From Gloeobacter morelensis MG652769 (GTDB lineage Bacteria; Cyanobacteriota; Cyanobacteriia; Gloeobacterales; Gloeobacteraceae), in the NCBI RefSeq assembly GCF_021018745.1, contig NZ_CP063845.1:4774001-4838000 (forward strand): a DNA stretch of 64,000 bases. The letters run 5' to 3'. Positions 1 to 64,000 of the stretch are shown here, one piece after another. A program made the translations under genes and the position numbers. Below the pieces are notes generated by a model. That model searched no databases, was not told the origin of the DNA, and saw only the letters and a program-made list of their open reading frames with translations. Position 1 is the first letter of the stretch. Every line of letters begins with the position of its first letter.

Positions 1-1
1 A

Positions 2-1084
2 CCGCGGGTCAACGCAAGCGGCACGCTGCTGGAGGGGATCGCCTTGTGGGGCGAGTTGCGCCCGCAGCTGACCTTCGAAGAAATTAAGAGAAGGGCCCTC
101 CGGTTCTGCCGGTGGGCTATCGCCCGGGGCAATCTGGCCGTCCGCAGCCACGTCGATGTCTGCGATCCGTCTCTTGCGGCGGTGCAGGCGCTGCTGGAGG
201 TGCGCGCCCAGATCAAGCCCTATTTGGATCTGCAACTGGTTGCCTTTCCCCAGCAGGGCTACTTGCGCTGCCGCGAAGCGCCTGGACTGCTCGAGCGCGC
301 TCTGGATCTGGGGGTGGAGGTGGTCGGGGGCATTCCCCACTTCGAGCGCACCGCCGCCGAGGGTGCGCTCTCGGTGCGCAAGTTGTGCGAACTGGCCGCT
401 GAGCGCGGCTTGCCCGTCGATATGCACTGCGACGAGAGCGACGATCCCCACTCGCGTTTCGTCGAAAACCTGGCCTGTGAAACGGAGCGGCTGGGGCTGC
501 ACGGCAGGGTGACAGGCTCGCACCTCACCTCGCTGCACTCGATGGACAACTACTACGCCAGCAAGCTCATCGACTTGATGGCCGAGGCGCGCTTGAACGT
601 AGTGGCCAATCCGCTCATCAACATCACCCTGCAGGGCCGCCACGACACCTACCCGAAGCGGCGGGGGCTGACCCGCATCCGCGAGCAGATGGCGGCGGGG
701 CTCACCGTCGCCCTGGGCCACGACTGCGTGCTGGATCCGTGGTATCCGCTGGGTAGCCACGACATGCTCGAAGTGGTTCACATGGCGGTGCACGTCGCCC
801 AGATGACCGGTACTGCCCAGATGCACGCCCTCTTTGACGCCGTCACCGTGAACGCTGCCCGGGTGCTGGAACTGGCGGACTACGGTCTTGTCCCCGGTTG
901 CCATGCAGATATGGTCATCCTGCAGGCGCGCGATCCGATCGAAGCGATCCGCCTCAGGCCGGCGCGGCTATGGGTGATCCGCCGCGGCCGGGTGATCGCC
1001 CGTACCGAACCTGTCCTCCCGCAGGTAGCGCTCGATGGCTTGTGGCAACCGGTCGATTTTGGGCTTCCCGAAGCGTCCGCTTAA
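2..1084 (+). CDS. codA: Cytosine deaminase (CodA-type amidohydrolase), N-terminus outside window
   Basis: The reading frame is open from the first bases, so the true start lies upstream; the first ATG (nt 44) falls inside the conserved 'SGTLLEGI' region of CodA and is not the start. The visible part follows E. coli CodA along its whole length: 'SHVDV', 'HCDE' (metal-binding His and catalytic Glu, near nt 425), 'TGSHLT' (metal His), 'YPKRRG' and 'GHDCVLDPWYPLGS' (metal Asp and substrate loop). The N-terminal HxH metal motif is in the missing part. The family deaminates cytosine to uracil, or related cyclic amidines such as isoguanine, in the cytoplasm (pyrimidine salvage). The product is clear at family level; the exact substrate is not decided by what is visible. 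Confidence 0.9.
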   Translation, partial: PRVNASGTLLEGIALWGELRPQLTFEEIKRRALRFCRWAIARGNLAVRSHVDVCDPSLAAVQALLEVRAQIKPYLDLQLVAFPQQGYLRCREAPGLLERALDLGVEVVGGIPHFERTAAEGALSVRKLCELAAERGLPVDMHCDESDDPHSRFVENLACETERLGLHGRVTGSHLTSLHSMDNYYASKLIDLMAEARLNVVANPLINITLQGRHDTYPKRRGLTRIREQMAAGLTVALGHDCVLDPWYPLGSHDMLEVVHMAVHVAQMTGTAQMHALFDAVTVNAARVLELADYGLVPGCHADMVILQARDPIEAIRLRPARLWVIRRGRVIARTEPVLPQVALDGLWQPVDFGLPEASA

Positions 1085-1190
1085 AAGCAAGGGCGTGACC
1101 AAACACGATCCGCAACCGGGCTTTCCCAAAGCACAACGGGTGCCGAAGAGCGATCTCCAGCACCCATTGCAACGATTGCCTTCTAAGGCT

Positions 1191-1514
1191 CTACAGCGAG
1201 CTGCCCGCCTGGGTCAGCAGTTTCGACAGTTGCTGGAGCTTGGTCGCCACTTCGCCGCTGGCGTCGGCAGCCACCTCGCCGGTGTCCTCGCCCAGATCGG
1301 CAAGGACAGCCTTGAGCGACTCACCCGTGACATCGCCACTGGTCAGGGCCGCTTTCAGTTGCCCCAGATCCTCGGCCAGATCGGTTCCCTGCAATTGTTG
1401 CTGCCAGGTGTCGATGACGACGACGGCCTGTTCCGGGGGAATGGCCGTTAAGCCCTGCTGGAGGGCAGCGATGGTTTTGTCCAGGTTTTCGGCAATTTGC
1501 GTTGAATCGGCCAC
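1191..1514 (-). CDS. Small helical protein of unknown function
   Basis: 107 residues from a GTG start with a good ribosome-binding site (AAAGGAG, 6 nt before the start). Composition is rich in Ala, Leu, Gln, Asp and Glu with heptad-like spacing, so an all-helical, soluble, acidic protein is expected. No Cys, no signal peptide and no membrane segment are seen. It stands alone, convergent with codA. I do not recognise the family. The clear RBS and lack of stops support a real gene. Confidence 0.6.
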   Translation of the reverse strand: MADSTQIAENLDKTIAALQQGLTAIPPEQAVVVIDTWQQQLQGTDLAEDLGQLKAALTSGDVTGESLKAVLADLGEDTGEVAADASGEVATKLQQLSKLLTQAGSSL

Positions 1515-1691
1515 GGTTGACTCCTTTTACAGTTGGATAACGTTTGCTGAGACAGGTCGCGTGGAACACAAAAATCTCGGCTGCTCCGCGCCCTGCACAG
1601 TCTTTCAAAGCCAGGCGCGCCCGTCCTCACTCCTTGGACAGAGTGGCCGGTACCCCCCCCTTTTTTTGAATGGAGACTTTGAGAAATTAAT

Positions 1692-2288
1692 TTATATTTG
1701 CAATATGGCGAGGCCGGACCGCATGGCCGCATCCCAACTGCCGTCCCGTGCCAAACGCGCGAGCGGGATAGGCGAGGGCGGCTCACAAAGCGGTGCTTGC
1801 AGCGGCAACTGCCACCAACCGACATCGTGCCAGGCGCCCAGTTTGTAACCCACCGCGCGGTAGACGCCCACCGCCTTGAAACCGATCGCCTCGTGCAGAC
1901 CGACGCTGGCGGCGTTAGGCAGTGTGATCCCCGCAAAAACATTGAAGAACCCCTGCAATCTCAACAGGGCAAACAAAGACGTATAAAGTCCCCGGGCGAT
2001 CCCCCGCCGGCAGTAGCGCGGATCGATATAGACCGAGCAATCGACCGACCAACCGTAGGCGGCGCGGGTACGGTGTTCGCTTGCGTAGGCGTACCCAAGC
2101 GCCCGGTTTTCGCCCACGCACACCAGCCACGGATAGCGCTCGCCGGTGCTCCCGATGCGCCGCTGCATCTCGTCCACCGTCGGCGGCTCCACCTCGAAGG
2201 TGACAGGACTGCCGCAAACAAATGGGGCATAGATGTCCAGAACCGCCTTCGCATCGGTGTCGTCGGCCAGCCGGATACGCGTCTTCAC
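1692..2288 (-). CDS. GNAT N-acetyltransferase, phosphinothricin acetyltransferase-like
   Basis: 198 residues from a GTG start. The sequence has the order typical of the Pat/Bar branch of GNAT enzymes: 'IRLADDTDAKAVLDIYAPFV' at the N-terminus, then 'YAYAS..RTRAAYGWSVD', 'VYIDPRYCRRGIARGLY' (motif A, acetyl-CoA pyrophosphate loop, residues ~85-105) and 'GLHEAIGFKAVGVYRAVGYKLG' split over the C-terminal half. Such enzymes acetylate the amino group of phosphinothricin, methionine sulfone or similar amino acids in the cytosol. About 25 residues after the usual end ('DVGWWQLPL') are less conserved and may be a lineage-specific tail. It is divergent from proS, with a ~115-bp shared promoter region. 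Family call is firm, substrate is inferred. Confidence 0.8.
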   Translation of the reverse strand: MKTRIRLADDTDAKAVLDIYAPFVCGSPVTFEVEPPTVDEMQRRIGSTGERYPWLVCVGENRALGYAYASEHRTRAAYGWSVDCSVYIDPRYCRRGIARGLYTSLFALLRLQGFFNVFAGITLPNAASVGLHEAIGFKAVGVYRAVGYKLGAWHDVGWWQLPLQAPLCEPPSPIPLARLARDGSWDAAMRSGLAILQI

Positions 2289-2402
2289 CGCAAGCTCACA
2301 GTACTCAGCACAACCAAAACCCCCCGCAGTGTAACATCAACCTACAATGTATTACAGATAGGTCCCATCCTAAGATAGAAAAGCTGATCGACCGAGCCCG
2401 CC

Positions 2403-4172
2403 ATGACCCGCCTCAGTTCGAGCTTTTTTTTCACCCTGCGCGAGGCGCCCGCCGAAGCGGTCGCCGTCAGCCACAAATTGCTGTTGCGCGCAGGATATAT
2501 CCGGCCCTTGGCAGGTACGGCGGGCCTGTACGCCTACGGGCCGCTCATGCAGCGCGTACTCCAAAAAGTCGGCCGCATCGTGCGCGAGGAGATGGATGCC
2601 ACGGGCGCCCAGGAGGCGCTGTTCTGTCAGTTGCAGCCGGCGGAAATCTGGAAGGAATCCGGGCGCTGGACCGTCTATACCCAGGACGGCACGATGTTTA
2701 CCCTCAAGGACGGCCAGGGCGAGCAGGCCCGCGAGTACGGCCTCGGCCCCACCCACGAAGAAGCTGTCTGCGACTTTGTGCGTGCGAGCCTCAATTCTTA
2801 CAAGCAGCTGCCCTTTCACCTCTATCAGGTGCAGACGAAGTTTCGCAACGAGAAGCGGCCCCGCTTCGGGTTGATGCGTGGGCGCGAATTCATCATGAAG
2901 GACGGCTACTCCTTCCATGCCACGCCCGAGAGCCTTGATGAAACCTACCGGGCGATGTATCGCGCCTATACGAATATGTTTCGCCGCTGCGGGCTCGATT
3001 TTCGGGCAGTGGAAGCCGACTCCGGGGCGATTGGCGGCTCCGGGTCGCACGAATTTATGGCGCTGTGCGACATCGGCGAAGATACGATCCTCTACTGCGA
3101 CGCGGCGGGCTACGCGGCCAACGTCGAGAAGGCCGTCTCCCTGGTGAGCGACCCGGAAGCGATCGGCTCCGGCAGCTACGCCGTCAAACCCACCCCCGGC
3201 ATCCGCACCGTCGAGCAGCAGGCGGCGATGCTCGGGGTGCCGATAAGCCGGATCGTCAAAAATATCGTCTACGTCGCCCTCTACGCCGAGGCCGATCCCC
3301 GTCCGGTGCTCGTCTCGATCCGCGGCGACCGGCACATCAACGAGACCAAGCTCAAAAACCGTCTCGACTGCCTGGACGTGCGCCTTGCCACCGAAGTGGA
3401 ACTGGCCGCCTGGGTAGGGGTAAAACCGGGATTTGTCGGCCCCGACGCGCCAATTGCCGGGGTGATTCGCCTGGCCGACCGCTCCGTGGACGGGCTGACC
3501 GATTTTTCCACCGGCTGCAACCAGGACGACGTGCAGTGCGTCTGGGCCAACTGGGGCGAGAACGGATTGGTTCTACCCGAGGTGACGGATCTCGACACCG
3601 CCCAGGCCGGGGATCGCTGCCATCTGGCACCGGAGGCGGCCCTGCAGAGTGCCCGGGGCGTCGAGTTGGGCCATATTTTTAAGCTCGGCGCCAAGTACTC
3701 GCGGCCGATGCAGGTACTCTTTGCCGATGAGGCGGGCGAACTGCAGCCGGCTCTGATGGGTTGCTACGGGGTCGGGGTCTCGCGGCTGCCCGCGGCGGTG
3801 GTCGAGCAGTCCCACGACAACGATGGGATCCTCTGGCCCATCGCCATCGCCCCCTACCAGCTCGTGCTGGTGCCGGCCAACGTCGCCGTCGAAGCGCAGC
3901 GCCAGGCCGCCGAGGAACTCTACCGGACCCTCAGCGCGGCGGGGATCGACACGCTGCTCGACGACCGGCCGGAGCGGGCCGGCGTCAAATTCAAAGACGC
4001 CGATCTTATCGGTATTCCCCTCCGGGTCACCCTCGGCCGCGACCTCGAAGCCGGTCTGGTGGAAATCAAAGTGCGCGGCGGCGGCGAGGCGCAAAAAGTG
4101 CCCTTAGCCGAAGCGCTTGCCCAAATCAAGGGGCTTATCGAGCGGTTGAACTCGGCCCAGCCCTCGCGCTAG
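2403..4172 (+). CDS. proS: Prolyl-tRNA synthetase, bacterial type with editing insertion
   Basis: 589 residues, the usual length for bacterial-type ProRS. It charges tRNA-Pro with proline for translation. Class II catalytic core: residues ~20-220 include 'GPTHEEAV', 'RNEKRPRFGLMRGREF' (motif 2 region) and later 'GCYGVGVSRLPAAVVEQ' (motif 3, residues ~450). Between motifs 2 and 3 lies the ~180-residue YbaK-like insertion (around residues 225-400, with 'KNIVYVAL', 'RGDRHINETKL', 'GFVGP') that hydrolyses mischarged Ala-tRNA-Pro. The anticodon-binding domain occupies the last ~110 residues ('DDRPERAGVKFKDADLIGIP'). ATG start close to the start of the conserved region. A tRNA-Pro gene lies 2.7 kb downstream. 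Confidence 0.97.
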   Translation: MTRLSSSFFFTLREAPAEAVAVSHKLLLRAGYIRPLAGTAGLYAYGPLMQRVLQKVGRIVREEMDATGAQEALFCQLQPAEIWKESGRWTVYTQDGTMFTLKDGQGEQAREYGLGPTHEEAVCDFVRASLNSYKQLPFHLYQVQTKFRNEKRPRFGLMRGREFIMKDGYSFHATPESLDETYRAMYRAYTNMFRRCGLDFRAVEADSGAIGGSGSHEFMALCDIGEDTILYCDAAGYAANVEKAVSLVSDPEAIGSGSYAVKPTPGIRTVEQQAAMLGVPISRIVKNIVYVALYAEADPRPVLVSIRGDRHINETKLKNRLDCLDVRLATEVELAAWVGVKPGFVGPDAPIAGVIRLADRSVDGLTDFSTGCNQDDVQCVWANWGENGLVLPEVTDLDTAQAGDRCHLAPEAALQSARGVELGHIFKLGAKYSRPMQVLFADEAGELQPALMGCYGVGVSRLPAAVVEQSHDNDGILWPIAIAPYQLVLVPANVAVEAQRQAAEELYRTLSAAGIDTLLDDRPERAGVKFKDADLIGIPLRVTLGRDLEAGLVEIKVRGGGEAQKVPLAEALAQIKGLIERLNSAQPSR

Positions 4173-4200
4173 CGTAAACGAGCCACCCGTCTGGAGCGCT

Positions 4201-4512
4201 GTGATGCTGGTACCTTCGTACTTTTTGATCCTGGGAGGGTTTCTCGCCGTGCTCACGGCGGGAGCAGCCCTGCAGGAGATGATCAAACAGGCCTGGCTGA
4301 GGGAGGAGAAGCTGAACTTTCCGGACTTGCTGGTGCCCTACCTGGCGATGTGCGCCGGGTTCATCGCCATGATGGCAAGCGGCCTGCAGATATTCGGCAT
4401 CCCGGCCGCCGGTGCCTATGGCTTTACAGTCCCATTTATTTTGGCTCTGGCCGGCTTTGTCTGGTGGCGGCTAACGGTGGAAATTAGCGGCGGGGGCGGC
4501 AGTTCCTGGTAG
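4201..4512 (+). CDS. Small integral membrane protein
   Basis: 103 residues starting GTG-ATG 29 nt after proS, same strand, so probably cotranscribed. Three hydrophobic stretches: residues ~3-23 ('SYFLILGGFLAVLTAG'), ~45-63 ('YLAMCAGFIAMMASGLQIF') and ~72-92 ('GFTVPFILALAGFVWW'), separated by a charged loop ('KQAWLREEKLNFP'). A hairpin-type inner membrane protein is expected. No motif allows a function; there is no obvious link to tRNA charging. Confidence 0.6.
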   Translation: MMLVPSYFLILGGFLAVLTAGAALQEMIKQAWLREEKLNFPDLLVPYLAMCAGFIAMMASGLQIFGIPAAGAYGFTVPFILALAGFVWWRLTVEISGGGGSSW

Positions 4513-4521
4513 CTGCCTTCT

Positions 4522-4767
4522 TCACTCTTCCGATGGTAGGGGCGGGTTGTCGAGCAGACTTTCTTTGGAAGATTTGAGCTTTTTCCAGAGGGAGCGAATC
4601 TCATCGTAGGCTTCGTCGGCGCTGATTTTGCCGCCCGTTTCGAGAGCACAGATAAGCGAGACGCGGTTGGCGAACTCCTGCAAATTGGAGTTGAAGATGA
4701 TGTTCCCCAGGGTCGCTTCACCCCGAAAAGACGCATGGGGGTCCAAGAACTCATCTTTGCTGGGCAT
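4522..4767 (-). CDS. Conserved cyanobacterial small protein (DUF7219-like)
   Basis: 81 residues. The pattern 'FLDPHASFRGEATLGNIIFNSNLQEFANRV' (split over residues 6-36) followed by 'ICALETGGKISADEAYDEI' and 'LWKKLKSS' matches a small acidic family that I recall from many cyanobacteria and that has no established role. It is convergent with the small membrane protein gene (9-bp gap). No catalytic motif, Cys pair or membrane segment is visible; likely soluble and helical. Confidence 0.65.
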   Translation of the reverse strand: MPSKDEFLDPHASFRGEATLGNIIFNSNLQEFANRVSLICALETGGKISADEAYDEIRSLWKKLKSSKESLLDNPPLPSEE

Positions 4768-4882
4768 GGGTTGCTTCCAGAGTGCCCCTCTAGAATATCC
4801 CCCGCGCTCCGCAGCGAAACATCCGCTTCAGCTTGGGGGAGGGAAGCTAAGATGAGAGCGGTGCAAACGACTTTATACTCTC

Positions 4883-5209
4883 GTGTATACCTACTTTAAG
4901 TGCGGCGATCTAAAATTTCGCACTCTCGAAGAAGCGCTTGCTTACTCGGTAGCCACCGGCGAAGACATCCAGGAGCTGACCTCCAAGGGCGACCCGTTTA
5001 TCGAGCGCCCGCCCCGGTCGAGCCGCCCGGTCTCCTGGATGCTGAGCGACACCTGGAACGCGCCTTCGGGATACCTGTCCACCCCCCAGGACAAACTGCG
5101 GGTGGTCGAGTTCGACCGCAACAATATTGGCAAAACCAAACTTCGACCCCAGCGCCCCCCCCGCCACCCACCCAGCGAAGGCAACAGTTCGCCGCCGCCG
5201 CCTAATTGA
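4883..5209 (+). CDS. Hypothetical protein with proline-rich tail
   Basis: 108 residues from a GTG start. The first ~85 residues are ordinary ('YFKCGDLKFRTLEEALAYSV', 'RVVEFDRNNIGKTK'); the end is disordered and proline-rich ('RPPRHPPSEGNSSPPPPN'). It runs 8 nt into the 3' end of the convergent DUF2808 gene. No recognised domain. The GTG start has no strong RBS, so the start is uncertain. Confidence 0.5.
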   Translation: MYTYFKCGDLKFRTLEEALAYSVATGEDIQELTSKGDPFIERPPRSSRPVSWMLSDTWNAPSGYLSTPQDKLRVVEFDRNNIGKTKLRPQRPPRHPPSEGNSSPPPPN

Positions 5210-5714
5210 ACGAGATAAACCAGCTGCCGGCGAAGCGGTAAAGCGGGTTGGGCTCGGTACCCAAGTAGCGCGCCAGGATTTTGTAGGTGCCGCCCGCCCG
5301 GGGATTGGTAAAGTTCTGCATTCGGATGCGCAGCGGTGTTTCTGCGGGGATGGGCTGCTTGAGGATGATCGTCATCACCCGCGCCTGGCTGTCGAGCTGG
5401 TCCTGCTCGATTTTTTCGACTTCGAAGGCCTGTTTGGTGAGGTCGTTGAGCACCTGGATATTGTTCAGATCGAAGCTGTTGTCGTAGGGGTGGGGATAGG
5501 TCAACTGCAACTCGGCAATCGCCACGTTCTGGGGCCTGAACATCAGGTCCAGCATATTGAAGCGCACCTTCGAGCGGTTGTTGATCATCGAGTAGCTGAG
5601 GTTGTAATTGGCGTCCCGCTCGCCGCCGAACAGCACGAAGCCGCCCTGGGCCAGAACCGGCGTCGCCTGGCATGCCAGGATAAGAGCAAACAAAGACCAC
5701 CACTTGCTTTGCAT
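5202..5714 (-). CDS. DUF2808 family secreted protein
   Basis: 170 residues starting at the internal ATG that follows a GGAG about 10 nt upstream (a GTG four codons earlier is the alternative). Residues 1-22 form a signal peptide ('WWSLFALILACQATPVLA'). The mature part has the features of the cyanobacterial DUF2808 family: 'YPHPYDNSFDLNNIQV', 'IPAETPLRIRMQNFTNPR' and 'GGTYKILARYLGTEPNPLYRF'. The family is an exported beta-rich domain of unknown role, common in cyanobacterial periplasm or envelope. It is divergent from the ketoacyl synthase gene with a 39-bp gap. Confidence 0.75.
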   Translation of the reverse strand: MQSKWWSLFALILACQATPVLAQGGFVLFGGERDANYNLSYSMINNRSKVRFNMLDLMFRPQNVAIAELQLTYPHPYDNSFDLNNIQVLNDLTKQAFEVEKIEQDQLDSQARVMTIILKQPIPAETPLRIRMQNFTNPRAGGTYKILARYLGTEPNPLYRFAGSWFISFN

Positions 5715-5753
5715 CGATCCGTCCACTCCGAACGTTTATTGACGTATTCTGGC

Positions 5754-6857
5754 ATGCTTGCTCTGGAACGGTCCGTGGTGATCACCGGTCTGGGGATCGT
5801 TTCCTGTCTGGGAGGTGAGGCGCGCACCACCTGGAAGCGACTGCTGGCGGGGGAACGCGGCTACGAACCTGGCGAGCCGGTCGGCCGCGCCGGGACTGTG
5901 CAGGCCGAGACGGGTCGGGTTGTGGCCTTGGTACAGCAGGCTGCCCGCGAAGCACTCGCCGATGCGGGCAGCCGTGAGGCGTTCGACTTTGGGGTCGCCA
6001 TCGGCTCCAGTCGTGGCCTGCAGGCAGATTGGGAAAACGGTCGCACCGGCCCCTTGATTGGCCTCGACGCCCCGGTGCATGCCGTGGCGGCCCTGGCAGG
6101 TACGCAAGGCCCCCTCGCGGCGCTCTCGTGCGCCTGCGCCTCGGGGGCCTGGGCGATCGGCACAGGCTACCGCTGGATCCGCTGGGGCCTGTGCGATCGG
6201 GTGCTCGTGGGCGCCGCCGACGCCGCCATCACCCCGCTCAACCTGGCGGGTTTTCGTCGGGCCGGTGCTCTGGCCCGCGACGCCTGTCTGCCCTTCGACC
6301 GGTGTCATAGCGGCTTTGTGCTCGCCGAGGGAGCAGCGGTACTCGTACTCGAAGCTGAAGAAGTCGCCCACGGACGGCCCTACACCCGCATCCGGGGTTT
6401 TTCCGCCACCTGCGACGCCTTTCACCCCACCGCCCCGCACCCCGAGGGCGAAGGGCTCGCCCGTGCCATCGAGCGCTGCAGGAAGCAAGCTCCGGGGCTG
6501 AGTGTCGGGGCTGTCCACGCCCACGGCACCGGCACGGCGGCGGGCGACCCTGTCGAAGCCGCCGTGATCGCCCGACTCTACGCTCCCGGTACACCGGTCA
6601 TCGCCTGCAAGGGGAGTCTCGGCCACAGCCTGGGAGCCAGCAGCGCCATCGAAGCGGCCCTCGCCTGCCTGGCGTTGCAAACTGGGCAGCTGCCCCCGAT
6701 CGCCGGGCTCACCGACCCGATCGCCCCGCTGGCCTTTGTACGCGAAGCATTCCGGACCTCCATGACCACCCTCATGCTCCACAGCCTCGGCTTCGGCGGC
6801 CAGAACACGGCACTCCTGCTGGAAGCTTGCCCTTCACCACGTCGCACGTTAGGCTAG
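5754..6857 (+). CDS. Beta-ketoacyl synthase-like condensing enzyme, short form
   Basis: 367 residues from the ATG at 5754, which directly precedes the KAS start pattern 'VVITGLGIVSCLGGE'. The nucleophile Cys sits in 'LSCACASGAWAIG', the two active-site His in 'HGTGTAAGDPVEA' and 'KGSLGHSLGASSAIEA', and the C-terminal 'SLGFGGQNTALLLE' is the usual KAS I/II end. The enzyme would condense malonyl-ACP with an acyl chain. It is ~45 residues shorter than FabF, the loss being in loops of the first half, and no ACP, KR or CLF gene is next to it. Either a divergent FabF paralogue or an enzyme of an unknown acyl pathway. Confidence 0.75.
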   Translation: MLALERSVVITGLGIVSCLGGEARTTWKRLLAGERGYEPGEPVGRAGTVQAETGRVVALVQQAAREALADAGSREAFDFGVAIGSSRGLQADWENGRTGPLIGLDAPVHAVAALAGTQGPLAALSCACASGAWAIGTGYRWIRWGLCDRVLVGAADAAITPLNLAGFRRAGALARDACLPFDRCHSGFVLAEGAAVLVLEAEEVAHGRPYTRIRGFSATCDAFHPTAPHPEGEGLARAIERCRKQAPGLSVGAVHAHGTGTAAGDPVEAAVIARLYAPGTPVIACKGSLGHSLGASSAIEAALACLALQTGQLPPIAGLTDPIAPLAFVREAFRTSMTTLMLHSLGFGGQNTALLLEACPSPRRTLG

Positions 6858-6871
6858 GAAAGCGAAAAGCC

Positions 6872-6945
6872 CGGGACGTAGCGCAGCTTGGTAGCGCACT
6901 ACTTTGGGGTAGTAGGGGTCGTGGGTTCAAATCCCGCCGTCCCGA
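6872..6945 (+). tRNA. tRNA-Pro (anticodon GGG)
   Basis: A complete cloverleaf can be drawn: acceptor CGGGACG pairing with CGTCCCG, D-stem GCGC/GCGC with the loop AGCTTGGTA, anticodon stem CTACT/AGTAG around the loop TTGGGGT, a 5-nt variable loop, T-stem GTGGG/CCCGC around TTCAAAT, and discriminator A at 6945. Anticodon GGG decodes CCC (and CCU) proline codons. CCA is not encoded (TTA follows). A terminator comes 7 nt later. Confidence 0.95.
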
Positions 6946-6952
6946 TTATTTA

Positions 6953-6979
6953 AAACCCGCAGCAACAGCGGGTTTTTTT
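6953..6979 (+). terminator. Intrinsic terminator of tRNA-Pro
   Basis: Perfect 8-bp stem AAACCCGC / GCGGGTTT around a 7-nt loop (AGCAACA), continued by a run of T up to 6978. Position right after the tRNA fits. Confidence 0.9.
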
Positions 6980-7118
6980 GTCGATTGCGTCGGCAGCAGC
7001 CTGCGCTTGCGAACAATCGCGATTGGCGATAGTTACGCAGGGTCAAAAATGTTGCCGTTTGAACCGAGCTAAAGCATTCTGATAGTGAACAATGCGGGTA
7101 CCCCCAGGAGCGGTGCCG

Positions 7119-7571
7119 ATGGGTCGAGAGTCGCTCGAAGAATGGCAAAGGCGCAATATCCGGGCATGGTGCGAGGAGCACGGCTGGAATGGCTTGCACC
7201 GCGAGGGCGGGGTGTGGGTAGCCTGTCCACCGGAAAAGAACGCAGCGGTTCCGGTACCGATCGCTGCCTACCAGGCCCGGGTCGCCGTCAACCGCGAACG
7301 GTTCGAACGCATCTTGCGGTGGGGAATTGCGATGGTGCGCCTGGCAATTCTGGCGGTCGTGCTCGCCCAATTTGCTTACCTGGCCGGGGTGTGCTGGATT
7401 TATACCCACACTTCCCAGACAGTATTTTTGAGCGAGTGGTCCATCTTTCGCTGGACGAGCTATACACCCTCGACCTTTCCGATGCTGCTGCTGATGGTGC
7501 CGCTGTTCGCTTCGATCGCCATCTTGCTTGGGGAGCGGCTCTGGGTGTGGACCGGGCGAATGACCGCCTGA
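7119..7571 (+). CDS. Hypothetical membrane protein with two C-terminal helices
   Basis: 150 residues from the ATG at 7119, which has AGGAG 9 nt upstream; an in-frame ATG at 7092 lacks such a site. The first ~75 residues are soluble and charged ('GRESLEEWQRRNIRAWCEEH'). Two membrane segments follow: about residues 77-97 ('IAMVRLAILAVVLAQFAYLA') and 123-141 ('TFPMLLLMVPLFASIAILL'). A W- and Y-rich linker lies between them. Not recognised. It ends 10 nt before the convergent YidD-like gene. Confidence 0.55.
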   Translation: MGRESLEEWQRRNIRAWCEEHGWNGLHREGGVWVACPPEKNAAVPVPIAAYQARVAVNRERFERILRWGIAMVRLAILAVVLAQFAYLAGVCWIYTHTSQTVFLSEWSIFRWTSYTPSTFPMLLLMVPLFASIAILLGERLWVWTGRMTA

Positions 7572-7581
7572 ACCTTTCGCT

Positions 7582-7875
7582 TTAGATGGGAAAACAGCAA
7601 GGGATAACGATGCATCGGACGTTGCCCCGGCGGTTGCGTTCTCGCAACACCGCACTCGCCCTGGAGCAGTCGCCCAACTGCACCGCAGCGCTTTGCACGG
7701 CTGTTAGCAGGTTTTGGTCGCTAAAGGCGCGCCGGATGCGTCCAGAACACGATTCGCCGTACAAAAGCCGGTGGGGGCAGGCAAAGCCTTTGTGGGCAGA
7801 CAGTCTTTGGCAATAAATATCGATCAGGCCGATGGCCAATCGGCGGGCAGAAACGTCCACAGCTGTGCTGATCAT
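7582..7875 (-). CDS. YidD-like membrane insertion efficiency factor
   Basis: 97 residues, RBS GGGAGA upstream of the ATG. The stretch 'IDIYCQRLSAHKGFACPHR' followed by 'LYGESCSGRIRRAFSDQ' resembles the long-form YidD family, in which an amphipathic helix is followed by 'YQ..LSP.KGF.C' and a conserved SCS. YidD proteins act at the inner membrane beside YidC in membrane protein insertion; this is family knowledge. The usual neighbours (rnpA, yidC) are not present, so the assignment rests only on the motif. Confidence 0.5.
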   Translation of the reverse strand: MISTAVDVSARRLAIGLIDIYCQRLSAHKGFACPHRLLYGESCSGRIRRAFSDQNLLTAVQSAAVQLGDCSRASAVLRERNRRGNVRCIVIPCCFPI

Positions 7876-7954
7876 CTTTTGTCTCCCTGGGATTGCGGGT
7901 CAATCTTCGTGCACCCGACCGTCTGCGTGGACGCCTCCCCAGACAGAGAACGGA

Positions 7955-8152
7955 CTACCGGCCGGGCAGACGCAGGGCGTATTCCAGTAAACAGGCCGCC
8001 CCAAAGCCCCGGCTGTCGGGGGCGCAGAGGTCGTTGCGCAACTTGGCGAAGCGGGCGGCTTCGGAAGCGGTCCGGCAGAGGTAGGCCATGCTCACCACAT
8101 TGGAGCGTTCTTTGTAGATATCGTTGCCGTAATAGGCATAGGGACTGAACAT
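7955..8152 (-). CDS. Short hypothetical protein
   Basis: 65 residues. The ATG at 8152 has a strong GGAGG 5 nt upstream; a start at 8197 would read through a low-complexity stretch and is less likely. Sequence contains 'PYAYYGNDIYKERSNVV' and a run 'RTASEAARFAKLRNDL', helix-forming and soluble, with two Cys. No known family. It lies 96 nt downstream of msrA on the same strand and could be cotranscribed. Confidence 0.5.
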   Translation of the reverse strand: MFSPYAYYGNDIYKERSNVVSMAYLCRTASEAARFAKLRNDLCAPDSRGFGAACLLEYALRLPGR

Positions 8153-8248
8153 GCCGGCCTCCAGCGCGCGCAAGCAAAAACCAAAAGCAATCCCCACCCC
8201 GCGGGCAGGATGGGGATCATCAGTCTAACTGGGAGCTTCGGCGTCTGC

Positions 8249-8914
8249 CTACGGTGCGGTAGGCCGGGATTCGAGCGCACCCACCGGGCAGGCGACCCCG
8301 GTGCCGCCCAGGCCGCAGTAGCCGCCGGGGTTCTTGGAGAGGTATTGCTGGTGGTAATCCTCGGCGTAATAGAACTCCGGCGCGTCGAGGATCTCAGTGG
8401 TGATCCGGCCCAGGCCCGCAGCGGTGAGACGCTGTTGATAGGCTGCGCGGGAGGCTTCGGCGATTTGCTTTTGCTCGGGGGTAGAGCAGTAGATCCCGGA
8501 GCGGTACTGGGTACCGGCGTCGTTGCCCTGGCGCATGCCCTGGGTCGGATCGTGGTTCTCCCAAAAGATTTGCAGCAGACGCTCGTAGGCAATCACCTTG
8601 GGGTCGAAGACGACCAGGACGACTTCGTTGTGGCCGGTCATGCCGCTGCAGACTTCCCGATAGGTCGGGTTGGGGGTCAACCCGGCTGCGTAACCGACCG
8701 CCGTCGTGTAGACACCTTCGGCTTGCCAGAACAGGCGTTCGGCACCCCAGAAGCAGCCCATGCCGAACATGGCCTGTTCTGTTCCCTGGGGGAAGGGAGG
8801 CTGGAGGGGATGACCATTGACGTGGTGAGGAACGCTCACCGGCATCCTCTGCGCGCGCCCGGGCAACGCCTGCGCCGCCGTCGGCATTTGGACTTGTTTA
8901 TTGAATAACCCCAT
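8249..8914 (-). CDS. msrA: Peptide-methionine (S)-S-oxide reductase MsrA
   Basis: 221 residues. The nucleophile Cys is in '[13 protein letters not shown]' (residues ~50-62); further family features are '[19 protein letters not shown]', '[13 protein letters not shown]', '[23 protein letters not shown]' (split) and '[14 protein letters not shown]'. The ~45-residue N-terminal extension with 'ALPGR' and '[13 protein letters not shown]' is the usual cyanobacterial and plastid form, which supports the ATG at 8914. It reduces the S-epimer of methionine sulfoxide in proteins using thioredoxin. C-terminal Cys residues ('[14 protein letters not shown]') probably act in recycling. Confidence 0.95.
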
Positions 8915-9053
8915 GATGGAAGCTCTCCGCAGCCCAGTCGTGGGCTAATGTTTAGGCTGTTCTTTTACAATTTTAGCGCCTAGCCCGGGTGTCTTCTTGA
9001 CCAGGCGGTGCGGCCGTGCTGGTGGTAAAAGATCTGAAGGAGGGTACCGGCTC

Positions 9054-9506
9054 ATGCAACGCAAAAATCTAGCGTCGGGATCACCCTGGGAACCGATCGT
9101 CGGCTACTCGCGGACCGTACGTGTCGGGCGGCAGGTGTGGGTCTCGGGGACCACAGCCACCGACGCCGCAGGCCGGGTGGTCGGGGAAGGCGACGCTTAC
9201 GCCCAGACCCTCCAGGTACTCAAGAATATCGAGCAGGCCCTGCTGCGCGCCGGAAGCAGCCTCACCGACGTCGTGCGCACCCGCATCTACGTGACGGACA
9301 TCGACCAGTGGGAGGCGGTCGGCCGCGCCCACGGCGAAGTATTTGGCCAGATCCGGCCTGCTTCCACGCTGGTGGAAATCCGCCGCCTTATCGACCCGGT
9401 GATGATCGTCGAAATCGAGGCAGACGCCTGGATCAGCGAAGATCAGGACGGATCGGACGGAGTGCCGGGGAAAAAACCGGGATCGAGCGCGTCCTCAAGG
9501 GAGTAG
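9054..9506 (+). CDS. RidA/YjgF family protein
   Basis: 150 residues from the ATG at 9054, preceded by GAAGGAG. RidA fold features: '[17 protein letters not shown]', '[19 protein letters not shown]', '[14 protein letters not shown]' (with the conserved Arg that binds carboxylates in deaminating members), '[15 protein letters not shown]' and 'VEIEADAW'. RidA hydrolyses reactive enamine/imine intermediates; this branch may differ in substrate. The last ~20 residues are a polar tail that overlaps the broken DUF29 gene on the other strand by 64 nt. Confidence 0.85.
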
Positions 9507-9946
9507 GGACATTCCTCAGGAAAGTGACCGTAGGGCAAGTCCGTCTGCTGGACAGCCAACCTCAGACCCGCTTGCCACCCTTCTTGAAACGCCTCGACAA
9601 GATACGCCTTCAAACTCGGTTGGGCGGTCAGCAGTCGCGATACCTGTCTTTGTTGTTCATCGATGGTCGCCTGCCAGGAGTTGCCGCGCCGCTCGATCTA
9701 GAACTGCCATTTGAGAAGATGCCCAACCAAAATGGCCAACCGGCTTTCCAGTTCTCGCCGCTCCGCCCGACCCAACGACTCGATCTCCTCAGCCAGGTTT
9801 TCAATATCCAACCGCTCCCACTGGCGCGCTCTGATCGCAGCAGCCTGCTGGGCGGTCCAGGCATAAAAATCGGCCTCGTACAAGCTTTGCGGCCGCTCGG
9901 GTCTATGGCTGCGCACCGTATTGCCTCGCCGCGGACTGGTTGCCAC
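9443..9946 (-). pseudogene. DUF29 family gene interrupted by an in-frame TAG
   Basis: Reading the minus strand gives a complete DUF29 protein of ~167 residues in one frame, with a single amber codon at codon 83. Before it: 'YEADFYAWTAQQAAAIRA', 'NLAEEIESLGRAERREL' and 'LLKWQF'; after it: 'ERRGNSWQATIDEQQRQV', 'SLKAYLVEAFQEGW', '[17 protein letters not shown]'. The intact paralogue at 18292 reads 'LLKWVYQPKARSNSW' at this place, so TAG replaces a Gln codon. No frameshift is present, and both halves keep family residues, so the stop is recent or is read through. DUF29 has no established function; members are abundant in cyanobacteria. Confidence 0.8.
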
Positions 9947-9985
9947 CAGCCTAACCGCATGAGTCTGAACGGTACGACCCGGCGG

Positions 9986-10720
9986 CTAGATCCCCGGGCC
10001 GTGCAAAAAGTCTTCGAGCAAGCGCGCCTCGATGGCGCAACTCGGAGCTGCCGGTTTCCCGGTTTTGTCGGTGCGCAACTGCTGCACTTCGCTTTCGAGT
10101 TCGTCGATGCGGCGGACCAGCGAGCGGATCACATCGGCGAGCGGGTCGGGCACCTGGCCGTGGGCGAGCGGGTCGATGCGCTCGCCGTCCTGGTAGACCA
10201 CCCGGCCGGGTACACCCACCACCGTGCAATCGCTGGGCACCGTGCGCAGTACCACCGATCCGGCCCCGATGCGGGTGTTGTTGCCGATTTCGATATTCCC
10301 CAAAACTTTTGCCCCGGCGCCGACCACGACGTTGTCGCCCAGGGTGGGGTGGCGCTTGCCCTTTTGTTTGCCGGTGCCGCCGATGGTGACGCCCTGGTAG
10401 ATCAGCGCGTCGCGGCCGATGATGGCGGTTTCACCAATCACCACGCCCATGCCGTGGTCGATGAAGATGCCCGCGCCGATGGTGGCCCCCGGGTGAATCT
10501 CGACGCCGGTCAGCCAGCGGGCGATGTGGGATAAAAAGCGTGCCGGCCAGAACCAGCGGCGGGCGTACAGAAGATGGGCGAAGCGGTGGACGGCGATGGC
10601 GTGCAGACCCGGATAACAAGTCAGCACTTCAAACCACGAACGCGCGGCCGGGTCTTTCTCGAAGGCGGCCTGAAAGTCTTCCCGGATGGTAGCGACGACG
10701 CTTGCCAGGGTTTTGTACAC
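9986..10720 (-). CDS. cysE: Serine O-acetyltransferase
   Basis: About 244 residues from a GTG start at 10720 (an open frame continues upstream without family resemblance). It makes O-acetylserine from serine and acetyl-CoA, the first step of cysteine synthesis. N-terminal helical part: 'REDFQAAFEKDPAARSWFEV', 'YPGLHAIAVHRFAH'; then the left-handed beta-helix with hexapeptide repeats: 'EIHPGATIGAGIFIDHGMG', 'IGETAIIGRDALIYQGVTIG', 'GTGKQKGKRHPTLGDNVVVG'. The catalytic His-Asp motif is in 'IDHGMG'. The C-terminal ~45 residues ('RRIDELESEVQQLRTD') form a short coiled coil, as in other cyanobacterial CysE. Confidence 0.95.
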   Translation of the reverse strand: MYKTLASVVATIREDFQAAFEKDPAARSWFEVLTCYPGLHAIAVHRFAHLLYARRWFWPARFLSHIARWLTGVEIHPGATIGAGIFIDHGMGVVIGETAIIGRDALIYQGVTIGGTGKQKGKRHPTLGDNVVVGAGAKVLGNIEIGNNTRIGAGSVVLRTVPSDCTVVGVPGRVVYQDGERIDPLAHGQVPDPLADVIRSLVRRIDELESEVQQLRTDKTGKPAAPSCAIEARLLEDFLHGPGI

Positions 10721-10886
10721 AGTCGTGTGAAAGTAACGGCGCCCAGTGCCACACCATCTTAACAGCCCGGCAGACGATGTTTTTTGCGCCCTCCCCGAGC
10801 GGTAATCCGCCGCAAGCGCCCCGTGTCGGCCATGTTGAGCTGTGGCCCGGTCAATGCCATGATTAAACCATCGCAAGGGTTCTGCC

Positions 10887-11444
10887 GTGAGTCGCCCTGT
10901 TATTCTGCGCTGGACCAGCAGCGATTTGGCGAATCTGCCGGACAACGGCAATCGCTACGAAATTATTGACGGAGACCTTTTTGTGAGCAGGGCTCCCCAC
11001 TCCGAGCACCAGTACGTCTGTGGCCGCATCTTTCGCTTTCTGGATGCCTGGTCCGACGATAGTGGACTCGGTCGACCTTTTCCGGGTCCTGGAGTGGTCT
11101 TCACCGACGCCGACAACGTCATCCCCGATGTGGTCTGGATAAGCCGGGAGCGGCTCGCTGGTTCCCTCGACCCAGCCGGTCATTTAACCAGAGCGCCGGA
11201 ACTGGTGGTGGAGGTTCTCTCCCCCGGCAACGCCTTTGTCGATCGCGAGAACAAGCTCAACCTGTACGCTCAACAAGGCGTCAAAGAGTACTGGATCGTT
11301 GATTGGCAAGCCCTGGGCATCGAAATTTACAGGCCGCAGGCGGCGACTTTGCAGCGCGTCGCCACGCTGGGCACGGCGGACACCTTGCGTAGCGCGCTGT
11401 TACCCGGCTTCGATTGTCCAGTCCAACGCATTTTTGGCCGGTAG
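10887..11444 (+). CDS. Uma2 (DUF820) family putative endonuclease
   Basis: 185 residues from a GTG start. PD-(D/E)XK-type signature of the Uma2 family: 'GNRYEIIDGDLFVSRAP' (N-terminal E), 'VIPDVVWISRERL' (PDV), 'APELVVEVLSPGNAFVDRENK' (E-x-SP-x-N) and 'YAQQGVKEYWIVDW'. These genes are very numerous in cyanobacteria; a nuclease role is predicted from the fold only. It is divergent from cysE (166-bp gap) and ends 16 bp before the convergent aroB. Confidence 0.9.
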   Translation: MSRPVILRWTSSDLANLPDNGNRYEIIDGDLFVSRAPHSEHQYVCGRIFRFLDAWSDDSGLGRPFPGPGVVFTDADNVIPDVVWISRERLAGSLDPAGHLTRAPELVVEVLSPGNAFVDRENKLNLYAQQGVKEYWIVDWQALGIEIYRPQAATLQRVATLGTADTLRSALLPGFDCPVQRIFGR

Positions 11445-11460
11445 GGGTGCCGCTGCACCC

Positions 11461-12546
11461 TCAACCGCGCAGGGCATCGAGCACGCCGCGCAGCACCTCT
11501 GTGGGCACCTCGACCCCGGTGCGAACGCGACCAATCGCTTCCGGCAACACGAAGCGCACCTTGCCCGCCTCGACTTTTTTGTCCGATTGCATGCGCAACA
11601 GCAGCGCCTCGGTGGCAATATCGCTCTTCCAGCGCACCGGCAGGCGGGCTTTGACAATCAACGCCTCCTGGCGGCGAAGCTCCTCGGGGCTCCAGAGATC
11701 CAGCGCCGCCGCCACCCGGCCCGCCGCCACCATACCGAGGGCGACTCCCTCGCCGTGCAGATAGCGGCGGTAACCGGTGGCACTTTCGAGGGCGTGGCCG
11801 ACGGTATGGCCGTAGTTGAGGATGGCGCGCAGACCGCCTTCGCGCTCGTCGCGCACGACCACCTCCGCTTTGGTCTGGCAGGAGCGCACCAGCAGCGTGG
11901 TGAGGGTGCGGCCGTCGGGACGCTGCAGACTGGATAACTGCTCCAGGCGCTTGAACAGGTCCGCATCCCAGATGACGCCGTACTTGATCACCTCGGCCAT
12001 CGCAGCGCGCATCTCGCGCGGCGGCAGCGTCGAAAGCACCTGCGGATCGATAAGCACCAGGCAGGGCTGGTGAAAGGTACCGATCAAGTTTTTGCCCACA
12101 GGATGGTTGACTCCCGTCTTACCGCCGATGGCGGCGTCCACCATCGCCAGCAACGTCGTGGGCACTTGGGCCACCCGGATGCCCCGCAGCCAGGTGCTGG
12201 CCGCGAAGCCCGCCATGTCGCCCACCACCCCGCCGCCTAAAGCGACGATGAGCGACGAGCGCTCCAGGCGGTGTTCAAGGGCTGCTTGATAAATGCGCTC
12301 CACCGAGCGCAGGTGCTTGTGGCGCTCGCCCGCCGGGACTGTGACGCTTGCCGTCTCAAAACCGGCGGCGTTCAAGGAGCGTACCACCCGGGCACCGTAA
12401 TGGCGCAAAACCACGGGATTGCTCACCACCAGCGCCCGGTTCACTTTGCCCAGTTCGGCCAGGTACTCGCCAAGGCGCTCAAGACCGCCCTCGTCGATGC
12501 GGATGTCGTAACTGTCCATGGGCAGGGCAACAGGGATGCGGATCAT
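11461..12546 (-). CDS. aroB: 3-dehydroquinate synthase
   Basis: 361 residues from the ATG at 12546, the usual AroB length; the open frame extends further upstream but without conserved sequence. It catalyses step 2 of the shikimate pathway (DAHP to 3-dehydroquinate; NAD+ and divalent metal). NAD-binding and active-site features: 'VVSNPVVLRHYG', 'GERHKHLRSVERIY', 'ALGGGVVGDMAGFAASTWLR', 'VPTTLLAMVDAAIGGKTGVN', 'PVGKNLIGTFHQP' and the metal-ligand motifs 'AEVIKYG', 'LNYGHTVGHALE'. All key regions are intact. Confidence 0.97.
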   Translation of the reverse strand: MIRIPVALPMDSYDIRIDEGGLERLGEYLAELGKVNRALVVSNPVVLRHYGARVVRSLNAAGFETASVTVPAGERHKHLRSVERIYQAALEHRLERSSLIVALGGGVVGDMAGFAASTWLRGIRVAQVPTTLLAMVDAAIGGKTGVNHPVGKNLIGTFHQPCLVLIDPQVLSTLPPREMRAAMAEVIKYGVIWDADLFKRLEQLSSLQRPDGRTLTTLLVRSCQTKAEVVVRDEREGGLRAILNYGHTVGHALESATGYRRYLHGEGVALGMVAAGRVAAALDLWSPEELRRQEALIVKARLPVRWKSDIATEALLLRMQSDKKVEAGKVRFVLPEAIGRVRTGVEVPTEVLRGVLDALRG

Positions 12547-12800
12547 ACGGGCGGCCTGTTCAGCGGCGCGGGCGAATCGGGAGCAATTCGAGTGTAGCGC
12601 CGGGCGGGGTTGCGTCAATGTCCTAGCCCAGTTGCGCCAGGTACCGAAGCCACCAAAATCGGCGGATAGTTTACAGAAACCGCCGCGATCCGTTGAACGG
12701 TGTACGGAGTAATTACTGTAGCTATTTCGCGACGAACGGTAGGGCTTGCTGAACCCCAGTTTTACCCGCAATGGCGAAGGTTATCAACAGGAGCATATTC

Positions 12801-13265
12801 ATGAAATGCAACGTGCGCTTATTCGCGGCGAGCATCACTCTGGCTGCCGGGCTGCTTTGGCACAGCGTATCGGCACCCCACGCATTCGCTCAACAGAATG
12901 AAGCCTCCAGCGTATCCGGTTTTTGTCAGGAAGAACTCGGTGGCGAATTGTTTTTCAGAACTGAACTATTTTTTGGTTTGTCCAAATCAGACGGTTCACA
13001 GGTGAGTGAAGCGGAATTTCAGGGCTTTGTCGACACCGTGGTAACACCTTTGTTTCCCGATGGACTGACTTTGCTCACAGGCCAAGGGCAATTCAAAGAT
13101 TCAACCGGAACCATCATTGAAGAAGGATCGAAGCTGTTGATCCTGCTCTATCCCTTCAGCCGCGAAAGCAGTGCAAAGGTCAATCAGGTCCGGGAAGCCT
13201 ACAAAGACTCCTTCCAACAACAATCCGTACTGCGTACGGACGAGCAATCCTGCCTTTCGTTTTGA
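12801..13265 (+). CDS. DUF3574 family secreted protein
   Basis: 154 residues from the ATG at 12801 (CAGGAG 8 nt upstream). Signal peptide at residues ~1-31 ('FAASITLAAGLLWHSVSAPH', cleavage near AFA-Q). The mature domain fits DUF3574: 'FFRTELFFGLSKSDGSQVSE', 'EFQGFVDTVVTPLFPDGLT', 'EEGSKLLILLYPF', 'IDQVREAYKDSF'-like helix and the terminal 'SVLRTDEQSCLSF'. The final Cys probably pairs with the Cys at the mature N-terminus ('GFCQEE'). Function unknown; predicted periplasmic. Confidence 0.75.
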   Translation: MKCNVRLFAASITLAAGLLWHSVSAPHAFAQQNEASSVSGFCQEELGGELFFRTELFFGLSKSDGSQVSEAEFQGFVDTVVTPLFPDGLTLLTGQGQFKDSTGTIIEEGSKLLILLYPFSRESSAKVNQVREAYKDSFQQQSVLRTDEQSCLSF

Positions 13266-13547
13266 GCTTGAGCGCGGCCGTTTTCGCGCCGAGGACAGCG
13301 GCTGCAACCGGCAACGGCTGTCCGACAAAGAAGGCTCCCAGATGGTGCGCGCCGTTTTGAATGCCCGGCGCTATCGCATTACAGCCGCGGAGGTGTTTCT
13401 CGGGCAATTGCGCCAAGCGCAAGTCTGAACCCACCGGCTCCAAAGCGGATCGATTGCATTGAAAAATTTGTCGGCAGTGATGCACATATCCCCTCGCGTT
13501 CTGCCGTAGTATGTTCTTGCATTACAGAACATCACTGCAATCAAGCC

Positions 13548-14048
13548 ATGAGCCATTGGAAAAAGATTGTACCTGCGTCTTTTGTTTGGCTGTTCCTGGC
13601 CTTACCCGGCCTGGCCGCGGTACCGACGCTGACCCAGCAGGCCAGGGACAATCTGGTCGAGACCGAGCGCTTTCTGGTGGTCAGGACCGTCAAAGAGATC
13701 CCCGAGGCGGTCCAGGCCCAGATGGCCAATCTGCTGCGCCAGGCAAGTCTGCAACTGGCCAATCCGGGACAGCAATTGCAAAAGGCGGACAATGACGACC
13801 CCATGGTGCCCCAGCGCCGTCTGCTCTTTGCGGGGATCTCGCCGGATTACTGCGTCGTGGTTTACGAGCAATACGCCTACAGTGCCAAGGGAATAGTAGG
13901 CACCGTCCTGGTCTACTCCCTTACGGGAAACACAGCCAAGCTCGTAGGCGGCGGGGTCACCCGCAGCGACATCGGCGATCTGGCCCAGCTGAAAACGGCG
14001 GTCAAAAAGGGCGAGATCCGCCCTCTGGCCAGGGGCTATCTGCCCTGA
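13548..14048 (+). CDS. Hypothetical exported protein
   Basis: 166 residues. Signal peptide at residues 1-24 ('KKIVPASFVWLFLALPGLAA'). The mature part is mixed: a helical first half ('QQARDNLVETERFLVVRTVK', 'QAQMANLLRQASLQLANPG') and a beta-rich second half ('RRLLFAGISPDYCVVVYE', 'VGTVLVYSLTGNTAKLVGGG'). Not recognised. It overlaps the 3' end of the convergent phosphoesterase gene by 13 nt. The preceding 280 bp (13266-13547) hold no convincing gene. Confidence 0.6.
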   Translation: MSHWKKIVPASFVWLFLALPGLAAVPTLTQQARDNLVETERFLVVRTVKEIPEAVQAQMANLLRQASLQLANPGQQLQKADNDDPMVPQRRLLFAGISPDYCVVVYEQYAYSAKGIVGTVLVYSLTGNTAKLVGGGVTRSDIGDLAQLKTAVKKGEIRPLARGYLP

Positions 14049-15631
14049 GCACTGCGGTCCCCGGCCCGGCCAAGGTCGAACGGTGCGAGCTTGTCGCTCA
14101 TCCAGCGGCCCAGGTATTGCTCGGCAATAAAGGGCCGCACGACCAGGCGGGGCGGGGTGCCCCCTTCGACATCGACGCGCAAAAACGAGTAGGGACGGCG
14201 CTTGTGGCCGCCCAGACCGTCGCGGCCGACAAAAAGCTGCGAGCGGGCCACCTCGCGGCTCTCGTCTCCAAATTCCTCGGTGAGCACCGGGCCTTCCGGG
14301 CGTTGGCGGCGCAGGCTGAAGCCGCTGCCGCCGCAGATCACAATGTCGAGGTGGGCATCGGCGTGGCCGGTGTCACCTGTGCGCAGGTACTCCAGGCAGT
14401 GGGCGTGGCCGGTGAAGATGGCGTCGACCAGGGGACGCCCCTTCGCACGATTCCCCACCTGCCGGTGCACCGCGTCGAGCACCCGGCGCAGGCGGCGGCG
14501 CACGGCGAGGGTCTGGGCCTGCTGCCACTTGGTGGCCTCGGTGACGTAGGGCGGGTGGTGCATATAGATCACCCGGCCGCGCGCCGACGGATCGTTCCAG
14601 GAGGCCGCCAGCCGCTCGGTGAGCCATTCGAGCTGCTCAAAATCGGTGACCGTACTCGGGTCGCACTGCAGTTGCTTGTCGAGGTCCATCTTCATCTCTT
14701 CGAGCTGCTCGATTTTGGTGCGCAACTCCTCGAGCTGCTCGGAAGCCTCTTCCTCGTCGGGCTCCAGGCCGTCCGACATCTCGAGCATCTGCTGCTTCTG
14801 GATTTCGAGTTCGGCGCGCTGGTGCTCGAGATCCCGGCGGGAAGCCTCGCCTTCGTCACTCGAAGCGAGCGGCGTGGGCGCGTTGAAGGTGTTGGAGTCG
14901 AGGGCGAAAAAGTCGATGCCCCCGGCCCGAAAGGTGTAGTAACGGTTGGGCAGGCGCGTGAAGGCCCCCGGCCGGTAGCGCAGGCAGCGCCCGGTAGCGG
15001 TGCGGGCGGTGTAGTGGCGGTCGAGGTGGCGCCCCAATTCGGCGTCGCTCTCGAAGGCTTTGAGGTAATCGAGAAACGCCTTAGCGTAAACTTTGCCCTG
15101 GTCGGAGCCGCGCCAGCCTACATCCAGATCAAGCTTGAAGCCGAGCAGCTGGCGCAGCGGCAGCATCGTCTGGGCTACCAGGCCGTAGAAAAAGGGCAGA
15201 TCGTAATAGTCGTGGTTGCCGGGGATGGGCAAGAAGGGCTGGTTGAAGACCATCCGGTCGTAGGCAATCTGCTCGGGCCGCTCGCCCCCCACCAGAAATT
15301 CGCGGTAGGGCTGGATGAAATTTTTGGGGTAGTACTCGTCGGAGCCCACCAGGTACATCACATCGCCCGTGTGCAGGACGAAGCGGCAATCCTCGCGCTG
15401 GGTGAGCATCTGCTCGGCGATCTGGCGCTGGGGGTTGTGGCCGCGGTGCGGGCCGGAACCGCTGTCGCCCACCACCAGAAACGAGAATTCCGGTTCCTCC
15501 GGCTGCCCGTCGTCGAGCACCAGGGCGGTCTGGTCGATCCCGCGGGCGCGAATCGGAGCCCCCTGCCACTGCACCCGCTTTTTCATCCGGGCAATCTTGT
15601 CGGCAATCGGTGGGTCGATGACAAAATCCAC
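14036..15631 (-). CDS. Calcineurin-like metallophosphoesterase with coiled-coil insertion
   Basis: About 531 residues from a GTG at 15631 with a G-rich RBS; further upstream the frame is open but unlike the family. Dinuclear metal motifs in order: 'FLVVGDSGSGP' (near residue 55), 'FVLHTGDVMYLVG', 'PIPGNHDYYD', 'VIYMHHPPYV', 'AIFTGHAHCLEYL'. Between the GNHD and HHPP motifs there is an unusual ~75-residue acidic coiled coil ('EHQRAELEIQKQQMLEMSDG', 'SEQLEELRTKIEQLEEMK'). No signal peptide, so cytoplasmic or exported otherwise. The substrate is not predictable; the large size and insertion set it apart from small Ppp-type phosphatases. Confidence 0.8.
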   Translation of the reverse strand: MDFVIDPPIADKIARMKKRVQWQGAPIRARGIDQTALVLDDGQPEEPEFSFLVVGDSGSGPHRGHNPQRQIAEQMLTQREDCRFVLHTGDVMYLVGSDEYYPKNFIQPYREFLVGGERPEQIAYDRMVFNQPFLPIPGNHDYYDLPFFYGLVAQTMLPLRQLLGFKLDLDVGWRGSDQGKVYAKAFLDYLKAFESDAELGRHLDRHYTARTATGRCLRYRPGAFTRLPNRYYTFRAGGIDFFALDSNTFNAPTPLASSDEGEASRRDLEHQRAELEIQKQQMLEMSDGLEPDEEEASEQLEELRTKIEQLEEMKMDLDKQLQCDPSTVTDFEQLEWLTERLAASWNDPSARGRVIYMHHPPYVTEATKWQQAQTLAVRRRLRRVLDAVHRQVGNRAKGRPLVDAIFTGHAHCLEYLRTGDTGHADAHLDIVICGGSGFSLRRQRPEGPVLTEEFGDESREVARSQLFVGRDGLGGHKRRPYSFLRVDVEGGTPPRLVVRPFIAEQYLGRWMSDKLAPFDLGRAGDRSAQGR

Positions 15632-15840
15632 GCCTGCCCCCTCACGTCTACTGCACGGTTCAGCCACTCTCTTCAAGCCAAGCACGCCGCTTGCCACCAG
15701 CGCTCTACCCGCCGGGTGAGGTCCTAGGCCCCTCAATTCAGTATGACGAAGTTTTGCGCACTTTCATCCTCCACCCGGCGCTGCGCCGGTGGCAGGGAGG
15801 GATATGGCCGCTATCCTGGAAAGAAAGTTTACAAAGCACG

Positions 15841-16410
15841 ATGTCCGCCAGCACCCAGCCGTCCACCCTCCCGGTCGAGGCCGCTTTTCGTATCTCGCCC
15901 CTTATCCGCTATACCCTGTTCGGGCTGCTGGTGAGTCTGGTACTGCCGCTGCCCTTTTTGCAGGTGAAGCTGGGGTCGCCTGTGCCGCTCTGGGTGACCC
16001 TGGCCGGGATCGCCGCCGGATGCGTGGCCCTGGCTGCCGCCCTTTCTCAGCGCGTCCTCACCGACGGGCAGGGCGTGGCGGTGCGTTACGCCCGCTGGGT
16101 GCCGGGTTTTGTAGGCCGCTCCTGGCAGATGGCCTGGGAAGAAGTGCGCGAAATCCGCTCCGCGCCCACCAGCCAGGGCGGCCGGGTCCACTATCTGGTC
16201 AACGGGCGCGGGGATCGCTATTTGCTGCCGATGCGCATCGCCGGATTCGCCCGTTTTTTGCGCATCCTCGAAGCGCGCACCGGCCTGGATACCAGCCGCG
16301 TCAAGCCCCTCGCCCAACCGTGGATGTACCTGGCGCTGCTGGTGTGCGTGGTGCTGATGTTCGGTGCGGACCTGTTCATCCTCGCGGCGGCTTTCGCGGG
16401 TAGTCCTTAG
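15841..16410 (+). CDS. Membrane protein with PH-like domain
   Basis: 189 residues from the ATG at 15841. Membrane segments near residues 22-42 ('IRYTLFGLLVSLVLPLPFL'), 50-68 ('WVTLAGIAAGCVALAAALS') and 162-185 ('MYLALLVCVVLMFGADLFIL'). Between the second and third lies a ~75-residue cytosolic part ('GVAVRYARWVPGFVGRSWQM', 'WEEVREIRS') typical of bacterial PH-like membrane proteins. Divergent from the phosphoesterase gene. Function unknown. Confidence 0.6.
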   Translation: MSASTQPSTLPVEAAFRISPLIRYTLFGLLVSLVLPLPFLQVKLGSPVPLWVTLAGIAAGCVALAAALSQRVLTDGQGVAVRYARWVPGFVGRSWQMAWEEVREIRSAPTSQGGRVHYLVNGRGDRYLLPMRIAGFARFLRILEARTGLDTSRVKPLAQPWMYLALLVCVVLMFGADLFILAAAFAGSP

Positions 16411-16697
16411 AGCGGGGATGGTCGCGACTGCAGAAGCGAAACAATCCGGCGCCCATCGGGAGCTGTCGTTCCGCCTGGCTCAGATTTGACGTTCCGCCTC
16501 CGTATTAACTAACATGAAGCAGAGAAGCGGGTCGAATCCCCGGACGAGCGCCCAATCGCTCTGAAGCTTTTGAACTTCTGCCGGTCGCAAGACGGCTGGG
16601 CCTCACGCTCGCCCACCGGTCACAGGCCCGGGCGACAGAAAAAGTTTCCGGCCATGGATTTGCAGGTCTTCTCCTTGTCACCTACCAGGAGATCTCC
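16411..16697 (+). other. Long leader before the DEAD-box helicase gene
   Basis: 287 bp without a gene. It is G/C rich with several short inverted repeats (for example around 16530-16560 and 16620-16650) and ends with the AGGAG ribosome-binding site at 16687-16691. Cold-responsive RNA helicase genes often have long structured leaders, but no specific element can be named here. Confidence 0.35.
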
Positions 16698-18011
16698 ATG
16701 GCCACTGCATTTTCGGCACTCGGGCTCAGCGAGCCCGTGGTGAAGGCGCTCGACGAACTCGGCTTCGAGCAGCCGACTCCGATTCAACAAAAGAGCATTC
16801 CCTTTTTGCTGGACGGCCGCGACCTGCTCGCCCAGGCCCAGACCGGCACCGGCAAGACGGCGGCTTTCGGCCTGCCGCTGGTCGATCGTTCAGACCCCCA
16901 GGACGCCCGGGTGCAGGCGCTGGTGCTCGCCCCCACCCGCGAACTGGCCGTGCAGGTGTGCGAAGCCATTCATACCTACAGCAAGCACTCGGGTGTGCGG
17001 GTGCTGCCCATCTACGGCGGCCAGCCCATCGACCGCCAGATGCGCCGTCTGCGGGCCGGTGCGCAGATCGTGGTGGGTACTCCCGGGCGGGTGCTCGATC
17101 TGATGCGCCGCAGCAGTCTCGATCTGACCGCACTGCGCACGCTGGTGCTCGACGAAGCCGACCAGATGCTGGATATGGGCTTTATCGAGGAAGTCCAGAC
17201 CATTCTTGATGCGGCTCCCCCGGAGCGGCAACTGGTCTTCTTCTCAGCGACGCTGCCTGCCAGTATCCGCAAACTCGCCGCCCGCCACCTGCGCACGCCG
17301 ATGACGCTCACCATGCCCGCCGAGGAGCGCGATACCCCAGCCATCGCCCAGCGGGTCTACTTCGTCAACTTCAAAAACCGCGCCCAGGCTCTCACCCGCG
17401 TGCTCGCGGCCGAAGATCCGGCCTCGGCCTTGATTTTTACCCGCACCAAACAGGCGGCGGACGAACTGGCCGAGCAACTGCAGGACGACGGCCACCGCGC
17501 CGAGGCCCTGCACGGGGATCTCAACCAGAGTGCGCGCGAGGCGGTGCTGGGCCGCTTTCGCCGCCAGCAGCTCAACGTGGTGGTGGCGACCGATGTTGCC
17601 GCCCGCGGCCTCGACATCGCCGATCTCAGCCATGTGATCAACTACGACCTGCCCCAGGACGGCGAATCGTACATCCACCGCATCGGCCGCACCGGCCGGG
17701 CGGGGCGCAGCGGGGTCGCCATCAGCTTCGCTCTGCCCACCGACCGCTACCGTTTGCGGCTGATCGAACGGGCGACCGGTTCGACGCTCGTTCCAGCCAA
17801 AATTCCCTCGGCGGGAGAAATCCAGGTGCGGCGCACCGAACGCCTCGTCGAGCAGTTGCGCAGGCAGTTGCAGGCGGACGAGAGTGATCCGAATCTTGTA
17901 CTTTACCGCGAGGTCGTGGGGCAGTTGCGCGAGGAATTCGACTTGGGCGATATTGCCGCCACGTTCCTCAAACTCGCCCAGCAACGGCCCGGCAGTACAG
18001 GGAGCGGCTGA
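16698..18011 (+). CDS. DEAD-box ATP-dependent RNA helicase
   Basis: 437 residues, ATG with AGGAG 6 nt upstream. All helicase motifs are present: Q-motif 'GFEQPTPIQQKSIPF', I 'AQTGTGKTAAF', Ia 'APTRELAVQV', Ib 'TPGRVLDL', II 'DEAD', III 'SAT', IV 'ALIFTRTKQAA', V 'ATDVAARGLDIA', VI 'HRIGRTGRAGR'. The ~65-residue C-terminal extension is short and not basic, unlike the long RNA-binding tails of DeaD. It would unwind structured RNA in cold adaptation, RNA decay or ribosome assembly; cyanobacterial CrhR is the best-known relative. Not in an operon. Confidence 0.95.
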   Translation: MATAFSALGLSEPVVKALDELGFEQPTPIQQKSIPFLLDGRDLLAQAQTGTGKTAAFGLPLVDRSDPQDARVQALVLAPTRELAVQVCEAIHTYSKHSGVRVLPIYGGQPIDRQMRRLRAGAQIVVGTPGRVLDLMRRSSLDLTALRTLVLDEADQMLDMGFIEEVQTILDAAPPERQLVFFSATLPASIRKLAARHLRTPMTLTMPAEERDTPAIAQRVYFVNFKNRAQALTRVLAAEDPASALIFTRTKQAADELAEQLQDDGHRAEALHGDLNQSAREAVLGRFRRQQLNVVVATDVAARGLDIADLSHVINYDLPQDGESYIHRIGRTGRAGRSGVAISFALPTDRYRLRLIERATGSTLVPAKIPSAGEIQVRRTERLVEQLRRQLQADESDPNLVLYREVVGQLREEFDLGDIAATFLKLAQQRPGSTGSG

Positions 18012-18291
18012 GGGGCAGACTCCATACTCCGAATGCTGTCGGCTGCAGGAGATCAGGGGCGTTCTCGCAGATCCTGGCCCCCGCGGGCCGCAGGGTCGGC
18101 TGGTAGGCTTTTGGGCAATCGGATCAATTGTTCCGTAGCCTCTCTGGTCCGCACCCTGCGATAGAAGAGGCACAGAAAGTGCACTCGCTCCGTAGACTGC
18201 TCATCGCGTCGGCGCAGCGTTCCGGGTGCGGGTAGAGCGCACTATACTGCCGCTGGAGCAACGGCCCCGACCCAGGAGGTACAATCGCTGC

Positions 18292-18765
18292 ATGGAAATG
18301 CAAAGCGACATGCTGTCTGCCTACGACCAAGACTTTCACGCCTGGGCTACTGAGCAGGCGGGGTTGGTTCGTTCGGGAAGGCTTACGCAACTGGACCAGG
18401 AGAACGTCGCCGAGGAGCTGGAAGGCTTGGCCAGAAGAGACCGACGTGAGATTGCAAGCCGACTCGGTGTCTTACTCATGCACTTGCTCAAGTGGGTCTA
18501 TCAGCCGAAGGCTCGCTCCAACAGCTGGAAGGCGATGATCGTCGAACAGCGTCAGAGTATTTTCAAGCTCGTTGAGGAGAGCCCCAGTCTCAATAGTTAC
18601 CCCGAGCAGGTTCTCGACAAGGAGTACGCTCTGGCTCGCGACCGTGCCGCGGCTGAGACCGGGCTATCAGTCGAAACGTTTCCAAGATGGCGCCCCTTTT
18701 CGATTGAACAGGTCCTCGATTCGGAGTATTTACCCGATGAACCTGGCGGCGAGCGCCTTTTCTAA
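18292..18765 (+). CDS. DUF29 family protein
   Basis: 157 residues from the ATG at 18292, RBS AGGAGGT 11 nt upstream. Family features: 'YDQDFHAWATEQAGLVRSG', 'QENVAEELEGLARRDRREI', 'LLMHLLKWVYQPKARSNSW', 'QRQSIFKLVEESPSLN' and the C-terminal 'FPRWRPFSIEQVLDSEYLP'. Predicted soluble and helical; role unknown. It is the intact counterpart of the interrupted copy at 9443-9946. The 280 bp upstream (18012-18291) show no gene. Confidence 0.85.
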   Translation: MEMQSDMLSAYDQDFHAWATEQAGLVRSGRLTQLDQENVAEELEGLARRDRREIASRLGVLLMHLLKWVYQPKARSNSWKAMIVEQRQSIFKLVEESPSLNSYPEQVLDKEYALARDRAAAETGLSVETFPRWRPFSIEQVLDSEYLPDEPGGERLF

Positions 18766-18885
18766 CTGGACTGGATTCGCGATCTCAGACAAGGAGCGAA
18801 CGCACCCGCACCAGAACGCAGCAAGTTGACGCAGCCAAGCGGCGCGCATCGAATGGGGTGGCATTTGTCGCGAAGGAAATCGACC

Positions 18886-19005
18886 ATGGCTCAGACCTGG
18901 TTCTGGACGGCCGTGTTTTTTATGGGGGCAGGCAGCGCCTCCTTCGCCTGGCTGGGCTTCTCGGCGAAGGAGGAGGACAAACCCAGCCACATGAACAGCT
19001 TCTTT
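18886..19005 (+). pseudogene. Probable N-terminal fragment of a microbial rhodopsin
   Basis: An ATG with GAAGGAA upstream begins 40 codons: 'MAQTWFWTAVFFMGAGSASF' followed by 'AWLGFSAKEEDKPSHMNSFF'. The W-x-W at residues 5-7, the small-residue pattern M-G-A-G-S and the F-x-x-x-G end resemble transmembrane helix A of cyanobacterial halorhodopsin-like proteins (such as that of Mastigocladopsis repens, which starts M-T-Q-A-W-L-W), with the A-B loop and the beginning of helix B. The frame then enters the right end of an IS200/IS605 element at 19006. No other rhodopsin part exists in the window, so retinal Lys and the proton-carrier residues are absent. The call rests on 40 residues from memory and could be wrong; another membrane protein is possible. 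Confidence 0.45.
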
Positions 19006-19209
19006 TTGACTTCCTCTGCGCCTGAAGGCCGCAGATTCCTTCTCGATTCAGCATTGTTGCTTCCTCTTCAGGTGGGTTCCCGCTTCGCTGCCTACTGCCA
19101 CCGTTGCCGGTGGTCTTATGCTGGCTCCACGGGCATTTAGCCTCTCCCGTAGCCCCTGGGCGAGGATATTCTTGGCCGCATTCTCGTCGCGGTCGTGCTC
19201 CACTTGGCA
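19006..19209 (-). mobile_element. IS200/IS605 family remnant: 3' end of tnpB and right end
   Basis: On the minus strand codons from 19209 to a TGA at 19048-19050 spell the end of a TnpB protein: 'CQVEHDRDENAAKNILAQGL' then 'RERLNARGASIRPPAT'. The 'HDRDENAAKNIL' block is the last RuvC motif and the preceding Cys belongs to the zinc finger. After the stop comes the typical right-end hairpin (19016-19034, CTGCG..CGCAG with one bulged base) and the terminal TTGAC at 19006-19010. The 5' ~90 percent of tnpB and the left end are missing; the break joins directly to a TonB-receptor tail at 19210. Confidence 0.8.
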
Positions 19210-19811
19210 CGCCGTTTGTGCCCACCCGCGGCACCGGCTACGAAGTGGGAGCCAAGGCCGATTTGCTGGCGGGCCGTTTGTTCGTCAACCTGGCGCTGTT
19301 CAAGATCACAAAAACCAACGTCCTGACGCCCGAGCCCACCAATCCCAGCTTTTCGATCCAGGTGGGCGAGCAGGAGAGCCAGGGCGTCGAGTTCGACATC
19401 ACAGGCGAGATCCTGCCGGGTTGGAACGTGATTGCTTCCTACGCCTACACAGACGCGAAGATCAGCCGCGACAACACCTTCCCCGTGGGCAACCGCCTGC
19501 CCATCGCGCCGCTGCACGGGGGGAGCTTCTGGACGAGCTACCGGGTGCCGGACAGGCCGTTAGAAGGGTGGGGAATTGGAGCGGGGGTGTTCGCGGTGGG
19601 CGAACGCTTTGGGGATCTAGCCAATAGCTTTTCTTTGCCCGGCTACACGCGGGTGGACGCGGCGCTGTACTACCGTCGCAGCTGGCTGAACGCGGCCCTC
19701 AACTTCAAGAATCTGCTGAATGCCCAGTACATCGAGTCTTCAAGCGGCCGGGCTTTCAATTATCCTGGTGCCCCCTTCACGGTGCAGGGCACCGTTGAGG
19801 TGCGCTTTTGA
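19210..19811 (+). pseudogene. C-terminal part of a TonB-dependent siderophore receptor
   Basis: About 200 codons without an initiation site. The sequence is the last quarter of a TonB-dependent outer-membrane receptor of the ferrichrome/coprogen type: 'PTRGTGYEVGAKADLLAGRL', 'EQESQGVEFDITGEILPGWN', 'ASYAYTDAKISRDNTFPVGN', 'GVFAVGERFGDLANSFSLPG', 'NFKNLLNAQYIESSSGRAF' and a terminal F ('TVEVRF'). Alternating hydrophobic residues show beta-strands of the barrel. The plug domain and ~15 strands are lost, so it cannot form a transporter. A second, shorter copy of the same stretch lies at 20693. Confidence 0.85.
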
Positions 19812-19825
19812 CGGCGCGTCCTGTC

Positions 19826-20662
19826 TCAGCCCGTTGGCTCGCTGTCGAGCCAGTTGTGCAGATCGGCGGCGGAGTCGAAGTCCAGCAAGGCTTCGGCCAA
19901 AAGGTCGAGCTGCTCCTCTTTCAACCGTCCAACGCGCTCGTTCACCCCCGGCTCCAGGGGGCCGACCTGCCGGACGAGCAGCCGCAGCACCAGGGACAGA
20001 GCCTTCCTGCGTTCGGCCTGCTCGGCGCGCTGGCGCTCCTGCTCGGCGCGCTGGCGCTCCTGCTCGGCGCGCTCGGCAATCTCCACGTAGCTCTCGAACG
20101 GCGTACCGTCCGGCCGCCACATCCGCAATTCGCCTTCGGAACTCAACTCGAAGCGCACCCCCAACCCGGGGCTCACCCAACCGGCCACGGGCTCGACGGC
20201 CTCCAGCACCCCGCCACGGCGCACGTAGCCGTCCAGAGCACCAGCCTCGGGATCATAAATGTAGTACTCCTCGACACCGAAACGTTGGTAGAAGGCGAAC
20301 TTGCGCGTCATCTCCCGGACGGTGTTGCCCGGCGAGAGCACCTCGAAGACCACCCGCGGGGGGACACCCGCTTCGAGCCACTGGCGGTAGCTGCCGCGCC
20401 TGCCTTTGGGCCGGCCGAAGGCGACCATCGCGTCGGGGGCCTGACGGGTCTTGTTGTCGCCTTCGAGCGGGTACCACAGCAGGTCTCCGGCCACGAAGAC
20501 GTCGGGATCGGCCGCGAACAGCCATTCCAGGCCCTCTTTGATGTAAACGATCCAGCGGAACTGTTCGGTGTTGTCCGACATCGGCAGGCCATCGGAGTCC
20601 GGGTAGACAACGGGTTCTGTGGAGACAACCACGGCGTTCACCTGTGAACCTGTGCTCACCAT
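19826..20662 (-). CDS. Uma2 (DUF820) family protein with coiled-coil tail
   Basis: 278 residues. Uma2 core at residues ~35-150: 'DPDVFVAGDLLWYP', 'APDAMVAFGRPKGRRGSYRQ', 'PRVVFEVLSPGNTVREM' and 'YQRFGVEEYYIYDPEAG'. Residues ~190-225 contain iterated 'AEQERQR' heptads (AEQERQRAEQERQRAEQAER), i.e. a charged coiled coil, followed by a helical end. The gene is intact although it lies between two broken pieces of a TonB receptor, which suggests it was inserted there or that recombination occurred around it. Confidence 0.85.
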   Translation of the reverse strand: MVSTGSQVNAVVVSTEPVVYPDSDGLPMSDNTEQFRWIVYIKEGLEWLFAADPDVFVAGDLLWYPLEGDNKTRQAPDAMVAFGRPKGRRGSYRQWLEAGVPPRVVFEVLSPGNTVREMTRKFAFYQRFGVEEYYIYDPEAGALDGYVRRGGVLEAVEPVAGWVSPGLGVRFELSSEGELRMWRPDGTPFESYVEIAERAEQERQRAEQERQRAEQAERRKALSLVLRLLVRQVGPLEPGVNERVGRLKEEQLDLLAEALLDFDSAADLHNWLDSEPTG

Positions 20663-20692
20663 CCTACTACCGGCGGCGTGAGCGTTGCGGGA

Positions 20693-20786
20693 ACGCCCTT
20701 TTTGCCCACCCGCGGCACCGGCTACATGGTGGGGGCCGAGGCCGACCTACTCGCGGGCCGCCTGTTCGCCAACCTGGCGCTATTCG
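20693..20786 (+). pseudogene. Short duplicate fragment of a TonB-dependent receptor
   Basis: The frame reads 'TPFLPTRGTGYMVGAEADLL' and 'AGRLFANLALF', the same stretch that begins the larger fragment at 19210 ('TPFVPTRGTGYEVGAKADLL', 'AGRLFVNLALF'). Nucleotide identity is high over ~90 bp but not complete, so the two are diverged paralogous pieces. The fragment stops abruptly at 20786 and has no start. Confidence 0.75.
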
Positions 20787-20896
20787 GATCAAAATTGTAC
20801 GCTCCGCTGCTGCGTTCTCGACGGTGTCGCGGCCGGGAACATCTGGCATTGTGCCGCAACCTCGCTCCAATTTTTCCAGGGCGGGCTTGAACCCGT

Positions 20897-21600
20897 TCAT
20901 TCCCTGACCACCAGCACGATCTTGCCGGTGGCGCGACCGGTTTCGCTGTAGGCGTGGGCGGCGGCGGCCTCCGGCAATGGCCAGGTGCGATCGACCACGA
21001 CCCGCAATTTGCCCTCCTCGAACCAGCGATTGAGAAATTCGAGCTCCCCGCCGTCCGCCCGGGCGGTGATCACCCCCGAGCGCTGCCCCGGCAGGAGATT
21101 GCCGAGCACCACCTTTGCCAGCACTTCCGGGGTGGGCAGGGTGGAAATATAGATGCCGTCGTCGGTGAGGATGTCCCGGCACCGGGAAGGGGAAGATTTG
21201 CCGACCGTGTCGAAGACGATTTCGTGGCGGACGGTGTCGGTACTCGGATCCTGCCGCTCGTAGTCGATCACCCGTTCGGCCCCCAGAGAACCCACCAGCT
21301 CGGCCTTGGAGCCGCTGCAGACCCCCGTCACCTGGGCCCCAAACTGCCGGGCGATCTGGACGGCAAAGGTGCCGACGCCCCCGGCCGCACCGATCACCAT
21401 CACCCGCATCCCCGCGCGGATGCGGCCGATGTCGCGCAATGCCTGCAGGGCGGTTTGTCCGGTCACCGGCACCGCGGCTGCCTCGATGTAGGAGAGGCTA
21501 TCCGGCTTGCGGGCGACGGCGGATTGGTCGACGGCGACCGATTCGGCGTAGGAGCCGCCGGGCGGCAAACCCAGATTGGCGTAAACTTCTCGACCGGGAT
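20897..21600 (-). pseudogene. Zinc-independent MDR oxidoreductase lacking its N-terminus
   Basis: About 230 codons of a quinone-oxidoreductase/MDR protein: 'GSYAESVAVDQSAVARKPDS', 'AAAVPVTGQTALQALRDIG', the Rossmann loop 'VMVIGAAGGVGTFAVQIARQ' (G-x-x-G-x-x-G), 'GAERVIDYERQDP', 'FDTVGKSS' and the C-terminal 'AHAYSETGRATGKIVLVV'. The first ~90 residues of the family (catalytic GroES-like domain start) are missing, because the frame runs into the iterated-motif repeat at 21586. The ATG at 21610 lies inside that repeat and is not an authentic start. It would have reduced quinones or enones with NADPH. Confidence 0.8.
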
Positions 21601-21684
21601 GAACTGCCACCGGGGATCACTGCAAACCAGGAATCAATGCAACCGGACCTGCAATCATCCGGTCGAGCCAGGATTAACTGCAAC
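21586..21684. repeat. Left copy of a ~95-bp inverted repeat built from iterated 16-bp motifs
   Basis: Starting with CTTCTCGACCGGGATGAACT, the segment contains successive units of the form CC(A/G)GGATnAACTGCAA at about 21594, 21609, 21627 and 21667, plus a degenerate unit between them. The reverse complement occurs at 24861-24954 with ~80 percent identity by eye. It truncates the MDR gene. Arrays of short iterated sites at both ends are typical of transposons whose transposase binds several sites per end (Mu, Tn7, IS21 types). Confidence 0.75.
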
Positions 21685-21710
21685 GGGAGGGTGCTGCCGT
21701 TCGTTCACCC

Positions 21711-22961
21711 CTACTTCCCCTGCGCCACATCCATGATCATCTGCGCCGCCAGGTAGAGCCGCCGCGGGATCGCATCGATCATCACATATTCATCGAAGGT
21801 CGTGTGATAGCCGAAGCCCGGTAGCCCGAGCCCTTCGACGACCGGCTTGCCCGACTTCGCCGCAAAGGCGGCATCGGTACCGCCGCCGGTGATCGGCGCG
21901 GTCACTAGCGTGTAGCCGAGGTCTTTGTAGATGCTGACCGCCTTGGCGATCAGTGCCTTGCCGCCGGCGTTCGCGGCGAACGCCGGCCGCCCGGCATCGG
22001 TGACCACCTCAATCTTGGCTTCGGGCAGCCGCTGCTTCTTCACCCGCGTGTCGAGGTCACGCACCATTGCCTCGTAGAGCGCGTTGGTCGGATAGCGCAC
22101 GTCGGCCTGCACCACCGCCTTGTCGGGAATGATGTTGCGGACGCCGCCTGCGTTCGCAACCGTCCAGTTAAAGCGCAGTCCGCCCGGCCCCTGGTCGAGA
22201 TCGAGCGTGCGCAACACCAGGTCGGAGGCTTCGACCTGCGCGTTGACGCCTTGCTCAGGCGCTGCACCGGCATGCGCCGAGCGGCCGGTGACCGTGGCGA
22301 CCACCGAGCCGACGCCCGAGGTGGCGAAGGTCATGCCCTCGGGCTTGATACTTGTGGGTTCGAACGACAACACCACGTCGCTCTCGCCGGCCAGCTTCTC
22401 GATTAGATCGCGCGAGCCGTTCGAGCCCTGCTCCTCGTCGCAGTTGAACAGCACTGTTAGCGTGCCAAATTTGCTGAAGCCGCGTGCCTTCAACAGCTTG
22501 AGGCTATGCAGGATCACCGCGATGCCCGATTTGTCGTCGGCGATGCCGGGACCATAGGCCTTGTCGCCTTCGATCCGGAACGGCGCGGTAGCGAGCTTGC
22601 CGCGAGTATAGACGGTATCCATGTGTGCCAACAGCAACACGTGCTTGCCTGCGCGGCCCTTCAAGCGCCCGACCACATTGTCGCCGACGACCTTGACGCC
22701 CTCGCGCTCCCCCACTGCCGCGCTGCGCTCGACCGTGAAGCCTAGCCCCTTCAGCTCGCCCTCGAGCAGTGTCACCATCTTGGCCAGCCCCGCCACGTCG
22801 CCGGTGCCCGACTCGATATTCACCAGCCGTTCGAGCGTGATGATCGTTGCCGACTGTTCGGCAGTGGCGGCGGTGAGCAACTCCTTGTCGATGGCCAGTG
22901 CAGGTTGCACAGCGAGCAAGATTAGCGTTGCTGTGGTGAGTAACCCCGATTGCTTGAACAT
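21711..22961 (-). CDS. Secreted M20 family glutamate carboxypeptidase (CPG2-like)
   Basis: 416 residues from the ATG at 22961 (GGGAG upstream). Signal peptide, residues 1-24 ('TTATLILLAVQPALA'). Zinc-peptidase motifs of M20: 'LLLAHMDTVYTRG' (His and Asp ligands), 'YGPGIADDKSGIAVIL' (bridging Asp), 'FNCDEEQGSNGSRDLIE' (catalytic Glu and ligand), 'LSFEPTS' (ligand), dimerisation domain with 'GRSAHAGAAPEQGVNA', and a final ligand His in 'FGYHTTFDEYV'. It hydrolyses C-terminal glutamate from folates or peptides. Lying between inverted repeats and next to an IS, with sequence reminiscent of alphaproteobacterial proteins, it looks imported. Confidence 0.9.
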   Translation of the reverse strand: MFKQSGLLTTATLILLAVQPALAIDKELLTAATAEQSATIITLERLVNIESGTGDVAGLAKMVTLLEGELKGLGFTVERSAAVGEREGVKVVGDNVVGRLKGRAGKHVLLLAHMDTVYTRGKLATAPFRIEGDKAYGPGIADDKSGIAVILHSLKLLKARGFSKFGTLTVLFNCDEEQGSNGSRDLIEKLAGESDVVLSFEPTSIKPEGMTFATSGVGSVVATVTGRSAHAGAAPEQGVNAQVEASDLVLRTLDLDQGPGGLRFNWTVANAGGVRNIIPDKAVVQADVRYPTNALYEAMVRDLDTRVKKQRLPEAKIEVVTDAGRPAFAANAGGKALIAKAVSIYKDLGYTLVTAPITGGGTDAAFAAKSGKPVVEGLGLPGFGYHTTFDEYVMIDAIPRRLYLAAQMIMDVAQGK

Positions 22962-23104
22962 GCCTGGATCTCCCTTGCCGGTGGTTCTCATTTTCATGGC
23001 TCGCGTCAGCCTAGCACCAACCCACCTGTAAGAGCCAAACGGCAGGAGCTTCCCGGGCAATCGGAGCGACATTGAGCCAGGATTATGTGACATACTCCCG
23101 ACAC

Positions 23105-24331
23105 TCATCCTGCGGATAGAGTGCGGGCTTCTCGCTTCATAGTCCAGCGAGTGCTTCGGACTCCACGAGCTTTAAAGACGGGATGACCCTCCGCCTTTTT
23201 CAACATGTTCCGACCTGAATTCTCATCCCTATGCAATTCCAAGCGGCAATCGGGGCAAGCATGCCATCTGTCGCTTAGAGTTTTGGGGACATGAGCATCG
23301 CAATCGGAACACATTTGCGTCGTACCAGATGGATTCACACCAATCGTTAAGCACCCAGCTTTTTCAGCTTTGTTTGCCAAGATTGTGATGAATGTTCCCC
23401 ATCCAGCATCCTGCACAGATTTGGCAAGACGAGTTCTCGCCAAACCTTTAATGTTTAAGTTCTCATGAGCAATAACCTCGTATTTTCGCAACAGTAAAAC
23501 TGCTGTCTTGTGATGAAACTCTTTCCTTTGCCTTGCTATCTTGGCGTGAAGCTTGGCAACTTTGCGAACCTGTTTAGCTCTACGTTTACTGGCTTTGTTC
23601 TTTTTATGCGCGAGCTTGCGCTGTTCTTTTGCCAATCGCTTTTGGGCTTTACGATAGTATTGGGGGATGGGAACATGTAGACCATCGCCAGTCACGAGAA
23701 AATCTTTTAAGCCGAGGTCAATCCCTACAGACTTCTCAATATCAATGTTGGGGTTAATGGTTGGAACAGACTCATCAACCAGGCTGAAAGTGATGTACCA
23801 GTCATCTGCTTTCTTACTGATAATGGCAGTTTTAACATCAAAACCTTCAGGCAATGGGCGATGTTGAATGAATTTGATAGTACCTAGTTTAGGCAAGCTT
23901 ACTTGGTTACCCACAATCCAATCATTCTCAGCTTGGGTATAAATGAAGGAGTGGTAGCGGCCTTTTCCTTTGAATCTAGGCTTCCCGCTACGCTTGCCAT
24001 TACTGTCACCCTTAAGATAACGGTCAAAGGCAAGCCCTACTCGCCTGACCATATCCTGAAGCACTTGCGAGTGCATCGCTTTGTACCAAGAACGTTCTTT
24101 CTTGAGTGCCACGAGAGAACGTTTCTGGTTGTAATAATTAGGCTGTTCTTTGGGTGGGGTGATACTTGAGACGAGTGGACAGGCATTAACTGGGCAGCGA
24201 TGAAGTTCCCACCAATCGAAGCGTTCGGCCAGTAGCCAGTTGTACTGAGAGCGCAGCATGTCTAGCCAGTGATTCAAGTTTTGCATCTGGGCGGCAGTGG
24301 GGCGCAATCGGTACTGGTAAGCCAATCTCAT
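23105..24331 (-). CDS. tnpB: IS605-type accessory protein, RNA-guided nuclease TnpB
   Basis: 408 residues. N-terminal helix-turn-helix-like part 'RLAYQYRLRPTAAQMQNLNH' ; 'GKPRFKGKGRYHSF'; RuvC-like motifs 'GIDLGLKDFLV' (first Asp), 'VIAHENLNIKGLAR' (Glu) and 'HRDENSGRNMLKKAE' (final Asp), with a four-Cys zinc finger between ('MCSDCDAH', 'HACPDC'). All catalytic residues are present, so it is likely active as an omega-RNA-guided endonuclease that retains the element after transposition. The guide RNA is expected to span the tnpB end and the right end around 23040-23200. Confidence 0.93.
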   Translation of the reverse strand: MRLAYQYRLRPTAAQMQNLNHWLDMLRSQYNWLLAERFDWWELHRCPVNACPLVSSITPPKEQPNYYNQKRSLVALKKERSWYKAMHSQVLQDMVRRVGLAFDRYLKGDSNGKRSGKPRFKGKGRYHSFIYTQAENDWIVGNQVSLPKLGTIKFIQHRPLPEGFDVKTAIISKKADDWYITFSLVDESVPTINPNIDIEKSVGIDLGLKDFLVTGDGLHVPIPQYYRKAQKRLAKEQRKLAHKKNKASKRRAKQVRKVAKLHAKIARQRKEFHHKTAVLLLRKYEVIAHENLNIKGLARTRLAKSVQDAGWGTFITILANKAEKAGCLTIGVNPSGTTQMCSDCDAHVPKTLSDRWHACPDCRLELHRDENSGRNMLKKAEGHPVFKARGVRSTRWTMKREARTLSAG

Positions 24332-24378
24332 TTCTGGATTATACCATCAACGTAGGTAGAAAATGCTACGCTGATTAT

Positions 24379-24789
24379 ATGAAAAACGATTTTATTTCTA
24401 GCGGTCGATGCGTGTCAGACATGAAAGCCCACTTGGTTCTCACTACAAAATATCGCCGTGGAGTGCTTTCAGGTGCAATACTTGCCCGGCCAGGTGAAAT
24501 CATGAGTGACTTATGTGAAAAGTGGGATTGTAAATTGATTGAGTTGAATGGCGAGGATAATCATGTCCATTTGCTTTTTCAATACTTGCCGCAGATGGAG
24601 TTGCCCAAGTTCATCGGCAATCTTAAATCCGTAACCAGTCGTAGGATTCGTACAGAATTTGCGGACGCTATCGAAAAGGTTTATTGGAAGAATGTGCTTT
24701 GGAATGAATCTTACTTCATTGCATCTTGTGGCGGAGTAACAGTTTCAATTCTTCGTAAATATATTGAAGGACAGGATGCACCTGATTAA
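24379..24789 (+). CDS. tnpA: IS200/IS605 Y1 transposase TnpA
   Basis: 136 residues. Y1-HUH enzyme features: N-terminal 'MKAHLVLTTKYRRGVLS', 'KLIELNGEDNHVHLLFQYLP' with the HVH metal motif, and 'VSILRKYIEGQ' whose Tyr is the single-strand DNA nucleophile. Also 'FIGNLKSVTSRRIRTEF' as in the family. It cuts and joins the ends of the element as single-stranded DNA. Complete and divergent from tnpB. Confidence 0.93.
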   Translation: MKNDFISSGRCVSDMKAHLVLTTKYRRGVLSGAILARPGEIMSDLCEKWDCKLIELNGEDNHVHLLFQYLPQMELPKFIGNLKSVTSRRIRTEFADAIEKVYWKNVLWNESYFIASCGGVTVSILRKYIEGQDAPD

Positions 24790-24860
24790 AATCCTTGCAG
24801 TCAAGGATGCGATTCATCCCGACACTGGGCTGCGCTACAGTGCGGGGCTTCTCGCATAGG

Positions 24861-24954
24861 AGCTAATTCTGGCCGAGACGGACGATTGCCGGTTCGGTTG
24901 CATTGATTCCTGGTTTGCAGTGATCCCCGATTGCAGTTCATCCCGGTCGAGAAG
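24861..24954. repeat. Right copy of the inverted iterated-motif repeat
   Basis: Reverse complement of 21586-21684: read on the minus strand it starts CTTCTCGACCGGGATGAACT and continues through GGGGATCACTGCAAA and CCAGGAATCAATGCAA. It is followed on the inner side by the tnpA end of the IS605-type element and on the outer side, 32 bp away, by the IS4-family element. The inner few units have diverged more than the outer ones. Confidence 0.75.
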
Positions 24955-25054
24955 CGCCTTATTGCAGGTTTGGGCCTCTACTATTGTTCAAGGGGTGACA
25001 GAGTAGCTCACAAACCGGACTGGACAAGCATTCCAGGCATCGCTACATAGGAAA

Positions 25055-25082
25055 ATGGACTTGGGATGTCGCCCAAGTCCAT
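25055..25082. promoter_or_regulatory. Perfect 11-bp hairpin at the 5' side of the IS4 transposase gene
   Basis: ATGGACTTGGG and CCCAAGTCCAT flank a 6-nt loop. The hairpin contains the first in-frame ATG, so transcripts coming from outside the IS would hide that start. IS10 and IS50 use such hairpins to block translation from read-through RNA; the same role here is inference. Confidence 0.6.
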
Positions 25083-25093
25083 CCAAAAAAACA

Positions 25094-26245
25094 ATGATGC
25101 CTGCATTCTACCAGACCTTCTTCGCACACCTGCTCACTGCGCGACAGTCTCTGTTTTTGCATTTGCTTGTCGCCACTTTGCAAACCCACAAACAGCTCGC
25201 CTTGGGCAAACTCTCCCAGGCACTGCCGCTGCCGATCACTGCCGACAGTCGCAAGCGCGCTCTCCAACGCTTTCTCACCCTCGACAAACTCAATATTTTC
25301 GAGGCTTGGTTCCCATTGGTTTTGTACCTGGTACTGACCCACTTTTCCAAGACAACCACACTCAAACTGGCGATCGACCGCACCGACTGGTGGCACTACA
25401 ACGTGCTGACAGTGGCCCTGGTGTGGCATAGACATGCCTTGCCACTCAATTGGACCTTGCTCGACCATCCTGGCAACAGTAACCTCGAAGACCAACAACT
25501 GTTACTCTCACCGGTTCTGTCTCTACTTTCTGCCTATCGCGTCGTGGTGTTGGGGGACAGAGAGTTTTGCAGTGTCAAGCTGGCCAATTGGTTGCGCAGT
25601 CGAAAGGCCGGCTTTTGCTTGAGATTAAAAATCAGTGAATATATTCGACAACAAGGTGCAGACTTTCGCTCGCTAAAGTCTTTGGAACTACAACCTGGAA
25701 TGTCGATGTTTCTTGGCGGAGTGCGCGTCACCAAAAATCGTAAAAACAAGGGATTCGAGCCGTTCAATATTGCTTGTATCTGGAAACGAAAAATCCGGAA
25801 TATGCAACCGGGTGAAGGCTGGTATATTTTGACAGACCGGCCAAAGTTACACGAAGCACTTGAGCTGTATGCTGACCGTTGGGGAATCGAAGTTTGGCAC
25901 AAAGACGTCAAATCCTGTGGCTACCATCTTGAAGAAGTACGCGTCAGTCAGGAACGGATGATGCGGGTACTGTTGTTAGCATCGATTGCCTGGAGTGCAG
26001 CGATGCTCAACGGTCTGCAACTGGAGCGAATAGGGGTGGACAAGTACACCGGCAGGGTTCAAGAAAAGCAGCGACGCTTGCGGCGTCACAGCCCTTTTCG
26101 GGTTGGCCAGTACGCTTGGCACTGGGCACAGGCGGTGCTGGGTTTGGGTGACTGGCTCGACAATTTGATAGACACCTGTAGGAACAAAGCCCGGGACTAT
26201 CGACGCGGGTTGCGGGCTGCAAGGTTGATGCTGAGCGTCACGTAG
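25094..26245 (+). CDS. IS4 family DDE transposase
   Basis: 383 residues from ATG 25094, just after the 5' hairpin (an in-frame ATG at 25055 lies inside the hairpin). DDE catalytic residues: Asp in 'LAIDRTDWWHYN', Asp in 'VVLGDREFCSVKLA', Glu in the IS4 signature 'YADRWGIEVWHKDVKSCGYH' (Y-2-R-3-E-6-K). No stops, full length, ending 21 nt before the right terminal repeat. It mobilises this element by cut-and-paste transposition. Confidence 0.93.
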   Translation: MMPAFYQTFFAHLLTARQSLFLHLLVATLQTHKQLALGKLSQALPLPITADSRKRALQRFLTLDKLNIFEAWFPLVLYLVLTHFSKTTTLKLAIDRTDWWHYNVLTVALVWHRHALPLNWTLLDHPGNSNLEDQQLLLSPVLSLLSAYRVVVLGDREFCSVKLANWLRSRKAGFCLRLKISEYIRQQGADFRSLKSLELQPGMSMFLGGVRVTKNRKNKGFEPFNIACIWKRKIRNMQPGEGWYILTDRPKLHEALELYADRWGIEVWHKDVKSCGYHLEEVRVSQERMMRVLLLASIAWSAAMLNGLQLERIGVDKYTGRVQEKQRRLRRHSPFRVGQYAWHWAQAVLGLGDWLDNLIDTCRNKARDYRRGLRAARLMLSVT

Positions 26246-26288
26246 CCTTGTCTGTCACCCCTTGAACTACTATTGCAAGCTCTTACAG

Positions 26289-26984
26289 CTATATCTCTCC
26301 CTGGAAGGCAATTTCCGCCAATCTTTGCCTGAACCTGGTTCTTGTCTGCAGCTCGGCGAGGTTGTAGCACTCGATGCGCTGCACTTGTGCCAGGGCGAGG
26401 ATGGTTCTCGCGGAGCCCTGGATCTTGCCGTCGCCGTCTTCGGGTACGAAGCAGATCACATAAGCGCTCGGGCTGTCGAGATCTTCCCCGAGCAGCTGAA
26501 ACACCCGCCGGGTGTGCGCCCGCCTCTGAAAATTGTTGTAGCTTTTCCAGTGGGGGTGAACCGAGGCCGCCAGCCGTGTCGCCCTGGCGATCGTCTCGGG
26601 GTCGCAGACCACCAGCCCGTCTTGATAGCCCCCGGCCCCGGAGTGGGGCACATAGATTCGGCGGCTCTCCGCCGCTGCGGCCGTGGCAAAGGCGGCGTCC
26701 GTTCCCTTGTCGTGCCCGGTGCGCACAACCATACCCTGGCCCGCCAGGTGCTGCGCCACCAGAATCACCAACGCAGCGACGTCGGGCGGCGGCTCGGTCG
26801 AGCCGACGCCTGTGTAAAAGCGATTGACAGTGAGCAGGTTCACCGCCTGGTGCTGCTTGCCGGCGGTCATGGCTGTCCGGTCATCGACATCCTGGTCTGC
26901 GCATAAGTGGTGCTCGACCCGGGCGTCGCTGTCGGCGGAGTCTGCATCGCTACTATTTCCCTCGTTCCGGCGTACCTCGGTCAT
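26289..26984 (-). CDS. SLOG/DprA-like Rossmann protein of phage type
   Basis: 231 residues from the ATG at 26984 (GAGG close upstream). The first ~45 residues are acidic and disordered. The core begins with 'RFYTGVGSTEPPPDVAALVI', then 'GMVVRTGHDKGTDAAFATAA', 'RIYVPHSG' and later 'AYVICFVPEDGDGKIQGSAR', 'ARTILALAQVQRIECYNLAE'. G-x-G-S-T and G-x-x-x-G-T-D-x-A-F are features of the SLOG superfamily found in many phages, where they bind nucleotide-derived ligands or DNA. Its end lies 14 bp from the IS4 target duplication. Possibly a prophage leftover; exact role unknown. Confidence 0.6.
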   Translation of the reverse strand: MTEVRRNEGNSSDADSADSDARVEHHLCADQDVDDRTAMTAGKQHQAVNLLTVNRFYTGVGSTEPPPDVAALVILVAQHLAGQGMVVRTGHDKGTDAAFATAAAAESRRIYVPHSGAGGYQDGLVVCDPETIARATRLAASVHPHWKSYNNFQRRAHTRRVFQLLGEDLDSPSAYVICFVPEDGDGKIQGSARTILALAQVQRIECYNLAELQTRTRFRQRLAEIAFQGEI

Positions 26985-27165
26985 GATCCTCAAATCGCCG
27001 TGCCCGACCGCGATTGCCTAAAGGTTGGGGATATATTCAAGTCAGTATCTTATCCCGGCCATAGCCCAAGACTGAAGACTGCTTCATGGCGAGCTTTCTA
27101 CGGGAGCGAGTCAATTTCACCTCCCGCCGGAGCGCTAGGCTGGTCGGGTTGGCAGGAGAACCCCG

Positions 27166-27621
27166 ATGCACCCGGATGCGCTGCTGTTTTTTGAACAGGA
27201 CTTCTGGCCCACACTCGACTGCATGCCGATGGGAGTGCGCTACAAGCTCGATCTGTGCGCCACCAAAGTGAGCCTGCGCCACTGGCAGCTCCTCGCAACC
27301 GCCGAGCGCGAGGAACTGATCGCCCTGGCCTGCGAAAATGGGGAGCAAGTCGACCGTTATCGCGAACGGCTGGGCGCGTTGGCCCGTCAGTACGACTTTG
27401 CCCTGGTGCCCATCGATCCCGACCCGGCTCCCTGGCAGGCCGAGGTACCCCGCCTCGCGATGGAAGCGCCCCTTTGGCGGGCGATGAACCCCTTTGAGCG
27501 CTTCGTCTGCCTCAAAGCCCAGGCTTCAAGCAAACACGCCGAGTTGCTTCCCCGGGTGCTGGCCCTGCTCAAAGAGCGCTACCCGATCCCGGCAGGGCGA
27601 CCTGGCGGGGAAGCTCGATAA
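27166..27621 (+). CDS. Nitrate reductase associated protein family
   Basis: 151 residues, ATG with AGGAGA upstream. The N-terminal 'FFEQDFWPTLDCMPMGVRYK' and 'LDLCATKVSLRHWQLLATAE' reproduce the hallmark of the cyanobacterial 'nitrate reductase associated' family (D-S-L-R-C-I-P-M-x-V-R-x-K-L-D-x-C). Two conserved Cys (residues ~19 and ~31) are kept. Usually coded near assimilatory nitrate reductase narB; no such genes are near here. The function in nitrate assimilation is only known by association. It overlaps the convergent phosphoesterase gene by 53 nt. Confidence 0.8.
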   Translation: MHPDALLFFEQDFWPTLDCMPMGVRYKLDLCATKVSLRHWQLLATAEREELIALACENGEQVDRYRERLGALARQYDFALVPIDPDPAPWQAEVPRLAMEAPLWRAMNPFERFVCLKAQASSKHAELLPRVLALLKERYPIPAGRPGGEAR

Positions 27622-28228
27622 GAAATTCTCCGGTGTCGGTGAGGTAGGCCGCGAGCGGCCCCTCGGGCGCCCCGAAGTCGACGCAGACCGCCTGGGGGGT
27701 GACGACGGGTGTGTGGTAATGCCCGAAAACCACCTGCACGCCGGGGGTCCAGTACTCAGGCAAGCTCCACCAGCGGATGCGGTAGATTTTGCCCTGATTG
27801 TCGTGGAAGCGCGGCCCCCATAGGTGCTCGTCGGGTGGGCAGGTGGGGCTCCAGTAGGCATGGACGACCGCCACCCCCGGAAAGAGCAACACCGTCGGCA
27901 ACTGGGCAAGCCAGACCATCAGCCGCTCGCGCCAGGGGGCGCTCTGGGAGCGGATGCGCTCCAGCGTGGCGGCAAGTCCGCCACCCACCTGCACCGGATT
28001 GCCCTTGAGCGCTCGAAAGAGCTTGTCGTCGTGGTTGCCCTTCACAGCCCGAAAGCGGTTGGCGATCAGGGTATCGAGCACCCCCACCGGATCGGGTCCC
28101 CGGTCGACAAAATCCCCCACGAAGACCGGTTCGTAACCGATGGGCAACCGTGCAAGCAGCGCGGATAACTGCTCGGCACTGCCGTGGACGTCGCCGATCA
28201 CGGCGAGTTTCGGGGTAGAAACGTTCAT
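27569..28228 (-). CDS. Ser/Thr phosphatase-type metallophosphoesterase (Ap4A hydrolase/PrpE-like)
   Basis: 219 residues from the ATG at 28228 with GGGGAGA upstream. Motifs of the PPP group: 'LAVIGDVHGSAEQLSALL' (D-x-H), 'VFVGDFVDRGPDPVGVLD' (GDxxDRG), 'RAVKGNHDDKLFRALKG' (GNHD), 'VAVVHAYWSP' (His) and 'VVFGHYHTPVV' (GHxH). It could hydrolyse diadenosine tetraphosphate or dephosphorylate proteins or RNA ends. It overlaps the nitrate-associated gene tail to tail. Confidence 0.85.
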   Translation of the reverse strand: MNVSTPKLAVIGDVHGSAEQLSALLARLPIGYEPVFVGDFVDRGPDPVGVLDTLIANRFRAVKGNHDDKLFRALKGNPVQVGGGLAATLERIRSQSAPWRERLMVWLAQLPTVLLFPGVAVVHAYWSPTCPPDEHLWGPRFHDNQGKIYRIRWWSLPEYWTPGVQVVFGHYHTPVVTPQAVCVDFGAPEGPLAAYLTDTGEFLIELPRQVALPGSGSAL

Positions 28229-28276
28229 GATTTTGATCGTCTCCCCGAAACCCGACGGCGACAAGGATCGGCTTTT

Positions 28277-28498
28277 TTAGGTCACACCGACGGTGGCGCG
28301 GGGCGCCTGGGGTTCAAGGCCCGCCCCGGCAACCTCGGCCTCAGCAGTATCGACAAAGAAAATCGCGGCACAGCGGCAGCAGCGGTGGCTCGACAGACCA
28401 AAGAAGGGGGCCAGCCGCTCGATGCCCCGGCGACGCGAGATGCGAATGTTGGTACTGCCACAACTGGGGCAACGGTCCTGTACAGACTGGCGATTCAT
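28277..28498 (-). CDS. Small zinc-ribbon protein
   Basis: 73 residues. 'RCPSCGSTNIRISRRRGIER' followed by 'HRCCRCAAIFF' gives two Cys pairs spaced like a zinc ribbon, with a hydrophobic turn after the second. The C-terminal ~25 residues are disordered. It lies 49 nt upstream of the phosphoesterase on the same strand, so may form an operon with it. Function unknown, nucleic-acid or protein binding possible. Confidence 0.6.
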   Translation of the reverse strand: MNRQSVQDRCPSCGSTNIRISRRRGIERLAPFFGLSSHRCCRCAAIFFVDTAEAEVAGAGLEPQAPRATVGVT

Positions 28499-28724
28499 AA
28501 CTCACCCTCCTCTTTTCTCTGTACGCCCGGCCCACCCGGCCCGGACGCATTTTGATTATACTACAAGCGTGCTACAGACTCAATACGCCCCGGAACTCCG
28601 GTCGGCAGTAGAATTGTAGCCGATTTATGATCTTTTGTCCACATTCATTTGCTTTGCGGCCAAAGTTGGAACCGGTCCATCGGCCCACCTGTCTACAATG
28701 GGCGACTGTATCCACCGAGGTTCT

Positions 28725-30557
28725 ATGCCCCACGCTTTGTTGCGCACCTCTGCTTGGACGCTGATGCTGCTGGCCGGTTTCGGGCCGCTCGCGCCGATAG
28801 CCGCCTCGGCGCAGACAGACGCCGCCCGGGTGGCGGCGGCCCGGCCCGCCTGGATCGAGCGCAGCGACGCCAACGCCCGGGTGCTGCTTGCGGTGACGGC
28901 GCGCTTCGAGCCGGAGGCGGCGGCATCTTTCGGCCTGGAGGGATTGGACGAGCGCATCAGCGATCTGAGCACCGGGTACGACGAGCGGCAGCAAAAGGCT
29001 TACACCGAGGCGGCGGTTGATCTGGAGCGGCGGCTCGCTGCCGAGAAGGATCCGCAGGTGCGGCAGGATCTCGAAATTTTGATCGTGGCGGCCCGCAACA
29101 ACGCCCGCGGCCTCGAATTGAACCGCAAGTACACTCTGCCCTACTTGAACCTGTCGCAGCTGCTGTTTGGCAGTTTGCGCGGCCTGCTCGACGATCGGGT
29201 GGCCCCCGCCCGCCGCCCCGCCGCCCTGGTGCGCCTCAGGCGCTACGCCGGGCTGGAACCGGGTTACACGCCGATTGCGCAGCTGGCCCAGGAGCGCATC
29301 CGCGAGCGGCTGAACCGGCCGGGAATTTTGTTTCCCTACCGCGCCGAAGTCGAGAAGGACTTGGCCAACAACGCCGCCTTTGTCGAGGGGATGGGCCAAC
29401 TGTTCGAGAAGTACAAAATCGCCGGTTACCAGGAACCGCTCGCCAAACTCAAAACGGACCTGGCCGCCTACGACGGCTTTTTGCGCGAGCAAGTGCTCCC
29501 CAGGGCGCGCGACGATTTTCGCCAGCCCCCGGAGCTGTACGCTTTTGCCCTCAAGCAGTTCGGCGTCGATCTGCCCCCGGCCGAGCTGACGGCCCTGGCG
29601 CGCGCCGCCTTTGCCGACATCCAGCGGCAGATGCAGGTTCTCGCTCCCCAGGTGGCCAAAGCGAAGGGCTACCGTTCCACCGACTACCGCGACGTCATCC
29701 GCGAGCTCAAAAAAGACCAACTCGTGGGCGAAACGATTCTGCCCCACTACCAGGAGCGCCTCGCCCAGATCGAGCAAATCATCCGCCGCGAGAAGCTCGT
29801 CACCCTGCCCGATCGCCCCGCGCGCATCCGCCTCGCCTCCGCCGCCGAGAGTGCCGCCGTTCCGGCCCCGAACATGAGCCCGCCGCGGCTGTTGAACAAC
29901 ACGGGCGAGCAGGGCGAGTTTATTTTGCCCCTGAACATCCCGGCCCCGCCCGGCACTGCCGCCGGCAAGACCGAGCGGGTGGACGATTTTACCCACACCG
30001 CCGCCTCCTGGACGCTCACGGCCCACGAGGCCCGCCCCGGCCACGAACTGCAGTTTGCCTCTCTGGTCGAAAAGGGCGTCTCCACCGCCCGCGCCATTTA
30101 CGCCTTCAACAGCACCAACGTCGAGGGCTGGGCGCTGTACGCGGAGTCGATCACCCTGCCGTTTATGCCCCCCGAAGGCCAGCTCATCTCGCTGCAGGCC
30201 CGGTTGCAGCGCGCCGCCCGCGCCTTTCTCGACCCTGGCTTGCAGGCGGGCACCGTGACGCGCGAGGAGGCAATGCGGGTACTCACCCAGGAGGTGATGC
30301 TCTCGCAGCCCTTCGCCAACCAGGAAGTCGAGCGCTACACCTTCCGTTCCCCCGGCCAGGCGACTTCCTACTTCTACGGCTACACGCGGCTTAACGAACT
30401 GCGCAAAGACGCCGAGCAGCGGATGGGCAGCCGCTTCGACGCCCAGAAATTCCACGACTTCATCCTGGCGCAGGGATTGCTGCCGCCCGCTTTGCTGCGT
30501 AAGGCCGTGATGGAGCAGTTTATCGATGCTGGAGCCGTTGGTGCGAACGGCCGCTGA
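28725..30557 (+). CDS. DUF885 family secreted metallopeptidase-like protein
   Basis: 610 residues from the ATG at 28725. Signal peptide at residues 1-33 ('SAWTLMLLAGFGPLAPIAAS'). DUF885 features: 'TAHEARPGHELQFASLVEKG' (HEAxPGH metal motif, residues ~440), 'NSTNVEGWALYAESITLPF' (downstream Glu ligand region), 'QEVMLSQPFANQEVERYTFR' and 'PGQATSYFYGYTRLNELRK'. The family resembles M32/gluzincin carboxypeptidases; most members are uncharacterised. Length ~600 is usual. Likely periplasmic and peptide-degrading. Confidence 0.85.
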   Translation: MPHALLRTSAWTLMLLAGFGPLAPIAASAQTDAARVAAARPAWIERSDANARVLLAVTARFEPEAAASFGLEGLDERISDLSTGYDERQQKAYTEAAVDLERRLAAEKDPQVRQDLEILIVAARNNARGLELNRKYTLPYLNLSQLLFGSLRGLLDDRVAPARRPAALVRLRRYAGLEPGYTPIAQLAQERIRERLNRPGILFPYRAEVEKDLANNAAFVEGMGQLFEKYKIAGYQEPLAKLKTDLAAYDGFLREQVLPRARDDFRQPPELYAFALKQFGVDLPPAELTALARAAFADIQRQMQVLAPQVAKAKGYRSTDYRDVIRELKKDQLVGETILPHYQERLAQIEQIIRREKLVTLPDRPARIRLASAAESAAVPAPNMSPPRLLNNTGEQGEFILPLNIPAPPGTAAGKTERVDDFTHTAASWTLTAHEARPGHELQFASLVEKGVSTARAIYAFNSTNVEGWALYAESITLPFMPPEGQLISLQARLQRAARAFLDPGLQAGTVTREEAMRVLTQEVMLSQPFANQEVERYTFRSPGQATSYFYGYTRLNELRKDAEQRMGSRFDAQKFHDFILAQGLLPPALLRKAVMEQFIDAGAVGANGR

Positions 30558-30935
30558 GCACGCGGGGTCCGGAAATCCAGCAACTTGACCATTGCCGCCC
30601 TCTCACTCGCCGTGGAGACGCCGGGGGGGAGGCCGTCAGTCCCGTCGTGTTGTTCGTGGTCGGGCCGCGAGGCGGGTGGACCCTCGGCGAAAGCACTCCG
30701 TACGGATGGTTCGCGCCCCGGTTTTTCGTCCGATCTTGGGATTGCCGTTGCACAAACAGCGCCCGATAATACATCCATCCAACGCTGTCACTCTGTCTGT
30801 CACTCGACTTCGTAGGCGGTGACCGGGGCCGTTGCGCAATCGGGCTATGTACGTGTGGAATCAGCTGCAATTCTGGCCGACACTATTTGAGTGCGACCAC
30901 TTTTGCTGTTCTTGATCTGACAGGAAAAAACACCC
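30558..30935. other. Intergenic region without a recognisable gene
   Basis: 378 bp between the DUF885 gene and the FkbM methyltransferase. Base composition becomes less GC-rich from ~30740 onward. Open frames here are short, lack RBS and have no recognisable residues. The promoter of the downstream gene is presumably in the last 100 bp. Confidence 0.4.
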
Positions 30936-31766
30936 TTGCCCGACTCACTGGCCAACCTGACCGACAAGCTGAATAAAAAGTTTCATAACGCCGCAGACAG
31001 ACTCCTCGCTCGTTTGGAGTTGATTCTGGATGGCTTACAGTTCAAAGTGTTTGCGGCGAGGCAGCTTTGGAAAGTTGCCCCCTACGTAGAGCCGCCGGTA
31101 CCCAGAAGTATCTGGCGCGAGTACCATCTGGTTTATAAGGCTCTGCGTCGATTGGCCCGCAACTGGCAGCCCGATTTTGTTCTTGACATCGGTGCTTCGA
31201 CAGGAATCTGGTCCGATGTGGTTCACCACTTATTTCCTGCATCCCGCTTCATCCTGATCGATCCGCTAGCCCAGGACCACCTGAAGTTGGATCGTCGTTA
31301 CGCCGATCTTCATCCCGAATTCGAATGGGTCGATGCCGCCGTTTCCAACCGTGTGGACGAACAAACACTTTTGATTTCTTCGAATTTATATGGCAGTTCT
31401 CTAAAGTACGTCGAGGGCAAAAACGAACATTCCCGCAGGAAGGTAAAGGTCACGACCGTGGACGTATTGGCCAAAAAAAAGCAGTTACATGGTCGTGGCT
31501 TGATGAAAATCGATGTGCAGTTTGGGGAACATCAGGTACTGGAGGGTGCCAAGAATCTGCTCTCTCAAATAGACGCATTCATCGTTGAATTGACACTGGA
31601 CCCCCCGCCCAACACGATGCCGTCATTTATTGAAATGCTTCAAATTATCGACAGCCTGGGTTTTGTCTACGGCGACGATGTCGGTGGCTGGCGCTCCGAA
31701 ACCGGAGGACTTCTTTTGCAAAAGGATATTCTTTTTGTCAGGCCTTGCTTGCGGCATTACTCTTGA
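30936..31766 (+). CDS. FkbM family methyltransferase
   Basis: 276 residues from a TTG start preceded by AGGAAAA. SAM-binding pattern 'DFVLDIGASTGIWSDVVHHL' (residues ~85-105), 'RFILIDPLAQDHLKL', 'FEWVDAAVSNRVDEQTLLIS', 'VKVTTVDVLAKKKQLHGRGL', 'MKIDVQFGEHQVLEGAKNLL' and 'IDAFIVELTL', all in FkbM order. Such enzymes O-methylate sugars or polyketides, often in surface polysaccharide synthesis. The gene is visibly AT-richer than its neighbours, which suggests horizontal transfer. No glycosyltransferases are near. Confidence 0.8.
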   Translation: MPDSLANLTDKLNKKFHNAADRLLARLELILDGLQFKVFAARQLWKVAPYVEPPVPRSIWREYHLVYKALRRLARNWQPDFVLDIGASTGIWSDVVHHLFPASRFILIDPLAQDHLKLDRRYADLHPEFEWVDAAVSNRVDEQTLLISSNLYGSSLKYVEGKNEHSRRKVKVTTVDVLAKKKQLHGRGLMKIDVQFGEHQVLEGAKNLLSQIDAFIVELTLDPPPNTMPSFIEMLQIIDSLGFVYGDDVGGWRSETGGLLLQKDILFVRPCLRHYS

Positions 31767-31830
31767 TTGGTGATCAAAAGTCCGGTAACGCGAACTCCAG
31801 AATCTGCCTGCACAAAGACACTACAGCGCT

Positions 31831-32202
31831 TCAACCGGAGTTACCGTTGCCCCGCTCCCGATCTTTACGGATAAGGTAGTCGTTGATGGCTTGCTGGCGG
31901 CGGTTGGAGGCTCGCAGTTCCTCGACGGCCTGGTCGAGGCGGACGGTCGTGCCGCGCAGCTCGGTGACGGCATCGACCACAACAGTGACAAAGCGCTCAC
32001 CAATATTCGCAAGGCGATCGAGGTTCTGACTGTTGACGACGGTGGCCTCCTGCAGTTCGCCGATGCGCTGGCTGTTGAGCATCGTTGCTTCCTGCAACTC
32101 GCGGGCGCGCTGGCTGTTGGCAAGGGTCGCCGCGCGCAGCTCCGCTATCAGTTCCCCATGCTGGTCAAGTCGTTGCTCAGAGCGGTCGAGACGTTCTTCC
32201 AT
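31831..32202 (-). CDS. Coiled-coil protein with repeated heptads
   Basis: 123 residues. Nearly the whole protein is helical, with repeated 'LANSQRARELQEAT', 'LNSQRIGELQEAT' and 'VNSQNLDRLANIG' units (~14 residues each), then 'VTELRGTTVRLDQAVEELRA'. No membrane segment. A related short coiled-coil protein lies at 62350-62649. Cyanobacteria carry many such small proteins without known role. Confidence 0.65.
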   Translation of the reverse strand: MEERLDRSEQRLDQHGELIAELRAATLANSQRARELQEATMLNSQRIGELQEATVVNSQNLDRLANIGERFVTVVVDAVTELRGTTVRLDQAVEELRASNRRQQAINDYLIRKDRERGNGNSG

Positions 32203-32344
32203 CGGGTAGTCCTCATAGCAAGCTCAGTCGGATGCCGCTATACAGGATAAGTCTGAAGGCGCGGGCTGCAAACGCTGTGCCGCTGTTGCTGTGCTACAAA
32301 GATGCCACACAGCCGCTCCCACTGCGGCCCCGGCGGATCGTGCC

Positions 32345-33412
32345 CTAGCGCACAGCTGCGCCCTGAGCGACAAAAAAGTCGAATCCGGCGCGGGCGATCT
32401 CGGCGATGAGCTGCTCGCGCTCGGCGGGCGGTTGCCCCGGCGCCTGTACGAAGACCGCGACGGCCAGGTGGCCCGCTTTGCCGGGGAGGGTGATAATCCC
32501 GGCGTCGTTGTAGCCACCCGGGCTGGTACCGGTCTTGTGGGCGACCGTGGTCCCGGCGGGCAGTTTGCCTGGAATCCGCTTTACTCCTGTAGCACAGCGT
32601 TTCATGATGCCAATCAGCAACCGGTTGCTCTCGGGCTTGAGGATTTCGCCGCGCTGCAGTCGCACCAGCAGGCGGCCGATCGCTTCAGGTGTAGCCGTAT
32701 CGCGCGGATCGAGCCGCAATTGCCGCTCGGCTTCTTCGCGGGCGGCGGGAGAGACCGCCGCGAGCAACCGCTCGAAGCGCTCCAGCGTCAGATCCGACGC
32801 CGCCGGCAATTGCCGCACTCCACCCCCGTCGGCCAACAACTCCAATTCCGGGCGATCGACGCGCAGACCCGTGATCTTCAGGGTTTGCAGACGCTTTGTG
32901 ATCGCTTCCCCGCCCCCGGCCAGGCCAAACAGCAGATCGCTTGCGGAGTTGTCGCTGTAGATCATCACCAGTTCGATCAATTCGCGCACGCTCAGCACCG
33001 CACCGACCGCATCCCGGCGCTCGGCGAGGGGACTGCCCGGGCGCAGGTCGCTCGCCTTGACGGTCAATTTGCGGGTCAGATCCAGTTCGCCGCGATCGAC
33101 CATATCGAGAATGGCGATGGCGATGGGCAGCTTATAGACACTCGCCATCGAAAAGCGCTCGGCTCCCTTGAGGGCTACCGCCCGCCCCGATTCGACGTGC
33201 ACGATGGCAGCACCGACCCGCCCACCCAGCCGCTCCGCCAGCCGGGCGATCTGTCTGTGCAGTGGCTCCAGGGCCGGATCGCCTGCGGAGGGGGCCGAAT
33301 CGAGGGCGTTGGGAACGGCAAGAGCCACCGCCGGCCCGTAAACCTGAACACCGAGCCACAGACCAAGCGCCCCCAATCCTTGTAGAAGGGGCCAGGTGAG
33401 GAATATGCGCAT
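32345..33412 (-). CDS. Class A beta-lactamase-like serine hydrolase
   Basis: 355 residues. N-terminal hydrophobic segment (residues 5-32) serves as signal or anchor. Active-site motifs: 'FSMASVYKLPIAI' (S-x-x-K, Ser nucleophile), 'MIYSDNSASDLLF' (S-D-N), a region 'VDRPELELL' where the omega-loop Glu should be, 'LRLDPRDTATPEAIGRLL' and 'VAHKTGTSPGGYND' (K-T-G). All are as in class A enzymes of the A2/PER-like branch. It would hydrolyse beta-lactams in the periplasm; as an old chromosomal copy it may rather act on cell-wall peptides. Confidence 0.88.
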   Translation of the reverse strand: MRIFLTWPLLQGLGALGLWLGVQVYGPAVALAVPNALDSAPSAGDPALEPLHRQIARLAERLGGRVGAAIVHVESGRAVALKGAERFSMASVYKLPIAIAILDMVDRGELDLTRKLTVKASDLRPGSPLAERRDAVGAVLSVRELIELVMIYSDNSASDLLFGLAGGGEAITKRLQTLKITGLRVDRPELELLADGGGVRQLPAASDLTLERFERLLAAVSPAAREEAERQLRLDPRDTATPEAIGRLLVRLQRGEILKPESNRLLIGIMKRCATGVKRIPGKLPAGTTVAHKTGTSPGGYNDAGIITLPGKAGHLAVAVFVQAPGQPPAEREQLIAEIARAGFDFFVAQGAAVR

Positions 33413-33792
33413 GTTGCACTCCTTGAAATCTCCGGTCGCATCGTAAAAGAATGCCCATCCGGCTGCCTGAAATTCCCTTCACAAAAGGGTTTTCTTCCCC
33501 GCTACAGGGGACTCATATCGAATTTCTCGCCGCAGTTGCCCACCTTTCCAACCTGCGCCAGGCCCACACCGAGCCGGTTTCCCGCCTCACCCATCCCTGG
33601 TCCGGGGGGTGTCGGGGGGGTGGCACCCCCTCGACGCGGGGAGGCTGGAGAGCGCGAGAGGGGAAGCGCGAAGGGGGTTCCGCCTCTCGCTCCACAAACT
33701 ATCGGGCAAAGCGAATCCACCCAGACCCAGACAAAGAGCGACCGGAAGGACGGTGTCTCATCTGAACCCTGCCGCTTCACCCGGATTCGATA
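33413..33792. other. Intergenic region with G-rich hairpin
   Basis: 380 bp between the beta-lactamase promoter and the 3' end of selO. Around 33602-33632 there are G runs (6 and 7 G) followed by CACCCCC, which can fold as a GC-only hairpin, then a purine-rich stretch. Translations in all frames are low-complexity and not gene-like. Confidence 0.4.
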
Positions 33793-35232
33793 TCACGCAA
33801 TGGCGCAGGGCTTTTGCAGCCGACCAATCAAATCGTAAAACGGTTGCCAGTCGTCGTTCTGGTCGATGGCGGCCCAGAGCGCTTCGATGGCCGGGCGCAG
33901 CAGGACCGTCGTCGGATTATGGCGGTTGAGCCGCTCGCCCACGCGCAGCAATTCCGAGTTCGGCAGACTCGCGAGCGCTCGAAAGTAGCTCTCCCGCCAC
34001 AGCTCAAAAGCTTCCTGCGCCCCGGCTACGGGGGCAGGGATCGCCCCTCGATCGCTTTGCCAGCTGCAGTCGAAGGCGGCGGCAAGCGCCTGGAAAAATC
34101 CGTGATAACCGGCCTGAGCCGCCTCCAGGTAGTTCAGCGTCGCCTTGACAAGGTCGGGACCCAGCACCGGGCCAAGCGCCCCAAAGCCCAGTTTGGCGAG
34201 CATCCGGGCGGTGTAATGGGCGGCGTAGTGCCCGTCAAAAATTGCCAGACCTGCCTCCAGATCCGCCTGCGGAACCACCCTCGACAGCGGTAGCTGCAAT
34301 GCCTCCAGATTGAGCCGGCAGACGAGCGGCTGGTTGCCGTAGCTGTAGCGGCCGTAGTGGTCGAAGTAGGCGGCGGTAAAACCCGGATCGAACCTGTCTA
34401 TAAACGCGTAGGGGCCGTAGTCGAAGCTCTCGGCGGTGATCGACATGTTGTCGGTGTTGAGCACGGCGTGGGTAAAGCCCACCGCCATCCACTGGGCGGC
34501 CAACTCCGCCACCCGACCCACCAGTTCGCGGTAAAACAGGGCGTAGCGCTCGGGCTCCGCCCCGTAGTGCGGGTAGTAGACCGCGATCACATGGTCGAGC
34601 AACTTCTGGATCAAATCCTTGCGCTTGAAGTAGTGAAGCCGCTCGAAGGTGCCGAAGCGGATGTGGGAGCGGCTCGTGCGCACCAGCACCGCGGAGCGGG
34701 TGGGCGAAGGTTCGTCGCCGCGCCAGAGCGCCTCGCCCGTTTCGATCAGACTCAAGCTGCGGGAGGTGCGCACCCCCAGATGGTGCAGCGCCTCGGAGGC
34801 CAGTACCTCGCGCAGGCCGCCTTTGAGGGTGAGCCGCCCGTCGCCGCCGCGCGAATAAGGCGTGGTGCCCGAACCCTTGGTGCCAAAGTCGTACAGCTCA
34901 CCGTCCAGGCCGCGCACCTGTCCGTACAGAAATCCGCGCCCATCGCCCAGGTAGGGGTTGTATTCGCCAAACTGGTAGCCGTGGTAGCGCATCGCCAGAA
35001 ACGGCCCACGCCCGGCGAAGCGGCCAAATGCTTCGATAAAGTGCTCGTCGCCGACGGTGGCCGGGTCGAGGCCCAACAAGCGCAAAACCCCATCGCCCCG
35101 AAAGCGCAGCCGGTGCTCGGGAAACGGGGCGGCGGCCACCCGGTCGTAATAGTCGTCTCCGAGCGAGGCGAAGGCCGGCTCGTAGTTCAGTTGCAACAGC
35201 GGATTATTGTGGACGCTCGCATCGGTATCCAA
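33793..35232 (-). CDS. selO: SelO (YdiU/UPF0061) pseudokinase, protein AMPylase
   Basis: About 479 residues when started at the TTG at 35232, which has GGAGGG just upstream and begins right before the conserved '[18 protein letters not shown]'. Further family blocks: '[18 protein letters not shown]', '[20 protein letters not shown]', '[20 protein letters not shown]', '[20 protein letters not shown]' and '[16 protein letters not shown]' (metal-binding D-x-G-like). SelO transfers AMP to Ser/Thr/Tyr of proteins and acts in redox stress responses (known from E. coli and yeast). Most SelO proteins of bacteria lack the C-terminal selenocysteine, as here. Confidence 0.92.
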
Positions 35233-35338
35233 ACCGCCCTCCAAAATCGGGTCCGACTTCCAGCCTAAGCACTCCTGCGCGCACCGACTGTGCTTGCAGG
35301 AGTAGCTAGCATGGGGCGGACACCCGCTGTTGACCCAT

Positions 35339-37258
35339 ATGAGCTTGATTTCGCTGCAATCGGTACACAAGAGCCTCGGCCTGAAAGTACTCCTGCAGGG
35401 TGCCACCTTCAGCCTGGAGGCCGGAGACAAGGTGGGGCTAATCGGCACCAACGGCTCGGGCAAATCGACGCTGCTCAAGATTTTGGCCGGGCTCGAAGCG
35501 GTCGACGCAGGCCAGATTCAGATGGGCCACGGGGCGCGGGTGGTCTATTTGCCCCAGCAGCCGGAACTGGACCCCGAGCGCACGGTGATCGAGCAGGTAT
35601 TCGCCGACAGCGGCGAGCGGATGGACCTGGTGCGCGAGTACGAGCAGTTGGTGGCCAAACTCGCTTACCACCCGGACGACCCGGTACTGAACGCCCGCCT
35701 GGCCAGCCTCATGCAGCGGATGGAGACCGGCGGAGCCTGGGAATTGGAGACCCAGGCCAAGATTGTCCTCACCAAACTCGGCATCGCCGATTTTGAGGCC
35801 AAAGTCGGCACCCTCTCCGGGGGCTACCGTCGGCGTATAGCCCTCGCCACCGCCCTACTCACCGAACCGGACGTGCTGTTGCTGGACGAACCTACCAACC
35901 ACCTCGACGCGCTCTCGGTGGAATGGCTGCAAAGCTACCTGGGCCGCTTTCGCGGCGCCCTGGTGCTGGTCACCCACGACCGCTACTTTCTCGACAAGGT
36001 CACCGGCCGCATTCTGGAATTGGATCGGGGTGAATTGACCGCCTACAGCGGCAACTACGCCTACTATCTGGAGAAAAAGGCGCTCGCCGAGGAGGCCGAA
36101 GCGAGCAGCCAGCGCAAACACCGCGGGGTGTTGCGCCGCGAGCTCGAATGGCTCAAGCGCGGACCCAAGGCCCGCTCCACCAAGCAAAAAGCCCGCATCG
36201 AGCGCGCGCGCGCCCTGCAAGATCAGCAATTTCGCCAGGCCAAGGGCAAAGTCGAAATCGCCACCCCCGGCCGCCGCATCGGCAGCAAAGTGATCGAACT
36301 GGAAAACGTCAGCAAAGCCCACAACGGCCGGACGCTCATCGACCGCTTCAGCTACAAATTCACCCCGGAAGATCGCCTCGGCATCATCGGCGGCAACGGT
36401 GCCGGCAAATCGACCCTGATGGACATCATCACCGGCCGCCAGAGCGCGGACGCGGGCACCGTCGAAATCGGTTCCACCGTCCACATCGGCTACTTCGACC
36501 AGCACTCGGAAGCGTTGCTCGCCGCCATGGACAACAACCAGCGGGTGATCGACTACATCAAGGCGGCGGGCGAACTGGTCAAGCTGGAGGGCGGCGCGGT
36601 GATCACCGCCTCGCAGATGCTGGAGCGCTTTCTTTTTGCACCCAACCAGCAGTACGTGCCGCTGGAGCAGCTCTCAGGCGGTGAGAAGCGCCGGTTGTTT
36701 CTGCTGCGCGAGTTGATGGCTGCCCCCAACGTGCTGATCCTCGACGAGCCGACCAACGATCTGGACGTGCCCACCCTGGCGGTGCTCGAAGAGTACCTCG
36801 AAGATTTCAGCGGCTGTGTAATCGCCGTCTCCCACGACCGCTACTTTTTAGATCGGGTGGTGGACACGATTTTTGCCTTCGAGGAGAACGGACAGATCCG
36901 CCAATACCCCGGCAATTACAGCGTCTACCTGGAGCACAAAAAAGCCGAAGAAGATACCCAGGCGGCAATGGCAAAATTCGCCAAACCCGCTCCAGCGGCC
37001 AAACCCAAATCGAGCGAAATGCCGTCCCCCGACCGGCCGCGCAAGCTTTCATCCAAAGAAAAGCGCGAGCTGCAGACCCTGGAAGCCAAAATCGCCCAGA
37101 TGGAGGATGAGCGCAGCCAACTGGAGCAGAGCCTGGGCAGCGCCGAGCCTGGCAATTTTACCCAGGCCAACGCCGTCTACGAGCGCATGGGTGAATTGAC
37201 CCGCCACCTTGACGAAGCGACCGAGCGGTGGATGTTCCTCGCCGAACTCGATTCCTGA
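35339..37258 (+). CDS. ABC-F type ATPase, Uup-like
   Basis: 639 residues from the ATG at 35339. Two ABC domains without membrane part: Walker A '[14 protein letters not shown]' and '[14 protein letters not shown]', signatures '[16 protein letters not shown]' and '[16 protein letters not shown]', Walker B '[13 protein letters not shown]' and '[13 protein letters not shown]'. The linker (~residues 245-315) is basic and helical, and the last ~90 residues form a coiled coil ('[20 protein letters not shown]') as in Uup. ABC-F proteins bind the ribosome E site and relieve stalling; Uup also binds DNA junctions. Followed by mgtC on the same strand. Confidence 0.92.
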
Positions 37259-37309
37259 GCGCTTCTGGCACCTAGAATGAAAGCAGGTTGAATAACCGGG
37301 CTTGTTGCT

Positions 37310-37819
37310 TTGAACATTGCCCTGCAGGAAGTGCTTTTGCGCCTGGGTGCGGCCGTGTTGGCCGGAGGCGTGCTGGGCCTCAACCGCAACCTGAGCGGCA
37401 AGTCCGCCGGATTGCGTACCAATGCCCTGGTCTGTCTGGGAGCGGCGCTGGTCACCCTGGTCGCCCTTGAGATCGCTGGGGCGGACGGCAGCGGGGCGCT
37501 GCGGGTCGTCCAGGGGGTGATTACCGGCATCGGCTTTTTGGGGGGCGGCGTTATCCTCCACTCTCAGACCCGCAAAAAAGTCTCCGGCCTGACGACAGAC
37601 GCAACGATCTGGGTGGCGGCGAGCCTCGGGATCGCCTGCGGCGCCGGTTTGTGGCCGGTGTTGCTGGGCGGGTTGCTGCTGACGCTGTTGGTGCTGCTCG
37701 TGGGCGGTCCCTTCGAGCAAATGATCATCGCCCTGGCCGAGCACTGGCGCCCACGACCACCTGCCGATCCCGGCACTTCGCCATCCGCACTGCCAGCCAA
37801 TGGCAAAGCAAGCCCTTAA
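37310..37819 (+). CDS. MgtC/SapB family membrane protein
   Basis: 169 residues from a TTG start 51 nt after the ABC-F gene. Four to five membrane helices. Family signatures: 'LAGGVLGLNRNLSGKSAGLR', 'TNALVCLGAALVTLVAL', 'VVQGVITGIGFLGGGVILH', 'VSGLTTDATIWVAASLGIAC'. The polar tail after residue 145 is disordered. MgtC acts in magnesium limitation and controls the F-ATPase in Salmonella; cyanobacterial homologues also relate to low Mg. No C-terminal ACT-like domain is present, which is the SapB form. Confidence 0.9.
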   Translation: MNIALQEVLLRLGAAVLAGGVLGLNRNLSGKSAGLRTNALVCLGAALVTLVALEIAGADGSGALRVVQGVITGIGFLGGGVILHSQTRKKVSGLTTDATIWVAASLGIACGAGLWPVLLGGLLLTLLVLLVGGPFEQMIIALAEHWRPRPPADPGTSPSALPANGKASP

Positions 37820-38443
37820 GCCTTCTTGGCGGGAGCCTAAAAATTGTCGGATAGATGGCAGGTGGGGAACACAAAGTACAAGTAGGTATACTGGTGCCAA
37901 CAGGCAATGAAATACTCGCTCTAAGACTCTTACTGTCATCTATAGATTAGGAAGTAGGAAGTCGGTTAGATGGATGAAAGCGCAAAAAAAATCTCTGTTA
38001 AGGAAGCTGTGAAGATTGCTTTAAACTAAGTAGGCGGCTCTAAAAATCCTGAACCTCGTTATTGGTTTCACAAAGTTTGGGCTCTTGGCAGCTTTTGGTG
38101 TTCGGGGCGAGCCGGGCCGTCGAGCCGACATCTGTCAACCGCCGCGAACGGGCAAAAATCGCCGCCGAGACGACCCGACACCGCCGCGGTCTCATTCGGA
38201 TCACCAAAAGCCGACAAGAACCAATAATTCGATACTCGACAGCGGAAGCTGCAAGCGGGCAGCTCATTGAGAAAAATCGCTCAGCAAAGCGCGCAATGTG
38301 TTCTATTGTTTTAAATGGCTCACTCACCGTCGGCTGTATCGCAGCCGACCTGCCCCCTCCCATTCAGCAGTAGCCGAACCGGTTTTGCGAGGGAGCCTTC
38401 GGCCGCAACTGGTAGCCCGACCGATTTCACCAGGAAGACAACT
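37820..38443. other. 624-bp region with no complete gene
   Basis: AT-richer than the flanks. At 37970 an ATG opens a 19-codon frame reading 'MDESAKKISVKEAVKIALN' before a TAA at 38027-38029; it looks like the amino end of a lost protein rather than a functional peptide. The rest shows only short frames. The FG-GAP gene promoter is expected near the right edge. Confidence 0.4.
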
Positions 38444-40699
38444 ATGGCAAAGATGTACAAGCAACAACAGTGGTGCCGTCCGGTGTGGTGGGGTTTGGGT
38501 CTGGCGGCGGTGATGGGGGTGTGGCCGTCGGCTGTGGGGGCGCAGGTGAACTTCCTGGTCGCCCCGCGTTTCCCGGCCGGGGGCAATCCCGTCTCGGTGG
38601 CACTGGGTGACTTGGACGGCGACGGCGACCTCGACATTGCCATCGCCAATAGCATCAACAGCTATGTGTCTATACTGCTGAACAGCGGCAGCGGCAGGTT
38701 CGCCCTTGCCCAATCCTTTGCGGTCGGGGACCTGCCTGTGTCGGTGGCACTGGGGGACTTGGACGGCGACGGCGACTTGGACATTGCCACCGCCAACCGC
38801 GGCGCGAATACCGACTTTCCCGGCAGCGTGTCGGTGTTGTTGAACGACGGCGGCGGCTTCGCCCCCGCCCGCTCCTTCCCGGCCGGGAACGCTCCCTACT
38901 CGGTGGCGCTGGGGGACTTGGACGGCGACGGCGACCTGGACATTGCCACCGCCAATCTCTACTCCAACGACGTGTCAGTATTGTTGAACTTTGGCGACGG
39001 CTTCGCCCCCGCTCGCTCCTTCAGGGTTGGGGACCTGCCTGTGTCGGTGGCACTGGGGGACTTGGACGGCGACGGCGACTTGGACATTGCCACTACCAAT
39101 GTCGGCTCCGACAGTGTGTCTGTGTTGTCAAACAGGGGCGGCGGCAATTTCGCCCCCGCCCGGGCTTTCGCGACCGGGTACCGTTCCTACTCGGTGGCGC
39201 TGGGGGACCTGGACGGCGACGGCGACTTGGACATTGCCACCGTCAATTACGGCTTGAATCGCTACTCCTCCGGCGCTGTGATAGTGCTGCTGAATACTGG
39301 TGGCAGCTTTGCTCCCGCCCGATCCTTCGCTGTTCGGGATAATCCCACTGCTGTGGCGTTGGGGGATCTCGATGGTGATGGCGACCCTGACATCGCCACC
39401 GCCAACAACTTCTCCGGCACTGTGTCGGTGCTGCTAAATACCGGCGGCGCTAGCTTCACCGCTGCCCGCTCCTTCGTGGCCGGGGACATTTCCTCCCCGG
39501 TGGGGTTGGGGGATCTCGATGATGACGGCGACCTTGACATCGCCACTGCCAACTCCAACTCCGGCACCGTCTCGGTGTTGTCAAATATTGACCGCGGCAC
39601 CTTTGCCGCCGCTCGCTCCTTCGAGACCGGGGACTTTTCCCGGTCTGTCGTGTTGGGGGACATCGACGGTGACGGCGATCTTGACCTCGCCACCGCCAAC
39701 CGCGGCGCGTATCCTGGTTTCTCCGGCACCACCGTGTCTGTTTTGTTGAATAGCGGCGGTGGCAATTTCCTCGCCGCCCGTTCCTTCGCAGCTGGGAGCG
39801 CTCCCTACTCGGTCGAGTTAGGGGACATAGACGGCGACGGCGACCTCGACCTCGCTACCGCCAACTTTCAATCCGACGACGTGTCAGTATTGCTGAATAG
39901 CGGCAGCGGCAGCTTCACCGCTGCCCGCTCCTTCAGGACCGGGGACAGTCCCCGGTCCGTGGCGCTGGGGGACTTGGACGGCGACGGCGACCTGGACATT
40001 GCCACCGCCAATCTCTACTCCAACGACGTGTCAGTATTGTTGAATTTTGGCGGCGGCGGCTTCGCCCCCGCCCGCTCCTTCAGGACAGGGGACAGTCCCC
40101 GGTCCGTGGCGCTGGGGGACTTGGACGGCGACGGCGACTTGGACATTGCCACCGCCAACAGTATCGTCTCCGGTACCGTGTCTGTGTTGTTGAACGACGG
40201 CGGCGGCGGCTTCGCCCCTGCCCGCTCCTTCGCCACCGGGGAGAGTTCCCAGTCCGTGGCGTTGGGGGATTTAGACTTCGACGGCGACCTCGACATCGTC
40301 ACTGCCGGCGTCGGAGATGTGTCGGTGCTGCTGAATACCGGCGGCGCTAGCTTCACCGCTGCCCGCTCCTTCGTGGCCGGGAACGCTCCCTACTCGGTGG
40401 CGTTGGGGGACATAGACGGCGATGGCGACCTCGACATAGCCACCGCCAACAACTTCTCCGCCGACGCGTCCGTGTTGTTGAACGACGGCGGCGGCGGCTT
40501 CGCCCGCGCCCGCTCCTTCCCGGCCGGACTCACTCCCAACACTGTGAGATTAGGGGATCTTGATGGCGACAGTGACCTCGACATTGCCATCGCCAACGGC
40601 GCTTCCGGTAACGTCGCGGTGTTGCGCAACATCACGCCCAACTCGGCTGCTCGGCCATTGTCGCCCACCGCAGCGGCGGTGGGGGCAGCATCGAAGTGA
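38444..40699 (+). CDS. Secreted FG-GAP/VCBS repeat protein, 14 repeats
   Basis: 751 residues from the ATG at 38444 (AGGAAG upstream). Signal peptide at residues ~1-32 ('GLAAVMGVWPSAVGAQ'). The rest consists of 14 repeats of ~49 residues, each with 'VALGDLDGDGDLDIATAN' followed by 'VSVLLN.GGG.F.ARSF..G'. The DxDGDGDxD loops bind Ca2+ in this family. Seven repeats make one beta-propeller, so 14 repeats suggest two propellers in tandem. Short tail of ~20 residues. Such proteins are extracellular and act in adhesion or ligand binding. DNA of repeats 3 and 10, and 6 and 12, is nearly identical, pointing to recent internal recombination. Confidence 0.9.
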   Translation: MAKMYKQQQWCRPVWWGLGLAAVMGVWPSAVGAQVNFLVAPRFPAGGNPVSVALGDLDGDGDLDIAIANSINSYVSILLNSGSGRFALAQSFAVGDLPVSVALGDLDGDGDLDIATANRGANTDFPGSVSVLLNDGGGFAPARSFPAGNAPYSVALGDLDGDGDLDIATANLYSNDVSVLLNFGDGFAPARSFRVGDLPVSVALGDLDGDGDLDIATTNVGSDSVSVLSNRGGGNFAPARAFATGYRSYSVALGDLDGDGDLDIATVNYGLNRYSSGAVIVLLNTGGSFAPARSFAVRDNPTAVALGDLDGDGDPDIATANNFSGTVSVLLNTGGASFTAARSFVAGDISSPVGLGDLDDDGDLDIATANSNSGTVSVLSNIDRGTFAAARSFETGDFSRSVVLGDIDGDGDLDLATANRGAYPGFSGTTVSVLLNSGGGNFLAARSFAAGSAPYSVELGDIDGDGDLDLATANFQSDDVSVLLNSGSGSFTAARSFRTGDSPRSVALGDLDGDGDLDIATANLYSNDVSVLLNFGGGGFAPARSFRTGDSPRSVALGDLDGDGDLDIATANSIVSGTVSVLLNDGGGGFAPARSFATGESSQSVALGDLDFDGDLDIVTAGVGDVSVLLNTGGASFTAARSFVAGNAPYSVALGDIDGDGDLDIATANNFSADASVLLNDGGGGFARARSFPAGLTPNTVRLGDLDGDSDLDIAIANGASGNVAVLRNITPNSAARPLSPTAAAVGAASK

Positions 40700-40726
40700 C
40701 CGCCATCGACTGCGACTGCTCCAGGG

Positions 40727-41151
40727 CGGTTGCATCACTTGCGCACTGAATTGGTGCTGACGTCCCTGCAGGCCGCCCTCGCCAAGCGCGTCCCGGCCGC
40801 GTCGGGGCTGTTGTTCCATGCGGAGCGCGGCAGCCAATACGCCAGTTGGGTGTATCGGCAAGCGCTGTCAGCGGCGGGTATCACCTGCAGCATGAGCCGC
40901 AGCGGCAACTGCCTGGACAATGCGGTGGCCGAAAGCTTCTTCGGCACCCTCAAAGTCGAGTTGGTGTACTGATTGGGTCTTTTGGACCGTCGGCAGATGC
41001 GCACGACGGTGGCCGAGTGGCTGGAGGTGTTTTAAACCGCCAACGCCGCCATTCGGCGTTGGGAAACAGGAGCCCGGAGGAGTATGAACGCCACTACGGC
41101 AAGGAGGTCAAGCTGGCCAAGACAGCCGTTGACCAGTCCACCGTCCACTAA
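40727..41151 (+). pseudogene. IS3 family transposase (OrfB) remnant
   Basis: The frame reads 'LHHLRTELVLTSLQAALAKR', 'LLFHAERGSQYASWVYRQAL', 'CSMSRSGNCLDNAVAESFFG', 'TLKVELVY' then TGA; a second part 'LLDRRQMRTTVAEWLEVF' ends in TAA; the end 'NRQRRHSALGNRSPEEYERH' continues in another frame. So two stops and one frameshift are present. The catalytic Asp of the H-S-D-R-G motif is replaced by Glu (H-A-E-R-G), the third catalytic Glu remains. The N-terminal half and orfA are missing, and no terminal repeats are seen. Confidence 0.85.
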
Positions 41152-41331
41152 AGCCGGGCAAGCTCAGGGTTGTGGGGATGCTCGGGGCCAACAATCGTGC
41201 CCAGCTGCTTCCCCCTCAGGCAAGGGAATCCAGATGCCGCCAGGACCGGAGATTTAAACGTTGCCCTCCCAGTCCGCCTTCAACCCCTTGAGGGAACTCT
41301 GCACAGGGGCGCCGGTTAGAGCGCAGCCAAA

Positions 41332-42081
41332 TTAAAGCCGCGACGGATCCGGCGTAAAGGCAAAGGGGATATCGGGCAGGTTGTGAAAGGCGTTTTGCAG
41401 CGACTGTTGCCAGGCGCGGCGCATCTCGACCCAGAAAGGGTCGTTTTCCTGCAGGCGACAACTCTGGGCAATCCGAAAAGTATCGCGTTCGTAGACCAAC
41501 AGGTCCACCGGTGAACCCACCGAAAGGTTGGAGATCATCGTCGAATCCATCGACAACAGCGAACAGAGGGCCGCAATCTTGAGACTGCTGCGGTAGTTAA
41601 AGGCCCGATCGAGAATTGGTTTGCCGTACTTGGTCTCGCCGATTTGAACAAAGGGCGTCTCCTCGGTCGCCTGGATAAAGTTGCCCTGGGTATAGACCAG
41701 ATAGAGAGCCGGTTCTTCGCCCTTGATTTGTCCTGCCACGATCAAACTGACGTGAAAATCGATGCGATCCTTTTCGAGGACGGGCCGGTCTTGTTGTTCG
41801 ACCTGGCGGACTTTGTGGCCGATGTAGCGGCAGACGCTGAACATCGTGGGCATCGTGTGCAGGCTCTCGCCTTCTTTATGCAGATCCTGGCGCAGCAGGT
41901 TGATGACCGATTGGGTGATGGACAAATTGCCGGAGGTCAAAATAAACACCACCCGTTCTCCCGGCATCGAAAAATCGAACACTTTGCGATAGCTGGAGAC
42001 ATAATCGACGCCCGCATTGGTGCGCGAGTCGGCGGCCAGCACCAACCCCGCTTCCATCAGCAGTCCCAGGCAGTAGGTCAC
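41332..42081 (-). CDS. Anbu (ancestral proteasome-like beta subunit) peptidase
   Basis: 249 residues when started at the GTG at 42081. That GTG is immediately followed by ACC for the Thr of 'TYCLGLLMEAGLVLAADSRT', the expected N-terminal nucleophile of Anbu; an ATG 11 codons upstream would bury it. Family blocks: 'TNAGVDYVSSYRKVFDF', 'FILTSGNLSITQSVINLL', 'SLIVAGQIKGEEPALYLVYT', 'FVQIGETKYGKPILDRAF', 'LLSMDSTMISNLSVGSPVDL'. Anbu forms ring or helical assemblies; the in vivo substrate is unknown. The usual neighbours (transglutaminase-like, alpha-E, ATP-grasp genes) are not in the window. Confidence 0.9.
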   Translation of the reverse strand: MTYCLGLLMEAGLVLAADSRTNAGVDYVSSYRKVFDFSMPGERVVFILTSGNLSITQSVINLLRQDLHKEGESLHTMPTMFSVCRYIGHKVRQVEQQDRPVLEKDRIDFHVSLIVAGQIKGEEPALYLVYTQGNFIQATEETPFVQIGETKYGKPILDRAFNYRSSLKIAALCSLLSMDSTMISNLSVGSPVDLLVYERDTFRIAQSCRLQENDPFWVEMRRAWQQSLQNAFHNLPDIPFAFTPDPSRL

Positions 42082-42381
42082 ATCCGTGGGTTCCGTATCC
42101 CCAAACACACTCATCTTGCCACCCGGAGGGCGAGAATGACCAGCAACGCGGGCGGTCCGCTGCACCACAACCCGCCCTGGGCGCGGATTGTCCATCGGTT
42201 GCGGCTCTAGAACAAACGCCGCTTGTACGGTACAGTGTGATCCAGGGATAGACCCAGAGAGTCAGTTGGTTCGGGAGACAGAATGCAAGCCCTTGGGAGT
42301 GTGGTTGGTCTTTGTCCGCTGGAGCGCGCCCGTTTGTGTTCTGCTAGGATCCGGGCAAGCATCGACAGCAAGGGTTAAAAG

Positions 42382-42765
42382 ATGAAAGATTTACTGCTGT
42401 GCGAGCGGACCATCGGCGAGCTGAAGCTGCGGGGCTATCTGCTGCAGGAGCACCACCTGATCGCTGTCTGGGGGTTGCCGCAGTCGCCCGAGCGGCCCAG
42501 GCGCTTGATTTGCCACAACTTCGAGCACCTCAACGATCTGTGGCGCACCTGGCAGCAGATGGAACCGGAAGCGCTCAAAGCCGAGTTGCTGGGGTTGCCT
42601 GAGGGCGTGCTGCCCAAGCCAAAACCAAAAATCTTCAAAAAAGCGGGAGCGGACGAGCAGGGCGGTGGACTGCTCAAAAAGCCGTTTCGCCCCAGATCCC
42701 AGGACGCCCCTAGCAGCGGCCCCCCGCGACTGGAGCGCGCTCCGCGCCCCCGGCGCCCTCTATAG
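42382..42765 (+). CDS. Hypothetical protein with basic disordered tail
   Basis: 127 residues. A compact N-terminal ~75 residues ('KDLLLCERTIGELKLRGYLL', 'LICHNFEHLNDLWRTWQQME') is followed by a Pro/Arg/Lys-rich disordered end ('KPKPKIFKKAGADEQGGG', 'PPRLERAPRPRRPL'). No known family; nucleic-acid binding through the basic tail is conceivable. Start ATG at 42382 has a weak AAGGG upstream. Confidence 0.55.
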   Translation: MKDLLLCERTIGELKLRGYLLQEHHLIAVWGLPQSPERPRRLICHNFEHLNDLWRTWQQMEPEALKAELLGLPEGVLPKPKPKIFKKAGADEQGGGLLKKPFRPRSQDAPSSGPPRLERAPRPRRPL

Positions 42766-42805
42766 CGGCACTGCGCCACCCGCTTGATTGAGGCGCGACC
42801 CGTCG

Positions 42806-43522
42806 TTACTCCAGGGCACCCCGGCCGGTTGCCCGCGGTTGGGGAGCGACGATGGGAGGCTCGGATTTGGCTTCAGGAAGAGCGCTGTGGGGACTTTTGA
42901 AGGTGAGCTGGGCATTTTCGGCTTTGCAGGCGGCCATCGTTTTGACGTGCTCGGCTTCGTCGTCGCGGATGTTGACGAACACGTCGTAGAGGGTGTCGCA
43001 GGCCGGGCGGCGTTCCTCGGGGCGGCGGCTGGTCTGAAACTCGTCGAACATGTACAGATCGCCGGTCAGGTAATAGCTCACCGCCACCGCCGGGGCCGGC
43101 TGGAGTTTGAGCCGCTCGCCGTCGGATTTGAGAAATTCGTCGTAGGTGTGGAAGGCGTGCTCTTCGACCTGGCGCATAAATTCGTAGGCCGAGCGGGGCG
43201 AGATCATGTACAGAACCACGATCACCCAGTAGTAGACAAGGGCCGAACTTTTGGCGAGCAGGCGGTCGTACCACCGGTTGTTGCCGCCGAGGGACTCCAT
43301 GATGAGCAGGTGGTGCAGTTCGTTCCAGGTCTCGGCGAAGTGGACCTTCAGCCAGTCGGACTTGCGCCACAGGCCCAGGGTTTCGTAGAGGTGCAACACC
43401 GACAGGTACGAAAAATACGGCACCCGCGCCACGGTCTCCAGCACATAGAAGCGCGGGTAGGGGCGGTTTTTGTAGAGAACGTCAATCACAAAAACGAGAA
43501 TACTGACCAAAAATCGAATCAT
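42806..43522 (-). CDS. ptox: Plastid-type terminal oxidase (alternative oxidase family)
   Basis: 238 residues, ATG with GGAGG 8 nt upstream. Diiron carboxylate motifs: 'VHFAETWNELHHLLIMESLG' (two Glu and His ligands), 'RQVEEHAFHTYDEF' and 'FVNIRDDEAEHVKTMAAC' (E-x-x-H). Also 'YFSYLSVLHLYETLGLWRKS', shared by PTOX proteins. It is an interfacial membrane plastoquinol:O2 oxidoreductase that drains electrons from the quinone pool without proton pumping. The ~40-residue C-terminal extension is disordered. Cyanobacteria carry PTOX patchily. Confidence 0.92.
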   Translation of the reverse strand: MIRFLVSILVFVIDVLYKNRPYPRFYVLETVARVPYFSYLSVLHLYETLGLWRKSDWLKVHFAETWNELHHLLIMESLGGNNRWYDRLLAKSSALVYYWVIVVLYMISPRSAYEFMRQVEEHAFHTYDEFLKSDGERLKLQPAPAVAVSYYLTGDLYMFDEFQTSRRPEERRPACDTLYDVFVNIRDDEAEHVKTMAACKAENAQLTFKSPHSALPEAKSEPPIVAPQPRATGRGALE

Positions 43523-43701
43523 TGCATCTGCCTCCGATGCTGAGGTGCCGGGGATGCCACGCTTCCACCCGACACCCCTATGCTAAACGTGCATGGCGTC
43601 TGGACCTTTAGACTTAAGGTTGGCTTATAGATGCCACCACCCAAGCTGCATCCCCAGCCCGTCCACCCCGGACTGGGTTGTGTCAACCATAAGCGTAGTA
43701 C

Positions 43702-45159
43702 TTAGGGCTCACCCGACTGATTGAAAGCACCTTCGACCACAAAGACCGTGCTGGTGGAGGCCTGCTGGCCGTCGGGGTTGAGAAGCCGGATGCGGCCTGT
43801 GGGGACCCCCAAAGGGATGCGTGCCTGCACCTGGGTGTCGCTGACCGAAAGCACCGTGAGATCCGCCGAACCGATTTGCAGGCGTACCCCGGGCTGAAAG
43901 TTCTGCCCAAAAAGCGTAATTACCGTACCTGCCCGGCCGCGCACGGGAGTGAGCCGACTCAGGCGTGGAGCGATGCCTACGACGCGCACGGTGGCGGAGG
44001 CGCGCACGACACCGGCAGCTGCGCTCAGCGCATAATCCCCCAGGTTGGCATCGGCTGGAACCTGGACCTTGAGTTGGGAGCGAAGATTCTGGGCGTCTAA
44101 AAAATCGGGGGTGTACTGGGCGTTCCAGTCGTCGGGCAAGCCGCCCAAATCGAGATCGACCAGGTTGTCCAGTCGACCGGTGATCCCCACGGCGAAGAGC
44201 GCTTCTTGCCCCGGGCGCACGGCAACTACCGCCGGGTTGACTGTCAGCTTGAAGGTGGGAACGACGAAATCGGCGGCGCTGGTGGCGTTGCCCGTGGGGG
44301 TAGCAGCGACGATGCGGCCGGTGGCGGCGCCGTTGGGCACCACAGCACTCAGTTGGGTGGCCGAAAGCACCGTGAAATTGGCCCGCTGGCCGCCGATGGT
44401 GAGGACAGTGGTACCGGATAGGCGCGTGCCGCGCACGGTCACAGCCGTGCCGGGAAGACCGCCGGGCGGGCTGAAGCCAGTGATCTCGGGCGGCGGCGGC
44501 TGAACAATCAGGTTGATGGTGGCCGATTGCTGGTAAGGCGGACTCACTGCCGAGATGTTCAGCGGGTAGGTGCCGGGGGCGGCCGTCGCTTCGGCTGCGA
44601 CTACGAAGTTGACCGGCCCGCCGGCGCTCGCCACTTGCGGCGGCTCGAAGGCGGCCACCACCCCCGCCGGTGGGGCGGTAAGCAAGTTGAAGCCGATGGA
44701 AGCGGTGATCTGCGGCGCTTCGCCCACCACCTGCAGCGGCAGGCTGGCGGTGCGCCCCTGCAAGACGGTCAGATTGCCCACAGCGGGTTCGAGCCGGTAG
44801 CCGCGGCCTGCCACGGCAAAGGTAAATGTGCGCGTGGCGGTGAGCCCGGCACTGTCGGCGGCTTGAATTGTGAAAGTGTTGTTGATGTTGGTGGTGTTGG
44901 GGGTGCCCACGAGCTGACCGCTATTGCTGTCGAGGGTCAAGCCATTGGGTAAAGACCCGCCCACCACCGACCAGGTATAGGGAGCCGTGCCGCCTACCAC
45001 CCGCAGGGTATAGCGGTACTCCTGCTCCAGATTGCCGCTCGGAAGCGCCGTGTCGATGAGCACAGGAACGCCCTGGGCATCGACGGTGCGACTGTGCCAA
45101 AAAGCAAGGGCGGCCCCCGCCAGCACTGCGACTATCGTGCTTTTGAATCGTCGCTGCAT
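43702..45159 (-). CDS. Secreted multi-domain Ig-like protein (He_PIG and IPT/TIG domains)
   Basis: 485 residues from the ATG at 45159. Signal peptide, residues 1-28 ('STIVAVLAGAALAFW'). Domains in order: a putative Ig domain of the He_PIG type, residues ~35-115 ('LEQEYRYTLRVVGGTAPYTW', 'GLTLDSNSGQLVGTP'); a beta-sandwich to ~225; an IPT/TIG domain ~228-300 ('ITGFSPPGGLPGTAVTVRGT'); another sandwich; a second IPT/TIG domain ~400-475 ('RLTPVRGRAGTVITLFGQNF'). Probably an extracellular or surface protein that binds ligands or partners. No anchor or autotransporter is seen at the end. Confidence 0.75.
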   Translation of the reverse strand: MQRRFKSTIVAVLAGAALAFWHSRTVDAQGVPVLIDTALPSGNLEQEYRYTLRVVGGTAPYTWSVVGGSLPNGLTLDSNSGQLVGTPNTTNINNTFTIQAADSAGLTATRTFTFAVAGRGYRLEPAVGNLTVLQGRTASLPLQVVGEAPQITASIGFNLLTAPPAGVVAAFEPPQVASAGGPVNFVVAAEATAAPGTYPLNISAVSPPYQQSATINLIVQPPPPEITGFSPPGGLPGTAVTVRGTRLSGTTVLTIGGQRANFTVLSATQLSAVVPNGAATGRIVAATPTGNATSAADFVVPTFKLTVNPAVVAVRPGQEALFAVGITGRLDNLVDLDLGGLPDDWNAQYTPDFLDAQNLRSQLKVQVPADANLGDYALSAAAGVVRASATVRVVGIAPRLSRLTPVRGRAGTVITLFGQNFQPGVRLQIGSADLTVLSVSDTQVQARIPLGVPTGRIRLLNPDGQQASTSTVFVVEGAFNQSGEP

Positions 45160-45196
45160 GGGGAGCACCGCCAGAAAAAGGTGCTGTCGAAAGAAC

Positions 45197-45352
45197 CTAG
45201 GGAGCCTGGGCGCCGGTGTCGTTGTCCTCGAAGCCGCCGGGGCCTGAGGAACGCCGTCCGTAGCGGCCGGTGACCTGTTTTTTGCGGTATTTGCGTGCGT
45301 TGGCCCGGTTGCGCAGGGCTTTCTCTTTCTTCTGGTTGCGGCGCTTCGCCAT
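45197..45352 (-). CDS. Small highly basic protein
   Basis: 51 residues starting 'MAKRRNQKKEKALRNRANAR', then 'KYRKKQVTGRYGRRSSGPG'. Very rich in Arg and Lys. The same type of short basic protein is, as I recall, conserved in cyanobacteria; RNA or ribosome association is plausible but not shown. It diverges from pheS with a 170-bp gap. Confidence 0.6.
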   Translation of the reverse strand: MAKRRNQKKEKALRNRANARKYRKKQVTGRYGRRSSGPGGFEDNDTGAQAP

Positions 45353-45522
45353 TCGTTGTTGACCTCCAGCGTGGTGAACGCTTCTACAGGCTATTGTCCG
45401 AGCCTGCAGGGCGTAGCCCACCGCTCCCGGACCCTTGACTTGTTACGATGCTTTCCCATCCTAGCACCGCGGGCAAGGGGTCATGGTGCACGATAAGATT
45501 GTTCAGGTACTCCGATACTCCC

Positions 45523-46539
45523 ATGCAGCAGCAACTCGACGCACTCCAGCTCGAAGCCCTCAAAGCGATCCGCGAAGCGGCGGATCTGACCACCCTGGAG
45601 CGCATCCGCGTCGACTTTTTGGGCAAAAAAGGCAAGCTTTCGGCGCTCCTGGGCGGTATGGCCAGGCTACCCGCCGAGGAGCGGCCGGTCGTGGGCGCCC
45701 TGGTCAATCAGGTGAAAGCCCGGGTCGAGGAGGCACTCGCCGCCCAGCAGACCCACCTGCAAGACCAGCTCATTGAGCTGCGCCTTGATGCTGAGACCCT
45801 CGATGTGACGATGCCCGGCCGCTTCGTACCCCCCGGCCGTCTCCATCCACTCACCGCCACCACCGATCGGATTATCGATGTGTTCGTGGGCCTCGGGTTC
45901 ACCGTCGCCTCCGGACCGCAGATCGAGACGGAATACTACAACTTTGAGGCCCTCAACACGCCCGCTGACCACCCTGCCCGCGACATGCAAGACACGTTTT
46001 ACCTGAGCGACGGGTTGGTGTTGCGCACCCAGACTTCCTCGGTGCAGATCCGCTACATGGAAGAGCATGACCCGCCCGTGCGCATCTGTGCTCCCGGCCG
46101 GGTCTACCGCCGCGACCAGGTGACCAACCGTCACTCGCCGGTCTTTCACCAGGTGGAACTGCTGGCGGTGGACGAGGAGATTACCTTCGGCGACCTCAAG
46201 GGCACCCTGACGTTTTTTACGCAAGAAATGTTCGGCGATCGGCCGGTGCGCTTTCGGCCAAGTTTCTTTCCGTTCACCGAACCTTCGGCGGAGGTGGACG
46301 TGCAATGCCGCTTCTGCGACGGCAAGGGTTGCCGCACCTGCTCCCACACCGGTTGGCTGGAGATAGCAGGTTGCGGCATGGTGGACCCGAACGTCTTTCA
46401 GGCGGTGGGCTACAACCCCGAAAAGGTCCAGGGCTTTGCCGCGGGCATGGGGATCGAGCGCATCGCCATGCTGCTGTACGACATCAACGACATTCGCCTG
46501 TTTTATACCAACGACCTGCGCTTCTTGCGGCAGTTTTAA
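45523..46539 (+). CDS. pheS: Phenylalanyl-tRNA synthetase alpha subunit
   Basis: 338 residues from the ATG at 45523. N-terminal coiled coil (residues 1-85), then the class II core: '[20 protein letters not shown]' (split), '[20 protein letters not shown]', '[19 protein letters not shown]' , motif 2 '[20 protein letters not shown]', '[20 protein letters not shown]', and motif 3 '[20 protein letters not shown]'. It pairs with PheT (not in the window) as an alpha2-beta2 enzyme. The zinc-like Cys cluster '[16 protein letters not shown]' is as in other bacterial PheS. fbp follows after 3 nt. Confidence 0.97.
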
Positions 46540-46542
46540 CCC

Positions 46543-47580
46543 ATGGACACCACCCCGCTCACCCCGCTCACCAAGGGCATCACGCTCTATCAGCACATCC
46601 TTTCCCAGCAGGCACTCAATCCCGATGCCACCGGCGAATTTAGCGGCCTGATGGTGCAGATTAGCCTGGCAGCCAAGCTCATCTCCCGCGAACTTGCCCA
46701 GGCGGGCCTGGTCGAAAACGTGCTGGGCTTTACCGGCGAGACCAACGTTCAGGGCGAGGCGGTCCGCCACCTCGATCAGTACGCCAACGAGACGTTTATT
46801 CGCGTCTTCAAAAACACCAACCTGGTCTGTTTGCTGGTCTCCGAAGAACTCGAAGACCCCCTGCCCCTTTCCAACCAGTGCCCCATCGGTTCCTACGCTC
46901 TGGTCATCGATCCGGTGGACGGCTCCAGCAACATCGATGTGAACGTCTCGGTGGCCTCGATCTTTTCGGTGCAGCGGCGCAACCCGCGCGCCACCGACGA
47001 GACAAGCAGCCTGCTGCAAAAGGGCACCGGGCAGGTGGCGGCGGGCTACGTGCTCTACGGCCCCAACACAATGTTCGTCTACACCAGCGGCCAGGGGGTG
47101 CACGGTTTTACCCTTGACGCCGGTCTGGGGGAATTCGTCCTCTCCCACCCGAATATTCGCATCCCCGAGCGCGGCGATTATTACAGCATCAACGACGCCT
47201 ACTCGGCCGAATGGCAGCCGGGCACGCGCGCCTTTATCGACTACCTCAAGCAGGCCAAAAGCCGGGGCGAAAAAGCCTACTCCGCCCGCTACATCGGCTC
47301 GCTGGCCGCCGATGTGCACCGCACGCTGCTCACCGGGGGCATCTTTCTCTACCCGGGCACCGTCGCCAAGCCCAAGGGCAAGCTGCGGCTACTCTACGAA
47401 GCCCAGCCGCTCGCGCTCATCGTCGAGCAGGCCGGGGGCCAGGCGAGCACCGGCACCGAGCGCATCCTCGATATCGAGCCCAAGACCCTTCACCAGCGGG
47501 TGCCTCTGGTCATCGGCAGCCCCTACGAAGTGGATCTGGCGGTGGCCTTTGCCCGGAGTGGTACGCCGACGCCGGCTTGA
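46543..47580 (+). CDS. fbp: Fructose-1,6-bisphosphatase class I
   Basis: 345 residues, ATG 3 nt after the pheS stop, so translationally close. Metal and substrate motifs: '[16 protein letters not shown]', '[14 protein letters not shown]', '[20 protein letters not shown]' (D-P-x-D-G-S-S-N, metal site), '[20 protein letters not shown]', '[20 protein letters not shown]' and '[20 protein letters not shown]'. It removes the C1 phosphate of fructose 1,6-bisphosphate in gluconeogenesis and possibly the Calvin cycle. Two Cys of the plant redox loop are absent. Confidence 0.97.
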
Positions 47581-47937
47581 TTTCTAAGGGAGCGCCGCTT
47601 TGTAACAAACTTTCAAGGGCTCCCCACGAAAAATCTTGAAAATCGCCGATCCAATATCGGGTGCAGTTACGCCTCTATTGGTAGAGGGACAACCGATTTT
47701 GGCCCCAAGATCCTCTTCTCAGGCCGTAGTGCGTTCCCTTAGACCACAATGCTGCAAACGGATAGCACCCGTGCTGCACAGTCCAATTTCCGTAGCACTG
47801 GCGGCTCACCTGTTGCTGAAACCGCCGAGCGTGCCGGAGACGTGCATTGGCTGGAAAAATGACTCGGCAGCCACAGGCGCAAAGCCGCCTGGCGCGTGCA
47901 CGGATTTCCAACGGTTCACCATTTCTGGAGAAAATCC
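47581..47937. other. Intergenic region before an AT-richer gene block
   Basis: 357 bp. Contains the hairpin CCTCTATTGGTAGAGG (47671-47686) and, on the minus strand, a stretch with tRNA-like D-arm wording but no foldable anticodon stem. Open frames are short and without RBS. Base composition drops from GC-rich (fbp) to near even towards 47938. Confidence 0.4.
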
Positions 47938-48720
47938 ATGAACTCACAAACTGAAAAACTCCCGATGAACAACGTTTCCGCTGCAATTTTCTGGCTCATC
48001 GGCTTATCGGTTTCACTTGGAACCCTGTTTGCCTGCCTACTGACTATGCTTCCGGTGCTTCCACTGCTGCCTTCCTTTTTCTTTGGGTGCGCTTCTGCCC
48101 TGTTGGTCTACCACTTTCTCGGAGGCTTGAGCCAACACGACAAAATCGGCGGTTCTCTGGGATTCGGCGACCTCAAAATAGAGTTTAGTTTCCTCGGTGC
48201 CCTTGCGAGCTTAGTTGGCGTAACCTGGTTGCTCAACTACGGTTTTCAGACCCAACTAGAACCGTTCAAGCCAGGGAACATAGTGATCAAAGCAGAGACG
48301 GCAACAACCATTCCGTCCAAGCCCTTGCCCGAACAAATTCAAACGTTTCAGGCGGCATGTTGGGACAATAAGGGAATATGCCAAGCAATTCTTAGAGATG
48401 CCACAATTTGGGTGGATGAGAATTTGAACCCAAAAGAAGCAACCGTTTGCCCAATTCACAAAGATCTCGTGGGATTGCCCCTGACTGTGTGGATCGGCGA
48501 ATCGTATTTAATGCCTCCCATGTTGGTGAGTGGTACCAACGGAAGTTGCGGTCCGTCAGAAAACATTGTCAATATTGCCATCGGTCCAAACGACGAGCGC
48601 CACATTCCGGAATACCTTCAAACTGGTTCATACACAGGGCAGTTTCAGGTTGGACCTTTGAAGCAGATCCCGGAACGGCCGACAGTACAACAACGGTCGA
48701 AGGAAAAACCGGGAATTTAG
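47938..48720 (+). CDS. Hypothetical membrane-anchored protein
   Basis: 260 residues from the ATG at 47938 (GGAGAA upstream). Membrane helices near residues 12-34 ('AAIFWLIGLSVSLGTLFACL'), 37-58 ('VLPLLPSFFFGCASALLVYH') and 82-100 ('FLGALASLVGVTWLLNYGF'). The rest is a soluble ~155-residue domain with several Cys ('ACWDNKGICQAIL', 'ATVCPIHKDLVGLPLTVWIG', 'TNGSCGPSENIVNIAIG'). Not recognised. First gene of a same-strand run with the three following small genes; AT-richer than average, possibly transferred. Confidence 0.6.
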   Translation: MNSQTEKLPMNNVSAAIFWLIGLSVSLGTLFACLLTMLPVLPLLPSFFFGCASALLVYHFLGGLSQHDKIGGSLGFGDLKIEFSFLGALASLVGVTWLLNYGFQTQLEPFKPGNIVIKAETATTIPSKPLPEQIQTFQAACWDNKGICQAILRDATIWVDENLNPKEATVCPIHKDLVGLPLTVWIGESYLMPPMLVSGTNGSCGPSENIVNIAIGPNDERHIPEYLQTGSYTGQFQVGPLKQIPERPTVQQRSKEKPGI

Positions 48721-48787
48721 CCTCTTTTTGCACGACCTACCTTGTGTCATTCTTTGCACTCACAGATTTCAACCAGGAGCAACGGCT

Positions 48788-48970
48788 ATGAATAAGCTCA
48801 GTTCGCGGGCCATTTTAGTCATCGCAATCGTCGGCACCGCAATTGCCACAGCTGCAGCTGTGTCAGCCCAGGGGCAGGGGTGTTATTACAACGGTGAATT
48901 GTACCCGGTGGGAACCACCTTCGGAAGTTTTGTTTGCACACCGGATGGGTGGAAGCCAAGGCCAAAGTGA
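48788..48970 (+). CDS. Small secreted protein with two cysteines
   Basis: 60 residues, ATG with CAGGAG 8 nt upstream. Signal peptide at residues 1-28 ('AILVIAIVGTAIATAAAVSA'). The mature ~32 residues contain 'GCYYNGELYPVGTTFGSFVC' and 'TPDGWKPRPK', with two Cys that may form one disulfide; C-x(n)-G-x-x-Y-x-x-G resembles a tiny single-domain scaffold such as von Willebrand C-like or lectin-like pieces. Same strand and spacing as its neighbours. Confidence 0.6.
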   Translation: MNKLSSRAILVIAIVGTAIATAAAVSAQGQGCYYNGELYPVGTTFGSFVCTPDGWKPRPK

Positions 48971-49065
48971 TGGGGCTTCAATGCCTATTTTATTGGGGAT
49001 TCGACAAGCCACACTGTACCGAAGGAGTATCGTATTCTCGGCGAGAACAGTTGACGGAGAAACGC

Positions 49066-49953
49066 ATGAGTAGTGACGCCCACAGGCACTTATTTGTCTC
49101 GACGCTCGCAGCAATTGCGCTTCTGGGTTGCGGTGCAGCTTCCAACGAAGATTATGCTCGGCTTGCACAGGCAGGCAATGCTTACACGACGGCAATGGAC
49201 AAAATGCTTGTCACCACAGGCAAGATGAGGGTAAATGCAACTTCTGAGAAACTCCTGGAAAGCGATGCCCTTGCGAATGTCAGCACCGACCAATACGCGA
49301 GCAACTCATCCACCGACGAGGAGCTGCTTGTCATCACGGACGAGCTGAGGCAACAGAACAAACTCCTTGGCCGATACTTCAATGTCCTTCTAGAACTGGC
49401 GACTTCCGATGCACCCGAGAGAGCGTCAGAAGCAGCAAGCACGATCGGTACCAGCATTGAGGGCATCACAGCCAAACTGGAACCCAAGGTATCCAGGCCA
49501 GTCTCAGGCCTTCTGGTAAGTCTCACCAAATTGGCCGTCAGCGAGAAAATTCGAGGAGCACTTCGCGAAGAACTCGACCAAAGACAACTGACCGTCAGGA
49601 AAGCACTCTACATTGAAGCCGATCTGTTTCAACAACTTGCACGCGATCTTCAGGCAAGTCTCAACGACGTGAAGCGCGCCCAAACAAAGCGCCTGATCAT
49701 CCCGCCTCTTGTCGCGGAAGAACCGATCACCAATACAGGCCAGGCTGATGCATGGATCGGTACACGTCGGGCAATCGTTACAAAACGAATTAGTGCTCAG
49801 GATCTCGAAGAAGCAAGTACAGCAACACAAGAAATGCGGCTTGCCTTCGAGGATCTGTTAACCGATAAGCTAACGATAGCCAGGGTAAAAAACCTTCTGG
49901 TCCAGATCGATTCGATTTCCAAAATTGCCGATTCCCTGAACCCCGATCCTTGA
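49066..49953 (+). CDS. Putative lipoprotein, helical
   Basis: 295 residues from the ATG at 49066 (ACGGAGA upstream). Lipoprotein signal 'VSTLAAIALLGCGAAS' with the lipobox L-L-G-C, lipidated Cys at residue ~21. The mature part is predicted helical throughout, with low complexity in charge distribution ('LVITDELRQQNKLLGRYFNV', 'REELDQRQLTVRKALYIEAD', 'RAQTKRLIIPPLVAEEP'). No family recognised. It is followed after 8 nt by another gene, so the two are an operon. Confidence 0.65.
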   Translation: MSSDAHRHLFVSTLAAIALLGCGAASNEDYARLAQAGNAYTTAMDKMLVTTGKMRVNATSEKLLESDALANVSTDQYASNSSTDEELLVITDELRQQNKLLGRYFNVLLELATSDAPERASEAASTIGTSIEGITAKLEPKVSRPVSGLLVSLTKLAVSEKIRGALREELDQRQLTVRKALYIEADLFQQLARDLQASLNDVKRAQTKRLIIPPLVAEEPITNTGQADAWIGTRRAIVTKRISAQDLEEASTATQEMRLAFEDLLTDKLTIARVKNLLVQIDSISKIADSLNPDP

Positions 49954-49961
49954 GGTGAGCT

Positions 49962-50315
49962 ATGTTACTAATGGATACGATCGAAAGCGACGAACGCAAG
50001 GTCGTCAGTAAACTGATCGACTTTGAAGCCTATCTCTATAAGATTGAAGTAGAACGCGAAGTCAAAAAATTAACCCAGGAGGAGATCCAAAAATTTGTGA
50101 CTTTTCGTCTGAGCGTCACGAATAGAGTGGCATTGCTCAAAAATGCTGTTCTAAGAAAGATCGCAGACGAGTTCAGACAGATCATTCCTGAACTCAAGCA
50201 CGGAATTGCGAATCTTCAGAGTCAGTTGGATAGTGTCGAGGAGATTGTGCAAACCCTTAAAGGGGTCTCGCAATTCCTGGAGATTCTGGACAAATTTGTT
50301 GCTCTGGTCATCTAG
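49962..50315 (+). CDS. Small helical protein
   Basis: 117 residues, ATG with GAGG 7 nt upstream, 8 nt after the lipoprotein gene. Helical and charged ('DERKVVSKLIDFEAYLYKIE', 'QEEIQKFVTFRLSVTNRVAL'), with a coiled-coil-like end ('IANLQSQLDSVEEIVQTLKG'). No signal peptide, so probably cytoplasmic. Tight coupling to the lipoprotein gene suggests joint action. Unknown family. Confidence 0.6.
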   Translation: MLLMDTIESDERKVVSKLIDFEAYLYKIEVEREVKKLTQEEIQKFVTFRLSVTNRVALLKNAVLRKIADEFRQIIPELKHGIANLQSQLDSVEEIVQTLKGVSQFLEILDKFVALVI

Positions 50316-50496
50316 AGCGTATTTCAAGCCAGTTCTGTACGAAGTCGGATAGTCTGTGTCCAGTATAGGGTCTCCGGCATATGCAGCCTTACTCTCAAGA
50401 CCTCCGCATCTTAGGGCATTGCGCTTCGGAAAGCTTCTGCTGCATATTGTGCAGGTATCGGATCTATGGATACGGTATCCTTGCTCTTTTTCTTTC

Positions 50497-51075
50497 ATGC
50501 ACGCTCCCGACGCTACACAGTTACTATTGAGCTGGCAGCGCGGCGATCAGCGAGCACTGGCTGCCCTCATGCCGCTGATCTACGACGAACTGCACAGACG
50601 TGCCCGGGCGTTGATGCGCGGCGAACGTGACGATCACACGCTGCAGGCTACGGTCCTGGTCAATGAGGTGTACCTGAAGCTCATTGACCAGAAGCAGGTG
50701 CCTTGCAACAGCCGCACGCATTTTTTTCGGGTGGCAGCCCGCCGCATGCGCCAGATCCTTGTCGATCATGCCCGCGGCCACCGGGCCGAAAAACGCGGCG
50801 GCAAACTGATCAAAATCTCCCTAGAAGAGGCCGGCGAGGTGGCGGTGGGCGGCAGACCGGTCGATCTGTTGGCTTTGGATGAAGCCCTCGAAGAACTCGA
50901 CCGGCTGAAGCCGCAGTACCGGGAGATTGTCGAGCTGCGTTTTTTCAGCGGCCTGACCATTGAGCAGACAGCCGAGGCGCTGGGGCTCTCGACGATGAGT
51001 GTCAAGCGCCAATGGCGGTTTATCAAAGCCTGGCTTCAAGAGCGCTTGCGGGGCGAAGACGAGGGTGACACCTGA
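50497..51075 (+). CDS. ECF RNA polymerase sigma factor (TIGR02999/ECF43-like)
   Basis: 192 residues from the ATG at 50497. Region 2: 'LLLSWQRGDQRALAALMPLI', 'YDELHRRARALMRGER', 'LQATVLVNEVYLKLIDQ', 'SRTHFFRVAARRMRQILVD', 'HARGHRAEKRGG'; region 4: 'DEALEELDRLKPQYREIVEL', 'RFFSGLTIEQTAEALGLSTM', 'SVKRQWRFIKAWLQERL'. This wording is the 'Sig-70_X6' group, common in acidobacteria, planctomycetes and some others, typically paired with a Ser/Thr kinase. Here its last 11 nt overlap the kinase gene start. Confidence 0.9.
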   Translation: MHAPDATQLLLSWQRGDQRALAALMPLIYDELHRRARALMRGERDDHTLQATVLVNEVYLKLIDQKQVPCNSRTHFFRVAARRMRQILVDHARGHRAEKRGGKLIKISLEEAGEVAVGGRPVDLLALDEALEELDRLKPQYREIVELRFFSGLTIEQTAEALGLSTMSVKRQWRFIKAWLQERLRGEDEGDT

Positions 51076-53794
51076 GGATTTTCAGCGGCTCGAAGCGTGC
51101 TATCAAAGGGCACTGGATCTGCCTCCCGATCAGCGCGAGTCCTTTTTGCGCGATCAATGTCCCGAGCAGTTGCGCGCGGAGGTACGCGCCCTTTTAGCTG
51201 CCGACGACAGCCGGTTTCTGGAGCAGCCCCCGGTACTACCTGCTTTGCAGCCGCTCGCTCCCGGTCAGGTCATCGACTTGTACCGGATTGTGCGTCTGAT
51301 TGGCGAAGGGGGCATGGGAGCGGTCTACGAGGCCCAGCGGGTGGATGTGCCTCGGCGCTGCTCGCTCAAGGTGATCCGGACCGGTTCGAAGAACGCCGCT
51401 TTGGAGGAACGTTTCCAGAGCGAAAAGAACATCCTTGCCCAACTGGATCACCCAAATATCGCCCGCTGGCTGGACAGTCGCCGTACCGCTGAGGGGCTTA
51501 CCTACCTGGTGATGGACTACGTGGAGGGGGAAACCATCGATCGCTACTGCGACAAGCGACAGCTCACAGTGCGCGAGCGGGTGCAACTGTTTCGGCAGGT
51601 TTGCCTTGCGGTGCGCCACGCCCATCGCCACGGCGTTGTCCACCGAGATCTCAAGCCCGGCAACATCCTGGTGGAGGCCCCGGACGGAGGCGACCGTCAG
51701 CCGGGTACGGTCAAACTGCTCGACTTTGGCATCGCCAAACTGGTGGACAAGACCGAGGACATAGGCAGTACTTCGACGCTGGTCTTCACCCCCAATTACG
51801 CTTCTCCCGAGCAGTTGAGTGGTGAGAAGGTCGGCCGCGCCAGCGATCTGTACGCCCTGGGGGTCATCTTTTACCAGCTTCTGGCCGGTCGGTTGCCGTT
51901 CGAGCGTTCGGCAACGACGCTGACAGAACTGCAGGAGCGCCTTGCCACCGAGACCGTGCTGCCACCCAGCCGGGCAGTGCGAGAGGAGGCCGAAGGCGAT
52001 ACGATCGCCCGACTGCGCGTCACTTCGCGCCAGAATCTGGTAAGCCGGTTGCGCGGCGAGTTGGATGCTATTGTGCTGAAGCTTTTGGAGCGGGACAAAG
52101 CCCAGCGCTACGCAGGTGCCGACGAGTTGTTGAAGGCCATCGACTGTTATCTAGGCAAACAAACCGAGCCTCGGTTGCCGAAACTGGCCGTTGCTGCGGT
52201 AGCGATGTTGGCAAGTGGGTTGGGAGGCTTCTGGTGGTGGCAGACCCAGCAGGTTGTCGACTTGCCCACGATCAAAGCGATTGCAGTTTTGCCCTTCACA
52301 AGCCTCGACCCTGACCCTCGCAACTCCTACTTTATCGATGGAATCACAGAGGACATCTCGACTCAACTTGGTAAGATTGCCGGTCTGAATGTCATTTGCA
52401 ATGAGGCTGCCAAACGCTACCGGGGCAGCCGCAAATCTTTTCGTGAAATTGCCGCAGAACTCAAAGTCGGAGCACTGGTGATCGGTAGTGTGAGACGCTC
52501 AGGTAAACGGCTGCGCATTATCAGCCGCCTGATCGATCCACAAACAGAATCGCAAATTTGGGCAGAAAGCTTTGATCGCCTTAATGATGACGTATTCGCG
52601 GTCCAAAGTGCTGTTGCCATTAATGTTGCGCGCGTGCTGAGGGTAAAGTTGACTGCCGAAACCGAAGAACGCATTGCTCAGCAGAGATCCATCAACCTTA
52701 CTGCCTATGATTACTATTTGCAAGGTCGCCGGCACTACGCTCTTTACCGCGGTCAAGATAACGATCAGGCCATTGCGCTGTTTAGAAAGTCTTTGACATA
52801 CGATTCCCGATTTCCTCTCGCCTACGCCGGACTCGCAGACGCTCTGGCTCAGGGGGTGGATAAATTTGGTTATCCGGCCGCCAATCTTGATGAGGCAATC
52901 CGTCTTGGGCAAAAAGCGATCGAACTCGATCCGCTCCTTGCGGAAGGACACAAAGCCTTGGGGCTGGCTTATTTGTTTAAGGGTTGGCTCCGAAAGGCCA
53001 GAGTCGCCCAAGGCCGGGCAATCGAACTTAACCCAAACTTCCACGCCGCTCTTGCCAACTATGCCTATACCAATGCCTATCTCGGGGAATGGAAAAGGGC
53101 GGTTCCATATTTGATAAAGGCGCAAAGGCTCAATCCGACCAACGCTTACAGTATGGCCATCTTAGGCGTTGCTTACAGCGAATTGGGACTGTATACCCAT
53201 GCACGCGAATGGCTGCAGAAAGCAATCGACACCCAACCGGACGTTTACTACGGATATAGTGCTCTCAGTCGCAGCTTCCTGTTGGAAGGAAAATACAATC
53301 TAGCGCTCAAAGCCAGTCAGGACTGCCTGAGATTTTCCGCTGCTGAGCCAGGCTGTTTGGCGGCGGCGGGAGATGTTGCACTCTATCGCAGAGACTGGCA
53401 AACTGCGTACCAGTACTATCATCTAATTGAAGAGCAGCAGCAACTCGCTCTTGCTCCTTCCGAAACACCTCAAAAATTTGTTGTCTCTCTTGGTTTTCTT
53501 TACCTGCAACTGGGACAGAAAGCAAAAGGGCGTCGTTTTCTAGATAATGCACTCCAGACCAGTTTAAAACGCCATAATGCAGGCGATGAAATTTCGAATA
53601 TTGCTTTGGAAATCGCCAGTATTTATAGTGTTCTATCTCAAGAAAAACAAGCACTTTACTGGCTGCATAAGGCATTTAACTCCGGCTGGCTGAATGCTAG
53701 AGAACTGGAGATAAGCCCGCTCTTTTCAAAGACAAGATCACGAAAAGAGTTCCGGATGCTTATAGAGCAAATCTCTCAGCGCGAAGCATCGTGA
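51065..53794 (+). CDS. Serine/threonine protein kinase with FlgO/TolB-like domain and TPR repeats
   Basis: 909 residues from the GTG at 51065, inside the sigma-factor gene end, so translational coupling is likely. Kinase domain, residues ~75-360: 'LIGEGGMGAVYEAQRVD', Lys in 'RCSLKVIR', catalytic loop 'VVHRDLKPGNILV', 'LLDFGIAKLVDKTEDIGSTS', 'TPNYASPEQLSG'. One membrane helix near 378-398 ('LAVAAVAMLASGLGGFWWW'). Then a ~130-residue domain 'IAVLPFTSLDPDPRNSYFID', 'GALVIGSVRRSGKRLRIISR' as in TolB/FlgO-like adenylate-cyclase associated proteins, then TPR repeats to the end. By analogy with ECF43 systems (Vibrio EcfP-PknT) the kinase may activate the sigma factor. Confidence 0.9.
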   Translation: MTPEDFQRLEACYQRALDLPPDQRESFLRDQCPEQLRAEVRALLAADDSRFLEQPPVLPALQPLAPGQVIDLYRIVRLIGEGGMGAVYEAQRVDVPRRCSLKVIRTGSKNAALEERFQSEKNILAQLDHPNIARWLDSRRTAEGLTYLVMDYVEGETIDRYCDKRQLTVRERVQLFRQVCLAVRHAHRHGVVHRDLKPGNILVEAPDGGDRQPGTVKLLDFGIAKLVDKTEDIGSTSTLVFTPNYASPEQLSGEKVGRASDLYALGVIFYQLLAGRLPFERSATTLTELQERLATETVLPPSRAVREEAEGDTIARLRVTSRQNLVSRLRGELDAIVLKLLERDKAQRYAGADELLKAIDCYLGKQTEPRLPKLAVAAVAMLASGLGGFWWWQTQQVVDLPTIKAIAVLPFTSLDPDPRNSYFIDGITEDISTQLGKIAGLNVICNEAAKRYRGSRKSFREIAAELKVGALVIGSVRRSGKRLRIISRLIDPQTESQIWAESFDRLNDDVFAVQSAVAINVARVLRVKLTAETEERIAQQRSINLTAYDYYLQGRRHYALYRGQDNDQAIALFRKSLTYDSRFPLAYAGLADALAQGVDKFGYPAANLDEAIRLGQKAIELDPLLAEGHKALGLAYLFKGWLRKARVAQGRAIELNPNFHAALANYAYTNAYLGEWKRAVPYLIKAQRLNPTNAYSMAILGVAYSELGLYTHAREWLQKAIDTQPDVYYGYSALSRSFLLEGKYNLALKASQDCLRFSAAEPGCLAAAGDVALYRRDWQTAYQYYHLIEEQQQLALAPSETPQKFVVSLGFLYLQLGQKAKGRRFLDNALQTSLKRHNAGDEISNIALEIASIYSVLSQEKQALYWLHKAFNSGWLNARELEISPLFSKTRSRKEFRMLIEQISQREAS

Positions 53795-53831
53795 GACTAG
53801 CACAGCAGCTCGGTTTCCATCTGGACAGCAA

Positions 53832-54605
53832 TCAAAATTCAGCGTCATCAAGCACTTTTTTAATCTCGTCTGGATCGAACCTCTCCTCATCAAGGCAGCG
53901 ATGACAGACCCTGAAATCTTGACCCTTCACGTAAACCTTATACTCGATTTTTCGCCTGTGTCCTTCGGAAACCAGGCAGCTATTTTGCATGAAGCCTGGA
54001 TCTGCCAGAGGACAGTTCAGATTCATGTCAAAAATTTCAACCGTTCCACTTATATTAAAATACTCGTCGTATCCTTCAGCTTCCAAACGGTAGCCCTTGG
54101 GAATCGCTTCTCGATTTGAAAACTCCGTAGTATCATTTGAGTTGATGTTCTCGTTAAAAGTTCTAAGATTCTCAGTTGTTATGGCAAAAAGTGTTCCAGA
54201 GTTTTTAACTGGACAGGTTCTGAAGAGTTCTACCGTTGTCCGCCCTGGAAGCAACCGTTCATCGATGGAACTAAAAAACTCAAATGGTATGCTATCGGTC
54301 CTGAGAAGTATACTTCCAGATAACAGAACGACATTCCCTTCTACCTTGACTACCGAACCTCCACCATCGCTTTTCCTTAATAGCGTCATGGTTTTCAAAT
54401 TTCCATTGTTTCTCTCCCTTAGCCTGGTGCGGTCGCCTCGAGATTCGAGCCGATCATCCGGCATGAGCGTGAGGCTTGCTTTTTCCTGGCATTCATCCAA
54501 TTCGCTGCATTCGTTTTCAATAACAATATCTATGTCTGCTCTCCTGATCCGGGCTCGCTCGCCAGAATCGGAATACTTTTTGAATTTGACAACCCTAAAT
54601 GCCAT
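53832..54605 (-). CDS. Hypothetical protein, AT-rich gene
   Basis: 257 residues. Soluble, beta-rich appearance ('VVKVEGNVVLLSGSILLRTD', 'YRLEAEGYDEYFNISGTVEI'), with six Cys in pairs ('ENECSELDECQEK', 'NCPLADPGFMQNSCL', 'RVCHRCLDEERFD'), so a metal- or disulfide-stabilised fold is possible. No signal peptide. Clearly AT-richer than the chromosome average, suggesting acquisition. Convergent with the kinase gene. Confidence 0.55.
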   Translation of the reverse strand: MAFRVVKFKKYSDSGERARIRRADIDIVIENECSELDECQEKASLTLMPDDRLESRGDRTRLRERNNGNLKTMTLLRKSDGGGSVVKVEGNVVLLSGSILLRTDSIPFEFFSSIDERLLPGRTTVELFRTCPVKNSGTLFAITTENLRTFNENINSNDTTEFSNREAIPKGYRLEAEGYDEYFNISGTVEIFDMNLNCPLADPGFMQNSCLVSEGHRRKIEYKVYVKGQDFRVCHRCLDEERFDPDEIKKVLDDAEF

Positions 54606-54618
54606 TGCTTATATCCGA

Positions 54619-54850
54619 ATTCTACTATCATCAAATATGTTTGGGGGATCAATTTTATGCAAAGCCTGCCGCAGCCGGGCCAGCGCAAACGGATCGCCAT
54701 GCTGTTCGGGTTGAACTACAAGTTGAATGCCCAAAACCAGGCCCTCCATAAGCTCGTCGCCCCGCCGCCCGTCAAACCCAGGCGGCAAGGCGAGAATCGC
54801 ATATTGCCAAAGGGGACGGAGGTTGTCCGCCCCCTTTTGTTTTTTTAATT
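54619..54850 (-). other. Possible gene remnant (minus strand)
   Basis: A 70-codon frame without start reads 'NLRPLWQYAILALPPGFDGR', 'GDELMEGLVLGIQLVVQPEQ', 'HGDPFALARLRQALHKIDPP' and a stop at its end. The wording is protein-like (helix-forming, good hydrophobic spacing) but no RBS or family is seen. It may be the C-terminus of a lost protein. The plus strand of the same region and of 54850-55077 has only weak open frames. Confidence 0.3.
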
Positions 54851-55077
54851 ACAGCGGGCGAAGGTGCAAAAGGTGAGCGAAAGCGCCTTCGTGGCCCGCA
54901 ACGGCAACCGTCTGACCAAGACTCCCGAAATCATCGTGACCCCGGAGTGCACTTTCAACCGCTATCAACTGGATGACTGGTACTACCTGTTTACCGACGG
55001 CCGGTTGATGCGGCGCAGCCCATCTCCTGACCCGGGTGTGCGTCGGTTCTGTTTGACGGTTCAGGGATGAGGGCGAT

Positions 55078-55926
55078 TTATTCCAGATCCAGTTCGTCCG
55101 GCAACGCGTTCGGGTCCAATCCCAATCGGCGCAGACGCTCCTCTAGCGTGGTGGCGCGCAATTCGGCTCGCTCTCTGGCGGTGCGCTCCTGCCGGGCTTC
55201 GACCTCGGCCTGCTCCCTGGCGGTGCGCTCCTGCCGGGCTTCGACTTCGGCCTGCTCGGCACGCTGTTCGGCCCGTTGTGCCCTTTCCTGGCCGGTGGGC
55301 AGCAGATTGCCCGCCGCATCCCACCACCGCAGCCAGGGCAGTTCCATGTCCAGATAGCGGCCCGGCCAAATGCCCAACTCCACCCCCAGCGGCTCGATCG
55401 CACAGTGCCCCCGTTCGTTGGGGCGTATCCGGCGGTAGCGCCCGGCCACAAGTTCATACACCTCGACGCTCGCCTTGCGCACCTCGTAAATGCCGTAGTA
55501 GGCCGGTCGAATCACCCGCTCATAGATCCAGAACTTGCCGCGCCTGGGGGTTCTGTCGCGTTCTTCACTGCCGTCGCCACTGGCAAATTCCAGCACGACC
55601 AGGGGTGGGATATGCTCCTGCCACAGCACGTAGGAGCGGCGCACCCGGCCGCCCAGGGTCGGGGGCACCTCCGGCACATAGAACCAGTCGGGAGCTTCCG
55701 CCCCGCGCTCGGGCGGTTCGGGCGGTTCGGGCACCCGCCAGTAGATGCCGCAGTCCTGACCGATGCAGTACTGCCCGTCGGGGTGAATCGTCTGCAACAC
55801 CGGCTCCAGCGCGTCGGTCAACAGAATGCTCTGGGGATGCTCTTGAAAATTCTTCACAAACGTCCCGTCCGACTCCGGAAGCTGGGTGTGATCCGGCAGA
55901 AGCGGAGATTCCGGTTGGAAGATCAT
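55078..55926 (-). CDS. Uma2 (DUF820) family protein with heptad-repeat tail
   Basis: 282 residues from the ATG at 55926. Uma2-like core: 'DWFYVPEVPPTLGGRVRRSY', 'EHIPPLVVLEFASGDGSEER', 'RRGKFWIYERVIRPAYYGIY'. In the PD-(D/E)XK position it has 'VVLEFASGDG' instead of the usual E-x-S-P-G-N, a change seen in the longer branch of the family. Residues ~205-260 are an exactly iterated coiled coil ('EARQERTAREQAEV', twice, then 'ARQERTARERAEL'). Intact, alone, divergent from the STAND gene. Confidence 0.8.
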   Translation of the reverse strand: MIFQPESPLLPDHTQLPESDGTFVKNFQEHPQSILLTDALEPVLQTIHPDGQYCIGQDCGIYWRVPEPPEPPERGAEAPDWFYVPEVPPTLGGRVRRSYVLWQEHIPPLVVLEFASGDGSEERDRTPRRGKFWIYERVIRPAYYGIYEVRKASVEVYELVAGRYRRIRPNERGHCAIEPLGVELGIWPGRYLDMELPWLRWWDAAGNLLPTGQERAQRAEQRAEQAEVEARQERTAREQAEVEARQERTARERAELRATTLEERLRRLGLDPNALPDELDLE

Positions 55927-56206
55927 CGTCGGCTCGCCTCGACTTGTGCTTTCTATAGTAAGTGTCCGCAGTATTGGACCCGATAGCCGGTACTCCGGTT
56001 GTCGCCTGCCATCGCTTCGCGGGCGAGCGGATCGATTTTCAAGAGGCCAAGTACCACTACGATTAATTTTTATGGCTACTTGGAAAACCAAGGGTCGCGC
56101 CGCGGGCGTATTGATAGACAAAGCCATGCAACGACCAGAGGAGAGAGGGGGTCGCACCCCCAGCGAGCGATAATACAACCTGCACCATCCGACCGGGAGG
56201 ATTGCC

Positions 56207-58279
56207 GTGCACTTAGCCGATCGATTGCGCACAGAACGCCATCGCCGCTTTGTCGGCCGCCTGAACGAACGCAACCTTTTTTGCGCAGCCCTCCAGGAGC
56301 CGGAGCCGCCCTTCTGCGTGCTGTGGATCCACGGGCCGGGAGGAGTAGGCAAGACGACGCTTCTCAAAGAATTCATCAACCTGGCCACCGAGGTTCCCTG
56401 CCGGGCGCTTTATCTGGATGCCAAGACCTTTGACCCGACACCTGAAGCGTTCAGCGAAGCCCTCGGCCGCGCGATGGGCGAGGAGGGGCGCGATTCGCCC
56501 ATCTGCCGGTTGGCGGCTTCCACCGAGCGGCGGGTGTTGCTCATCGACACCGGTGAGGAGCTCAACGGGCTGGACCCATGGTTGCGCGAGACGTTTTTGC
56601 CGCAGTTGCCCGACTGTGTGCTCACGGTGATCGCCAGCCGCCTGCCCCCCGGCCGCGAGTGGCGCACAGACCCCGGCTGGCAAAGCCTGCTGCGCGTGGT
56701 GTCGCTGCGCAACCTCAGCCCAGAAGAAAGCTGCACCTACCTGGCGGCGCGCCGGGTGAGCGCTGAGCACCACCAGAGCGTGCTCGAATTTACCCACGGT
56801 CATCCGCTGGCCCTGTCGCTGGTGGCCGATGTCTACGCCCAGGGGCACGCGGGAAATTTTCATGCCGAGAACGAACCGGATGTGATCCGGGTGCTTCTGG
56901 AGTGCTTCCTGGCCGAACTTCCCGGTCCGGAGCACCGTCAGGCCCTCGAAGTCTGTGCGCTGGTGCACCTCACTACCGAGGCGCTGCTGGGCGAGTTGCT
57001 CGCAGTGGCGGACCCGCGGCCTTTGTTCGAGTGGCTGCGGGGGCTGTCCTTTATCGAGTCGGGGGCGGCGGGGCTGTTTCCCCATGACCTGGCCCGCGAG
57101 GTGCTCACCGCCGACTTGCGCTGGCGCAACCGCGATCGCTACGGCGCTCTGCACGAGCGCGCCCGGCGCTACTACGGCATGCGGTTGCAACAGGGCAGCA
57201 CCTCCCAGCAGCAGGAGATGCTGTTTGACTACATCTATTTACACCGCGACAACCCGATCGTCAAACCCTGCTTCGAGTGGCGCCGCCATGCCCGCATCCT
57301 GGCGGGCAGCCTGCACACGGGAGAGGATACCGGTGCACTCCTGGCTATGGTCGAGCGCCACGAAGGCGCCCAATCGGCGGCCATAGCCGCCCACTGGCTG
57401 GAGTGCCAGCCCCAGAGTGCGTTGGTCTTTCGCGATCAGCAGGGGGAAGCGCTGGGATTTTTGTTGTCGGTGGCTCTGGAGGAAACCTCCGAAGCTCAGC
57501 GCGAAGCAGACCCGGCGGTGCGGCTTGCCTGGCGCTTTTTGCAGTCGCGCGCGCCGCTGCGCGCGGGGGAAAAGGCGACCCACTTTCGCTTTTGGATGGG
57601 GGCTGAGACCTACCATGCGGTCTCGCCGGTGCAGAGCATGATTCTTACCAGCGTCGTGCGCCACTACCTGAGCACCCCCGGTCTTGCCTTCACCTTCTTT
57701 CCGGTGCGCCGGCCGCAACTGTGGAGCCAGATGCTGGTCTACGCCGATCTGATGCGCCTCGCCGAGGCCGACTTCACCGTGGAGGGCGTCACCTACGGCG
57801 TCTTCGGCCACGACTGGCGCACGACGCCGCCCGCTGCCTGGCTGGCGCTATTGGCCGAGCGCGAAACCGCCACCGCCCCCCAGGTGGCGCCGGTCTCCCG
57901 ACCGGTGCTGCTGGTCCTCAGTCCGGAGGACTTTACCACCGCCGTGCGTCAGGCGCTGCGCGATTTTGCCCGGACCGACCAGTTGGTGCGCAATCCGCTG
58001 GTGCGCTCGCGGCTGGTGGCCGAGCGGCTGGTGGCCGAGGCGGGCGATCCTGCCACGCTGTTGCAGCAGCAGATCCAGGAGGCGGCGACGATGCTGCGCG
58101 ATTCGCCGCGCGACCGCAAGGCGTACCTTGCCCTGTTGCACACCTACTTGCAGCCGGCCGCAAGCCAGGAAGCGGCCGCCGAAATGCTCGATTTGCCCTT
58201 CAGCACCTACCGCCGCCACCTGACCGCCGCCGTCGCCCGCGTGCGCGATTTGCTGTGGCAGCGGGAGTTGCATGGGTAG
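56207..58279 (+). CDS. STAND-type ATPase regulator with sigma-4-like C-terminus
   Basis: 690 residues from a GTG start with GGGAGG upstream. NTPase domain near the N-terminus: Walker A 'WIHGPGGVGKTTLLKEF' (residues ~41-57), Walker B 'RRVLLIDTGEELNG', 'VLTVIASRLPPGREW' (sensor 1), 'LRNLSPEESCTYLAARRV', 'FTHGHPLALSLVAD' (GxP motif). A winged-helix-like part follows ('ALEVCALVHLTTEALLGELL'). The middle ~300 residues are not recognised. The last ~60 residues ('YLALLHTYLQPAASQEAAAE', 'MLDLPFSTYRRHLTAAVARV') form a helix-turn-helix like sigma region 4, so DNA binding is likely. STAND proteins are ligand-triggered switches; the signal is unknown. Confidence 0.8.
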   Translation: MHLADRLRTERHRRFVGRLNERNLFCAALQEPEPPFCVLWIHGPGGVGKTTLLKEFINLATEVPCRALYLDAKTFDPTPEAFSEALGRAMGEEGRDSPICRLAASTERRVLLIDTGEELNGLDPWLRETFLPQLPDCVLTVIASRLPPGREWRTDPGWQSLLRVVSLRNLSPEESCTYLAARRVSAEHHQSVLEFTHGHPLALSLVADVYAQGHAGNFHAENEPDVIRVLLECFLAELPGPEHRQALEVCALVHLTTEALLGELLAVADPRPLFEWLRGLSFIESGAAGLFPHDLAREVLTADLRWRNRDRYGALHERARRYYGMRLQQGSTSQQQEMLFDYIYLHRDNPIVKPCFEWRRHARILAGSLHTGEDTGALLAMVERHEGAQSAAIAAHWLECQPQSALVFRDQQGEALGFLLSVALEETSEAQREADPAVRLAWRFLQSRAPLRAGEKATHFRFWMGAETYHAVSPVQSMILTSVVRHYLSTPGLAFTFFPVRRPQLWSQMLVYADLMRLAEADFTVEGVTYGVFGHDWRTTPPAAWLALLAERETATAPQVAPVSRPVLLVLSPEDFTTAVRQALRDFARTDQLVRNPLVRSRLVAERLVAEAGDPATLLQQQIQEAATMLRDSPRDRKAYLALLHTYLQPAASQEAAAEMLDLPFSTYRRHLTAAVARVRDLLWQRELHG

Positions 58280-58383
58280 GTGTGGATTATCATTGTCCGT
58301 CAAGGTTGCTGCGACTCTATTGCTCGCCTGAGCACCCGAAACACTGCTCCCTGCTGGAAGCAACTTTTTTCCCGCCAGGCAAA

Positions 58384-60135
58384 TTAACCATCGCTCTCCC
58401 ACAGCTCGCGCATCTGAGGGCAACCGGCGAGCAGCGTCGCAAGATCGCCTTGGGCAATCAGGCGGCCTTCGTCGATGAGCACAATCTGATCGGCCCGGCG
58501 CAGGGCGGCCCGGCGATGGGAGACCACCAGACAGGTCAGATCCGATTTGGCAAACAGTCTCTGCCACAGGCGGCCTTCGGTCTCGACATCGAGGGCGCTC
58601 GACAGGTCGTCAAAGACGAGCACCTGGGCGTCGCGCACGAACATGCGGGCGGCGGCGGAGCGCTGGACCTGGCCGCCGGAGAGTTTGACGCCGCGCGGAC
58701 CCACTACCGTCTCCAGCCGGCGCTCCAGCTTTTCGACGTCCTGCTCCAGTACGGCGGTGTGGATCGAGCGCGCCAGACGGCTCTGTTCCTCGGCGGCGAA
58801 TCCCTGCAACAGGTTGTCCTGCAGCGTTTCGCTAAAGAGCCGCGGCACCTGCGGCGTGTAGGCGCAGCGCGGCGGGATTAAAAACGAAGCAGGATCGCTT
58901 ACCTGTGCGCCGTTCCAGTAAATTTCACCCCCCTCGCGCGGCAACAGGCCCAATAGCACCCGCAGCAGCGTCGTCTTGCCCGCGCCGATGCGGCCGGTGA
59001 TCACCGTAAATGAACCGCGCGGCACCGCAAACGCAATGCCCGCAATCCCCCGGTCGCTATCCGGGTAACGATAGGTGAGATCTCGCACCTCCAGCGACGC
59101 GAACGCCCCGCAGGGATCGGCCGGAACGACCGTGGGCAGCACTGCGCCCAGGTAGACCGGATTGGGGGATACCAGCGCCCTGGCGTCCGTACCGGCCAGC
59201 ATTTCGCTCAGGCGCGCGAAGGAGACCCCCACTTTTTTGTGGGCGGCGATCGTGTGGCCGAACGAATACATCTTGTCGGTGAGGCGAATCAGATAGGAGA
59301 CAAACAGCGCAAAGTCCCCGACGCTGAAGCTGCCGGTGCGCAGCGAGGAGGCGGCCAGAAGCAAGATGCAGCCGATGCCGACGTTGAGGACCGTCTCCCC
59401 TAGCGAATCGAGCAGTTGCGAAAAGAGGTTGTCGCGCAGGCTGGCTTGGTGCCGCTGGTCGTTGATCGCTCCAAAGCGCCCAACCACCCGTTCTTCCGCC
59501 CCGGCGAGTTTCACCGCCTGCACGGCGGTAAAAATTTCACCCACAAATTCGGTGACTTTGCCGGTGGCGGCCAGGCGCTCGGCGCGGTAGCGGCGCAGGC
59601 GCTCTCCCAGCATGTTCACCAGGACCAGAAAACCTACCAGCGGCAGGAGGACCGCCCCGGTGATCACCGGGTTGATGCTGAGCATCACCGCGAGGGCCAG
59701 CACGGCAAAGAGCACCTCCCCCCACAGGTCCACCCAACTTTCGAGATAGTCGATCACCTCCTGCACATCGTCGCGCAGGCGGCTGATCGCCTCTCCCGAA
59801 GAACCGGGCAATACCCGCGAGCCCGGTCCCTGCACCAGCCAGGCAAGCACATTGCCCCGCAATAGCGCCGCCACCGTGTAAGAGAGCGTCGCCCAGATGT
59901 ACCAGCCGCCCCAAAAAGCGCCCATGCGCAAAGCCGCCAGGACCACCAGCAGGGCGACCGGCGTCCAGACCGAGGTGGCGGCGCTCCGGCCCTGGGCCAG
60001 GGTATCAAAAAACGCCTGGATCACCAGCCCCGCCGCCAGCGGCAGCAGGTGAAAAGCGCCCCACACCAGGGCGTTGAGGACAAACAGCCCCGGCCGGTAG
60101 CGCAGGATATAGCCAAAAAATCCCCAGGTGCTCAT
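58384..60135 (-). CDS. ABC exporter half-transporter B (degenerate ATPase site)
   Basis: 583 residues. Six-helix membrane domain, residues ~1-320 ('FVLNALVWGAFHLLPLAAGL', 'EAISRLRDDVQEVIDYLESW'), then an ABC domain: Walker A 'ITGRIGAGKTTLLRVLLG', signature 'VKLSGGQVQRSAAARM', Walker B 'VLVFDDLSSALDV', H-loop 'LVVSHRRAALR'. The catalytic Glu after Walker B is Asp, so one ATP site should be weak, as in heterodimeric exporters. Its ATG overlaps the stop of the upstream partner gene (ATGA). Exports drugs, lipids or peptides at the inner membrane. Confidence 0.9.
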   Translation of the reverse strand: MSTWGFFGYILRYRPGLFVLNALVWGAFHLLPLAAGLVIQAFFDTLAQGRSAATSVWTPVALLVVLAALRMGAFWGGWYIWATLSYTVAALLRGNVLAWLVQGPGSRVLPGSSGEAISRLRDDVQEVIDYLESWVDLWGEVLFAVLALAVMLSINPVITGAVLLPLVGFLVLVNMLGERLRRYRAERLAATGKVTEFVGEIFTAVQAVKLAGAEERVVGRFGAINDQRHQASLRDNLFSQLLDSLGETVLNVGIGCILLLAASSLRTGSFSVGDFALFVSYLIRLTDKMYSFGHTIAAHKKVGVSFARLSEMLAGTDARALVSPNPVYLGAVLPTVVPADPCGAFASLEVRDLTYRYPDSDRGIAGIAFAVPRGSFTVITGRIGAGKTTLLRVLLGLLPREGGEIYWNGAQVSDPASFLIPPRCAYTPQVPRLFSETLQDNLLQGFAAEEQSRLARSIHTAVLEQDVEKLERRLETVVGPRGVKLSGGQVQRSAAARMFVRDAQVLVFDDLSSALDVETEGRLWQRLFAKSDLTCLVVSHRRAALRRADQIVLIDEGRLIAQGDLATLLAGCPQMRELWESDG

Positions 60136-61883
60136 ACAAGAACCTCCTCCAGATCGGTGGCCAGAAGCCGGGCGAAGCGCGAGTGGGGATCGGCGGCCAG
60201 TGCGGCGCGCGGCCCCGCTTCGAGGATCTGGCCCCCTTCCAGGATCAAAATGCGATCGACCCGGCGCACAGTGCTCAGGCGGTGGGCGATGATGATCCCG
60301 GTGCGTCCAGCGAGAAGCCGGTGGACGGCCCGCTCGATGCGCGCCTCGGTGGCCGGGTCGAGCCGCGAAGACGGTTCATCCAGAATCACCAGTCCCGGAT
60401 CTTTGAGCAGTACGCGGGCAAAGGCCAATAGTTGCGCCTCCCCGGCCGACAGACCCCGGCCGCCGCTTGCCAGTTCGCTATCTAGTCCCCGCGGCAGCCC
60501 CGCCAGCCAGCTTCCCAGTTCCGCCCGCTCCAGCGCCTCGCGCACGCGCTCATCCGGGATGGTTGCATCAAAAAACGTCACATTGTCGCGCACGCTCGCG
60601 TGAAACAACTGCACATCCTGGGTGACCACGCCCACCCGCTCGCGCAGTGCCGCCGCCGTCAATGAAGCAACGTCCAGCCCCCCCAGCCGCACACTGCCCG
60701 CCTGCGGTTCCCACAGCCTGAGCAACAGCCGGGTGAGGGTGGTCTTGCCGCTGCCGGTGCGGCCGAGCAACCCCAGCACCTGCCCGGCAGGTAGATCGAA
60801 GCTCAACTGTTCGATGACCGGCTTACCGGGAGCGTAGGCAAAATCCACCGCCTCGAAGCGCACCGCAAGAGGGCCGTCCGGCAGCGCTTCCCGTCCGGCG
60901 CTGCCTTCGGCCAGGCGGCTATCGATTTGCGAGAGTTCGACGATCCGCCCCAGGCTCGCCGCCGCCCGCTGCAAATCTTGCAGTTCGCTGGTCAGTTGCT
61001 CCAGCGGGCTTTGCAACAATTCGGTGTACTGAAAAAACAAGTAGGCCGTCCCGAGGGTGATCGCCCCGGCCAGGTACAGATAGGCCCCGAGGCCGAAGGC
61101 GAGCACCGAGCTGAGGGTAAATAGCCCCAGGGTGATCAGCCAGACGAGCGAGCGGCGCATCGAGGCGTGCCGTCCGCGCACGAACAGCCTTCCCATCACC
61201 TGCCAGAAGCGGCGCATCGCGTAGGGACCGGCGCCGTTGGCGCGCAGATCGTCCAGACCGGCAAGCCGCTCCTCCAAAAAGCCGAACAATTCGGCGCTCA
61301 CCTGGCGCTCCTCGCGCACCGCCTCCACGGCGATGTCGCGGCTTCTGGCCAGCGCCAGGGCGCTCATCGCCACAAACAGGGCCAGCGCCGCACCCGCCCG
61401 CCAGTCTTCTGCCGTCACCACCGCGACTACCCCCACCAGCAGCAGCCCTGAACCCACCACCTTCAACAAAAACTGTGAAAAGAAGTTCGAGAGCGCCGTG
61501 GCGTCGCCGTCGATGCGCTCGATCAGTTCCCCCGGTGTGCGCTCGTGGTGAAAACCCATCTCCAGCCCCAGACAGTGGCGGGTCAGATCGGCGCGCAGGC
61601 GGTTGGTGGCGTTCCAACCGACATTCTCGCCCACCCAGGTGACCGCCACGGTGCAGATTTGCTGCACCAGCCCCACCGCCAGAAACCCGACCCCCGCCGC
61701 CAACAGCGCCGCCAAGGGTGCGCCTGCCAAAGCCCCATCGATGAAATAGCGCACCACCTGCGGACCGACCAGCTGCAGTGCGACACTTACCAGCAGCAAC
61801 ACGACCAACAGCAGCACCCGTGGCCACTGCGGCCACAGGTACCGCGCCAAAAACTCCCGGTACTGCCGGAATGTCACGCGCAT
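60132..61883 (-). CDS. ABC exporter half-transporter A (canonical ATPase site)
   Basis: 583 residues from the ATG at 61883 (AGGTGG upstream). Membrane domain ('WPRVLLLVVLLLVSVALQLV', 'ELIERIDGDATALSNFFSQF') and ABC domain: Walker A 'LLGRTGSGKTTLTRLLL', Q-loop region 'GVVTQDVQLFHASVRDN', signature 'GRGLSAGEAQLLAFAR', Walker B 'LVILDEPSSRLDP' with the catalytic Glu, H-loop 'IIIAHRLSTV'. Signature is L-S-A-G-E instead of L-S-G-G-Q. Together with the overlapping gene downstream it forms a heterodimer of the BmrCD/TM287-288 kind. A leader with a short ORF and hairpin lies upstream. Confidence 0.92.
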   Translation of the reverse strand: MRVTFRQYREFLARYLWPQWPRVLLLVVLLLVSVALQLVGPQVVRYFIDGALAGAPLAALLAAGVGFLAVGLVQQICTVAVTWVGENVGWNATNRLRADLTRHCLGLEMGFHHERTPGELIERIDGDATALSNFFSQFLLKVVGSGLLLVGVVAVVTAEDWRAGAALALFVAMSALALARSRDIAVEAVREERQVSAELFGFLEERLAGLDDLRANGAGPYAMRRFWQVMGRLFVRGRHASMRRSLVWLITLGLFTLSSVLAFGLGAYLYLAGAITLGTAYLFFQYTELLQSPLEQLTSELQDLQRAAASLGRIVELSQIDSRLAEGSAGREALPDGPLAVRFEAVDFAYAPGKPVIEQLSFDLPAGQVLGLLGRTGSGKTTLTRLLLRLWEPQAGSVRLGGLDVASLTAAALRERVGVVTQDVQLFHASVRDNVTFFDATIPDERVREALERAELGSWLAGLPRGLDSELASGGRGLSAGEAQLLAFARVLLKDPGLVILDEPSSRLDPATEARIERAVHRLLAGRTGIIIAHRLSTVRRVDRILILEGGQILEAGPRAALAADPHSRFARLLATDLEEVLV

Positions 61884-61961
61884 AGTATCCACCTGCGATG
61901 ATTGCCGGGCATGGCACCACAGCACGGCGCGCAAGCTCGGAACTGGAAATTGATAGTCTTC

Positions 61962-61996
61962 AAAAATCGGAGGGCGCGACCTGCGACAGTCCGCCC
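61962..61996 (-). terminator. Terminator-like hairpin in the exporter leader
   Basis: Minus strand: GGGCG-GAC, loop TGTCGCAG, GTC-G-CGCCC (8 bp with one bulged G), then TCCGATTTTT. It stands between the short leader ORF (ending at 62021) and the exporter start at 61883, so it could end transcription before the exporter genes. Confidence 0.5.
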
Positions 61997-62020
61997 ATGG
62001 CAGAACACTCGAAAACCACC

Positions 62021-62089
62021 CTAGCCGGGCGAACGGCTCCGCTCAGGCAGCGCGCCGCACAGCCAGGAATGCTGCAGCAGATTTAACAT
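62021..62089 (-). CDS. 22-residue leader peptide before the ABC exporter genes
   Basis: ATG at 62087-62089 with an excellent RBS (AAAAAGGAGAG, 5 nt before it) opens 22 codons and stops at a TAG. The peptide begins 'MLNLLQHSWLCGALPERS' and has no family. An ORF this short with so strong a start signal, followed by a terminator-like hairpin and then an ABC exporter operon, resembles attenuator leaders such as that of bmrCD. Translation is not proved. Confidence 0.45.
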   Translation of the reverse strand: MLNLLQHSWLCGALPERSRSPG

Positions 62090-62101
62090 GCGACTCTCCT
62101 T

Positions 62102-62131
62102 TTTGTGCTTGAGCGAGCTTTGTGCTTGAGC
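62102..62131. promoter_or_regulatory. Tandem repeats with palindromic cores upstream of the leader ORF
   Basis: TTTGTGCTTGAGC occurs at 62102-62114 and again at 62119-62131 (17-bp spacing). Each contains the palindrome-like core GCTTGAGC(A/G)AGC. On the minus strand a possible -10 box (TATTAT, ~62139-62144) lies just upstream. Arrangement fits an operator next to the exporter promoter; the binding protein is unknown. Confidence 0.4.
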
Positions 62132-62240
62132 AAGCGCATAATACACGCGTAGTATCGACGGTACCAGAGGGGCCGATCGCCTGTCAATTGCCAAGGTGGA
62201 CCCAACCGTAACCTTCAGAGGCTGGGATCCTTAAAACCAG

Positions 62241-62270
62241 CGTAGAGGGAGGGATTCGAACCCTCGATAG
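62241..62270 (-). other. 3' fragment of a tRNA-Ser gene: attachment site
   Basis: Minus strand gives the T-arm GAGGG-TTCGAAT-CCCTC directly followed by acceptor strand CCTCTAC and discriminator G, as in tRNA-Ser. The 5' half, D arm and anticodon are absent: upstream bases do not fit. Such 3' pieces are left at one end of elements that integrate by tyrosine recombinases into tRNA genes. By orientation the element lies at higher coordinates. Neighbouring iterated GTGCCT motifs (62320-62335) might be arm sites. Confidence 0.6.
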
Positions 62271-62349
62271 GTGAGCAATCCGCCCATAAGTCGCTCTGTG
62301 AGGCATTTAGAAATATTTGTGCCTGAAAGCGTGCCTAAATTTGGGCGTT

Positions 62350-62649
62350 TCACCTATTTTCCCCGCGCCGCTGAAGAACATCGAGGATGCACCGGTTCTC
62401 CAGTTGCAAGCCGCGCACATCCAACTGGATCGACTGGATAATCGGCACCAGCACGCGGATCGACTCCGCCAGGGTATCGACCCGCTCGGCCATGATATTG
62501 ACCCGTTCGTTCATCGCCGCTTGATTGGCCTCAAGCCGGGTGATGGCGACGGTGTTGGCGGCAATCTGCTCGCTGTTGGCAGCCACCAGGGCCTCAATGC
62601 GACCGAGTCTGGTGGAAAAGTCTGAGGGTTGTCCGTTGCTGGTGGTCAT
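62350..62649 (-). CDS. Small coiled-coil protein
   Basis: 99 residues from the ATG at 62649. Helical heptads ('LGRIEALVAANSEQIAANTV', 'NQAAMNERVNIMAERVDTLA') and an amphipathic end ('SIQLDVRGLQLENRCILDVL'). Similar in build to 31831-32202. No function known. It lies inside the proposed element, just beyond the tRNA fragment. Confidence 0.55.
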   Translation of the reverse strand: MTTSNGQPSDFSTRLGRIEALVAANSEQIAANTVAITRLEANQAAMNERVNIMAERVDTLAESIRVLVPIIQSIQLDVRGLQLENRCILDVLQRRGENR

Positions 62650-62762
62650 TGGCGCTTGTGGGGTGGCTCTCTTGCTGTGATTCTTAACGCCGACGGGCCG
62701 TGCTCGACGAAGATGAGCACTATGGCTGCGCCGTAGCACTTATGATCGGCTGTGCGCGGCCG

Positions 62763-63263
62763 TTATCGCAAGCGAACCATCAAGAGTGCGCGACCCCATT
62801 CGGTGTCCTGCTCGACATCGCGGACAAAGCCCGCCTTCTCATACGCACGGATCGCGCGGGCGTTGGAGGGATGAGGGTCGGTTCCTACCGCGGGCGCGCC
62901 TTGCGCGAACAGCCGCTCGACATGGGCGCGGATGAAGGCCGAGCCGTGCCCGCACCCGAGCATATCCGGCTCGCCGATAAACTGGTCTATTCCCCTGGAG
63001 CCCAAGGGAAGGGATGCGAAGTGGTGATTTGCCCAAGCGTGCGGGTCGTAATCCTGTATGTAGGCGAACGGTCGGCCCCCGTGCGACACGATCCAAAGGG
63101 CGATGTTCGGATCGCCGAGTGCTTCTTCGAAAGGAAGCTCATCGTCGTCTCCCTTATCCTGATCGGGGTCACCCCACCAGCGATCGACCTCGGGAGTCGT
63201 CAGCCAGCGGTGAACCAGGGCGAAGTCGTCGGTTGTCATCCCGCGAAAAGTGTACACGCTCAT
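62763..63263 (-). CDS. GNAT acetyltransferase, AAC(6')-like
   Basis: 166 residues. Closely follows the pattern of aminoglycoside 6'-N-acetyltransferases of the AAC(6')-Ib/siderophore-acetyltransferase group: 'YTFRGMTTDDFALVHRWLTT', 'VDRWWGDPDQ', 'RPFAYIQDYDPHAW', 'LGSRGIDQFIGEPDMLGCGH' (acetyl-CoA loop region), 'GTDPHPSNARAIRAYEKAGF'. It may acetylate aminoglycosides or another amine. Upstream gene mobC is divergent. As cargo of a mobilizable element it is a candidate resistance gene; activity is not predictable from sequence alone. Confidence 0.8.
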   Translation of the reverse strand: MSVYTFRGMTTDDFALVHRWLTTPEVDRWWGDPDQDKGDDDELPFEEALGDPNIALWIVSHGGRPFAYIQDYDPHAWANHHFASLPLGSRGIDQFIGEPDMLGCGHGSAFIRAHVERLFAQGAPAVGTDPHPSNARAIRAYEKAGFVRDVEQDTEWGRALLMVRLR

Positions 63264-63294
63264 ACTTTCGCTGTATCACACCTGGCAGGCTCTA

Positions 63295-63492
63295 ATGCCG
63301 GTCACGCAACGCAAAATATTTGATCCAAGATCGCCTTATACCCCAATCGGCCGACGCGTCACACAACAGCGTGGAATCGACGGGATGGCGGAGAGGGTGG
63401 GAGATTGTTCGAACTCTCTCTATGACACTCTAGCCGATTGGGAAGCCCAGCTTAAACACGCAAATGTCTCGTTCGAGGAGCCGTCCCCATGA
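63295..63492 (+). CDS. Hypothetical protein upstream of mobC
   Basis: 65 residues from an ATG at 63295, ending in ATGA overlap with the next gene (stop 63490-63492, next ATG 63489). Soluble and polar ('RKIFDPRSPYTPIGRRVTQQ', 'SLYDTLADWEAQLKHANVSF'). The overlap indicates translational coupling with the mobilization genes; possibly a small relaxosome protein. Start codon is uncertain. Confidence 0.5.
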   Translation: MPVTQRKIFDPRSPYTPIGRRVTQQRGIDGMAERVGDCSNSLYDTLADWEAQLKHANVSFEEPSP

Positions 63493-63947
63493 CAGGCTCC
63501 CCGGATCAGAATGCCAGCCGCCTCAATGACTTCCTAACTGCCGCCAAGGGCGAGTCGGCCTCTTTGGCTACCCAGAAGGGCAAGCCGCTCCATCCGTTCT
63601 CGATCCGCCTGACGCAGGAGGAACGCGAGCGACTGGAAGCCGAGGCCAAGGGCAAACCCTTAAGCGTCTATATGCGCGAACGGCTCTTGGGTGATGGTTC
63701 CACGCCCCGAAAACTCCGGCGCAAGCCTGCCGCCGATCAGGCTGGGCTGGCCAAGGTGCTGGGGATGCTGGGGCAGTCAAGGCTGGCCAATAACCTCAAC
63801 CAGATTGCCAAGGCCGCCCATATCGGGGTGCTGGTCGTCTCTCCGGCGCTGCTCGAAGAGCTTGAGAATGCCCGCCGGGATATCCGCATCATGCGCGATG
63901 CCCTGCTGTCGGCGCTCGGATTTCCTCCCTCGGGGGCCAGTTCATGA
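63489..63947 (+). CDS. mobC: Plasmid mobilization relaxosome protein MobC-like
   Basis: 152 residues. Ribbon-helix-helix-like part 'HPFSIRLTQEERERLEAEAK' and 'GKPLSVYMRERLLGDG', then 'QSRLANNLNQIAKAAHIGVL', the conserved MobC motif, and a helical end. MobC helps the relaxase open DNA at oriT. The stop overlaps the next ATG (ATGA), as usual for mobC-relaxase operons. Sequence style resembles alphaproteobacterial mobilizable elements. Confidence 0.85.
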   Translation: MTGSPDQNASRLNDFLTAAKGESASLATQKGKPLHPFSIRLTQEERERLEAEAKGKPLSVYMRERLLGDGSTPRKLRRKPAADQAGLAKVLGMLGQSRLANNLNQIAKAAHIGVLVVSPALLEELENARRDIRIMRDALLSALGFPPSGASS

Positions 63948-64000
63948 TTCTCGTCGGCAACCAGCGCGGCGGCGGGCGTGATCTCGCCGCCCATCTTTTC
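63944..64000 (+). CDS. Relaxase, N-terminal start only (cut by window end)
   Basis: ATG at 63944, overlapping the mobC stop. The 19 visible codons read 'MILVGNQRGGGRDLAAHLF', the start of MobA/VirD2-type relaxases found with such MobC proteins ('MILVGNQRGGAKDLALHL' in related elements). The catalytic Tyr and His triad are outside the window. It nicks oriT and pilots the strand in conjugation. Confidence 0.75.
   Translation, partial: MILVGNQRGGGRDLAAHLF

Follow-up and report, generated by a model that had tools for sequence, protein, structure and literature searches.

A probable decayed non-autonomous transposon in Gloeobacter morelensis with the ends of a three-gene resolvase/IS481-like transposase/ATPase family

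Insertion of Tn5053/Tn402 elements generates a 5-bp target duplication. In these and other Tn7-like elements, multi-site ends are combined with a transposase, an AAA ATPase and a site-specific resolvase that replaces the donor-cutting nuclease (PMC11406308; PMC9527255), and in type V-K CAST the repeats are bound by TnsB (PMC9527255). TGT/ACA ends are common to Tn7-like and IS481 elements (PMC11406308). Within IS481, duplications of six bases are the most frequent (PMC10045372); the target of TnRErm46, a cargo transposon driven by IS481, is NCTAGN (PMC6794481). Elements that encode a recombinase family protein, a transposase labelled DDE-type or 'IS481 family' and an AAA family ATPase appear in the annotation of plasmids from cyanobacteria, Pseudomonas and other sources, but no published name or description of this three-gene family was found in the open-access literature searched. 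These elements have the same working set as Tn5053/Tn402 and other Tn7-like transposons, and resemble the IS481 family and TnRErm46 in their TGT/ACA termini, 6-bp TA-centred target and carriage of cargo (PMC6794481; PMC10045372). Unlike IS481, they have long ends built of many motifs, their transposase is longer and extended at the C terminus, and its partners are an AAA ATPase and a resolvase.

The DNA analysed here (the window) is a stretch of 64,000 nucleotides from the genome of G. morelensis MG652769 (NZ_CP063845.1, positions 4,774,001 to 4,838,000). The window contains a 104-nt inverted pair (arms 21586-21689 and 24851-24954, 85% identity), which bore out a preliminary description of inverted ends of ~95 bp placed ~3.2 kb apart. 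Besides the query, a search of the whole genome with the left end returned the right end at 89% identity (E 4.6e-28) and a single weaker third place (C1:4567782); no second inverted pair of this kind, 85-89% identical, was present in G. morelensis. With up to three mismatches, CCRGGATNAACTGCAA matched the window 14 times (3.2 expected), a count reached by 0 of 100 shuffles, and 6 of these 14 matches lay inside the two ends. Of the 16-bp iteration previously reported, the repetition held; the simple tandem arrangement did not, as two spaced motif types were found instead. The cargo was as described, with an M20 peptidase gene and an IS200/IS605 TnpA-TnpB pair between the arms (Table 1). The absence of a transposase suited to multi-site ends was likewise confirmed, since all three family genes are missing from the element. 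We interpret the locus as, very probably, a decayed non-autonomous transposon with ends of the three-gene family. Like the cyanobacterial three-gene elements, it has ends of similar kind, a TGTA terminus and the same repeat layout; it differs from them in the loss of all three genes, the carriage of an M20 gene and damage to both ends. The element is a degenerate member of an already known kind, and what is unusual is the widespread three-gene family.

Table 1. Features of the transposon locus and its surroundings (window coordinates; IS, insertion sequence).
Feature	Position	Strand	Basis or remark
Truncated zinc-type oxidoreductase, left flank	20897..21610	-	ADH_zinc_N domains; N-terminal part missing relative to relatives
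Left transposon end	21586..21689	+	Inverted repeat with right end; similarity to G001 and G003 ends
M20 glutamate carboxypeptidase gene, passenger	21711..23108	-	PRK06133 model, Pfam
IS200/IS605-type IS in inner edge of right end	23087..24867	.	TnpB 23105-24331 (-), TnpA 24379-24789 (+); domains
Right transposon end, main part	24868..24986	-	87% to left end (aligned part); cores at family positions
9-bp duplication CTACTATTG of IS4-type IS, copy 1	24978..24986	.	Belongs to right end
IS4-type IS	24987..26266	+	Transposase 25055-26245, DDE_Tnp_1; edges from ~20 near-identical complete copies in genome
9-bp duplication CTACTATTG of IS4-type IS, copy 2	26267..26275	.	
Right end, outermost 12 nt	26276..26287	-	TGTAAGAGCTTG read from outside
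Adjoining hexamer GCTATA	26288..26293	.	Fits NNTANN target; partner at left absent

The right end had initially been delimited at 24954. It extends instead to 26287 and is split by the IS4-type IS, which sits between motif cores one and two of this end. Of the arm as first drawn, the inner ~17 nt (24851-24867) belong to the IS605-type copy. This copy disrupts the right end at its innermost box, and its edges were set by a 99% identical second copy in this genome and by copies in another genome of the genus (G003). When the IS4-type IS was skipped, the right end continued to a canonical terminus (TGTAAGAGCTTGCAATAG). The joined end scored 38.9 on a profile built from 34 ends of other elements (real ends, 30-64), and the same profile gave nothing above 0 on the raw window. 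Its motif cores, at 11, 33, 64 and 97 nt from a TGTA terminus, matched the family spacing; by the same test, the inner part alone was present at the left end. An end split in this way by another IS conceals an element from annotation. A TGTCAC motif had made position 25000 a candidate right terminus, which was rejected because the motif is the IS4-type element's own end. That its complete copies in the genome are near-identical points to a recent expansion of this IS.

At the left, the outer ~46 nt of the end are missing: the match to the family begins at about position 47 and runs inward, with motif cores up to a box at 21668-21683. Because the outer terminus is gone, the left boundary was set by end similarity. 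The host part of the oxidoreductase stops at ~21585 and the start of its ORF falls inside the transposon end. The claim that this gene is cut at the left end was upheld, as a frame without the N-terminal part adjoins it. The outer nucleotides were probably lost through a deletion that also took the front of the oxidoreductase gene. Since neither end has survived intact, a target duplication outside them, as envisaged in the preliminary description, could not be demonstrated: the right hexamer fits, and the left terminus is lost. A clean empty site was not found either. Homology to G001, another genome of the genus, starts at 26295, 8 nt beyond the right terminus, and continues for 3.7 kb (88%), and the left flank differs in that genome.

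The M20 peptidase scored 454.9 bits against the glutamate carboxypeptidase model PRK06133 (cut-off 349), and its gene likely starts at 22961 (MFKQSG..., signal-like). The gene was absent from the other three genomes of the genus. Its closest relative among the 39 genomes searched showed 41% identity, and the closest on plasmids, in Cupriavidus, 56.5%. The composition of the gene is host-like, a point against the transposon reading, and it is this distribution that argues for its acquisition. Summing the pieces, the element would have measured about 1.7 kb before the later insertions and the loss at the left, with the M20 gene as sole cargo. Immediately before the IS605-type copy, positions 23074-23086 (GAGCCAGGATTAT) form a motif-like box in + orientation that has a 12-mer in common with the left end.

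In a search of 30 relatives, the ends were recovered in the same genus only. Apart from the weaker third place in G. morelensis, the further copies were found in same-genus genomes, including around a transposase. The genome G003 (4,724,791 bp) contains a 3.7-kb element with 169-bp ends (99% inverted). It encodes a DDE transposase of 554 aa, an AAA ATPase of 332 aa and a serine resolvase, the last with a PF00239 match of 162 bits. Another two ends in this genome, 4.19 kb apart (L022:6972-11159), enclose TauE/SafE, YnfA/UPF0060, MerR-type and Na/Ca-exchanger genes and no transposase, a cargo suggestive of a response to ions or metals. This second element sets a direct precedent: a passenger element of the family in the same genome as its autonomous relative. 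The same ends flank a transposition module and, separately, transposase-free cargo, which supports the proposal of a non-autonomous transposon with a passenger gene for the window. By their ends alone, orphan passenger elements of Gloeobacter-type cyanobacteria can be connected with a transposon family that is widespread and ATPase-dependent.

These genomes also bear on two other readings of the locus. The two ends might be remnants of different copies, for instance of two autonomous or short end-pair elements, between which the M20 gene was trapped by chance. Solo and truncated ends do exist in the genus, G001 has two inverted ends ~490 bp apart with more insertion DNA beyond, and the left end in the window is without its outer terminus. 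However, the two arms are 87-89% alike and at most 74% similar to any other end found (local alignment), they are turned towards each other with a plausible spacing, and the passenger arrangement in G003 is intact, which makes such a chance assembly improbable. That the repeats are an intergenic family unrelated to transposition is more improbable by far: solo fragments occur at orthologous places in three genomes, but the ends are not merely scattered single repeats. They are found in inverted pairs that enclose cargo or transposition genes, their termini are sharp, and the target duplications in practice refute this reading. In G001, a 2-kb insertion that starts with such an end interrupts a locus continuous in the genomes G000 and G002 (ATCTAGGG in G000). 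Its flanks, CGTAGG and CCTAGG, would fit a TCTAGG-like target; as an IS5-like element now occupies the right side, the example is not a clean one.

Relatives of the transposase were detected in 820 plasmid records and at 66 genome-contig loci, many of them cyanobacterial. Both termini were located for 24 elements, on which the following terminus and target statistics are based. The located elements start with TGTA. A perfect 6-bp target duplication flanked 8 of the 24 (none among mismatched left-right pairings), and of the 48 tabulated flanks, 45 had TA at the centre of the hexamer; L087, whose boundary is one base off, accounts for two of the three exceptions. Of six Gloeobacter-type copies elsewhere, four had an imperfect duplication, which counts against the reading proposed for the window. 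In Nostocales HT-58-2, six copies of one element were each found at a different site. Copies of the Gloeobacter type and those of filamentous cyanobacteria have TGCA cores at similar distances from the terminus (~11, 33, 65, 98, 110-119, 131 and 160 nt), and a CCAGGATTA-type box precedes most of the inner cores. Such a layout is that of a putative transposase-binding array. The end consensus and the target rule can be used to find more hidden cargo elements.

In two members of the family the gene set is altered. Scytonematopsis (L088:3565-5551) has two tyrosine recombinase genes in place of the serine resolvase, alongside the same transposase and ATPase. In Cuspidothrix (L116:10325-11500), the ATPase gene is split by another transposase gene; the element has a perfect 6-bp duplication.

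The ends had been likened to those of IS21, Mu or Tn7. Their character as multi-site transposon ends was retained, and the protein models favoured IS481 over IS21. The G003 transposase stayed below every Pfam cut-off. Among the NCBIfam models it matched IS481 best, at 75.5 bits well below the curated cut-off of 224 and yet ahead of IS21 (34.1 bits, cut-off 160); the IstB model did not appear among the ATPase matches shown. Mu-type Pfam matches were weak. Searches of solved structures gave no significant match for the transposase, and its AlphaFold model had a mean pLDDT of 61.5 and a poor catalytic region. The TGT/ACA ends and the 6-bp TA-centred duplication of the autonomous relative agree with those of the IS481 kind (PMC10045372; PMC6794481; PMC11406308).

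Several of these properties would also fit ends of the Tn7/Tn5053 (TniA-TniB-TniQ) kind, namely the multi-site ends, the TGT termini, the set of transposase, AAA ATPase and resolvase, and the weak rve and Mu-transpos_C_2 Pfam matches of most family members. We nevertheless regard this assignment as unlikely. No TniQ-like ORF was found in the autonomous elements, whose ORFs of useful length are the resolvase, transposase and ATPase; a small or divergent one may exist. For their ATPase, the matches were AAA_22 and a model of a PEP-CTERM ATPase, and no TniB model was among them. In addition, the ends are long and symmetric, the duplication is of 6 bp, centred on TA, rather than the 5 bp of Tn5053/Tn402, and IS481 is the best transposase model. 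With IS481-type affinity as the preferred reading, the three-gene family, with a transposase of about 550 aa, iterated symmetric ends of 130-250 bp and NNTANN targets, could tentatively be viewed as an undescribed ATPase-regulated IS481-type branch that runs parallel to Tn7, Tn5053 and IS21 and spawns passenger elements, a proposal we consider possible rather than probable.

By analogy to ATPase-regulated DDE transposons such as type V-K CAST, another copy would supply a transposase and an ATPase to bind the motif arrays and pair both ends. The 3' ends of the TGT...ACA termini would then be joined to a 6-bp NNTANN target that the ATPase licenses, and strand transfer would leave the 6-bp duplications. 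If the process is replicative, a cointegrate would remain and be resolved by the resolvase. No homologous transposase of the three-gene type was found in the G. morelensis genome, so the window element was probably moved in trans. The IS605-type and IS4-type ISs landed in the right end later. With that transposase missing from the genome, the left terminus gone and the right end cut twice, the copy in the window is most likely immobile.

Two further observations concern remnants of such ends in the genus. G001 (L041, ~4293), G002 (L042, ~3876) and G000 (L043, ~4189) share a conserved 42-bp fragment of an outer end together with its flank (CACTATTTTAGT); it may be an ancient solo remnant, or may have been kept for some reason. 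In G000, one end (L023, ~7779-7859) looks as though two ends had been fused that are separated by 2.7 kb in G001 (L040, ~4158-6966), and the outer flank is the same; a deletion via recombination between the iterated motifs is a possible origin.
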